Shown: piece after piece, positions 1 through 64,000 of the stretch
Layout: each line of letters starts with the position of its first letter
Position numbering within the stretch: the first letter of the stretch is position 1
Source of the DNA: Cucumis sativus
Taxonomy: Eukaryota; Streptophyta; Magnoliopsida; Cucurbitales; Cucurbitaceae
Length of the DNA: 64,000 nucleotides
Assembly (NCBI RefSeq): GCF_000004075.3
Contig: NC_026659.2
Span: 26,430,272-26,494,271, forward strand
Direction: 5' to 3'
The notes under the pieces: model-generated
Seen by the model: the letters and a program-made list of their open reading frames with translations, nothing else
Told to the model about the DNA's origin: nothing
Databases searched by the model: none
Position numbers and translations under genes: made by a program

Positions 1-1510
1 TACACACTCCTTGTCCAAATAAGTCGCGGAATTTACAACCTTACTTCCCTCCGCTCCAACTAAAACGACTTAAAACCAAAATCATAAGCATCAGTCAACA
101 AAACTAATCTAAATCTTATAGTATTTTGTCAAAAACCCAACTATTACACCACTATTCTAAATTCTAATAGATTTGTAGTTAAATATTTATGAAACGTGAT
201 GGATATTTATATATATATATATATTGTAATTTTAAGAGAAAACGTAAGTATTTTATTTTTGTTTTAAGAAAAGTAAAAATGTAAAAGAATTTCTTGTAAT
301 TAAAGGAAAAGAAACAAAAAGGACGTAGTGTTTGGGTTGATGTGGATATTTAAGGTGAAGTTATTGGAAAATTGAACTGCCGTCTAAGGTCAGGTGTAAT
401 ACAAAATGTAAATTAAAATAGAAGGCTTGAAGATAAGACTCTTTGGTAAAGAGAAAGAGAGAAGACAAACGACTCTTGCTTCCAGAAAGTATCCAACTAG
501 AACGCGCCACGTGAAACGGTAATTAAACTTCTTTTATAAAAGATGGCTTTACGCTATTGGAGTGTCGCGGACAGATAAACGACCGCTTCCCCGGTTCCCC
601 CCTTTCTTTAACTTTTATTTTTTAAAAAAAGATTTATCAATTACGCCAAACGGCATCGTACCGTATCATACTAACATTAACGACAACTATTCTAAGAATT
701 AAAAGAATAATTAACTTGTGAATATTTGAAGGCTTTGGTGAAGATCTGGGACTTGTTCAATATTGTTTATTTTTTCTATGCTTTGACGTCGACTCCAAGC
801 TTGAAACCACAGCGATCTATTACTCACACCAACTTCCCCTTTCTTCTTCCTCCATCCTCTTTCCTTTCATTTCTCTCTGCATTTCACTCCGCCTGGACTT
901 CCTCCTCTTCACATTCTCAAGGTTAATTTCCCTCTCTCTTTCTCTACTTTTCCTCTTCACCTTCTTCTCCGATTCACTCTTCACCTTTCCACTGCTGCAC
1001 AATGTCTTTGGATCTTGAAATCATTTTCTACTTCAACAACTCCGTGTTTTGCTTTTTTTGTTTTTCTACTTGTTTCTAGTTCGAGGTAATTGTATCTACT
1101 GAACTGCGGATGAATTCTTCTTCGTTGTTGTTGTTATTGTTTCTTTTTACTTCATTTCATTTCTTTTACTTGTTTGTTTTTCTTTCTTTCTGATACTGTT
1201 ACTGATTTTGTTTCGAGTTTTAGTGATTTTGTTTTTGAGGAAAATATTTTATTGCGATTTACGCGGGATGTACGTTTTGGATTATTTATGTTTGTATTAA
1301 TTGTTGAAACTACTTGCCTTACTCTATGATACATTATCTAGCTTACTATCGATTTTATATTCTGCAATTAGTGCATGTCGAGAAGTCTGATTTAGTTTAT
1401 GTTTGTTTTGAGAGATATCTGTTTTTTGTTATCGGTTTTTTTTCCCATGTTTTTCAGAATTAGTGTTGAGGAATAAGGTTCCAGCCAGCTGTTGGCATTT
1501 TATTTTCGTG
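1..1510 (+). promoter_or_regulatory. Upstream region and probable 5' leader of the GALT1-like gene
   Basis: AT-rich and without a supported coding region. A TATAAAAG element lies near 535-542, and pyrimidine-rich sequence from about 830 to 990 looks like the start of a transcribed leader. A good 5' splice site (TCGAG/GTAATTG, cut after 1085) and a pyrimidine-tract 3' splice site ending at 1457 suggest a 5'UTR intron of about 370 bases. Transcription start and intron are inferred, not shown. The short reading frames here (for example 726-926) are compositional. Confidence 0.5.
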
Positions 1511-1562
1511 ATGCTTAATGATGGAGGAGTTTGGGATTGTTAGAGTTGTTGCCTATTTGTGA
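1511..1562 (+). promoter_or_regulatory. Two overlapping short upstream ORFs before the GALT1-like start
   Basis: One uORF runs from ATG 1511 to TAG 1543 (10 codons plus stop). A second runs from ATG 1518 to TGA 1562 (14 codons plus stop) in another frame. Both lie just ahead of the main ATG at 1580 and would be in the mature leader if the intron ends at 1457. They could lower translation of the main frame; this is inference. Confidence 0.5.
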
Positions 1563-1579
1563 AGTGTTTGGTCGTCAGA

Positions 1580-4500
1580 ATGAAGAAAAGTTATGGACGG
1601 GTTTTGGTTGCATCTTTGTCTATGTTGCTGTTGATGATTTATGTTATTTCGAGAAGTTCAACTCGGGAGAATTATTATGCGGCTCCTTTTTACAATTCCG
1701 TTGATCCTCTTCAGTGGCTCAATCCTGCAGTTCCACCTTCAGTTCTGAATCCTGAAAATGCGTATCAAGTTATTTCTGCGGACTCTATAATATCCACTCT
1801 CTTTACTCGGGGGAATTTTACTGATGGAGAGAATCGAGCTCTTCAGACTTGGAATCATTTAAGAAGCATAATTAATTATACTAGAGGGTTGCCTAATTCA
1901 GTAGAAGCCATTAAGGAAGCACGAGGTGTATGGAATGTTCTCAAGACTTCGATTGAAAACGAAAGGCTTGGTTCTACTAATGAAACTGGTCGTGCGAAAG
2001 AGAAGCAATGCCCTCATTTTCTAACCAAAATGAATGCAACAAAGCTTGACAACAATGGCCATAAGCTAAGAATGCCTTGTGGCCTTACTCAGGGTTCTTC
2101 CATTACCGTTATTGGAATTCCTGATGGTCTTCTTGGTAACTTTCGAATTGACTTAACAGGGGAACCACTGCCTGGGGAGCCGGATCCACCCATCATTTTG
2201 CATTATAATGTTAGGCTTTTGGGAGATAAGTTAACTGAGGATCCTGTAATTGTTCAGAACACCTGGACAGTTTCCCGTGATTGGGGAGATGAGGAGCGAT
2301 GTCCATCCGGTTCTGACGAGAATGGAAAAGGTATGGAAGTCTATCATGTTTCCTTTGAATAATGCTATGCATAGTCCTTGTCAATTTTCGGTATTTAAAA
2401 TAGGGAGTATCGATTGAAATGTGTTGTCATTCATAAACAACTCAAGTTTGCTTACGAGTGAACTTACTTTGAAACTTTGTTTCAAAGCGTGCAACATTAT
2501 AGTATGGCTTGTTGATGGGAGAATTAGTTATGAAAATGCTTGCATGCTTAGCAACAACGTTGACTCAAGCCACATAGTTTGTCACATATTTTGTTTATCA
2601 ACGGCCTCGGAAAGTGGAAACACAGCGTCCATTAACTCCATAACATTTAACTGAACACATATATCACTCTCTCGTCTAATCGAGCATTATTTCCACTCAC
2701 TTTGAAATTAATGTTGTTGAACTGATAGAACCCGACTTCTCAGTTGGCAATGGAAAAGGATACAATATAGGAAATACTGTGGCTAATGAAAAATACAGAA
2801 GAAAAATAAAAGCTCCCTGTCGAAGACTCCCTCTCTCCCTCGGCTGCCTTCCTATCTCTCAAGGAATAACAGTAGGATTCTTATCACCAAAATTCTCTGC
2901 CCTCTCCCTTCCTTCTCGTCTCTATTTATATTTGCTCCCTCACTCCCCTGCCATGGTGATCGTGCGTCGGCACTCCATTTCCTTGTGGTCCCCACTTGCA
3001 GTTGGTTACATAACCAACTCCTCGTCCTTTTTCTCTTTCCTGTTTTTTCTCCTACTATACTGGCGTATGATGGGTGGTCTAACATGAACTTATACACCAG
3101 TGGATGAATTGGAAAAATGCAACAAGATAGTGGGCAATATCGAAACTCGGCTTTCTGAGTTGAAAAAAAATTTCAACAAATCAAAATCTATGGTGCAAGG
3201 AGCTAAAACAAGAGCGTACTTCCCCTTCAAACTCGGGCATCCATTTGCTGCTACACTTAGAGTGGGAGTAGATGGGATCCAGATGACGGTTGATGGAAAG
3301 CATGTTACTTCTTTTGCTTACCGTGAAGTAATCTCACCATTCTTGTATTAATAGTCTTTACATTGATCTCTGAATGCTCAATCTTATGCTGTTTTGGCTT
3401 GCTTCTTACCCAGACTTTGGAGCCATGGCTAGTCAGTGAAGTAAAGATTTCTGGAGACTTGAAACTAATTTCTGTCCTGGCAAGTGGTTTGCCCACATCT
3501 GAGGATTCAGATCATATTGTTAATATTGAAGCATTGAAGTCAACTCCCCTCTCTCCGGATAGACCATTAGAACTTTTCATTGGTGTTTTTTCCACAGCGA
3601 ACAATTTTAAATATCGGATGGCTGTTCGAAGAACATGGATGCAGTATCCTGAAGTACAGGCAGGGTCTGTTGCAGTTCGCTTTTTTGTTGGGTTGGTGAG
3701 CTTCACATCTGCTCTTCTTTGATTGAAAAGAAACTTCATATAGTTAGGCTACCTATTCATATTGAACCTGGAGTAGTTAAGCTATTTGTTGCATGAACCA
3801 TATAGTTTACTTCCAAAATTTATCTGAGTCTCGAGGCCACTTCTCAGTCTGCTTACAATTACAAGTGAAAGAGAGTGAGATGTTTCATAAGTTCTGGTAC
3901 ATAATTTAAAAAATGAATTATCTGGATGCTTGAAACGGAATGATTCATCAGTTCATATAATACGTGTACTTTAACGCATTTGTTTCTTTCATGATCTAGG
4001 TCTCCTAAATTCCCTATATTGTGGATACATTTATCAGTGGTTTACAATCAGTTTGCATGTTCTCCTTTTGCAGCATAAGAACCAAATTGTCAATGAGGAA
4101 CTGTGGGATGAGGCCCGAACATATGGCGACATACAGATGATGCCTTTTGTCGACTACTACAGCCTTATTACTTGGAAAACGTTGGGTATCTGCATCTTTG
4201 GGGTAAAAATTCGCTCTTTCACTGAATGATGTCAATTTAGCATTATGATTTAGTCTCACCTCACCACTTCGTCAGGCGGAGATTGCTTCAGCAAAGTATA
4301 TCATGAAGACAGATGATGATGCCTTTGTTCGAGTGGATGAAGTTTTAGCTTCTTTAAAAAGGATCAATGCACAAAGTGGATTGCTTTATGGACTCATCAA
4401 CTCAGATTCTCAACCTCACAGAGACCCTGAGAGCAAGTGGTACATTAGTATGGAGGTAATTCTCCTCATTGGTTTTTACTTATACGGGCAAAGGATCTAA

Positions 4501-5226
4501 CATTGGGTGGATAATCTAAGGCTAAATATTCACTTTGCTTTACTGAAATCTCTCATTTACAATAACAAAAGAAACAACCCTGTAAGATACACCAACACTC
4601 AAAACGTTTGTTCCCCCATGTTTGAGCTTGTCTATTTTATTGAATTTGACGGATACTTCTGTTGGAAAGGAGTACGTCAATGTCAAATATTGTTCACATT
4701 TTTTAACAAGCTTCCCCAGAATTTGGTTCCGTTGACCCATGTAGCGCATACTTGATTAATTTAATAAAATGTCAGTTCTTTTCTACCATCTTACCTTCAT
4801 TGATTGCTCCAATGCAGGAATGGCCCGAAGATAATTATCCAACATGGGCACATGGTCCTGGTTATGTAGTGTCTAGTGACATAGCAAAAACAATATCCAA
4901 AAAATACAAAGAAGGCAGCTTAAAGGTATCCGTTATTTATTTCCTTACTTAAAAAAAGTACTATTCCATAAACAACATGCTAAAATCAGAATCTTATATT
5001 CTATCCTCAGATGTTTAAATTAGAAGATGTAGCCATGGGAATCTGGATAGAAAACATAAAGAGAGAGGGCCTTGAAATTCGGTACGAGAAGGATGAGAGA
5101 ATTCATATTGAAGGTTGTAAGGATGATTATGTAGTTGCTCACTACCAGGGGCCTCGGGAGATGCTCTGTTTATGGCAGAAACTTCAAGAAGGAAATGGTG
5201 TTAGGTGCTGTGGTTCCGATGTCTAA
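1580..5226 (+). CDS. GALT1: Beta-1,3-galactosyltransferase, GALT1 type (Lewis-a N-glycan capping)
   Basis: Seven coding exons: 1580-2330, 3101-3327, 3414-3695, 4074-4202, 4276-4455, 4818-4925, 5011-5226, giving 630 residues (Arabidopsis GALT1 is about 643). All junctions are GT-AG and phases match. The start is the ATG at 1580; the open frame reaches back to a GTG at 1559 but no earlier ATG. Residues about 6-25 form a single hydrophobic anchor, so this is a type II Golgi protein. A galectin-like domain starts near the CGLTQGSS motif (167-174) and runs to about 370. A glycosyltransferase family 31 domain follows, with the metal-binding DDD at 476-478 and conserved MAVRRTW and EDVAMG motifs. 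GALT1 adds beta-1,3-galactose to N-glycans to build Lewis-a epitopes. No truncation or frameshift seen. The paralogous hydroxyproline galactosyltransferases share the fold, but the whole-length match favours GALT1. Confidence 0.93.
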
Positions 5227-5683
5227 GAGGACTTGTATTCTAAGCAGCCCGAAAATAGAGTAGCCGTTGTGATAATCGCGAACAGATATAGACTAAACAA
5301 CCACCCAGGGTTAACCCCCTAAAAGAGGTAACATGAGAAATCTTACACCCTTTTAACAAATTGCTATGTAATTAGGTGTTGTTACCGTAGAGATGTATAT
5401 GAATTACAGAGTTGCTTGAAATTTTGTATATTTCAAAGCGACAGAGAGAGAGTTGTAGTTTGTACAGTGAGTACATAGTAATGGTAGGTAATCGATTGAA
5501 TTTTACCAAATATCATACTTAATCACAACTCATTTTTTGTGCTCAAAATGATTTGTGTTAAATTAAGTTTGATTGATGATACATTTCTAGTGATTATCTC
5601 GGATTTCTATTGCCCTAACCAACCTATTCTCCACATTTACATTTACAACTTGACTATTCTTTTTTTTTTTTTTGGTATATCTA
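5227..5683. other. Convergent 3' region between GALT1-like and uL18-like genes
   Basis: About 457 bases between two stop codons that face each other. It should hold both 3'UTRs and poly(A) sites. No coding frame is supported; a run of 13 T with GG follows at about 5661-5675, just past the uL18 stop. Confidence 0.6.
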
Positions 5684-6863
5684 CTATTGTAAGAACCCGT
5701 AGCGCGAAATTGCAATTTCGAAGGCTTGCATCTTCTCTCCGCAAGCAAACCCATTTCGATCGTACAATGATATTTCGTGTATATTCAAATCCATGCATAC
5801 TTTGACAAGTTCTTCACCAACATGTTGAGCAGCTTCCTGTAATCACCAACAAAGAAAAGAAAAGGAAGCTTAGATTTTGTGGTCTTAATTTCAAGTCAGA
5901 TTTCAAGAATAAAAACTTACGATGGTGGTGCATGAGGGAGTTGGACGCATGGATTTTTGTAAGGTGCTTCCATAAAACAAACACTTCTTATTCTGATCGT
6001 CAACCAACATTGCATACAACTGTTTATCGGAACAAAACACTGAAAGCCTTGGTCTTGTAGGAGTGCCATTATACTGCTTCCCGTTGAAAACCATCAAATG
6101 TAATGAGAAATTGGTTATAACTATGAGCAACAAGTGTTAAATTTGGATCCCTCAACTTATAATAGTTGTAGAAATTGGAATTCCTAACAATAAAATTTAA
6201 ACTTTCGAACTTATACAATTAAATTATTTGACACAAATTTGGAAGTTATGAGACTGAACTGCTAATTTCTTTTAGGCAACTTCTACCTATGTAAGACATT
6301 TTATTGTGTATTAAGCAACTGTCATAAGCCAACGGAAGCCCATCCCAACTTGTACTTAAAAAAACAAACATCGTACTGTGCATTCATTGCAATTGAAGCA
6401 ATAGGATTTTTTGGTTCTTGGTCTCTACATACCCTGCGCTGCCCCGTTATCAAATTCCTAACCTTCCTCAATCTCCTCCCTCGACAAAAACCATCCCCTT
6501 CAAGAGAATAAACTGAGGAGAAGTGAAGGATGATTACGCACCTTTTTCTGCATCCTCCTATTTCTAACTTTTGCACTTTCTGTTTTAGAGTTTCCTCTTG
6601 CTTGGATCGTCAACGGCTTCACATCGCAATCTACACAGAATGTATAACTCATTATAAGGCAAAAGCAACTGCTTGACGTATTTGGTACTTATTCCATCCA
6701 AGAAATGATTTATTGATTATCAATACCATACAGATTGTGAGCTAATGCATGTACTGCTTCACTTACGTTTAGTTTTCAAGCTGCGAAAGTCAAATGGTTT
6801 TGACTGCAACCCGAATGGCATAGAAGTCTTCAGTAGCAAACCAGAAACATTTTGAAAAGCCAT
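5684..6863 (-). CDS. uL18 (L18p/L5e) ribosomal-protein-like, probably organellar
   Basis: Four coding exons on the minus strand: 6863-6767, 6630-6542, 6073-5921, 5836-5684. Phases join cleanly to 163 residues. The N-terminal 30 or so residues are rich in Ser, Lys and hydrophobics with few acidic residues, fitting an organelle targeting peptide. The uL18 fold lies from about 60 to 163, with RPRLSVF, the LYAML strand, and the family's closing SRYGFLQ. uL18 binds 5S rRNA in the large subunit central protuberance; bacterial-type uL18 proteins in plants work in plastids or mitochondria. Exon 3 could start three bases earlier (an alternative AG), adding one Gln. Another ATG at 6871 opens a short out-of-frame uORF. 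Which organelle is not clear from the sequence. No part of this gene appears as one long frame, so a single-frame scan would miss it. Confidence 0.85.
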
Positions 6864-8425
6864 TCCACCATGAACTTTTTTTAAATTTGAAGTATTTAGA
6901 AGTAGAGAGGACATTATCGAAATGATTTCTACGCCCGATACACGTTACACGACGAGGTTTTCCTCATTCAGGACTTTCGTCGAGCACCTTGCACGCTAAT
7001 TCCAACACACAAAGTCAATCGAAACCCAATAAGCATAGTGAAAAAAAAGATCATAAATAGAGAAACCCAATGGAAGTATGGACGAAAAAACCCCGTAAGA
7101 TTTGAACCTAGAAGTTTTTACTACATGGGAGATACGATAATAGCAAAGAGAGATGAAAAGGCATCAGCAAGCGGTACCAAGCTATTGGCCTAGCCAATTT
7201 TCTGCCGGAATGAATGTGGTTTGGTTGTGTTGAGGCTATTTGATTCCGTACTTTAAAATCCCGATCAAGCGGTGGCGTTGAAAGTCTCCCGGCCGGCGAC
7301 TTAGCCTCCTTGTGATAGCAGGAGAAAAGACGTTTCCTCCTCCACGTTCGTGTGCGGACGTAATTGCGATTTTGCTCCAACTTCTTCCTTCTCCATAAAT
7401 TCATTTAATTTATACTTTTCCTTTAAATAATTAATTATATTTTTCTTTAAAAACTATTATAAACCTCAAAATGAATCAAATTTTATATTTGTTTGAAGTT
7501 TCAAATTTTGATATATTTTTAAATATATTTTAGTTTATTTTTCTATATTTTAATATAAAGTATAGATTAATTTGTACCAGTTAAATATTTAAATTTGTAA
7601 AAGAAAGTTGATCTTACCATTTAACCGTTTAGTTCATATATATGTTTAATGTGTGATCGGTCTCGCATCAACTTATTCTCTCAACTCATAGCGATCTTCG
7701 TTTTCATCTGCTCAGTCATCTTGTTGAGTTGGTTGAGTTCGAAAAAAAACTCTATAAACTCAGATGGGGATGGATTAACCCATGGAGCGATTGTTACATT
7801 ATTAACTAGTAGTCTAATTAATTTTTAGAGGTATAAATATGAGATCAAGAGTTAGAAGGATGCAAAGCAATGAAACTGAGTTCTGGAAGTTGAGATTAGA
7901 AGCTCGATCATAAGACAAAGAAGAGAGACACGAACAAAAGAATGTGAGACTTTGTTATATTTATAAATACTAGATAACTAAAAAACGTGTGTTGCACTTT
8001 AGAGCCTTATTAAATATAATAAAACTTAAACGAGAGAAGAACTTACTAGTGGTTCAAAATTGCTCTCGTTCTATTTGTGAATGCAGCTTCAATCTTATCA
8101 TGAACATGTAAATTGTACGATTCACATTTCACAGTAATAATTTTTCCAAAAAACAATTTTTATACTAGGTAAATGATGGTATAAATATAGTTGTAAGTAA
8201 TAAATGTGAGTAGCTAAAAAATAAACTATATTTAAATTTCAGTAAATAATAGTATTAAAAATTAGATTATAATTAAGAAAGAAGTGATAAACAAATATAT
8301 GTATGATTATCATAATCTATGACAATAAGTATCAATACCTCTAACACTTCTTCTTTTTTTAGTTTTATATTTTTCAACGGTGCTTTTACAAATAACACTC
8401 TTAAATCAAACCTCTTGTTAGCATA
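6864..8425. other. Intergenic, upstream of the uL18-like gene
   Basis: The first 500 bases, up to about 7400, are less AT-rich and probably hold the uL18 promoter and leader. A minus frame at 7404-7108 is more likely leader sequence than protein. From 7400 to 8425 the DNA is very AT-rich and I see no gene. Confidence 0.5.
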
Positions 8426-8430
8426 TGCTC

Positions 8431-9477
8431 TGTGAGACCCGTTTTTAATTTTAGTATAATAAGTAAAATTTAGACTAAAACTACTCTAGAAATTGGCCTT
8501 TGAATATATGCACGAAAATGATTAAGCTATAAAATCTTTTAGAATAAGTTTTGCTATAAAGAAGTTAATTCGTGAGGTAGTTTTGAGAAAAAAAAAGGTT
8601 TGCAGTATAATCTATAAGTCTGAACACTCTCAAAAGAAAGTCCATAAGTTTTAAAATGACTAGGGGTTTGGGTAGTCTTTGCGATAAGAATCAAGAGTTT
8701 CGCGATGAAGAAGTCTGCGAGGAAGCCTTAAAGTTTAAATTTGCAATGTGTTATAAGCGAGTCAAAATTGGTTAGTTCGCGAGGAAGGTTTCTTGTAAAC
8801 ATATATAACTACGCGATAAGGTTATTCGCGAAAATTGTTGTGGTTAAAGTTATTTGCATTATGAGGTTAGGCGAGAAGTAAGGTTTGACTAAGAAAATGT
8901 CAAATTGAATCCGACAGAGGTTAACATGTTAGATTAAGAAAATGTATCTTCTCTCTCCACGAGTACAGAAGGAAGAGGAGAATTTTTGTTGAAGTGTGGT
9001 GAGTGGTTTTTTTTAAGTGTTTTGTGGTTCCGCTTTACTATACTTGATTTGATGATTCCTTGAGATGATGCTAGCTTTTATGTGCACATAAAGAGTAAAA
9101 AACGCCATGGAGTTTACAGATCACATGGTGAAAAGAAGCTGACTTATGCGTTGAAAGGAGCGTATAAAGTTTAGTGGCCTAAGCAACAAGGAGGAATTTG
9201 TATGTTTTCAGATGTTGTTGATACAGTAGTCAAAAGTGAGATAATGAGACCAAGCGTAATTCAGGATTGTTGGTGAAAGAAATGAATGTTAACTAACGTG
9301 TGTTTATGTGAAATTGTTATGTTATGAATATGTTTCACATAAAAAAAAGGTTTATGCGAGATTAAATTATTTGACGTTATTTATTTGAAATGATGTTTAC
9401 GAAAAGGTTGAAACGCAAGGTAAGGAGACCAAAATTTTATGAAATGGTTTTATGATAGTAGGGTTTGGGGTGTGACA
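8431..9477. mobile_element. Solo LTR of a retrotransposon, with target-site duplication
   Basis: A 1047-base segment begins TGTGAGACCCG and ends GGGTTTGGGGTGTGACA, so it has the TG...CA ends of an LTR. The five bases before it (8426-8430) and the five after it (9478-9482) are both TGCTC, the length expected of an LTR-retrotransposon target duplication. No gag, pol, primer-binding site or second LTR is seen, so it is read as a solo LTR left by recombination between two LTRs. The motif TCGCGA and near variants recur inside (8700-8880), giving a local CpG-rich patch. Superfamily cannot be fixed without internal domains; Ty3-type elements often have such ends. Confidence 0.8.
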
Positions 9478-9482
9478 TGCTC

Positions 9483-9843
9483 GATTGAGTCTACAAACTT
9501 TGGAATAAAAACAAAATATAATGTATAATATAATATAATAGATTGTAAGGATTAGGATTAGAAATAAAATGTATTTGATTTTATTAAGTTTAAAACGTAA
9601 ATATCTTCTTGGTGATGTGTTGTACTGAAAAGGCGAACTGTCCAATTTCTTATCAAATTTTGATCCCTTCAACCATTGGTTCTTCAAAACTTCCAGATTC
9701 TTCTCCAATGTTCTTCTTCCTTCTTCAACCTCCCCTCTTAAACCCCTCTCCCAATTCCCTTTTCACCTCATTCACTGTCTTCTTCTTCTTCTTCTTCTTC
9801 TTCAGTTTCCCCCCACTCTCTAGTTCCTTCACTCTTCTCATCA
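9483..9843 (+). promoter_or_regulatory. Upstream region and leader of the RING-H2 gene
   Basis: An AT-rich stretch up to about 9600 is followed by a pyrimidine-rich leader with a CTT repeat at about 9779-9803, ending at the ATG at 9844. No separate gene is supported. Confidence 0.5.
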
Positions 9844-10434
9844 ATGGCTTCCCCACCAGACCCTTCTGATCTTGCTTCTGCCCTCGAAAGGCTTCTTCTC
9901 AACAGAGATGTCTCTCTCATCGCACCCCTTTTCTTAGGTTTCGCCTCTATGGTCCGTTCATCTCAAAATCAAGAAAGTGATCCTACACCCACTACTTTGC
10001 CTGATCGATTCATCTTCTTCAACCCCTTTTCCCATCAATTAATGGTGGTTCAAGCCACTCCCAAGCACGGCCAACCCCCGGCCTCTAAAGCTTCCATTAA
10101 AGCTATGCCGTCTCTCCCTGTTTCTGAAGTTACTGAATGTGTGATTTGTTTGGACGAGATTGAAGTCGGTCGTCTCGCTAAACAAATGCCTTGTAACCAT
10201 AAATTTCACGGTGACTGTATTCAGAAATGGTTGGAGTTACATGGGTCTTGCCCTGTTTGTAGATATCAGATGCCAATTGATGGTGATGATGAAGGGAAGA
10301 AGGTTGGTGATGAAGGGGCAGAGAGTAGGGGAGAAACAGAGATTTGGGTTAGTTTTTCTTTTGATCATAGCATTGGAAATGGGGAATCCGTTCAAACCCC
10401 TTCTACTGAATCTGATCATTCTTATGTACAGTGA
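9844..10434 (+). CDS. RING-H2 E3 ubiquitin ligase, MPSR1-like
   Basis: Single-exon gene of 196 residues, starting at the first ATG after a CTT-rich leader. The RING-H2 finger spans 99-139 with all eight ligands: C99, C102, C117, H119, H122, C125, C136, C139, and the conserved W129 that contacts E2 enzymes. The N-terminal 95 residues lack known domains; the tail after 145 is acidic and polar. No membrane segment or signal peptide is seen, so it is likely cytosolic or nuclear. Arabidopsis At1g26800 (MPSR1), an intronless RING-H2 ligase that senses misfolded proteins and helps keep the proteasome working, is the neighbour of GALT1 in that genome. The same adjacency here supports orthology. The RING call is firm; the MPSR1 assignment rests on position, size and lack of introns. 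Confidence 0.88.
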   Translation: MASPPDPSDLASALERLLLNRDVSLIAPLFLGFASMVRSSQNQESDPTPTTLPDRFIFFNPFSHQLMVVQATPKHGQPPASKASIKAMPSLPVSEVTECVICLDEIEVGRLAKQMPCNHKFHGDCIQKWLELHGSCPVCRYQMPIDGDDEGKKVGDEGAESRGETEIWVSFSFDHSIGNGESVQTPSTESDHSYVQ

Positions 10435-10798
10435 AATGTCGTACAATTTTTTTCCTCTTAATTTCTCGTTGCTCCTGTCTTTTCTGATTGTGTATAGTCA
10501 CACCACTTTTCAAATAATTCACGAAGGTCCTTAATACTAACTCATGTATACTTTGAACAATTCTGGAATGAAGTTCTGAGTCAATTTAAGTAAAAACAAT
10601 GCTCGAAAACAGTATAGATTTGTGATTCTTTTGGGGGTTTCAACAAAATTTCAGTCGGATCATCCAACTTTCTCTTCTTTAAGCCATAAGAACAATTCAG
10701 GTCTCCAATATCTATACTTAGAACTGCCCAATTGGACATTTCTGCGATTAAGTTAAAGAGTTCACATTGATAAGCCATTTTGATGAACATTTATTCTA
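10435..10798. other. Convergent 3' region between RING-H2 and PSY-like genes
   Basis: About 364 bases between two facing stop codons, expected to hold both 3'UTRs. No coding potential is seen. Confidence 0.5.
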
Positions 10799-11222
10799 TC
10801 AGACTTTCCCGGTTGGCTTTGGAGTATGTCGAGGATTAGCTCCAAATATTTGATAGTCATTGAACTGCAAATCCATTCTGCCATTCCACAAATTCTCCAG
10901 TGGCTGATTCTTCTGCCATTGAAGAAATCGATCAGGCCTAAATCATTTCTATAAATTGAGTGTACATATATATTTATATATACCTGGTTTGTAGCTTGGG
11001 AAGCTGGAAAGTCTTGACCAAGATGGATCATGACTGTTGCCCCTGTGGATAAGGAATAGGGAGACTTATTAAGATGAGGTAAGAATTTTAAAGGAAGTAA
11101 TTTCACTAAACAAAGTTTGAGGATTGTATACTTGATGCAGAGACAGTATTGAAGAAGATGATCAGTAAAGAGACAAGGAAAAAACTCATAACCAAGTGTT
11201 GGGTTTGGTCTGCCATTTTCAT
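10799..11222 (-). CDS. PSY-like sulfated peptide hormone precursor
   Basis: Three small exons on the minus strand, 11222-11132, 11042-10984 and 10912-10799, join in phase to 87 residues. Residues 1-30 make a signal peptide: a short polar start, then a hydrophobic core (SFFLVSLLIIFF) ending near A29. The middle is unremarkable. The C-terminus carries NDYQIFGANPRHTP at 68-81, which fits the PSY (plant peptide containing sulfated tyrosine) pattern of an acidic residue before Tyr followed by A-N-P-x-H-x-P. Y70, preceded by D69, is the expected target of tyrosylprotein sulfotransferase; R62 may mark processing. PSY peptides are secreted and act in cell expansion and stress trade-offs through LRR receptor kinases. 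The TATA-like run at 11257-11266 leaves a very short leader. Alternative start: the ATG two codons in. No exon exceeds 40 codons, so ORF scans miss this gene. Confidence 0.78.
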
Positions 11223-11242
11223 TACACAGTTTTGATCTTCAT
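11222..11242 (-). promoter_or_regulatory. Six-codon uORF ending in TAATG on the PSY-like start
   Basis: On the minus strand an ATG at 11242 opens a six-codon frame (MKIKTV) whose TAA stop overlaps the main ATG by one base (TAATG). Such stop-start overlap can couple translation of the two frames. Whether it lies in the mRNA depends on the start site; a TATA-like CATATATATAC sits 15-25 bases upstream, which is close. Confidence 0.5.
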
Positions 11243-13685
11243 CCACTTATAACTCTCATATATATACTGGTAAACGGGTTTGTGAATTGAAGCACATAGA
11301 AATGTTTCTGGAAGATTACCCAACTTTTAAACTTTTTTTTCTTTAGATTTCAAAGTCACAACGTGAGTGGGGATTACAGAAAGTGATAAAATAATGAGTA
11401 GACTTTTAACAAAAGGGGAAAAAACTAACCTTACCCACTTCTTAGAACGCAGTTATAATATCAGAAATGATGAGCAAATTGTCTTGTTTCATGACTTTTT
11501 TAAAGGCCAGTTTCTAAAGGATTGAAGACTGAAAAGGAATACGGGAAGAGAAGTGAATCAAGAAAAGTAATGGAGTTTGATCCACCATGGAAGCTAATTA
11601 GTGGAGAATGAGAAAGAAGTCAATTCTACTGACAAATTTTAAGAATGAAGAGAAAGAGACGATAGAAAACAAAACAAGAAATGGGTGAGAAATTCTGAGT
11701 GGGAAGAAGAAGGAAAATCTGAAAAATGATGATGAACAAATTTGAAAAACCATTTTGGTCAACCTTGTAATGGATTGTGAACGAGAATTTTACAGTCGAA
11801 TATAAGCACTGACTACAATTTGTCATCCCATCTTGTCGGCCAAAACAAACTCATAAACTCTTCTTAAACTTTGGACGCTTATATGAAATATTATTCTTGT
11901 TTCACTTCTATTATCAAATATTTGCATATGGGGGAGACTTCCTTCTATTTGAAATAATAGTTTACTCTATCTGTCTATATTCATATTTGAATGCTTCCTT
12001 GTTATTTATTTACATAATTCTATACCATCACCAATCACCATCCCCCTTTTTTGGTAATGTTGAAAAAAAATATCCAAATGCTTCTGTAATACAAAAGTCA
12101 GTTGGACATAACCTTCATGATCTGAACTCTCGATTAAGGTGACCACTTTATAGTATCAGATGATATAGAGAGTTAGTCTAAACATTCAAAAAAGAAGAAG
12201 AAAAGTCTGCTCACATTAAAATTTTAACATAAAATGCTGTTTGAACATTTTTCTTTTTAAATTTTCAATTAATTTCTTAGTTAAATATTACATATCTTAA
12301 TTATTAAGTTGAGTGGTGACGTTTAAAAGTTGCATAAAGTTAGAAACTCCTATTTATACATTAACAAAACCCCATATCATTTTTAATAATAATGTCTCCA
12401 AATGAATAATTAAGTTTTTTTCTTTTTTTTTTTTAAATATTATTTATCAAATTCTAACATTATTTTTCTTATTTTCAAACTCATAAATCATTTTCCTTAA
12501 AAAAGAAGAAGAAGAAGCTTCGAGCCTATTATGAGACTGGCTATACAAAAGAATGTCGAGTCATTATTGGTTATAAAGTTTTAAAATAGAGTAAAATATA
12601 TTTATATATTTGTAAATATTTAGAGAAAATAAATTTCTTATAATATTATTTAATTTATGAAAGGAAGACAATTAATTAATTAGTTATTGTGCCAAAAAAT
12701 CAACTGATCTAGAAGTCTCGATGGATGCCTAATCCAAGTTGTGTAGTGCTAAAGTTTTATTTCATAAGTCAAACTTTTACATTAATTAATTATGTTATCA
12801 AAACTTTATTCAAAGCCCCAATGATGATCAATTTATTTCCACACGCTTTCATCCTTCTAATTCTCACACACACACACATATATTTCTGTAGGGTTCGATT
12901 TTCCATTTCAATATCTTCTCGTCATCATCATTTTTATCATATATATGTGAAAATATTGTTATATACTATGAAACAAATACATTCTAAATTATAAGTTCTA
13001 TGCTATATTTAATTTTTTTTTCTTTTTGTTTATTAGGCTTCTCAATTTTATTTATTTATCTGTTTTTATAAAAATCATATCTTCATAATAGAAATAAATT
13101 TAAATTAAATGACTGTCCATTTGTTGTGTATTATTATCGATTGTGTGAAAATTGATTTTATACATATTTAAACATCTAGTTAGTAAGTATTAAACTTGAT
13201 AGTAAAGATTTATTTGATACAAAAATGGAAAATGTTAAGGTTCAAATTATAAATCTTAATAAAGTAAAGAAATTAAATGGATGTGATCTTGACTAATCCA
13301 ACAACATGACCAATTATTGATTCCCTTTGAAAGTTAACCTATTAAAAATTTTATATAACGTTAAATAGACAAAATCTTAAACTTTCTTGAATCCAATTTA
13401 TACTTTAATTAGCATTACAAAATATATACTGATTTTAGTTATTCAAGTTAATACAACACTAGTAATAACCAAAACATTGTCAATATTTGGAAACTCACAC
13501 ACAAGTGTCTTTAATACCACTTTAAGTTGCTTCTCTGAACTCGAGTACATTTTAATGCCTAACTTGTAAGAAGCACTTTGCTCAGCTAAGCACGAAAGAG
13601 ATTAAAGTTATCTATTTTCCATTGAGTTATCGATATAAGGTTGCCTAGCAGACCCTACCTTCGTTCAAAGTTACATGTAATGGCA

Positions 13686-13777
13686 ACAATAATTAGAATT
13701 AGGGAGAGTTTGCAAAAGTAGAAAAAAAGTTACAATAATTAGAATTAGGGAGAGTTTGCAAAAGTAGAAAAAAAGTT
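13686..13777. repeat. Tandem duplication, 46 bp x 2
   Basis: Two adjoining copies of a 46-base unit beginning ACAATAATTAGAATTAGGGA, 13686-13731 and 13732-13777, identical as read. A recent slippage or replication duplication in spacer DNA. Confidence 0.9.
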
Positions 13778-14250
13778 ACGTTAATAGAGTCAATGTCATT
13801 TACATTTTCATTTATAAAAAATAGCAAATGTAAAAACAAATTAATGTTAGATTATTGTCTGATTATCGTCATATTTTGCAATATGAAAAACGAAGGTGTT
13901 ATGAATTGTTTTTTTTTAAAAAAAAAATTGTCATCTAATGCAATTTCCCTAGAATTAGTATGGTCTTCAAGGTAGCATTATGTCAACTCGATTATTTTCT
14001 CTAGTTTAACCTAACAGTTTTACTTTTTTTTTATCGTGGGAACTATAGACCTTGTAGGTTACCTCCAAGTTGCTACTCTTTTGGTAGATTTCGAGCGTTT
14101 GTTCGAGATAACCATTAACCAACATAGTTCATCATTGTACTGTAATTTAGCTCGCCTAGCCCATTTTGAGCTCCAAACAATAGTAAGTAGTATATACATA
14201 GTTTTGGTTGAGAAATGATGAGGGAGTAATTGTGTAAAAACAAAACTTTT

Positions 14251-14275
14251 GGGGGGGGGGGGGGGGGGGGGGGGG
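14251..14275. repeat. Homopolymer of 25 G
   Basis: An uninterrupted run of 25 G on the plus strand in otherwise AT-rich spacer. Long G runs are rare in plant genomes and are also a known site of sequencing and assembly error. Confidence 0.9.
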
Positions 14276-14447
14276 TGCATTATGTGCTAAAATATTGAAA
14301 AGGAAGGGCTGCTCCCTAAAAGAAAAACCCCACGGGCCACGGAAGCAAAGGGAAAGTCAGTTTGAAAGGAAGAAATTAAAGATTATTTATAAAAAAGAAA
14401 TGAATGGAAAAAATGGAGATGATTGGATGTCCTGACTTGTTTAAACT

Positions 14448-14720
14448 GGACACGTGTCCATCACCAAAGAAAAATAAAAAAAAATATTATATATATCTCG
14501 TAATTGGACGGGAAGGACAGCCACTAGAACAAGATATTTGTATACATCAACTTACACTCCTTCTGCTACCGACACCTGTCCCATTTACCTTTTTGTAGTG
14601 TATATGGACGGCTCGGATGTGTTTAGATCAGCCCTGGTGGGTTCTTGGTTGGAGACGGTGCTGATGTGGACGGAGACAGTTATTAATGAGTGGGCACGCT
14701 GGTGGACCTTTCGCCACGTG
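14448..14720. promoter_or_regulatory. Cluster of G-box elements
   Basis: A perfect 12-base palindrome GGACACGTGTCC lies at 14448-14459 and a second CACGTG at 14715-14720. These are bZIP/bHLH-type sites (ABRE and G-box). They sit about 3 kb ahead of the Dof gene in a less AT-rich island. Regulation of that gene is possible but unproven. Confidence 0.4.
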
Positions 14721-17700
14721 TTTAATTTTGCCAGTGGGGAGCTCCTACAGCTAAGCTATCCCACACACACACACCCGACTCCTCCCCCCAAAAACTCCAC
14801 CTCCAACTGCTCCAAACTTATTCCTTTGTTCTCTTCTCTATGCAAACTAACACTCCCATCCCATCTTTTTTTCCTTTTTCTTTTTCTCCCATCAAATTTC
14901 ATTTTCATTCTAACCTTTTAAGTTTATTTACGTTTGCTATATTATTTCTTTCAATAACAAGTTTTTTTCCTTCCCGACTTATGACCAAACCTCTCTCTAC
15001 ATGTCCAAAACCCTAACACTTTAACTCGAGTTTAAAAGGGACTAGCTACTCATATTTGCATTATTTTAAATTTTAAATATACATTATATAAATAACTTAA
15101 AATTGAAAGATTTGAAGTAGAATAGTTGAACTAATTAACACAAATACAATTAATTAAAATGAAAGCATGTTATTATATTATAGTCTTATTAAAAACTATT
15201 TGAATGAAAATAAAAGTCAATATGTCACTTAATATCACATTTCACAAACAAAGTGCACTCTAGTTAATTGACTTTTTATTTTCAAAATCATGGAGTGCCT
15301 TTCGAATTTAAATCCTTTCAAACATAAATTCCTCCATTTTAGTTTATTTATTCATTATATTTGTCTAATAAATATTTGTTTTTCTATTTTGAAAATAATG
15401 TTTTTTTAGAATAAATCTTCACAAGCATGGTAAGAAAATATTAGTCTCTTTCTTTAATTTAATATAACATTTGAAGATGGTGAGGAAATTTTTCTATCTA
15501 CTAAATTTAAATTTACTATTACTGTAAGAGATAGTTTTCTTATTTTTAGATAATAAAAACTTTTGACTCTACGTTAAGGAAAAAAAAAATCACCACTAGA
15601 TATTTGAGATGCATATAGTTTTAACAAATATAACTTCTTTTTGCCACAAACTCTTAACTCAATTATGGTTTTTTGTTATTTTATCATTGTCATTCTTTAA
15701 GATATTATGTTGGAAACACTGTTAATTGTCAAGAAACATCTCTTGAAATGAAGAACAAATATGTTCATCATAACTTAACATTTAATATTTCTGTTTGTAC
15801 TATTCATACTCTCAACTTTTTTTTTCATTAACATGGAAAGCTTATGTTGATCCTCATATATTATATTAGTTAAATCATTAATGATTAACTTAGTAAGATT
15901 GAAATATGAACTAAAATTAGAGAAACATCTGGAAAAGTGAGCGTCAACCCCTATGTTCTATACGAAGGGGTTGTTGTATTAACTTTGATTTTTGTGTGTA
16001 TATATAAATTAAATAATTATGCATGGGCATAAAATTTTTATTTATTTTTTAATTACGAGGGAAAAAAATCTCATGTCAAAATCTAGCAAAAGATTTTTAG
16101 ATTGTTTTCACATCCTCATGAAAATGATATACCAATTATGCATTGAGATATTTTCTTTTTAATTTCATTCATGAGGTATTTTTCTAAATAGAAAAAAATC
16201 TTTCAAAATTAAGAAATTAAAGGAAAAAAAAAAAAGAGGCAAGCACCGTCGCATCTTGAGGCGACACGTGGATGATAAATTATTTGAAAATAAACACAAT
16301 TGTTTCTTTCTTTAACATATTGAGTAAGTTTAGAAGAAAAGATGTATAGTACAATGCTTTGTCCAAATGCACATTGAAAAGCATTAAAACCCCACAAAAC
16401 TTAATGGCTTTTCATCAAAAAGCAACCATTTCAAATCACCCAACTGTGCTTATCTCTCTCTTTTTCACTTCTCCCTCTGCCTTTCCATTTTCTTTTCCCG
16501 TTCCTTTTTAGTTAAAGTTAAAAAGCTAAACCAATGCTTGATTGATTAGAATTATAACGTACGATTGAGCATGAGTTGGCTAAGTAATAACTCTCTCTAC
16601 TGAAGTGAAATATTATGCTATAGAGATTGTCAAACTTTTGGATAGGGAAGACTTTTCTTTCCCTAAGATTCGAGTCCTCATTGATAATATTTTTTTTCTT
16701 GAAAACATTGTTAATTTTGTTTGTATTGATAACAAAATTGCCTCATGACTTTGTAACTTTTGTCTCTTCTCAAGGTTGCTCTTTGATCGATATTTTTCGA
16801 GATATGACTATTCCTCCTTTAATAATGTATTTTAGGTATAGAAGGGTGTGGTAGTTGTGTTGTTTGTTTGGTTTGCCAAAATATATATTATTTCTTTTAT
16901 AACTTTTGAAAATGGAAAAGTATTGTATTATTCCTTAAAGATTGTGGTTTTCAAATACAATATATAAAAATGAAGAGTTGATTGTCACAATTTTATGATT
17001 GGGACTTTGATTCTAATAATTTTATTAATACTTGAGGCTATCTAAAATAATATGAAAAAACTATCCATTCTAGTTTGGATCATATTTCTTCTTCTTCAAT
17101 TATTAAATTTATTAAAACTATAACTATAATGGTAATAGAGATAAGTGATATTAAGTACATCAAAATAACATTTTACATTCTAAAAAGGACAAAAGCAAAG
17201 GAAGTGATATATCCATCACAAATTAAAACAAAAAGAAATAATTAATACAACTTTTCATATCAACCACTGATTAAGAAGAAATGTTAAGGAATGGCAAAAA
17301 AGAATTTAATAACAAAAGAAAAGGGATAATTAGGGAGGAAGAAAGTAAACGAGGAAGGCGAGGAATTGACCGAAGAGGAGAGAGTTAGAAAAAAATGACG
17401 AGTAATTGAGAAGAGTGAGAAACGTGGCGATGCTGACATGGAATATAGAAAAGGAAAAAAACAGCATAACACTATCTTTTTAACCAATGTGGGGAATCTA
17501 ACAACATAATAAAGATCTGTATGGCCACATGATAAATTGTGGTTCACAAAATTTCTTCCCCTCCATTGCTGACGTGGAGTCTCCCACCTTGTCATCTTAA
17601 ACTCAGAACTTAAAACCCTTCCCTTCGCCATTTTCACACTTTAACTTCTCTGTTTGGTTCAACAAAACCCAATAAAATAAAACTCTTGGATTCAACGTTT

Positions 17701-17764
17701 AAACAGAGATTTCAATTCGAGGATTGATTCTCGGGTTTTTTCTTTTCAAAATCCGAGAAGAAAA

Positions 17765-19191
17765 ATGGCTGAAGTTGATATTAGAGATCCAATCATAAAG
17801 TTGTTTGGGAAAACCATTTCTTTGCCATTGAACCATCTTGATTTGCCTTCGGATTCCAAGTTTCCTTCTTCAGAAACTACTGAAAAGGTAGATCTTTTTT
17901 GTCAGAATTGGATATGTGTTTCTTTCTTTTTTAAATATGTGTTTTGAATTTTGGTTTAGTTTGTGTTTGATCCTTTGTTCTTAAAGATTTTGAATTTGTC
18001 AACTTTCTTCCACAGGAAACTTCATGTGAAGAATTGGGATTAGAGAAACGGGGGAATAGCAGTGGAAACCAAATCACAGATCAAACAACATCAGGAGTAA
18101 GTGAGAATCCATTAGAAGAAAGAGAAATCTCATCGCCAAAAGCTTCCAAAAATGAAGAACAAAGTGAAACAAGTAATTCCCCTGACAACAAAACCTCAAA
18201 AAAGCCAGACAAAATCCTTCCTTGCCCTCGATGTAACAGCATGGACACCAAATTCTGTTACTTCAACAATTACAATGTCAATCAACCTCGTCACTTTTGC
18301 AAGAATTGCCAAAGATATTGGACAGCCGGTGGGACCATGAGAAACGTTCCGGTTGGTGCCGGCCGACGAAAGAACAAAAACTCCTCATCTTCACATTTCC
18401 GTCAGTTAATAATTCCCGACGGCGGAAATCACCGCCATCAATTTCTAGATAATAACGGAACCTTTCTCACTTTTGCCTCAGATTCTTCAATTTCCAACTC
18501 ACAGAGCTGTAATCCAAATGGGTTTCTCGTTAATACAGAAAACGGAGATGATCATTCAAGTAAATCTTCAATTACAGCTTCGAATTCATCAGAGAAAGGA
18601 GCTAAAATGGCTTCACAACAATCAATAGCGAAAAACGTTTTCCCTTTTCTGCCTCAATTACAGTCATTTACAGGGCTTTCATTGCCTTATTCTTCAATTC
18701 CTCCACCATCGGCGCCGTTCTACCCGCCGGGGATTCCGGTGTCGTATTACCCTTCACAGCCGTACTGGGGCTACCTAGCGCCGCCGTCTTTGACACTAAT
18801 TAATCCCAACGGTCAAAATTCTTCTACGAATTCCTGTGTGTTGGGGAAACGTTTAAGAGATGGGAAATTGGTTAAGAGTCCATCAAATACAGAATCTGAG
18901 ATTGGTAAACAGAGGAATTATGAAGAACTCTGTTTGGGGATACCAAGGACAATGAAAGTGGATGATCCAAATGAAGCAGCAAAGAGTTGTATATGGTCAA
19001 CACTAGGAATTAAGAATGATAAAAAAGCTGGTGGTGGAAGTACAAGTACAACCATCAATGGCGGTAGTCTTTTTGTCTCTTTACAACAATCTACAAAGGG
19101 AAAAGAAGAAACCCAGATTGAAAGTTGGTCGCTTTTACAGGCAAATCCAGCAGCCTTTTCTCGGGCTTTGAAATTCCGAGAGATCGTTTAG
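17765..19191 (+). CDS. Cycling Dof factor (CDF), CDF5/CDF6-like transcription factor
   Basis: Two exons, 17765-17887 and 18016-19191, joining in phase 0 to 432 residues. The start is the ATG at 17765, whose [10 protein letters not shown] opening is typical of CDF proteins. The Dof zinc finger spans about 107-163, with the four Cys at 111, 114, 136 and 139 and the RYWTAGG and GAGRRKNK motifs. Two C-terminal CDF signatures are present: IWSTLGIKN at about 367-375 and [13 protein letters not shown] at about 418-430, the regions linked to binding of GIGANTEA and FKF1. CDF proteins repress CONSTANS and FT in the morning and are degraded through FKF1-GIGANTEA under long days. Neighbouring MYB117/MYB105 and MPSR1-like genes match the Arabidopsis CDF6 and CDF5 loci. 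Single-frame reading from 18034 misses the first exon and six further codons. Confidence 0.93.
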
Positions 19192-20672
19192 TTTTTAGAG
19201 TGAAAACGATGGCACTGTTGTGTTGTTGTTGTTGTTTAAATGAAATTTAACCTTTGAGTTTGCAAATCATAATCCAACTGCTAAAAAAAGAGATAGGAGT
19301 GGAAATCATTGTTATTTTTGGAGTAGAAGCAGTTAGTTTTAATGAAGACAAAACTGGACCAGACATCCAACATAAGGACTCCACTTTTGTGGAAAACCCC
19401 ATGTTTGCAGGCTGGGGCATTTGTTTTTGTCGAGCTTTCTTGTACATTATTATTACAAGTTAGATATATATATACTTCTTCTGCCTTAAAGGATGCTACA
19501 TTCTTCCATATATTATATTTCATTTTGATATTAATTCAACAAACAAAAGTTGCAGATATTTGGATATGGATGCAACCAATTCCCTTGGATCAGTTTCTCT
19601 TGTTTTTGGCCACCACAACCCACCATCACCTCTCTTATCTTCTCACAATCTTTCTTTTTCCCACTCTTAAGAAATCAACCATCAAAGATAAATAAAAAAA
19701 TTTAAACAAAAAAGAGCATTGACGTAAAGATTTATGTTAACTACTTTTAGTTGAATTTAGGGAGTGAATGATCATTTTATTTGATATTTGGTTATGTTGG
19801 TATTGGCAATTACAGACCACATCTTCTTCTACGCTAAGATTGATTGCCATTGAGGAAGGGACCCAAATCCATGTGATACCATAAAACTTTCATTATCATT
19901 GTTCCCATCTTCTTTCTCCTTTGCTCTTTCTTTTGGTTCTTTTTTATATCCATTTTTATTTTCATGTACACTATTACAAGATTTACATCATTAGCTTTAC
20001 TTGATATGTCAATTTCTTTTGCTAAAAATTGTTGTTGTTTGATAATAATAATTCAGCTTTTATGTTTCTAAAAGATAAGAGCTTGTCTCTATAAATTGCT
20101 TTCAAATTTAGCTTTAAACAAAAATAAAGTGAGAATGGAGATGAGATCAAAATCATGGTAGGAATTGGTTGTCAAACCTAAAACCCAATCATATGTTGTA
20201 GAATTGGAAATATGAGTCAAGATAATATAATAGTAAAAAAAAAGGTTATAGTGTGTGTATACATATACATATATGTATATATATATATATTAAAGAGAAG
20301 GTTTAATGTGTTTAAGGAGTGCTTGGTTGGATTATATTTTAATGTTGAGAAAACGAGGAAATGCCAACAAAAAAAAAAGAAAAACATATATAAAAGAAAG
20401 TATTAATAATAATGTAATGCATGGTTTTTGTTTGGAGAAAGTGTGTTGGAAGCAAAGTTTAGAAAAGTGAAAGCAACTTTAGATTCCACCCAAAAAGGCA
20501 GATTGGAAAAAGATGGAACAACTTGTGATTTTGATGTGTCCCCCTCTAGTGGACCTCTCCAAAAACTCACCACTTTGGAGTTTCTATTTTTAATTTAATC
20601 ATATCTATGTGATATACATTATCAAATTTAATATGCACATTTATGTATGTTCTTCATTAAATGTAGACAGAT

Positions 20673-21017
20673 TGGGCTCAACCCAAAACCATTGCGTTTC
20701 TTGGGCCAATTTCCAAAGATGGCTTCATCCCAATAAAACTTATATTTAAAAATGTAAAAACCTTGTTATTTATTTAAGAAATGTATTAACATTTATAAAA
20801 AAAATGCACAAATTAAATAGAAATTCTATAATTTTGAAAACGAGTATGACGAAGAAGAAGGGTGAAGAAGCCCTGAAAACCACCCTTCCCTTTTGAATCT
20901 TGGCCCACGAGGCCCAACAAAAAAACACACGAACCAAAATTAAAATAATCCAATTTCTCTCTCCAATTTTCTTCTTCACTCTCCATGCACGGTGGTGGTA
21001 CAATCTCCAAACCCTAA
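20673..21017 (+). promoter_or_regulatory. Site II (TGGGCY) and telo-box cluster without an intact gene
   Basis: TGGGCT at 20673-20678, TGGGCC at 20702-20707, GGCCCA at 20902-20907 and 20911-20916, then AAACCCTAA at 21009-21017. In plants site II plus telo-box marks promoters of growth and translation genes. Here it lies ahead of a decayed coding fragment and no intact gene, so it may be an orphaned promoter. Function is inferred. Confidence 0.45.
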
Positions 21018-21171
21018 ATTTATCCACAACTTATCTTACTACCTCCTCCTCCTTTTTGGATGCAGACCTTCCTTCTCTTATCTTTCATGCCTCATACTTT
21101 TTAGAGTTCTTCTCCCTTCATCTCCCCCGTGAAGGGTTATGCGGTTGAGGATCTTGAAGCACTCACTTGAG

Positions 21172-21300
21172 AGTACTTCTTCGTCTCCCCCACAAAACCT
21201 TTGGCCAATGATCTTCACCAAATTGGTTTTAAAGCTATTTGGATGCTTGATCCTAGAATCAAACATGAAAAAAGATGTATGGGTTGATGGACAAACCTTA
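21172..21300 (+). pseudogene. Remnant of a GH31 alpha-glucosidase (HGL1-like)
   Basis: Reading in the frame of 21172 gives a peptide containing LANDLHQIGFKAIWML then DPRIKHEK, which matches the GH31 segment of plant heteroglycan glucosidase-like proteins (typically DLHxxGFKAIWMLDPGIKHE). A stop precedes it at about 21169 and another follows at about 21283. In the next frame DVWVDGQTLG resembles the following family segment, so a short deletion and frameshift seem to separate the pieces. No catalytic region, start codon or flanking exons are found nearby. It is a broken fragment of one exon, not a working gene; retention of an intron cannot be judged. Confidence 0.6.
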
Positions 21301-22441
21301 GGTAGGTTTGTATCTTATTATTAGCACTAACGTGTCACCTTTTAGTGGTATACTAAACACTTGATCTTAAATGTTTTAGTGAGGTCTAGCTTGAGCCTTG
21401 TGTATTTCGTGAATTTACACACAAGTTCGATCTTGGGAAAATTTAGTTAAGGATTTTGTTTGTGTATATGAAATGACAACGAACGACTATTTTTAAGGTA
21501 ATTATTCCCGTGAAGTCTTTTAGTGAAAAAAGTGAAATAAAAATTAATAGTTAAATGATGTACATACTTAAAATAACTTTGTCAAGAGCCTTTTCCACAA
21601 CACCCTAAATCATAAAGCAACAAGTACTCACCAAATGGTTTTAGTCATTCAAAGAATATCTAATACAACTTCACAACTCATTGTATTTGACGTTCTTGGC
21701 CTTGCATGGATACCTCCCTAACAAATAAAATGATGTTTCAAACTTTCAACTATTGTTTGATGTACAATTCATTAAACGATCTACCTTAGTTCCACAATAC
21801 CAAGCAAAGTTCCTATTTTCATAACTAACGAACTACAACTTAAAAACTAACTAAAAAAGAATATTATTATACAACCTAAACTCCATAAATATAAACCTAA
21901 GACCTTTAAATGGTGGTTAATATCTTTAATATAAAATTAAACGCTTTGCATATGAAATTCTTAATAATTAAAATGAAATAGACATATTTATTACATTACC
22001 CAATCTTTAGTTCTATAAAAACAAAATAATAATACATTTTAAAATCTCATCATTGTTAAGGCTAACACTCACTCAAATAAATAATAATGAATATAAAATT
22101 TACATTATTTTCATTCAAAAGATAGAAGAGATAGTGGATGGTGGTAGATTTGATATTTTAATTTATTTCCAAAAATGTTTAGCCTATATGCTTTAATTAA
22201 ACCCCAAAACTTCAAATTTCAAATCACCATATGACTAAGGGTTGGTATGTAGATGAAGTTTCTTGACACAAATGGAATCAAACAGCCACATGTCGACGAA
22301 TCATAGGATAACAAATTAAGTAACCTTAATCAAACCAAAAAGAAAAAAAAAAATCATCAAGTCAATTATCTGAACAATAATAATAATAATAATAATATGA
22401 ACATATTATGTTCCACCAATCTCTAATTTAAATACACATTT

Positions 22442-24617
22442 TCATGTGGTAGCTCCAACTCCAAGAAAATCTATAAATCTTGGTGATTGTTTTCTTCCCT
22501 CTACCGTTACCGACGAAGATCCCTCAACGCCGCCGTTTGATGGTGGCACCGCCGTGTTATACGTTTCATACTGGTGGTGGCCGTGACTTCGTGGTACTAA
22601 AAATCCATTGCTTGTTCCCTCCCAAAATCTGCTCTTCGGATCTGCACACCATAATCAATCAATCAATGCCAAACTTAATCAATTTAAACTGATCTATATT
22701 ATTATTATATTTCTTTTTGTTTAGTTTAGTATAAAATCTTTACATCAATATGTTAAAAAAAATATGATAAATTATGTTAGTGTAAGCATGGTGTGATAGT
22801 TATTTATGGTTCAATATAAACACTACTATTATACACCCAAGTTTTTATGTTTAATCTAAGTTTTCAAAAACTAAAGAACGAAACTTTTTAGAACTACGTT
22901 AGAAATTCAGTCTTGTTTCTTACAAAGGTAAAAGAGTAATTATTAGAATAAAACAATAAATTTTGAAAGCAAATAATCATTATCAAATAGAATTTTCTTA
23001 ATCATTTGGGCCTAGAAAAGATAAAAACATCTTAATCATTTGTAAATTCAACAACCTATTTACCAAGACTATGAAAAATTAGAACAAAACCCAACAAAGA
23101 TTTTCTCAATAATAATTATTAAAGAAGTGAGGTTGAATAATTGAAACCAAAAAAAAAACTTAAGTGGATAAAATACTATAAATTTAGATTCATTTTGATT
23201 TTCGAAAATTAGCCGTATATTGGTTCTTAATTTCTAGCTTTGCATATTTCTTAAGTAAAAAAGAAAGAAGAAGTTTGAGCCAAAATGATCAAGTTTTTGA
23301 ACTATTTAACTTAATACATATAGTTTTTGAAAGCATTAACAAAAAAACAGAAAATAAAAAAAAATAAAAAAAAGAAGTAAAAGATTATTCACAACTTAAT
23401 TTTTGAAAACATAAGTAGATGTCAATAACAAAACCAAAAATATTAAAGTGAAAAGAATGTTTACTCTTAATTTTCGAAAACTAAGAATCAAAATGCTTAT
23501 CATATACCAACCCAACTTATGAAAGAAAAAAAATTCAAAAGCTTGCAAATGGAGTGTTATATATATATATACATACACACACAAAACTAAGAAAAAGTTA
23601 ATTTTTAGAATGAGAAAAAATTTAAACCTGGAAGAACATTAAGAGTTGAAAGATGAGCACATGAGTTGAAGTAAGGATTGTTGGGAGTGGTGTTATAATT
23701 ACTTGACAACGTTTCTCCTCCACCACCAATAACCATTTGTCTTAAAAATCCATAATCAACGCAACCCTCAAAATTCCCAAAAGAAGAAGAAGAAGTTGTT
23801 GTGATTGTTGTTGCTGCTGCTGCTGTTGTAATTGTATCATGATGATTATGATCTTTAGGAATATTAAGAAAACTCAAATCTTCCTCCATTTTTCTGTAAA
23901 CAGATTGGCTCAATTTCCTCCTTCTATAACACCTTGATTGTTCTCTGTATTTCCTAGCCATTATAACATGCCAATGATTCTTCACTGCATTATCAGTCCT
24001 CCCTGGAAATAGCCTTGCAATCATTGCCCATTTGTTTCCATATATTCTATGTGCTTGCATTAACCTCTCTTCTTCCTCTTCACTAAATGCCCTTCTATTT
24101 ATCCTTGGATCCAATTGATTAAACCATCTCAATCTGCAACTCTTACCTGATGAAAACATAACTCTAACTGGTTAAGACAGAAAAAGCACAACTCGACTAC
24201 TTAAAACAAACTAGCGGGTGTCTTACCGGATCTTCCTTCTAGCTTCTCTGCTATGAGGTTCCAGTTTTGAGGGCCATAAAGAGCTACAAGCTCTCTTAAT
24301 TTAGTGTCCTCTGCTGGCCTCCAATGGCCTCTAGCACAGAGTCTAGATTGAGCTCCTGTACTACTACTGGGGGTGTTATTGGAACAAGAAGTTGGGTTAT
24401 TAGCAGCATTTTGATTCAATCCATCACTGAATTCAGAGCCCCCATTATTGTTGTTGTTGTTGTTGTTGACAATATCAGATTCACAAGAAAATGGGAAGTT
24501 CCAAAAAGCTCTTCCATTGATCTCCTCACAACTTTCTTGAGAAGAAGAAGAGAAAATTGCAGCAGAGTTGAGATCAAGATTGAAACTTTCTTCATCTTCA
24601 TCGATAAACATCCCCAT
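22442..24617 (-). CDS. R2R3-MYB of the LOF1 (MYB117)/MYB105 subgroup
   Basis: Three exons on the minus strand: 24617-24227, 24146-23628, 22641-22442, joining in phase 1 twice to 369 residues. R2 has W99, W119 and W138; R3 has the usual F151 in place of the first Trp, then W170 and W189, with [11 protein letters not shown] in the third helix. The N-terminus has an acidic stretch, an LDLN motif at 14-17 and a run of eight Asn at 51-58. The last exon ends [12 protein letters not shown], the subgroup 21 C-terminal signature; without it the frame runs on to a false stop at 23605. Arabidopsis LOF1 and MYB105 act in lateral organ boundaries and axillary meristem formation. A TATA-like CTATAAATCC lies at 24678-24687, implying a short leader. 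Exact orthology between MYB117 and MYB105 is left open. Confidence 0.92.
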
Positions 24618-27600
24618 TCGAGTCCTTTTTTTAGAAGAAAGTTTGCATTTTTCTTTGTTAACACCAAATGGGGTTGGGATTTATAGGGCAAAGAATTGGA
24701 ATGGAGATGGTGATGATGACAAAAAGTTGAACTGTTTGAAGGTCATCTCTAAGAAAAGGCAGAATATTTAGAGAAAGAAGAAAAAGGAAAAAATGTGGGA
24801 CTTGAAATAGAAAGATGGGGAGAAGAATTAAGGAGAGAAATAATTGAATTGAATTGAATATTAATATGGGAGAAAGGAAATGGGATTGGGTTGGGAAAGA
24901 AATCGAATATTGCAGTGTACGAAAGAAAAGAAAGGGAAAACTTAGAGGAGGGTAAACAGTAACAGTTAAGTGTTCTTTTCAAACTGACTCATGGAGAGAA
25001 GAATGCAAACATGAAACCCTTCCTCAATGGCTGACCCCTTCTTAGCTAACAAGTTTGGATTTATTTGCCTTTCCTTTACCCTCTCATTTTTTCTTATTTC
25101 TTCTTTTTTAACGTTGTTTAGTATCAAACCATGCTTTACATATTCGAAACATCTCATCCAATGTGTTAACCACGTAGAGGTATTGTCAAATATGTTGATT
25201 AACTTATCTCAATGACCTAATTCTCGTATAGACCTTCTAAATCTATTAACACATTTGCAATCTACCTCATTTGATATTAATCTCGGTTAATAGATTTAGT
25301 CTTTTTCATCTCCGATAATAAACGCATATGTCGTTCTTTATTATTTATTAGTCGATTTTAAAACATAATTTTTCGTTCACATTCTCGCACTCCTATTGTA
25401 CTAAAAAAATGGTAAAATTGGTAGATTCAAGTTAACCTCAAATGTGGGGGATTTTGAAGTAGGAGATGATAAGAATTAACATAAAAATAAAATATAGAAG
25501 AAAGAATCTCTCAAAAGTTAGTAGAAAATCAAACCAAACAAATCTTATGATCTTTCTTCAACCAATCCCAATAATTTCATAAATGTTAGAAATTAGAAGA
25601 TAAATTTGAGATGGAACTACTACATTTTTTTTTTCAAATGTGGAGGTAGATGAAGGGGTTTCTCTACTCAGAAGGTGTAATTATTTATTTTAGCTTCAAC
25701 TCATTTGGGTGTTGAAGTTTAAAACTCTACTCTTTTTATTACCAAATCCAACCATGTGGATGTTTGTTTAAAACTTTAAAGGAGTTTGAGAATTAATTAG
25801 ATTGTAGTTGGATGGTTTTGGAGATGCAGATTCTTAGAAAGATTTACTTTGGTATTGAGTAAAATGTCATGTCATCATCTATCAACACTTTTGAAAATGT
25901 ATTACTTTTCTTTAAAAGGTAACTGTATTGCATCATATATTACTAACTTTTTCTGGTATTTGCACTTTTTTTTATAATATTATGTACCTAAAACAAAGAT
26001 GATATAATATTAGATTTTTGGATCAAACTCATAGTTTAGTTTAGTGTAAGTGTTCTAATAAGTGTTATTTTTAAAGAATTATGTTAGATAAATATAGTAT
26101 TAAATTTTGTGAGATAGAACTTTCAACTTGAAAGAAAGAAAGTCAGGTAATTTGGAACGATTAGTCTCGTGAAATGTAGCATATTGAACCAATGAATTTT
26201 AACTTAAATGAAATGTGAGGTAAGACATTAATATGTTCGTCAAATATTCTTCTTCATACCATTGAACCTTGATTGAAATCAAAAGCTTTATAATATGCTA
26301 TGATATACACAACAATCTGTTTTTATCACCGTTACTAGAAACCTTGAATAGAGAAGGTTAAATCAGCAGTATATGTTTGAGCCTCAAACTCAGAAATTTT
26401 AAGTATAAATTTAAGGGTGTGTGTTTAGTTTTGGTTAAGTACTGGCTGTCCTTACAATATGCATTAAAAGGGCAATAAAAATGATGGGTTGTTTCGTGTG
26501 TGCAGTTTCCAGATATTAGGCTTATGGTTGAAGTGCTTTGACGCCTTTCATTTCAATGCAGATTTCAGCTTTCACAATACAAACAAAGGTCGACATAGAA
26601 AAAGAGAGTTTTTTTTTTTTTTTAGTTTTTGAGTTTGACACCTTAGTTATTAGAAATACAGAGAAGGTCTGCCCCTTGGCTGCTGCTGCCTTCTGCCTTC
26701 TGCCCTGCTGCTAAGATAGATTGTCAATCACACTCATCTAATGTATGAAATTTTCAAAACTTTTGTTTATTTGTTTTTCCCTTTTTATATTTGGAAATAG
26801 CTGCCCTTAACCAACTGAGGTTGACCCAACAAACCCTTCCTTCGCCCTTTTTTATCAACATATTTTAACAGTCCCCCCAGTAAACTCCTTTCTATCTCCC
26901 TCTCTCTCTTCTATCACTTTCTCAAGCAAGTTCTCAAGTGGGTTTGGAATACCAATGATTTTTGTTAATAATTGAATATCGTAGTCTATCAACTAATTAT
27001 GAGGTTAAAAACTTAACTGGGTCCATAGTCCATAGCAACCCAATCTAGGCGTCATTACAAAAGAGTTAGAAACACTTAATCAATGAGTTTGTAATGTAAT
27101 CCAAAAGTTTACACGGAAGGTTTGAATATAACATGTTGTTCTCTCACCATTTTAAATCTAACTCTCTTTTTTACGATTTCCATGATTCCAAATAACACTA
27201 GTTTTAATAATTGATCGTATATTATCGGATTTAAAACTATTCATACATGGTCAAGTTTTTAAATTCTAGTCATATTTTGTCTCTTTCTTTTGAATTCTTA
27301 TCATGTTTGTTGGGATGTGGATATATGTTCAGCATTCAACAAAGAAAATCAACACATGGGGTAGAGAAAGAAAGTTTCATGGTATTGTTCATATTATATC
27401 TGTCCTTTAAGAGAAGGAAGGTTAAAGAAGGGCCTTAACTAGAAAGGCAGTAAAGTAATAATAATAATAATAAGTTTAGATTTTTTTACAACTTAAAGAA
27501 TGTACTTTATGGATTGAAAAACCACATGAATGGCTTATGGCTTACATCTTCAACAGTGCTGAAACAAAACAAACTTTGAAACTGAAATTAGAGAGAGTGA

Positions 27601-30600
27601 TTTTTTTTTTCTTTTTATTTTTCTTTAGATTCAATTTTATTTTTATCTCATTGGGAATCCCAAAATCAGACGTTTCATTCAATTCATTGTTTGGCACAGT
27701 GTATCAGGAATGTACTATCAGCTGTGACAATGGGGTGAACAGTCATGGGTCAAGAAAGATAGCTTTGAACAACAACAACCACCAACCAAACAGGACACTA
27801 TCTCCATTAATGACTTATCATACTTTCCTGAACCCCAGAGATCTCTTCAATTTCTCTCAACTTCCTTCCAAATCCATTTACCAAAATCTAATCTTTATTC
27901 ATTACACAAATCCCCTTTTAGGGTAATTTTCAACCTTCCTTCTTTTAGAATCATCGAAAAATCCCTTTTCTCTTCTCTTCACAGTTTGGTTCTACTTGGT
28001 AACAAGCCCAAGAAAGAAAAATTAGGAAATTTTGTTTTAATCAATCAAACCCCACTTCATTGAAACTGTTATAAAGTACTCTCTTTCTTTAATGACAATA
28101 TCTTCCAATAAACTGAGATAATCACAGAAGTTTAGTATTGATTAATGTAATAAAATTTGGTAAAAGTGAGAATGAATTTGGAAAGGTTAGTATTTTCGTG
28201 GAGTGTGTATTCAGAAGAAAGGACAATATATATAGGAAGTAGAAGATGAGGGATTAATGTTGACAAGTAAAACTGTGTGTAACAGTATTGTTCAATGCCT
28301 AAATTTCCCCCCTCTTTGATAACTTTCTTCTTTTCTGATTTGGTCTGATCTACATCTCCCAAAAAAATTATAGAAAAAGTTATTAACTTTTTTTTGGGGG
28401 TTTTAAATTATTGTTATTATTTTTTTAAAAAAATTGTATTTGTTTCTTTCTTCTGCCAATCCCACGTGCGGCATTTCTTGCCCTACAGAACTGAGACTCT
28501 GACTGGCTTCCTAATAGCAGAATTATTATGATTTTTGACAGCTTACCTGAACAAGCAAACTTAGGATCCTCTTCTCATACACTTGTGCAAACTCTTTGTC
28601 CTCTTCATTCTCTTTCTCCCCTATTTCTTTTTCACCATGAAAAAGCAAGAATCTGATACTTTAGAGGTCATTAAGCTTCAAAATAGGGAGGGCTTTTCAC
28701 CTGCAGAGATTGGGGTCCTTGTTGAAATTATTATTTATGCTAGAAACACTGTCGATGTTACTAGCTTTTGTTAGAGAAAAATAAATCTACTCATGTTATT
28801 GCAACTTTGGCATAAAGTTGATGAATGCTTTGGATCATATACAATATACACATGTCCTCCAAAGTAAATAAAAAAAAGGTTAATAAGTAAAGCTGGGTTA
28901 TCTCTTATTCAAAATAATTGATGTATTGACAGAACAGAACTCAACTGTTGTTTTGGCTTCTTCCAAGACAGAGAAAAGAAGGAAACTCCATTTATAATGG
29001 CAGTGCCAACTAACCTTCTTAAACCCTAAATGGGAAGCAAAGGAGCAAAGGGTAGATAGGAGGCTGAGAATAAGGAGTATGTAATAAAAGAATTTGGTAA
29101 GAAATGGCCCACAATATAAATGGTAGGGCTGAGCCAAAAGATTCTGTTGGGTTTGCTCCCTTGGAAGGATACGGAATGGAAGCTAAAGGCAATGGCGAAG
29201 GGTACCCTTCAATGCAGCGAACAAACAAAGATGAATCTTTTTATGTTGGGATTTGTAAATACCGATATATAAAAAACATATCGTTTTAAAAGATCTCTCA
29301 TTTTCTTCATGTTTCAATGATAAAAGTAATCGAGAGGAACAAATCAAGATAAAAAAAAAATCCTTTCCCATGACACTCCTTGTGAATTCCAACGTGTTGT
29401 GTGAACTGTGAAGAAGAGAGAGAAGATGAAAATGAAACAATGAGAAAAGATTGATAATTTTGATTTAAGGTGGACGTGAAGATTGAAGCATATTGGTCAG
29501 TTAAAATTGTCGTAAAGCACAAGGACAAACAAAAATTCCTTCACAACCATAAATTCATAACATGTGGATTCTGAAATTGCTGTCTCATAACAGATAATTT
29601 CACTGTCTATGAATTCTCTTTGGCCTACTCTTCCATCCGAGATAAGCATTTACAATAATATCTCATGCCAACAAATCAAAAACCATTTCTATCTTAACAT
29701 CTAATGTATAAACCAAAATTAATCCAAGTATTGAAAGTTGAAACCAACTTGACTTACGTAGAACATTCATTCTCCTGTGAGACAGATCTGTCTTAGAAGC
29801 AACCAACCATAATATAAATAGAATACTGTTTAAGAGTAGAGTAGAGCAGAGAGAGACAGAATTAAATGAAGACCATGAATTTCAAATCAAAAACTCATCC
29901 CATCCTTCGAGGGTGAATGATTAAAGAATGGGACAGATGCCTTCTCTCTTGTTTTTCTGTGTCTGAGCAAATTGATTGTAGGAAGGTAAAGGGGTCCAGA
30001 GGTGACGAATGCTGACCCCAAATTTTGCATTTGCATTTGCATTTGTTGTCCCGAGAAACAGAGATGACCCCAAGGCCTTTCATACATACTGTACCCTTCA
30101 AAACTTGTCATGTAATGTAATGGACAACGTACCCCTGGAATCTGGACTACTGAACAGTGATGCATTTCTGCAGCAAGAAACCGTGTCCTTCGGCTCATGT
30201 TTCAACAAGAAAATGAATCATCATGCATTATGAAATCAATCTCTCATTGTTTCTAACTTTGGTGGGACAAAATCTAGTTTCATTTTCAACACCACTAACT
30301 TTTCTTCCACCAGAAAAATATAATTCAAGTCCTACTGATGATTTCAGTAGACTGCATTTATAGCCCCCAGAATGGAGGTGTACATTGCCTTAAGTTATCA
30401 TATGATTTGGGCCTTTTGGGGGTTCACTTCACCCTATCTTTCCCTTTCTTCTTCCTTGAAGTTTGAGCCTTTTGCAAACCCAACCACATGTTCTTTCTGA
30501 TGAATTTCAAACAATGGTCAAAGATTTAGAATATACAGGTTGAGTGTTCTTACAATGCCTCTCATAGGAAATTAAATTCAATTGATGGTAGGGGTTCAAG

Positions 30601-32009
30601 GGGAATCGCATAGTTTTCACGATATTTTCTACTTAGACAGCAATCTTCCAGATGTGATGCAGTCATTTGGGATGGGGGCCAAACTTGCAAGTCTCCAAAG
30701 TTCTCAACAAATTACAGTAGTCAGGGCCGGCATTGCATCAACAAATGGTAATTGTGGAAGCGTTGAGTCTCTGTCTTCTACGTATTCTCTGTTTAAATAG
30801 CAAACATTCTGACTGATGATCTCACTCAAGATGGGAACAATCGTGTGAATCCCTCCAGCCCAACCAATTTAGATAGTCAAGGTCAGCATTAAAAGATGAA
30901 TATGGTAGAATGCCTGGTCTTGTCGATCGAGCTGTAGAATCATTTCCACCACAGTTCCTGCACAATTGAAGGAAAAAGTTCACATAAACGAACATCAGCC
31001 ATGTTTCTACAGGATTTCCACATAGCAGCACGTGTGTATGGGACAGCTGGGGATTCCAGTTCCAGGGTGTATGTAAAATAAAACAGAAAAAAATTTCTCC
31101 ATCATATCTTCTTGACCACAACCATCGAATTTTCATTCAAAACATGTTGAACTCCACTGAGTGAAGAATAACTCAGAAACATAATATAACCCCTAATACA
31201 ATGATCCATGTATTTTCGTTAGTGCAAGTGAAGCATTGTGTAATTTGTCTAAAAAATACCATTTTTATCTCAATAGCAAGATGTGAATTTCAATTTTTAG
31301 CACAATATTAAGAACCACGTGTGTTTGGAGCTATGCAGCATCTGTTATCTTTAGTTTAAGTACAGCAGACGAAGTCAATCCCACGATTAAAAAATGTTCA
31401 AAACTGTTGGTAAAAACAAAATTTGTTGGAGTTATTGAAACTAAACATAAAACGATTGAATTCAATCCCTTGGAAGCTAGACAGTGAACAAATTATAAAG
31501 ATGCTGTAGCATCAATCAAAATCTTGCATCATAAAGTGCAACACGAGTAGATTTCAGATAGATATCCCTTAGTCCAAAATCAAAATAGAAATCAACCACA
31601 TGTTCACCTCCTAGGATCCACATAGAAACGAACTGCGAGTATAATCTGGCTGAAGTAAATGAGCATAGCTTACTAATATCACATGAAAGTTCACTCAATA
31701 ACTACACCACGAATCAGTTGTTGAACTTGCTATTATCGATAATTTTCCATACTTTTTGACAGGAAGTAACAATGCATTGATTCAAAGTTGTAGTCTTCCA
31801 CAATTAGCATATTTTACAAGACCTGCCAAACTCACTTCTTGTTTCTCACAATTATCATATGAACAATGTAATTAAGCGAAATACTTTTTTTTATCTCACC
31901 AGGGAGGGAAAAACAGGGAATGATTTGCCGAACTGTACAGAGAAAAGCAGCATCCTAAATAATCTCATCCAAAGAAACTACAAAACTACAGGAAGCAAAG
32001 CAACTCACT
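24618..32009. other. 7.4-kb intergenic region between MYB and mTERF genes
   Basis: The right half of the MYB promoter lies at 24618-26000. The rest is AT-rich spacer with poly-T and TAA runs. A less AT-rich block at about 29.9-31.2 kb has several unrelated short frames on both strands (for example 30198-29887 minus, 30582-30800 plus, 31136-30822 minus) and an in-phase GCATTT hexamer repeat near 30025-30042. None resembles a family I know, and no splice model joins them. I cannot tell whether it is transcribed. Confidence 0.5.
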
Positions 32010-32936
32010 TCAACGATCAGCCATCAACGAACTGCACCGCATTTCTATCAACCATGCATTGAACTCCCCGTCACTAGCCTTCAGCATTTTCGACAAAGGA
32101 AGTGACAAACCATGTTCAACCAGTGAACGATGACGCAGCTTAATCTTCCTCTCCAAGTTAAACGAAAAATATTGCGGAAACCGTTTCAATTCCAACAAAT
32201 CACCCTTCATGTCTCCTAAGAAATAACTCACTTTAGGAACCAAATTGTTTTGAATGCTATAAGTCAACAAACCCGGAGACCTTAACACCATATTAACCAC
32301 ATCCTCATGCGATAAGCCCAAGCTCTCAAGGTACTGAATCTTAGGCAAAAGGGTATGTTCAACACTCGAAACCAGTAGCAATGTCGTCTGGCACGTGATG
32401 GCTTTCAACCCAACAAAACCCAGGTCACGCAAGAACTTCAAAGCAGGTCGCAATTGATGGTCCAAGTCGGAGACGAGAATTCTAGGGCATCGAATTATAG
32501 ATTTACGAATGTCGGGAAATGGAATTTCAACTTCATTAAGAAGAAAATCAAAGATGGGGTAAATATCATAGTCCGGATTCGAGGTCAGGAGTTTGGGGTG
32601 CATATCGAGAACGCGGCTGACTGCAGATCGGTCAAGTCCCATGGAAGAGAGACAGACCTCGACGGATTTGAGAGTGGAGAGAGTAGCAGAGCGACAATGG
32701 GGATTCTCCCGGAAGGCTTTGCGGGAATCGACATTGAGGTGGTTCTCAAGGTAGAGTATTTTCTCACGGAAAAGTAGGCCGGAGTCGAAGCGGTCAGAAA
32801 ATTGGGTATCGAGAGAAAGGGTGAAACGAGGTTTTCTGAAACTAGGGTTTGTCAAAGGTTTAAGAGACCCGGCCAATGAGGGAGGAAAGAAGAAGAAGAA
32901 GAAGCTTGAGGGAGGAAGTGGGAGTCTGCTTATCAT
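32010..32936 (-). CDS. mTERF protein, SOLDAT10-like (chloroplast)
   Basis: Single exon of 308 residues on the minus strand. I chose the ATG at 32936, the first in the frame; the open frame reaches 32966 only through a TTG. The first 40 or so residues are rich in Ser, Pro and Phe (a six-Phe run) with few acids, as in a plastid transit peptide. From about 75 onward there are repeated mTERF units of about 30 residues, each with a proline at a fixed place ([28 protein letters not shown]). mTERF proteins bind organelle nucleic acid and affect transcription and RNA maturation. SOLDAT10 (At2g03050) is needed for plastid gene expression and its loss alters singlet-oxygen stress responses. It is adjacent to AGL30 in Arabidopsis, as here. 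Start and family are firm; orthology rests on length plus position. Confidence 0.88.
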
Positions 32937-33618
32937 CCTCAAAGACCCAAGCTTTTTGCTGCTCAATGAAGAAGATGAACAAATTGGACCAAAATATCTC
33001 TTTTAATTAATAATATTTTACAATAAATTTTGCATAAATTCTTTTATCTTACAATCCTCACATTAAATATATTTTAAATATATAACAAGATTAACAAAAA
33101 AAAAAAAAAAATAGTGAATAACAATTTCATGTTTATTAAACTCGAATAGAAATCTTGAGATGACTAAACTAAACTTATTGTTTACAAAAAATATAATGAA
33201 ATTATAATTCCAATAAAATTAGTGGCATTATCGATAGAATCTTAATAGAATCTAAATTTTGGTATATCCAACGATAATAAAAAGGATTTAAGATTATAAT
33301 TATTTTGTGAGTAAAGGAATTAAAGGTCAAACATAAAAGAACAAACTTTTCGGTAAATTAAGTTAAGTTTGTTAAAAACAATTAATTCATCACCGTAGAT
33401 AATTAGTGGTTGATAATAACTTTTGATTTTCCACCGCAAAATTACTAACGCATGGTTAATAGTTGCCCGTAGCATTTTCACAAACGAAATTCATCAAGAA
33501 AAAAAAAAAAAAAAGAGAAACTTTGGTATAATGCAATTGAAAAAAAAGGGTGAAAAACAGAAAAAAAGGGGATGGTTAGAGAGAATAACAATAATAATAA
33601 CTGAGAAAAAAAGAAGAT
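32937..33618. promoter_or_regulatory. Divergent promoter region shared by mTERF and AGL30-like genes
   Basis: The two start codons (32936 minus, 33666 plus) face away from each other with 729 bases between. The region is AT-rich with no gene. It must hold the 5' leaders and core promoters of both genes unless one has a distant upstream exon. No clear TATA box could be assigned. Confidence 0.5.
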
Positions 33619-33678
33619 ATGGTTGAAGAAGAAGAAGAAGAAGAAGAAGAAGAAGAAGAAGAAGAATGGGAAGAGTAA
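33619..33678 (+). promoter_or_regulatory. Poly-glutamate uORF overlapping the AGL30-like start
   Basis: ATG at 33619 opens M-V, then 14 Glu codons from a GAA repeat, then W-E-E and a TAA at 33676-33678. The frame differs from the main ORF and runs past the main ATG at 33666, overlapping it by 13 bases. Ribosomes that start here cannot reinitiate at the main ATG without moving back. Repeat-length changes in whole GAA units leave the frame unchanged. Confidence 0.6.
33625..33666 (+). repeat. (GAA)14 microsatellite ending at the AGL30-like ATG
   Basis: Fourteen perfect GAA units; the last A is the first base of the main start codon. Likely length-variable between accessions. Confidence 0.9.
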
Positions 33679-36600
33679 AATTGAAGATAAAGAGATTAGA
33701 GAATACAAACGGAAGACAATCGACTTATTCTAAACGAAAGAATGGGATTATGAAGAAGGCTAAGGAATTATCTATTTTATGTGATGTTGATATCATTCTT
33801 CTCATGTTTTCACCTACTGGAAAGCCCAATCTTTCTTGTGAAAAACGCAGGTTTTTTTCTTACTATTTTCTTATTTATATTCGATGCAACAACACATTGT
33901 TTTGGATGTTCGTTTTGTTTTTAGTTTTTGAATTTTTGAATTTTGGCTTTTACTCCGAGTACATTACTTGTGTATGTAAAGCTTTCTTTGTTTGATAATC
34001 ATTTGTTGCTTTTTAAGTTTTGTTGTTCATGATTGTTTTCAAAATCAAAAGCCAAACTTTTAAGAAATTGAGATAAAAAGGCTGGATTTTGTGTTTTGTA
34101 ATTAAGCAGTGTTGGTGTAGAACCAAGGTGGTTAGTGTATGTGTATTTAGGGTTGATCAAAGCCAAGGTTTAGTAATTGTGGTTGGTGGATGTGTATATT
34201 TGATGAAGTGATAAAATAATTATAATGTTAATACTTTGATGAGTTGATGAAGTGATAAAATAATTATAACGTTAATCCTTTTTCTTTTCCTTATTTATTG
34301 GTAGCTTTGAGGAGGTAATCGCTAGATTTGCTCAACAAACCCCTCAGGAAAGAACGAAAAGGTATCATCAAAACCCTTCTGCATTTAAATTTAAATTGTA
34401 TTCCTAAAACTAATTGACAACTTATAACAAAAATATCACTAACATGAATAATATAAAAGACGTATGATGAACAAATCAATCTGATACATATTCTACGTAT
34501 CAAATGTTTGCATTCTATAAACTAAAGCTATTAGCAAACTTAGCTTGAGCAAAGCTCAAATGCCATAATCTTGTACTATCTATACCTATCTCAAGGTTTG
34601 AAGTTTGATCATGAATAAATGGTTTATGATAGTGGTGAGGAAAATAGGTTGTTTAACTTCAACTTAACTAATAGATTAATAATTGGCAACTGATACGTGT
34701 GCTCTCACTGATTGGAGCAGGAAAATGGAAAGCATTGATGTAAGTAATTAGTTTCACACTCCATTTTCACTTCATTCTTTCCTCTCTTTTACATATTCAT
34801 TAACATACTTAATCATCCTTTAATCTTCTAGTCACTGCGGAAAACTTTCAAGAAATTAGACCACGATGTCAACATAGACGATTTGCTAGGAACAAGGTAG
34901 ACTCTACACTGTTTCTCCCCCATGAAGTTTATATTTGCAAGACAACTCTTTTGACGGTTTTTGTTCGTTTTTCATTTTGTTTCAGTAGCCAAACGATTGA
35001 GGTACACCTTGGGACTAGCTTTTTGGTATGTTTCGTTTCTTTGTATTAGTCGTTGACAATCCATAATGGCAGGATTTGACCGGCCAAGCAAAGTTATTGA
35101 GGACCCAACTTTCTGAAGTACATCAGAGACTAAGGTCAATGGCTGCACATCTTTTGATCATTCTTGTTTGTTAAGCAGTCCTTTTGCTGTTCCCAAATTT
35201 TGTATCTTCTTGTTTCTTCTTTGCAGCTGTTGGAGAAACCCTGACAAGATAAACAATGTGGATCATTTGTCCCAAATGGAGGATTCGATGAGAGAAACAC
35301 TTAATCAAGTTCGATTGCATAAGGTATCAATCTATTCCTTTCTGTTGTGGTTGAAATGTTGGAAAACAAAGGTTTCAAAACGGGTTTTTTCTTCTTCTCG
35401 TTTTTGGTATGCTGCTTCACATTTAATGAGCAAAACAGCCAAGTGGATTGTGGTAATGTTAAGAATTTTCACCAGTATTGTCCATACATGGACTTCTCTC
35501 ATATGAACCCCTTGTTGCGGCCCAGAATACATTAATTTGGCATGGGATACATGAGCGAGCCCCTTGTTGTTTACCATAAAATTTGAATTGTCAGGCATTC
35601 CCAGTTCACCAATCGAAATAAGTAGTTTCTTGTCAAGGCAGCTCCGGCGAAAGTTCCATTACATAGCGATTACAGTCTTGGGAATTTTATTTAGTTCCTC
35701 TTTTCTGAGGGTTCTGTATGTTTGAATCTTCTAGGAGATAAGACAAAGATTTGGGCTTTATATTGTACTAACATTTTCTTAATTTTGGCAGGACAATCTG
35801 CAGAAGCATCCTCCAGTACCATTAGAGTTCACTAATCAGGTAAAGAAGTCCTAATATATTGGTTTAAACTTACATCTCTCCCGTGAATACTATAATCTCT
35901 TGTGGCATTTCATTTTAATCTCCACACTGACAATTAAAGCGGGAAAAGCATTAAGAATATAATAAAAGCCCTGCGGCCTAAGAAGTTACACTATTGAGAT
36001 TGGAGAGAATTTAACAAATATTTTCATTACTTCAAAGATGTCAAGTTTCTTTGATTCCAAATGCAGGATGGAATGCATTTAACTTTTGATATGAGTGTTG
36101 AGCAACAAATTCAACAACTCCAACACTTCTCTTGGATTCCCAATGATAGCCAAAATATAGTTTTACATGATGATCCAAACTTCGTTCTCCATCGGTAAGA
36201 TTGAAATCAACTATGAACAACTATAGACTTCCTAACAGGACCTTATGTAAAAGTTTTGGACAGTTGTTGATATTATTGTATAAATGAGCTTGGAAAGTGA
36301 TAATTTTACAGAAAACTAATTTTCATGTGTTAATTACTTCTCTTGCTTAGGGATGCGGAGTGCTCTGCAAGTTCCTCCTTTACTAGTTATCCTGGTTATT
36401 TCGGCACAGGACGGAGTCCGGAGATTTCAAATTCTGGACAAGAAAATGGTGTCCTCCCGGAACTAAGCAGAACAGAAGCTCTAAGGCCCCAGCTAGGAGG
36501 GCAAAATTCCTACATGTCGTATAATGTTAATTTTTTTAATGACCCAACATTTCAACCTGCAGCAGAGATGAACCTGCCAATAAATCCTGTAGATTATCAT

Positions 36601-36693
36601 GTTAATGGGAACTTGGACACCACTCAACACAATTGGGCTTCTTCTTCTGGCCCTTGTGCTGTTTCATTGTTAGATGATCGCTTGTTTCCTTGA
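33666..36693 (+). CDS. AGL30: MIKC*-type MADS-box factor, AGL30-like
   Basis: Ten exons: 33666-33850, 34305-34361, 34721-34739, 34832-34896, 34986-35001, 35073-35134, 35227-35323, 35792-35839, 36067-36194, 36351-36693. They join in phase to 339 residues. Exons 3 and 5 are only 19 and 16 bases. Residues 1-60 are a MADS domain opening MGRVKLKIKRLENTNGRQST, with the KRKNGIMKKAKELSILCD core. A short I region with QQTPQERTKRKMES and LDHDVN and a weak K region follow. The C-terminal part carries AECSASSSF, SYPGYFGTG and SPEI, closely matching AGL30. In Arabidopsis AGL30, AGL65 and AGL94 pair with AGL66/AGL104 and control late pollen maturation. The gene sits next to the SOLDAT10-like mTERF, as in Arabidopsis. 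Confidence 0.92.
34201..34277. repeat. Direct repeat, 33 bp x 2, in AGL30-like intron 1
   Basis: TGATGAAGTGATAAAATAAT and the bases that follow occur at 34201-34233 and again at 34245-34277, differing at one base, with an 11-base spacer. It lies just upstream of exon 2. Confidence 0.8.
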
Positions 36694-38708
36694 GTAAGTT
36701 TGCCTTTGAAAACTGCTCTTGTCGTCAGACCATCGCAATGTTTTGATGGTTTTATTCAAACTCCTTGTGCATAAAAGTTTGCACATATTTTTGGAAAATC
36801 GATGTGGTAGTAATACTGTTAAGGATGTTATGGAAGTATTGAGGATACAATAGTAATTAGTCAGGAAGTTTCTTGTCTTTTTGATAATAAATAGAGCGAC
36901 TGGAAACGAGGAAGATAGACAATTGGTTAGTGGCTTAATCTTAAGTAGTGGAGTAACTCGAATAATTACTACCTAGAAGGATGATATTGTAATTCCGTTA
37001 CTTTTATATTTCAATGCATTTGAGTTCTATCTCAAGGTTTCGTGTACCGTTACGGAGTCCTAGCAAACTTGGTCTTATGTATGAGTATGACAGAAATCGG
37101 TACATCAGATCTTTACATTCCCTATGTTCGCTATTGATTCATATGTTTCCTCTACACCAATACAATACTGAACGACTGATAGATTTCAACTTTGTCAAAG
37201 CTAGCAGTTCATATCTAGCAGCAACTAACTGCACCTATGTTTTACATACTACAGTACAGTAATTCTGGGAAAAGTTGATCGCGTACCTGACAGTTTGAGG
37301 ATGATTTTGAACTATGTTCAACTCGTCTTGTTCAAGTTCATCGATACCACGCAACTATAGCTTACAGCAAGAAGCCGATAGCCTAATAGAAACACTATTT
37401 CAGAAGCACCCTCTCGAGGTGGCTGTCACCGAGCAAAGGAGACTCGGCGCTTACTCTCCATGAAATGAGGTTTCAGGGAGTTGTTTTCTTTTTCTTGATC
37501 CCTGACTGTCTTGTTTGGCAGCTAAGGCACTGTCTTTGATTTGCTCCCGCTGATATGGAGCTGTAAATAAAAGTAGCAACATAGCACACAAGTTATAGTT
37601 AAACGTCTTCTTCAGTTGGCTGATACTAATTCAACATGTTTAGTAACTTGTCTGTCCTATAAGACAGAGACTAAGAATAAAAGCAAATAATTTTCTGATT
37701 TTGTGTTTCTTTTTCTGCACAACCACAACCATTGATAGATTATCAATTCACCCAAATCTTGGTGATATCATTTTAAAAGTTGTATTTTCAATAACCCTTG
37801 TTTACAATCATTTTATATTTGGATTAAATTTTCTAGCTTTATGCTGTACATAGACCTTGAACCAACCCTCTGAATTCCAAAGGCTGGGTTAGATTAATAA
37901 TACAAATTACATTACTAAATACTTCAGCCCAACTCCCTAGGCTTGGATTCTAAATAATTGGGCTTCCAGCTTAAAGTCTATACCTAGAAAAAGGACAATT
38001 ATATAGATAGCTTGTTTTTTTAGTTTCAACAGTGGAGAATTGAGTTATAAACCTTCACAAGTGTCTTAGAATTGAACTATTATATTCGAATTGACAAATG
38101 ATCTTTTTACTCCAAATTATAATATTTTGCATATGTTTAGTGTGAGTTAAACTTTTTACTTTGGGGAGAGATGGGAGAAAGAATAAAAGAGGGAGGCAGC
38201 CCCCCAGAAAAGATTGAAAACATTAATACAAAAACAGAGAAACAGAGCACAATTAAATAAAAAGTCTGCTTTTTTTCATTACTTGAGGAAACTGAAAATT
38301 TACACTTTCAGCAGCCAATAATACAACAAATACAAGTAGAGTGGCAGAAAAGCTGATTAATGATTACAATGAACTCACAATAGTAACTAAAATGCAGGCG
38401 GGTGGTTAGAGCCCACCTCTGCCAACTTTTGCTTTATAGCAAAAGTTAGGGTAAAAAATCACAATAAGTTGCCATTAGGGCACTCATTAAATGTTGAAAT
38501 TTGAATCAAAATGATAAGAAAAGAGCCTCCCAAAATAAGCCCTTTCCTAATTTTTTTGACTCAAACACTCACATAGTATACTATATATCTAATACTCTAG
38601 TATACTTTAAGGTAAAGAAGAAAAAAAAAAAAAAAGAAAAAAAAGTCACACTAGATTGCTTTACTATGCATAACCATAAACTTTATTTTAGCTAGAGGAG
38701 GTAATAAA
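36694..38708. other. Convergent region between AGL30-like and expansin genes
   Basis: About 2 kb between facing stop codons. It holds the AGL30-like 3'UTR at the left and the expansin 3'UTR at the right, including a perfect hairpin (38424-38447). The middle is AT-rich and I see no gene. Confidence 0.5.
38424..38447. other. Perfect 10-bp hairpin with TTAT loop
   Basis: AACTTTTGCT (38424-38433), loop TTAT, AGCAAAAGTT (38438-38447). It lies about 260 bases past the expansin stop codon, probably in or near its 3'UTR. Confidence 0.75.
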
Positions 38709-39670
38709 TCAGAATTGGGCACCACTGTAAGTCTGTCCAAAGGACCAGCCGGCTGGGACGGCGTTGTTGGAGATGACAGTTCGGCCATCGCTGGTGGTTA
38801 CCTTGAAGGAGAGGCTTTGACCATTAAGGTAGCTGTTACTCTGCCAATTCTGTCCCCAGTTCCTTGACATTGCTTGCCAACCAGTTCTTGATCCTCTGAT
38901 GGAAACTGAGTGTACATCACCAGCACCACCCACGTTTGTGATGAGGACCAGGTTGAAGTAGGAATGTCCATTGATGGTGAACCTTATGCCTCCTCTTCTC
39001 CTGCAGGGTACCCTACAAAAGAGAACCCCCAACCAAAACTTGTTAAATTAAATGACTCTGTATAATACATCCCCTGAATTTTAAAACTCTGTTTTAATGG
39101 CTTGCTTGTTTTACCTTCTGTAAGCAACAGGCACAATCCCTGCTCTGTACTGAGCAATGTGTTGGAATACAGGTTGAGAGAGATCGAAGTGTTGAAGAGG
39201 AGGGTTGCACCAGCCTCCAGCGTTGTTAGGAAGGGCATTGTTCGGAGGGCAGAAATTGGTGGCTGTGACCACAATGGAGCCTGGCAGGCACCATCTGGGG
39301 TCACTGGCACACTTAATCTCATAGCAAGACCCACAGCTCAAGCCATTGTTGAATAGAGCCGTACTCAAAGCAGCAGTGTTTGTTCCATAGCCTTGGCTAT
39401 ATAAGTTTCCATACCCACAAGCCCCACCTACACAATTTCATCAAACACAAAAAAGTTCAGCCCACATTGGTTTACCAACTCTTTGTGAAAGTTCCTGAAA
39501 GAAGTCGTGAACCAAAAATGGTAGTTGTTTTGATGCATACCCATTGTCCCAGAAGCATCACTCCCACCATAGAAGGTGGCATGAGCCCCAGTCCAGCCTC
39601 CACCTCCATAAGCATCAACAGAGGAAACTATGGCATAGAAACCAGCCAAAAAGATAAGGACAGAAGCCAT
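38709..39670 (-). CDS. Alpha-expansin (EXPA1/EXPA10/EXPA15 group)
   Basis: Three exons on the minus strand: 39670-39541, 39427-39115, 39012-38709, giving 248 residues, a normal alpha-expansin length. Residues 1-20 are a signal peptide. Domain 1 (about 22-145) is the GH45-like fold with GGACGYG (44-50), paired cysteines and the HFD motif at 123-125. Domain 2 (about 155-248) is the CBM63-like grass-pollen-allergen fold with conserved surface Trp residues, ending in [10 protein letters not shown]. Alpha-expansins loosen cellulose-hemicellulose contacts in acid cell walls without hydrolysis, allowing growth. The acceptor TTTTGCAG ends two bases before the ATG, so there is a likely 5'UTR intron (39673-39812) with donor at 39813/39812. 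Intron positions match other EXPA genes. The local neighbours fit the Arabidopsis EXPA1, EXPA10 and EXPA15 blocks equally. Confidence 0.95.
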
Positions 39671-39900
39671 TCCTGCAAAAGAGAACTTAAGTTAAACTTC
39701 CAGCAAACCTCTAGTTCTCTTTTCCAATTTTCAAACTAACATGATTCCATTAGAGGTAAAGCAAAATGTGTGTGTATTTGTGTATGAGAAAAAGAGAGGA
39801 CAAGATGATTACCAAAATGAAAGAAGTAAGAAATGAAGGAACAAAAAGGAGCAGGGGAGTGAGAAATTAGGAGAGTTTAGGGGACAATATATAGAAATTC
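39671..39900 (-). promoter_or_regulatory. Expansin core promoter, 5'UTR and 5'UTR intron
   Basis: On the minus strand a TATA box (CTATATATTG, about 39885-39894) precedes a leader interrupted by a probable 140-base intron at 39673-39812. A 5'UTR intron so close to the start can raise expression; not shown here. Confidence 0.5.
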
Positions 39901-52270
<12,370 letters not shown>

Positions 52271-54654
52271 TCATCGTTTCATACTGGGTCCAGCTGATGT
52301 TCTTGAACAGCCAACAAATTCTTGATCAAATGGTCTTGCACTCACCAACCGTGAAGAGTACGAGCCACTTTTTCTCAACTTTCCTGGAAATTCTTTGCTG
52401 GAATTTCCCTTGAAAGAGAGGTTCTTTGAGCGGTTACGGTTAACAAACAGCATTGAATTTCGTGGAGGTGCATGTAAGGCGCCTTCAACACAATCTCCTA
52501 CCTGAGCACAACCCCATGGCCGAGATGGTCCGTCCTCGCTGGTCGAGGGTCTAGGCCTTGGTAAGGAATTTGCATTCCTCAATCTTGAATTTGTTCGTTG
52601 CTCAGGAGAACGGTCATTCTCATGTTTCAAACAAAGCGGGCATGGTGGGTCACTCTTACATGTCTTTGGAGTAGTCTGATCCAAGCATTCAGCATGAAAA
52701 ACATGTCGACAAGAAAGAACACCAGCAACGGGCATATCAGTACTTCTCACTATCCGGCGTGAACTCCATGGCGATCTCTGTGAAAGAAATCTTTCGCAAA
52801 GCCCACATCTGAAACTATCAGATCTACACGATGATTTAAAGTAGAAGTCAGATTCAAGTGGCTCAGAAACATCAGCAAAATCAATGCTACTACTTGCACT
52901 GCTCCATCGTTGGTTGTCTCTTTGGGGAGTAGAAGAATCAAACTCCGCAAACCCTAAATTAGTGGATTCAAAAGCTTCTCCCGAGGAAGTCTGCATAGGA
53001 ATGGCCAAAGGATGAATGGGTTTAGACATGAAAGAACGACGGCTTGTGAAGTTCCAATTAGAGGATGAGCGTAACTTGACTGTGGGTTCTGTTTCGCTAC
53101 TGTCTGACTGTGAGAAAGTAGAGCTACCACTATCCGGATTTTCGGAGTTACCCTGCAAAATTCAATGGAAACAGATTAAACTTCAAGTATTATGGTAAAC
53201 ATTGTACAACAGGGCAATGATACAAAACTCAGTACTACCTCTGCCGCAGGCCAAAAGGAAAATGTCCTCAACGAAGGATCTAAGGAGCAAAAACAGACAA
53301 GAAAACAGTTCAATGAATGTCGAACCATAGCAGCAATGAAACAAAACTATTCCAATATTGATGAATTTTACATAACCCTATACTCAATTTTAGGATTATG
53401 TAAGTTACATAGAAGGATCTAAGTACAACACACTGTTTTTTAATCTTTCACAACATATATAGGGTTTTAAACAACCATCACATTCTCATGTAATTGCTAT
53501 ATCTGTTTGTCAGAACAAACTTTTGGTTCAAAGTATAAGTTCACGCAGAGGAAGTTAAACAGGTAAAACTAGCTGCTAGAGGACGTACCACTGTTTTGTA
53601 CCTATCCACACTTCCATGCTTAACTCACTCGAATACATGCATACATAGGGATAAACTACTTGAACAACACTCTAATGAACAGGGTACTGCTCGCTAATTT
53701 AAAATGGCATTCCTTCCCATGAAGGCATTTATTAATGCACACAAGAAAAAACAAATAAAAGGGAAAAATAATTAAAAATTTCAAATCGATTCACTACAAA
53801 ATACTTCACAATCTTTGCCTCAATCTTTGGTTTAGGAGGTGGGGGATGCCATAAGACTAAAAAGTGCAAGTCCAAGGACATTGTCCACACCCTTAAGATA
53901 TTAAATAATATTCCCTTCTTCCGCACACATAGAATGTTAGATAGCTATCCGTTTAAAATTCTCTCACAAAGGCATTGGTAGTACAATCACACAATTATCC
54001 ACTTAAATAAAATGAAAAAGCTGTCTCAAATACAAACAGAACAAAGACACACACACAGAAACCTACAACTATCTTTAACAAAAACTTCTCTCCCATATCT
54101 TTGTGTATGCATATAAACATGTTAAGAAAATGTTTATATAGAATGATGAAACCGTGAAAATAATTTAACTGCCATAAGAAAATGTTTATATCCACCCACA
54201 GGGTCACAACGATGAAAAATTATGATAAGACTATAGAAAAGGATGATGCAATAACAGTAATAGTACCCCTTTTGGTGGCAGTCTCATAACCATCAATATT
54301 GATTTCCTGAATTGCTGGAGGAGTCCATTGAGGGCCTTGTGAGATGTCAGAGGGACTACTCAAAAACAACCCAGCACCATCAGATGCAGAGTTGTGAGTA
54401 TAAAGATGGTTGTTTCCCCTTATCCAGCTTCGACTTTCTTTACTGTTTGATGATGTAGACGAGCCATAGAGTTGTACAGCATCATGCCAACCATGTGGCA
54501 ACCCTTCAGATTGGAATTGAATATCCCATCTCGATGGAGGTGGTGAAAAGCTTGTATTTGTATGCCAAAAAGGCTCATGAGGACCCAGAGACCAGTCCCT
54601 GCTAGCAGCATTTGATCCGTGTGGCCTTGCAGCCACACAACAAAGAGACCCCAT
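52271..54654 (-). CDS. RING-H2 protein with myristoylation-type N-terminus
   Basis: Three exons on the minus strand: 54654-54267, 53279-53239 (only 41 bases) and 53152-52271, joining in phases 1 and 0 to 436 residues. Without the 41-base exon the two large exons do not join in phase. The protein begins MGSLCC: G2 is a candidate for N-myristoylation and C5/C6 for S-acylation, suggesting membrane attachment. Residues 30-250 are Ser-rich and lack known domains. A RING-H2 finger is at 259-317: C259, C262, C291, H293, H296, C299, C314, C317, with an unusually long first loop of 28 residues. The basic tail (about 390-436) has several Ser/Arg clusters. It is a likely E3 ubiquitin ligase of unknown substrate. 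The family has Arabidopsis members annotated only as RING/U-box proteins, so I give no symbol. Confidence 0.88.
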
Positions 54655-55371
54655 TGAGCTATCAACTTCCTTGGGCTGTCACTGCTTTTTTTCAACTCTT
54701 AAAACACGAACCAGAGATCATCCCACCTAAATTGACAAGTATCTCTCTTACAAACTACATCATGAAATACAACACAACATTTGGAAGTCAAAACCCACAC
54801 TTCCGGTAAGCAAATAGCCCTTGAATGTCAACTCAAAATTATCACATTCGCATAAATTCTTCGTTACACATAACAACCACAGACTCTATCTTTGTCCCCA
54901 AAAACCTTCTTAGTCCATGACCCAACCACAACATAACTGCCATCAGAAAAACCGTCACAATAAGAAGTCACAAACTCATCAAGCCAACAGTAAGAAGGTT
55001 CATATGCACATTTAATGAGCTCATAATGAGCTGCTGGAAATAGCTGAATTAGGTAAAGAACATACATTTCAAGCAAAGAATCAAGAAAATAGTAAATTCA
55101 AAGGAAAACAACAAGAACAGCGTCAAATAGCCAAAATCAGAGGTCCCCAAGCCAACTTAGCTAAATTCCTGAAATCATATATATCATTAACAACCATCAT
55201 AAATGGTATTACTAAAAATGCAACTACACACAACAAATAAAAAAATTAAAAGCGAAATAAACAAAAATCCATAATAATTTCAATTTGACACACAGTGCCT
55301 CCAGAGTAAAACTAAAGCACTAGAAAAGAGAAACTATTCAAGCAGAAAAGAAAGGAATAATAATAATAATA

Positions 55372-55411
<40 letters not shown>

Positions 55412-56775
55412 CAACAAGGTCGTCAAGGGAAAAGATAATAAGAAAGTATCCCTACTTCAAAAACAACACACAAACAATCATAGAAGAAAAAGAAAAAAAA
55501 AAAAAAAAAAGGCCTAAAATTTAGGGAAGAACAAAGTAGGAAATTAAACGGTGCTTTAAGAAACAAAAAAGCCGGGAGAAAGCTTACATTTTTAAGGGCA
55601 GAAAGGAGAGAGAATAATCAACAACGATTCCACCAAGGACCGGCTGTCGGAACGGAAAGAAAACCCTAGTCTGTCGGAGACGGAGAGAAAGAAAGAACTC
55701 CGAGAGGTTTGTGTGTATGAGTGAAGACAGAAAAGGGGTCGGAGCTCTTTTCGCATCAGAGTGTCAAAGTTGTACGAAATTGCATCACATACCCCTTAAA
55801 GTTCTAACATTTGCAGTCAAGTCCTCACACCACACAAGTCTCCAATCTCAAGAAATGGAATATATACAATTTCTGTTTTAATCACTTTGGGGAACTAATA
55901 AATATATCCTAAGCTTTGCCATTCAAGTAATCATTTCCCTATTTAATGTCATTAAGTCATTTATTAGCAAATGATTTAGTTTTTTAGTTTTTCTTTTTTG
56001 TAATTACAAATAAATAAAGATTATAAATTTTAATGAAACATGTAAGGTAAAGGATTCTTTTTTCTACCTATGATTGTTGTATTTATTAGTTGGTGGGTAT
56101 TGAAGGTAAGAACTAAAGAATACATAGACCTACCAATAATTGAATGAATATTTAATCATAACGAAATTGAATGTGTATTGTCAACAACTTTGTCATTAGT
56201 ATTCAACATCTATTATCAATAGAATCCATATAGTATAATTAATTATGTACAAAGACAAGATGAATATGCATTGTAGACCCACATTATACATCATTCGTGA
56301 AGGGTATCAAAATTTCAAGTTGTCTTCAATTCATTCATTGTTTGAAAACAATTAATTGGCATTATTATTCATACAAATTAATTCCATATTTTGCTCTCCA
56401 ACATAAAATGAAAATAGAAAAAGATTTTTTTTTTAGTAAAATATCGCTCTCTATCAAATTGATATAATGAACGTAAAAATATATCATAAAGAATACGACA
56501 ACAAATAGGTATAATACAAAGGATTATTTTATAATATAGCAAAATAGTACAATCTATCTACAATTGGCTGTGATAGAGCAAGACGTTTATTATTGACGTT
56601 AAGAGCATAACGGTGAGAGAAAATAGAGAAATTTTAGTTACGTAAACATTCAAATGTTTGGACATTTATGAAACTATGCTTGAATAGATCATGTCTTTAT
56701 CAGAAAAAAAGAAAAAGACATAGAAAAGGATAATGAAAGAGGATAGAGAGTGAAAATGTGGGGTTCCCTTTGTGA
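54655..56775. other. Leader and promoter of the RING gene, then 3' flank of methyltransferase A
   Basis: A probable 5'UTR exon of the RING gene lies at about 55590-55740, with a GTAAGC donor near 55585, and an intron reaching to about 54700. That intron holds a run of 35 A (55375-55409). From 55750 to 56775 the DNA is AT-rich and contains the RING promoter and the 3'UTR of the methyltransferase gene. No other gene is seen. Confidence 0.5.
55375..55409. repeat. Run of 35 A
   Basis: Homopolymer in the probable 5'UTR intron of the RING gene (poly-T in the sense direction), not beside any recognisable retroelement end. Confidence 0.9.
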
Positions 56776-59747
56776 TCATCTATAAGCAATTCCATAAACT
56801 TGAGGATTTATGAAGGCAAAACTAGAGATTGAAGTCATGTTTAGATCAACATTTGAAAACCCTGCTCCCATTATGTTTGATCCTGTCGTCCGAATAAGGT
56901 GACATCCATCAAAAGCAATTTGTTGCAGAGGATCAAGCACATTCTGCATAAATCGAAGCATGGTTCCTTCTACATTGACACAACAAGAAAATGATCAAAT
57001 TGGTTATCTCATTTCTAAACAAGTGGTTTTGTTTTGTTTTGTATAACCTATGAGTTGGTGTATACCTTTTGCAGCAACATGTTCGACAAATATGTATAGC
57101 CCACCAGGTCTTAGAACCCTCTTCACCTCTGCACACCACCAAACCAAATGCAAGATTCAACCAACTCATCACATAGTTTCCATTTGAAGTTTAATGAAAC
57201 GCTTCTCAATAAAAGCAGTTGTTTCTAAACGATGAATTTTACCAATCTACAGAAGGTATTAGTATTACCCTTTAGAGTCATGTCAACATTGGTCACAGAA
57301 CACAAGACAAGTGTTCCAACAACAGCATCGACAGAAGCATCAGGTAATGGTATAGCCTCACCAACCTGAAAACATATAAAGTGTTTAAACTAAACTATGT
57401 TGAAGTAACTAAAGAAAAATTGGCTAATTCTGAAAATGCAACTCCTTAAGATGACAATTTTCTTGTTACTGTTTTGGTTGGCTTGAAAATTTTCTTTTAT
57501 TAATTGTTTTTCTCAGTTTGAATGGTCCACCTTGTAGGGACTTTCCTTTTGTTGTCTCCCTTATGTTGTGGGATTTTTTACTTGTTTTGCTTGTGGCCTT
57601 CTGACTGTTATTGGGGCTCTTTCCGTTTGAAGTTTGACTATAAAAGTAGTCTTTGTAGCCTTGCCGGTAGTGAAGAACCCTAGCAATCTTACTGAATATT
57701 CATATATCAGTGGAGTTGTTCTCTATTGTCTTTTTGGTTTTAAAGAGAAAAATATTAGTATCTTTGGTTGTGATGCGTGTTGGAGTTTGATATGATGTTC
57801 AACGTTATTGAGAAGATGAAGTATAGTAAGTTAGGGGGAGCCTAACTTCAAGGATCTACTGCAGTGAACTTGTTCAGGGGAGCCTAAATTCTCAAGGGAT
57901 AGAAAATCAAGTTATCAACAAACTTAGGGAGAGCCTAAACAATCTACTTGTGTAGTTTTGTTGTAATTCAAGACAGTAAATCTATTAGATAAGTTGTATA
58001 CTTGTAAATTTCTTGAACTCTATTGTTTGTTTCTTTTTAATTGGACATAGGTGATGTTGCACCGAACTAGGTTAACAATTTGCTTTTGTTTTTCAATCCC
58101 TCCTCTCTATTTACTTTGTTGGGTAATTGTGTTTGTAATATTAGATCCAGCTTTACTCCTCCGAAAACTTTACTGATAAGACAGTGGAAGAGGCTTGTGA
58201 ATCTCAACAACTACAGTCATCTTCAGCATAAATCTCTCCAATATTGTTAGAGTAATTCTGTGTAAATAGGTTGTATAGTTTTACTCTTTCTTTCTCTCCA
58301 ATATATTTGCACATTTTCTCTCTCATTTTACTAATCATTTATCATGTACACAGTATATAGCCAAGTGTCAATAAAGGAAGCAAAGTAAAAATAGACTTAA
58401 CAAACTAACTAACTGATAAGAAACTCACTTCTGTTACAAGCTTAACAAGAGTTGTATAAATTGGCCTATTGATCATCCCACTATGTAATCAATCAAAGTT
58501 ACAATTACAGGATTCATTTTTCTTCGGTGAACTCGAAGGTTTTTGGGCCAAGGAGTTGGGAACTGTGAAGTTGTAAACCCTACAACAAATGGATTTTGGG
58601 TCCAACACCTAAAACACATAGTTTTATAACTTTCTTCTATTGTGTTTTCTATAATTATGAGTAACCACTCAAAATCACTTTTAAAATGGATTTAAATTTT
58701 TTATCAAAAGAGTAAATAAAAATAACTTTTTTGGATGACATTTTTTTAATTCAGTCAATTAAAACAAACCCTAAAAGTTGACTTTGTCCATCAGACTTTT
58801 CTGACCAACATGTTGAACAATAGAAACCCATTTCTATGACAAAGACAGGGACATAAATGAACTGATCTACTTTTATATCATTGCATTCCCATACAATAAT
58901 TAAATGAAGTACAATAACAAACAGCAGAGTTCTATAAAGTGTCATACCGCTTGTTTAAACACAAAATTCTCAGGTGGCAAACCAGCATTCTGTGCTGCTT
59001 CTCGAGCATATTTCTCCATTTTTTGATTTGGATCCACACCATAAACCTGCACACCTTCATCCCCAGCATAATACTTAAGGTTAGGACCTGCACCAATTCC
59101 AATCTCCAACACTTTCTGAGCCTTCCCACTCAAATTGGCAAACATCTGGGACTTGTAATCTGCAATCTAACCAAACAACCAACATAGCAAAAACATATCA
59201 ACAATGTTAACTAACAGTTCACAAATTCCAGTAACTCATTAACTCCAACTTAGCTCCAACCTCCTCTTCATACGATTTCATGGAATTAGCCAGAAACGAA
59301 GCATAGAAATCCTCATACCATTCTGGCTTAGGAGAGTGAACCCTATTCAACATATCCTATACACAACAAAAACAATTAACTTAATCATGTGTTTATAAGT
59401 AAAATGTGGTTATTGATTTAGGGGGAAAAACCCATTAGTCTACTTAGAAGGAAGGTAATCACAGTGTAATCAGAGGATGGATTAGAAGAAGCCATTGAAG
59501 GGAAAAGAGGGAGCAGAGATGTAGCTGCAGCTGCTTCAATGAACTGCCTTCTTCCGCACATGCAAGAATGGTTTTGGCAAAGCAAACGTGGGAATGGTGG
59601 CTCTATCTTTAGATCGCTTCTCTTGGGCGATTCCAGATTGCTCTGAGGAGCGCATTTGTAGAATGATGATGATCTAGATCTGACATGTTGAGAAGCATTG
59701 AATTTGGGGAAGATGGCTGAAGTTGGAGCAGATGTGTAAAGGTTCAT
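56776..59747 (-). CDS. Plastid-type SAM methyltransferase, METTL7-like, tandem copy A
   Basis: Six exons on the minus strand: 59747-59463, 59356-59261, 59166-58948, 57365-57269, 57128-57066, 56969-56776, giving 317 residues. The ATG at 59747 is the first in the frame. Residues 1-60 look like a chloroplast transit peptide. A twin-arginine motif (GRRQFI, R66-R67) and a hydrophobic stretch to about 85 follow, as in thylakoid Tat signals. The class I methyltransferase domain has the SAM-binding VLEIGIGAG at 146-154, acidic D172 of VYGVDPN, then LPDASVDAVVGTLVLCSV and VKRVLRPGG. The substrate is unknown. The family is represented in Arabidopsis by the At1g69520-69526 cluster. Intron 3 is 1582 bases against 422 in copy B, because of inserted DNA. 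All exons are intact. Confidence 0.9.
57430..58680. mobile_element. Probable transposon-derived insertion in intron 3 of methyltransferase A
   Basis: The same intron in copy B is 422 bases and aligns with copy A only at the ends (for example the CCATCAGAC stretch at 58789 against 61393). The extra roughly 1.1 kb has a TATA-like CTATAAAAGTAG at about 57640 and three variants of TTAGGGGGAGCCTAA (57830, 57874, 57924), which resemble LTR-element polypurine tracts. I could not find exact ends or a target duplication, so the limits are approximate and the class uncertain. Confidence 0.5.
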
Positions 59748-60298
59748 TTTGCTCTGACTTTGTTGTTGCAAGGGACAGTGTCCTAGTTAGCAAGGGTACT
59801 TACTATATTTCTAAAGATACCTATACCCTTACTAATAGCATATTAATATTTCTAACTAGAGGTTTTGTTTGGATCCACATTTGAATAAATATATTTTACA
59901 AAAAGTCATTTTTATTTATCCATAATAGTTTGTTCTTGTCTTATAAGGGGTTAGAACGTTGCATTATTATCTCAGATTTATTGTACTAAAAAGAAAATAG
60001 TCTAACGTTGTTGTATTCCAAAGGAGCTGAAAAAGTAATTTGTTGTGTTGCCAATTTAAGTAAGAGACGTTTTCCTCAGAGTTTGGCCCTCTAACAAATT
60101 TCATGAATCAGCAAACTAATAGTCAAAGGCTCTGCCACTGACAAAAAAAAAAAAAAAAGTCCTTGAGAAGGAGCAATCATCCTTTGTTATGGTACAACAT
60201 AATTAGTGGAATATTCAAGCCCATCGTTGATTTATACGTTTTCCCTACTTCAAACATGAAAGAGTATACTGAGTGAAAACGTAAGCTTCCGTTTCTGG
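59748..60298. other. Spacer between the tandem methyltransferase copies
   Basis: 551 bases holding the promoter of copy A and the 3'UTR of copy B, both on the minus strand. AT-rich, with a run of 16 A near 60144-60159. No other gene is seen. Confidence 0.5.
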
Positions 60299-62389
60299 TT
60301 ATCTATAAGCAACTCCATAGACTTGAGGATTTATGAAGGCGGCGTTAGAGAAGGATGCTATGTTCAGATCAACATTTGAAAACCCTGTTTGAATTATATT
60401 CTGCCCTGTCCGGCGAGTAAGGTGACATCCATCAGCAACAATTTGTTGTAGAGGATCAAGCACGTCCTGTATAAATCGAAGCACGGTTCCTTCTATATAA
60501 CACAAAGACAACAAAAATGGTCCATTGCTTATTCATAGATCCAAAATCTTACAATTATTGGAGAAGAAGTTACTTTTTTTGAACCGATGAGTTGGTGAGA
60601 TTTGGCGTAATACCTTTTGCAGCGACATGTTCCACAAATATGTATAATCCACCAGGCCTAAGAACCCTCTTCACCTCTGCACACCATCGAAAGAAATCCA
60701 CCTTTTGTTAAATATAATTCAAAATGTTTGGAGTGCATATTTGTAATTTGGGAAATATATACTGAGATTAAGTGCATATTTGTAATATATTTCCCAAATT
60801 GGTCACTATTTTTAAGCGCTTCAAAATGTTTGGAGTTTCTTGAATTCTAAAGGATGTATAGATTATGCTATGTTACGCTATCATCAATCAAGCAATCGAT
60901 AAACTGCCAAACAACAGAAGGCAAGTCAATTCTCATGCTAATGGGATGAGCTTAGAATATTCTAACAAAGGTCAACAAAGTCAGCACAAAGTCTCTATTT
61001 GAAGGTTCTGAGTTTGGGAAACATTGCTTCTCTAACTAATGGATGCCGAAGTCTTTAGTAAATTACACTACAATGGAAGGAAGGTATTACCCCTTAGAGT
61101 CATGTCAACATTGGTCACAGAACACAATACAAGTGTTCCAACAACAGCATCGACAGAAGCATCAGGCAACGGTATAGCCTCACCAACCTAGTCAAATATC
61201 AAAGAATAAACTAAGTACAAATTTCCATATAATGAGTAACTTCATTCTTTTATATTCTTGCAAAATATAACCACGCCAATTTTCAATAGCTTCAAGACCT
61301 CAAAACGCTAACATTTCTTATAAATCAAAATAGGTAAAAAAGTGAAAACTTTATTGATATGTTTAAATGAACTTATCAAAGTGAACTTATCCATCAGACA
61401 TGTCTAACCAATCATGTTAAATAGAAATCCATTTCAACCAGCAGTTTGGAATGCTTCGTGGTTCAAATTTACCTAAACTAGACGTGCTTTCACATTCAAG
61501 ACAAAGACAAGAACATGAAGGAACAGCACCAATTCTATATAATTACATCCCCATACAATAACTCTATGAACTTCAATAACGTACAGCAGAGTTCTATAAA
61601 GTGTCATACTGCTTGTTTAAACTCAAAACTCTCAGGTGGCAAACCAGCGTTTTTTGCTGCTTCCCGAGCATATTTTTCCATTTTTTGATTTGGATCCACA
61701 CCATAAACCTCCATACCTTCATTCCCAGCGTAATACTTAAGGTTGGGACCTGCACCAATTCCAATCTCCAACACTTTCTGAGACTTCCCTCTCAAATTGG
61801 CAAACATCTGGGACTTGTAAACTGCAATCTGACCAAACAGAAAAGATAGCATTCATAGCAACAATGTTAACCAACAGTTCACAAATTCCAGTAAACAGTA
61901 AATTAAATTAGCTCCAACCTCTTCTTCATACGACTTCATGCCATTAGCCAGAACTGACGCATAGAAATCCTCGTACCAATCTGGCTTAGGAGAACGAACC
62001 CTGTTCAGAATAGCCTATTCACAACAAACTAATAAACTTAAACATATGGGTTTGGGGGGAAATTTGATAAGTAAAATGTGGTTATTGATTTAGGAAGAAA
62101 AACCCATCAGTCTGATTCGAAAGAAGATCCTCACAGCGTAATCAGAGGGTGAATTAGAAGAAGCCATTGAAGGGCATAGAGGGAACAGAGATGTGGCTGT
62201 TGCTGCTTCAATGAAACGCCTTCTTCCGCATAGGCAAGAATGGTTGTGGCAAAACAAACGTGGGAACGGTGGCGCTTCCGGAATGCTCTGGTGCGCGCAG
62301 TTGGAGGATGATGATCTGGGTTTGGCTTGTTGAGAAGCATTGCTTATAGAGAAGATGGCTGAACTTGGTGGAGAAGCATAAAGGATCAT
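60299..62389 (-). CDS. Plastid-type SAM methyltransferase, METTL7-like, tandem copy B
   Basis: Six exons on the minus strand: 62389-62135, 62014-61919, 61828-61610, 61187-61091, 60676-60614, 60492-60299, giving 307 residues. Exons 2-6 have exactly the lengths of copy A; exon 1 is 30 bases shorter. In exon 3, 64 of 73 residues match copy A. It keeps the transit-peptide-like start, the twin arginine (R56-R57, GRRRFI), the SAM-binding VLEIGIGAG at 136-144 and the RVLRPGG motif. Both copies therefore look functional and arose by local duplication before diverging mildly. The role is unknown; a plastid or thylakoid site is inferred from the leader. Related plant proteins are annotated as UbiE/COQ5-type or methyltransferase-like 7. 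Confidence 0.9.
60719..60837. repeat. Palindromic mini-insertion flanked by 17-bp direct repeats (copy B intron 4)
   Basis: A perfect 16-base inverted repeat, AATTTGGGAAATATAT at 60746-60761 and its complement at 60786-60801, is framed by 17-base direct repeats TTCAAAATGTTTGGAGT at 60719-60735 and 60821-60837. A second direct repeat GTGCATATTTGTAAT occurs at 60734 and 60773. It looks like a tiny MITE-type or slippage-made structure. Confidence 0.7.
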
Positions 62390-63105
62390 GTTGCTTGAAT
62401 TTGTTGTTTTGTTTTATCATTTTTGGTGGCTGATACGGCTTAGAGATATTTGATGTTCGATATTTGTTGTTTCTTATAAAAAGAACACGACCTCCTCGAG
62501 AATTAAAACTAAATTTTATCATATCCACAGATTCGTTTGGATTTAATACGCGAGTGTTTTTTTTCAAAGATTTACCATATATGAAGTGAAAACCTCTACA
62601 ACGTCGTTAAACAAATGCCTCCAAAAGGGTGGTGTAGACTGCAACTATAGTCAAGTAATAGTATACCAGAAGTAAGTTCAACTTATTAATTATAATACAA
62701 CACTTAGGATCATCACCGAACCCAAAAGCTTATACTGATGGGATACGGTAAACTTATTTTTGTATTGGTACTAGAAAGAGGTAAAATGTGTAAAAAAATG
62801 GAGAACAGGAAAACCTGGAGGGTATAAATTCTGCCTTAAGACAGAAGGTATATTTGTGTATAACATTTGTATTGAAAGCACTTGGGCTAGCAAGAGACAG
62901 CTATAAGATTGTAAATAATTCTCGAATGCAATCTAAGGATTGGATTCATAACTTTTAAAGCATAGAATGCATTGCATCGTCCCACATTAAATGATCAATC
63001 ATAACAAGTGAAGCTTAAAATTCAGCATGTATCACTTATTGGCATCATTCAAGGACTTCAGAATGCTGCTCGGTCTAAGTAGATCAAGTTATTTCGTCCA
63101 GACAG
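62390..63105. other. Spacer between methyltransferase B and the endosulfine-like gene
   Basis: Holds the copy B promoter and the 3'UTR of the endosulfine-like gene. No further coding region is seen. Confidence 0.5.
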
Positions 63106-63956
63106 TTATTCCTTGCACACTTTGTCTTCAGAAACGTGGTCATTGCAGCCACTTTCTAATGTGGATTGCTGATCCTCAGCAGCGGGGTCAATATTGCCAT
63201 CAGTCCCTGTCAAGTCAGGAAAATGAGGCTAAATGTTTATCATTTCCTGTTATAAATCAAAAGCATTGGCACGAAAAAATGAGAATCTGTGGCTCATACC
63301 TTCACTATCATCGGCAGGAGCATAAGCCGAGCGTCTTGAACGGACTTGCTGATGTGGGGTTGGCTGATTATGACAAAATGGTAATCAAAGCATCAGAAAG
63401 TACAAAGAGCATAATCGCGTCAAAACACACACATATGATTCTTTTTTTCTTTTTACTCATAAAATGCAACGGCAAAATAAAGAAAAGACCGTGCTCGGAG
63501 AGAGGGAGTTAACAAGTCCCAAAAGACAATATGGAGTAAACCACAACAATCCTAAACAAAGACGTAATAAGCTGTAGGAAATAACTTCTAACCTAATTAA
63601 ATTTTCGACCGGATGATCTTTCAGATCACAGAGAGGAAAGATAAAGTTTGAAAGACAAAATCCAGCTACAGTAATTAGTGGAATTATATTAGTCATTATC
63701 TTGACAAAGTTTATAAGTTGTTTTCGGGAAGATGAATATAACTTCACATTAAAAAATTTGGCTAAGATTTAGCGAGTGGGTGGATACCCCTGTTGGTTAA
63801 CAGCTACTAAACCAAAAGTTAACCGATTTATATATTTAAAAAGTATGTCTAGTATAATGAGCAGACAAAGATACCCCACTATTATTAAACATCACGCACC
63901 TGCAACTTTGGCCTGAGTGCTTCAAGTGGTCCTTTAGGTTTTTGAGCTCCTCCTTG
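63106..63956 (-). CDS. Endosulfine/ARPP19-like protein, 3' end only (runs off the right edge)
   Basis: Three last exons on the minus strand: 63956-63900, 63363-63300 and 63206-63106, joining in phases 0 and 1 and encoding the final 73 residues. They start QGGAQKPKGPLEALRPKLQ, the strongly conserved plant endosulfine sequence that follows the FDSADW phosphorylation motif; that motif and the start lie beyond 64000. The rest is a basic RSRRSAYAPA segment and an acidic tail ending in VCKE. In animals and yeast, endosulfines phosphorylated by Greatwall inhibit PP2A-B55; the plant role is less defined. Arabidopsis At1g69510, a member, lies beside the methyltransferase cluster, as here. The acceptor at 63957 reads CTGTAACAG. 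The plus-strand frame 63027-63512 across these exons is a shadow. Confidence 0.85.
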
Positions 63957-64000
63957 CTGTTACAGAAGTCACAGGAGTAGTTAGGCAAGACAGTCGTATC

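Follow-up and report, generated by a model that had tools for sequence, protein, structure and literature searches.

Precursors of the PSY family have been described as secreted proteins that are sulfated on the tyrosine after an aspartate and trimmed by subtilases, with RXLX and RXXL given as the cleavage patterns of SBT6.1 (PMC7913133, section 4.2). The family motif has been defined as DYXXXX[AP]NXXHXP (PMC7913133, section 4.1; PMC11641228), and a length of 60–200 aa has been set for the precursors (PMC11641228). When free of ligand, the receptors PSYR1–3 suppress growth and promote stress responses, and PSY peptides relieve both effects (PMC10519359). PSYR1–3 have been reported as the receptors of all nine Arabidopsis PSYs, whose residues at positions 3–5 of the core vary widely; in the nematode PSY mimics described in the same report, a two-residue insertion between DY and NXXHXP went together with weaker activity of the truncated form (PMC10629525). 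In Arabidopsis, the core of AtPSY6 (AT1G74458) is DYPGSGANNRHTPH (Table 1, PMC11534595) and that of AtPSY8 (AT3G47510) is DYPGSGANNRHLPR (PMC11534595). In tomato xylem sap, mass spectrometry has identified the secreted, sulfated peptides DyPGSGANNRHTp (Solyc03g115950) and DyPSSGANNRHTpSHP (Solyc07g150120), for which the table of that study gives no family name and its main text does not use the word PSY (PMC9028419). For cucumber, a literature search returned no title on the PSY family among the matches listed, and the strings ANPRHTP, GANPRH, and DYQIFG were not found in the literature searched.

The locus considered here lies in a 64-kb stretch of Cucumis sativus DNA (64,000 nt, C5:26430272-26494271; the window) and is referred to as the window PSY gene. 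Its core, DYQIFGANPRHTP, shares with AtPSY6 and AtPSY8 the DY pair, the Gly at position 6, Ala-Asn, Arg-His, and the final Pro, and with AtPSY6 also the Thr, whereas both Arabidopsis peptides have PGS where the window core has QIF, and Asn where it has Pro. When only the cores are compared, identity is 9/13 residues with AtPSY6 and 8/13 with AtPSY8; the peptides of Solyc03g115950 and Solyc07g150120 also have 9/13 core residues in common with the window core, and lack QIF. The PSY6/PSY8-type core DYPGSGANNRH[TL]P is thus not matched, the window core departing from it in QIF and in Pro instead of Asn, four positions in all. Since QIF and Pro set the core apart, leaving 9/13 and 8/13 residues in common, the gene is named PSY6/PSY8-type by descent, with a divergent core. 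Its sequence places it in a known peptide-hormone family, as a divergent member with a variant core, and it is very probably a genuine PSY6/PSY8-type prepropeptide gene, one of three copies derived from old duplications. This reading has its observed base in the motif within an open spliced frame, the paralogues, the Dof neighbour common to them and this gene, exon phases that agree between the drawn models, and silent changes in codons of conserved residues.

The three-exon gene and its splice models

On the minus strand, exons of 91 + 59 + 114 nt join into a spliced frame that encodes an 87-aa precursor, MKMADQTQHLVMSFFLVSLLIIFFNTVSASRATVMIHLGQDFPASQATNQKNQPLENLWNGRMDLQFNDYQIFGANPRHTPKPTGKV, with GRMDLQFNDYQIFGANPRHTPKPTGKV at its C-terminal end and the Tyr of the Asp-Tyr site as residue 70. 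The features of the gene, in window coordinates, are the following:

11259..11266, minus strand: TATA-box-like element TATATATA, beginning 44 nt before the first ATG; putative function
11132..11222, minus strand: exon 1, 91 nt, with the start codon and a signal-peptide-like stretch, MKMADQTQHLVMSFFLVSLLIIFFNTVSAS
11043..11131, minus strand: intron 1, 89 nt, GT-AG (C1 paralogue model 88 nt, C3 paralogue model 105 nt)
10984..11042, minus strand: exon 2, 59 nt, propeptide spacer ending in phase 0 (C1 model 62 nt, C3 model 53 nt)
10913..10983, minus strand: intron 2, 71 nt, GT-AG, with a possible other donor at 10966 and other acceptors at 10903 and 10864
10799..10912, minus strand: exon 3, 114 nt including the stop, KNQPLENLWNGRMDLQFNDYQIFGANPRHTPKPTGKV
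10820..10858, minus strand: PSY core DYQIFGANPRHTP, assigned by motif, with Tyr70 as predicted sulfation site

The coordinates, the GT-AG introns, and the spliced frame agree with the 91/59/114-nt model of 87 aa with Y70 that had been proposed in a sequence-only reading of this DNA. The modelled frame contains no stop or frameshift, and an Arg codon is split at the end of exon 1, which is in phase 1 (CAA/GTATAC). The start context of the second ATG (11216), AAAATGGC, is better than that of the first, and this codon may be the true start. AT-rich DNA yields TATA-like words by chance. Upstream of the start codon, and downstream of the TATA-like element, there is a six-codon frame, MKIKTV (11222–11242, minus strand), whose stop overlaps the main ATG (TAATG); the transcript may begin only downstream of this frame.

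Three-exon models of the gene were enumerated mechanically and filtered for a hydrophobic core, for a GTA donor with a YAG acceptor, and for the split Arg codon. The enumeration gave 1743 possible models, with a hydrophobic core in 295; GTA donors and YAG acceptors were found in 45 of these 295, each with phases 1 and 0, and the split Arg codon in 15 of the 45. Donor 11132 and acceptor 11042 are common to all 15, which differ in the start ATG (11222, 11216, or 11189), the exon-2 donor (10984 or 10966), and the exon-3 acceptor (10912, 10903, or 10864). The exact splice model is therefore not unique. The 10984/10912 junction agrees best with the C1 paralogue, because exon 3 then begins with 13 residues that end in GRM, the same number as in that gene.

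The motif DYXXXX[AP]NXXHXP occurs once in the six frames of the window, as DYQIFGANPRHTP in this gene, and in none of 300 window-sized sequences simulated under a first-order Markov model. This null totals 19.2 Mb, compared with a genome of 226.6 Mb (226,625,048 bases) in which a few chance motifs are possible; since it is too small to exclude chance copies genome-wide, support was sought outside the motif. A crude DNA pattern, AAYCCNMGNCAY, was uninformative (786 forward and 764 reverse matches vs 647 and 657 in the reversed control). In the precursor, the core occupies residues 69–81 of 87, near the C-terminus, and the length falls within the 60–200 aa accepted for PSY precursors. A simple test revealed an N-terminal hydrophobic core (12-residue Kyte-Doolittle mean of 2.89) followed by the small residues VSA, so the N-terminus appears signal-peptide-like, as in a PSY precursor. 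A Pfam search with the precursor gave no family match, the single match (E 0.15) being at chance level and to an unrelated family, and a PDB search gave nothing useful, with eight matches at E 0.7 to 1.6.

Paralogues and the Dof neighbourhood

A six-frame genome search with the 87-aa protein returned five places, namely its own three exons and two off-locus matches with weak scores, C1:3601548-3601634 (E 0.216) and C3:33253353-33253451 (E 1.14). Both encode PSY motifs, GRMVVALNDYPGSGANNRHTPRP on C1 and GRLILENNDYPGTGANNHHDPKSPAKP on C3. When 40 aa of the C1 paralogue were used as query, three places were found, i.e., itself, the C3 gene (E 9.1e-4), and the window PSY gene (E 0.044). Short sequences account for the weak search scores among the three PSY genes. 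The paralogue models and the Dof gene of the window are these:

C1:3601524-3602407: C1 paralogue (L014), 91 aa, exons of 88/62/126 nt, model drawn by eye
C3:33253347-33253826: C3 paralogue (L015), 93 aa, exons of 91/53/138 nt, model drawn by eye
18034-19191 of the window, plus strand: Dof gene

The three models agree in a first junction of phase 1, with the split Arg codon after CAA/GTA, and a second junction of phase 0, and all have a middle exon of 53–62 nt. The window PSY gene guided the drawing of the C1 and C3 models by hand, and the agreement in phase is no independent test, since phases 1 and 0 are found in all 45 well-spliced models of the window PSY gene. Both paralogues resemble the window PSY gene in the upstream GR[ML], the NDY core, and the Dof neighbour, and differ from it in having PG[ST] and ANN in their core. 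Homology to known PSY genes may extend beyond the motif: the likeness to L014 and L015 is clear in architecture and neighbourhood and weak by E-value. These paralogues support the earlier proposal of a three-exon gene for a secreted PSY-like precursor.

Over 25 aligned codons around the core, the window PSY gene shares 14 residues with the C1 paralogue, six of them (Gly, Ala, Asn, Arg, His, and Thr) through different synonymous codons, and 12 with the C3 paralogue, again six through different synonymous codons. For exon 3, Ka/Ks was 0.38/1.12 over 28 codons and 0.48/1.6 over 32 codons, values that rest on few codons with silent sites near saturation. Within the limits of so few codons, the comparison points to selection on the protein. 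Ks gave no usable date, its values being saturated or near 2, and the duplication can be called no more than old.

The search with the 87-aa protein was not exhaustive, since it missed three PSY1-type genes at C1:22.23-22.25 Mb that were found with the AtPSY1 peptide; a search with the AtPSY5 core gave no match. These genes (L032, L033, and L034; C1:22234251-22249682) have the PSY1-type cores NDYSDPGANPRHDP, NDYPDPGANPRHNP, and NDYPDPGANPRHRP and lie on one strand within about 15 kb, apparently as a tandem cluster. Like the window PSY gene, the PSY1-type genes (AtPSY1 and L032–L034) have DY, ANPRH, and the final Pro, and L032–L034 also GANPRH; unlike it, they have S/P-D-P at positions 3–5.

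A genome search with the window Dof protein gave 38 rows including itself, and at five loci both its N- and C-terminal parts were matched; these five loci, the window Dof and four others, are taken by us to be CDF-like. PSY and Dof genes are separated by 6.8 kb in the window and by 4.7 and 12.2 kb on C1 and C3, respectively, so that a Dof neighbour, a feature proposed here for the PSY6/PSY8 type, is present at all three loci in the genome. The two genes diverge in the window and on C1, and both are on the minus strand on C3. By a rough estimate, the stretches no more than 13 kb from any of the five Dof loci make up about 0.06% of the genome, and it is therefore very unlikely that two of two PSY paralogues would stand beside such loci by chance. 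The closest relative of the window Dof is C3:33708127, where no PSY match was found; the Dof neighbours of the C1 and C3 paralogues rank second and fourth among the other Dof loci. In addition, the best of 47 non-self matches of the MADS gene at 33627 falls in the C1 PSY-Dof block. An expansin was considered as fourth colinear gene of this block (PSY, Dof, MADS) and rejected, its C1 counterpart ranking only 16th of 23 non-self matches.

Other genes of the surroundings were also recorded. A further Dof relative, C1:1516663-1517835, lies about 12 kb from C1:1529411-1529728, where the expansin of the window has its best non-self match; the two loci perhaps belong to a further copy of the block, in which no PSY gene was detected. 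Tail to tail with the window PSY gene lies a RING-H2 finger gene (9844-10434, plus strand, 196 aa; zf-RING_2 in Pfam, E 6.9e-16), its end 365 nt away from the PSY stop. Two frames at 23605-24617 (minus strand) together presumably form one R2R3-MYB-like gene.

In Arabidopsis, PSY8 is At3g47510 (PMC7913133, Table 2) and CDF3 is At3g47500 (PMC7732579), i.e., adjacent by locus number, whereas PSY6 (At1g74458) seems to have no such position, judged by number only. The PSY-CDF pair would therefore predate the split of the cucumber and Arabidopsis lineages.

The variant core and its possible readings

The core was compared with 17 others, nine from Arabidopsis, three from tomato, and five from paralogues, which form a small and partly related sample. 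Tomato Solyc06g052020 (DYDNAGpNTKHD), which lacks the last position, was left out, and it has no Q, I, or F at positions 3–5 either. In these 17 comparators, position 3 is P, G, D, S, or A, position 4 is D, E, G, or S, and position 5 is P, S, T, or A; none of them has Gln at position 3, Ile at position 4, or Phe at position 5, and the view of QIF as unusual, held in the sequence-only reading, stands. The same reading had also regarded Thr in place of the usual Asp as unusual. This mark of divergence was discarded, as HTP is found in AtPSY6 (PMC11534595), in the two sulfated tomato peptides (PMC9028419), and in the C1 paralogue. Pro is present at position 9 in 7 of the 17 comparators and Thr at position 12 in 4, and both residues are therefore ordinary in the window core.

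That the motif stands in a chance open frame could be argued from the size of the genome, since six required residues with wild cards can arise in 226.6 Mb, and from the 1743 possible splice models. Against this, the likeness to the paralogues extends beyond the motif (GRM, spacing, KP), both genome matches are PSY genes by motif, and all three lie near one of the presumed CDF-like Dof genes; on the paralogues and the Dof neighbourhood a chance frame was rejected, and we regard it as extremely improbable. The window PSY gene is thus probably a real gene. It could still be a paralogue under relaxed constraint, with an open and perhaps weakly expressed frame in which QIF reflects decay and not a new job. 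The absence of Q, I, and F at these positions from all 17 comparators and the retention of PG[ST] by the C1 and C3 paralogues speak for such decay, but all residues required by the motif are present, several with silent codon changes, the modelled frame is free of stops and frameshifts, and Ka/Ks is below 1; relaxed constraint is accordingly rather unlikely.

Another possibility is that the peptide is a PSY ligand with changed receptor preference, as suggested in the sequence-only reading, or with altered potency. Bulky hydrophobic Ile-Phe replaces small, acidic, or proline residues, and the insertion in the nematode mimics went with weaker activity, so this stretch can matter (PMC10629525). 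However, Arabidopsis PSYs that are very different at these positions are reported to share three receptors (PMC10629525) and, since this is so, a residue change at positions 3–5 alone predicts no new receptor. A changed preference or potency is conceivable, if unlikely, and the shared receptors of the nine Arabidopsis PSYs favour by analogy a plain reading of QIF (PMC10629525). A more far-reaching proposal would be a lineage-specific ligand whose QIF core either arose under selection for a new receptor pairing or lets it compete with ordinary PSY peptides at PSYR receptors, the gene having been retained since the old duplication beside a CDF clock-output regulator; this we hold to be quite improbable.

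Predicted maturation and significance

For the preferred reading as a genuine PSY6/PSY8-type gene, the expression of the gene, the cleavage, sulfation, and receptor binding of its product, and its effect are expected by analogy with the family. The signal peptide would direct the precursor into the secretory pathway, and a tyrosylprotein sulfotransferase would sulfate Tyr70 at the Asp-Tyr site, a modification predicted from other PSY peptides. Subtilases would trim the precursor; RMDL, which stands shortly before the core, conforms to the RXXL pattern of SBT6.1, whereas RMVV in the C1 paralogue does not. The mature peptide is likely to have about 13 aa or a few more, and in this scheme DYQIFGANPRHTP, of about 13 residues, would be released to the cell wall space. 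There it would bind PSYR-type LRR receptor kinases and thereby reduce stress signalling and allow growth.

Annotation easily overlooks short peptide hormones with several exons, and PSY peptides determine how growth is balanced against the stress response. A natural core with bulky hydrophobic residues may serve as a probe of how much of the variable part is read by the receptors. Finally, the repeated PSY-Dof neighbourhood would offer a route to orthologues that are barely detected by sequence search (E 0.04 to 1.1).
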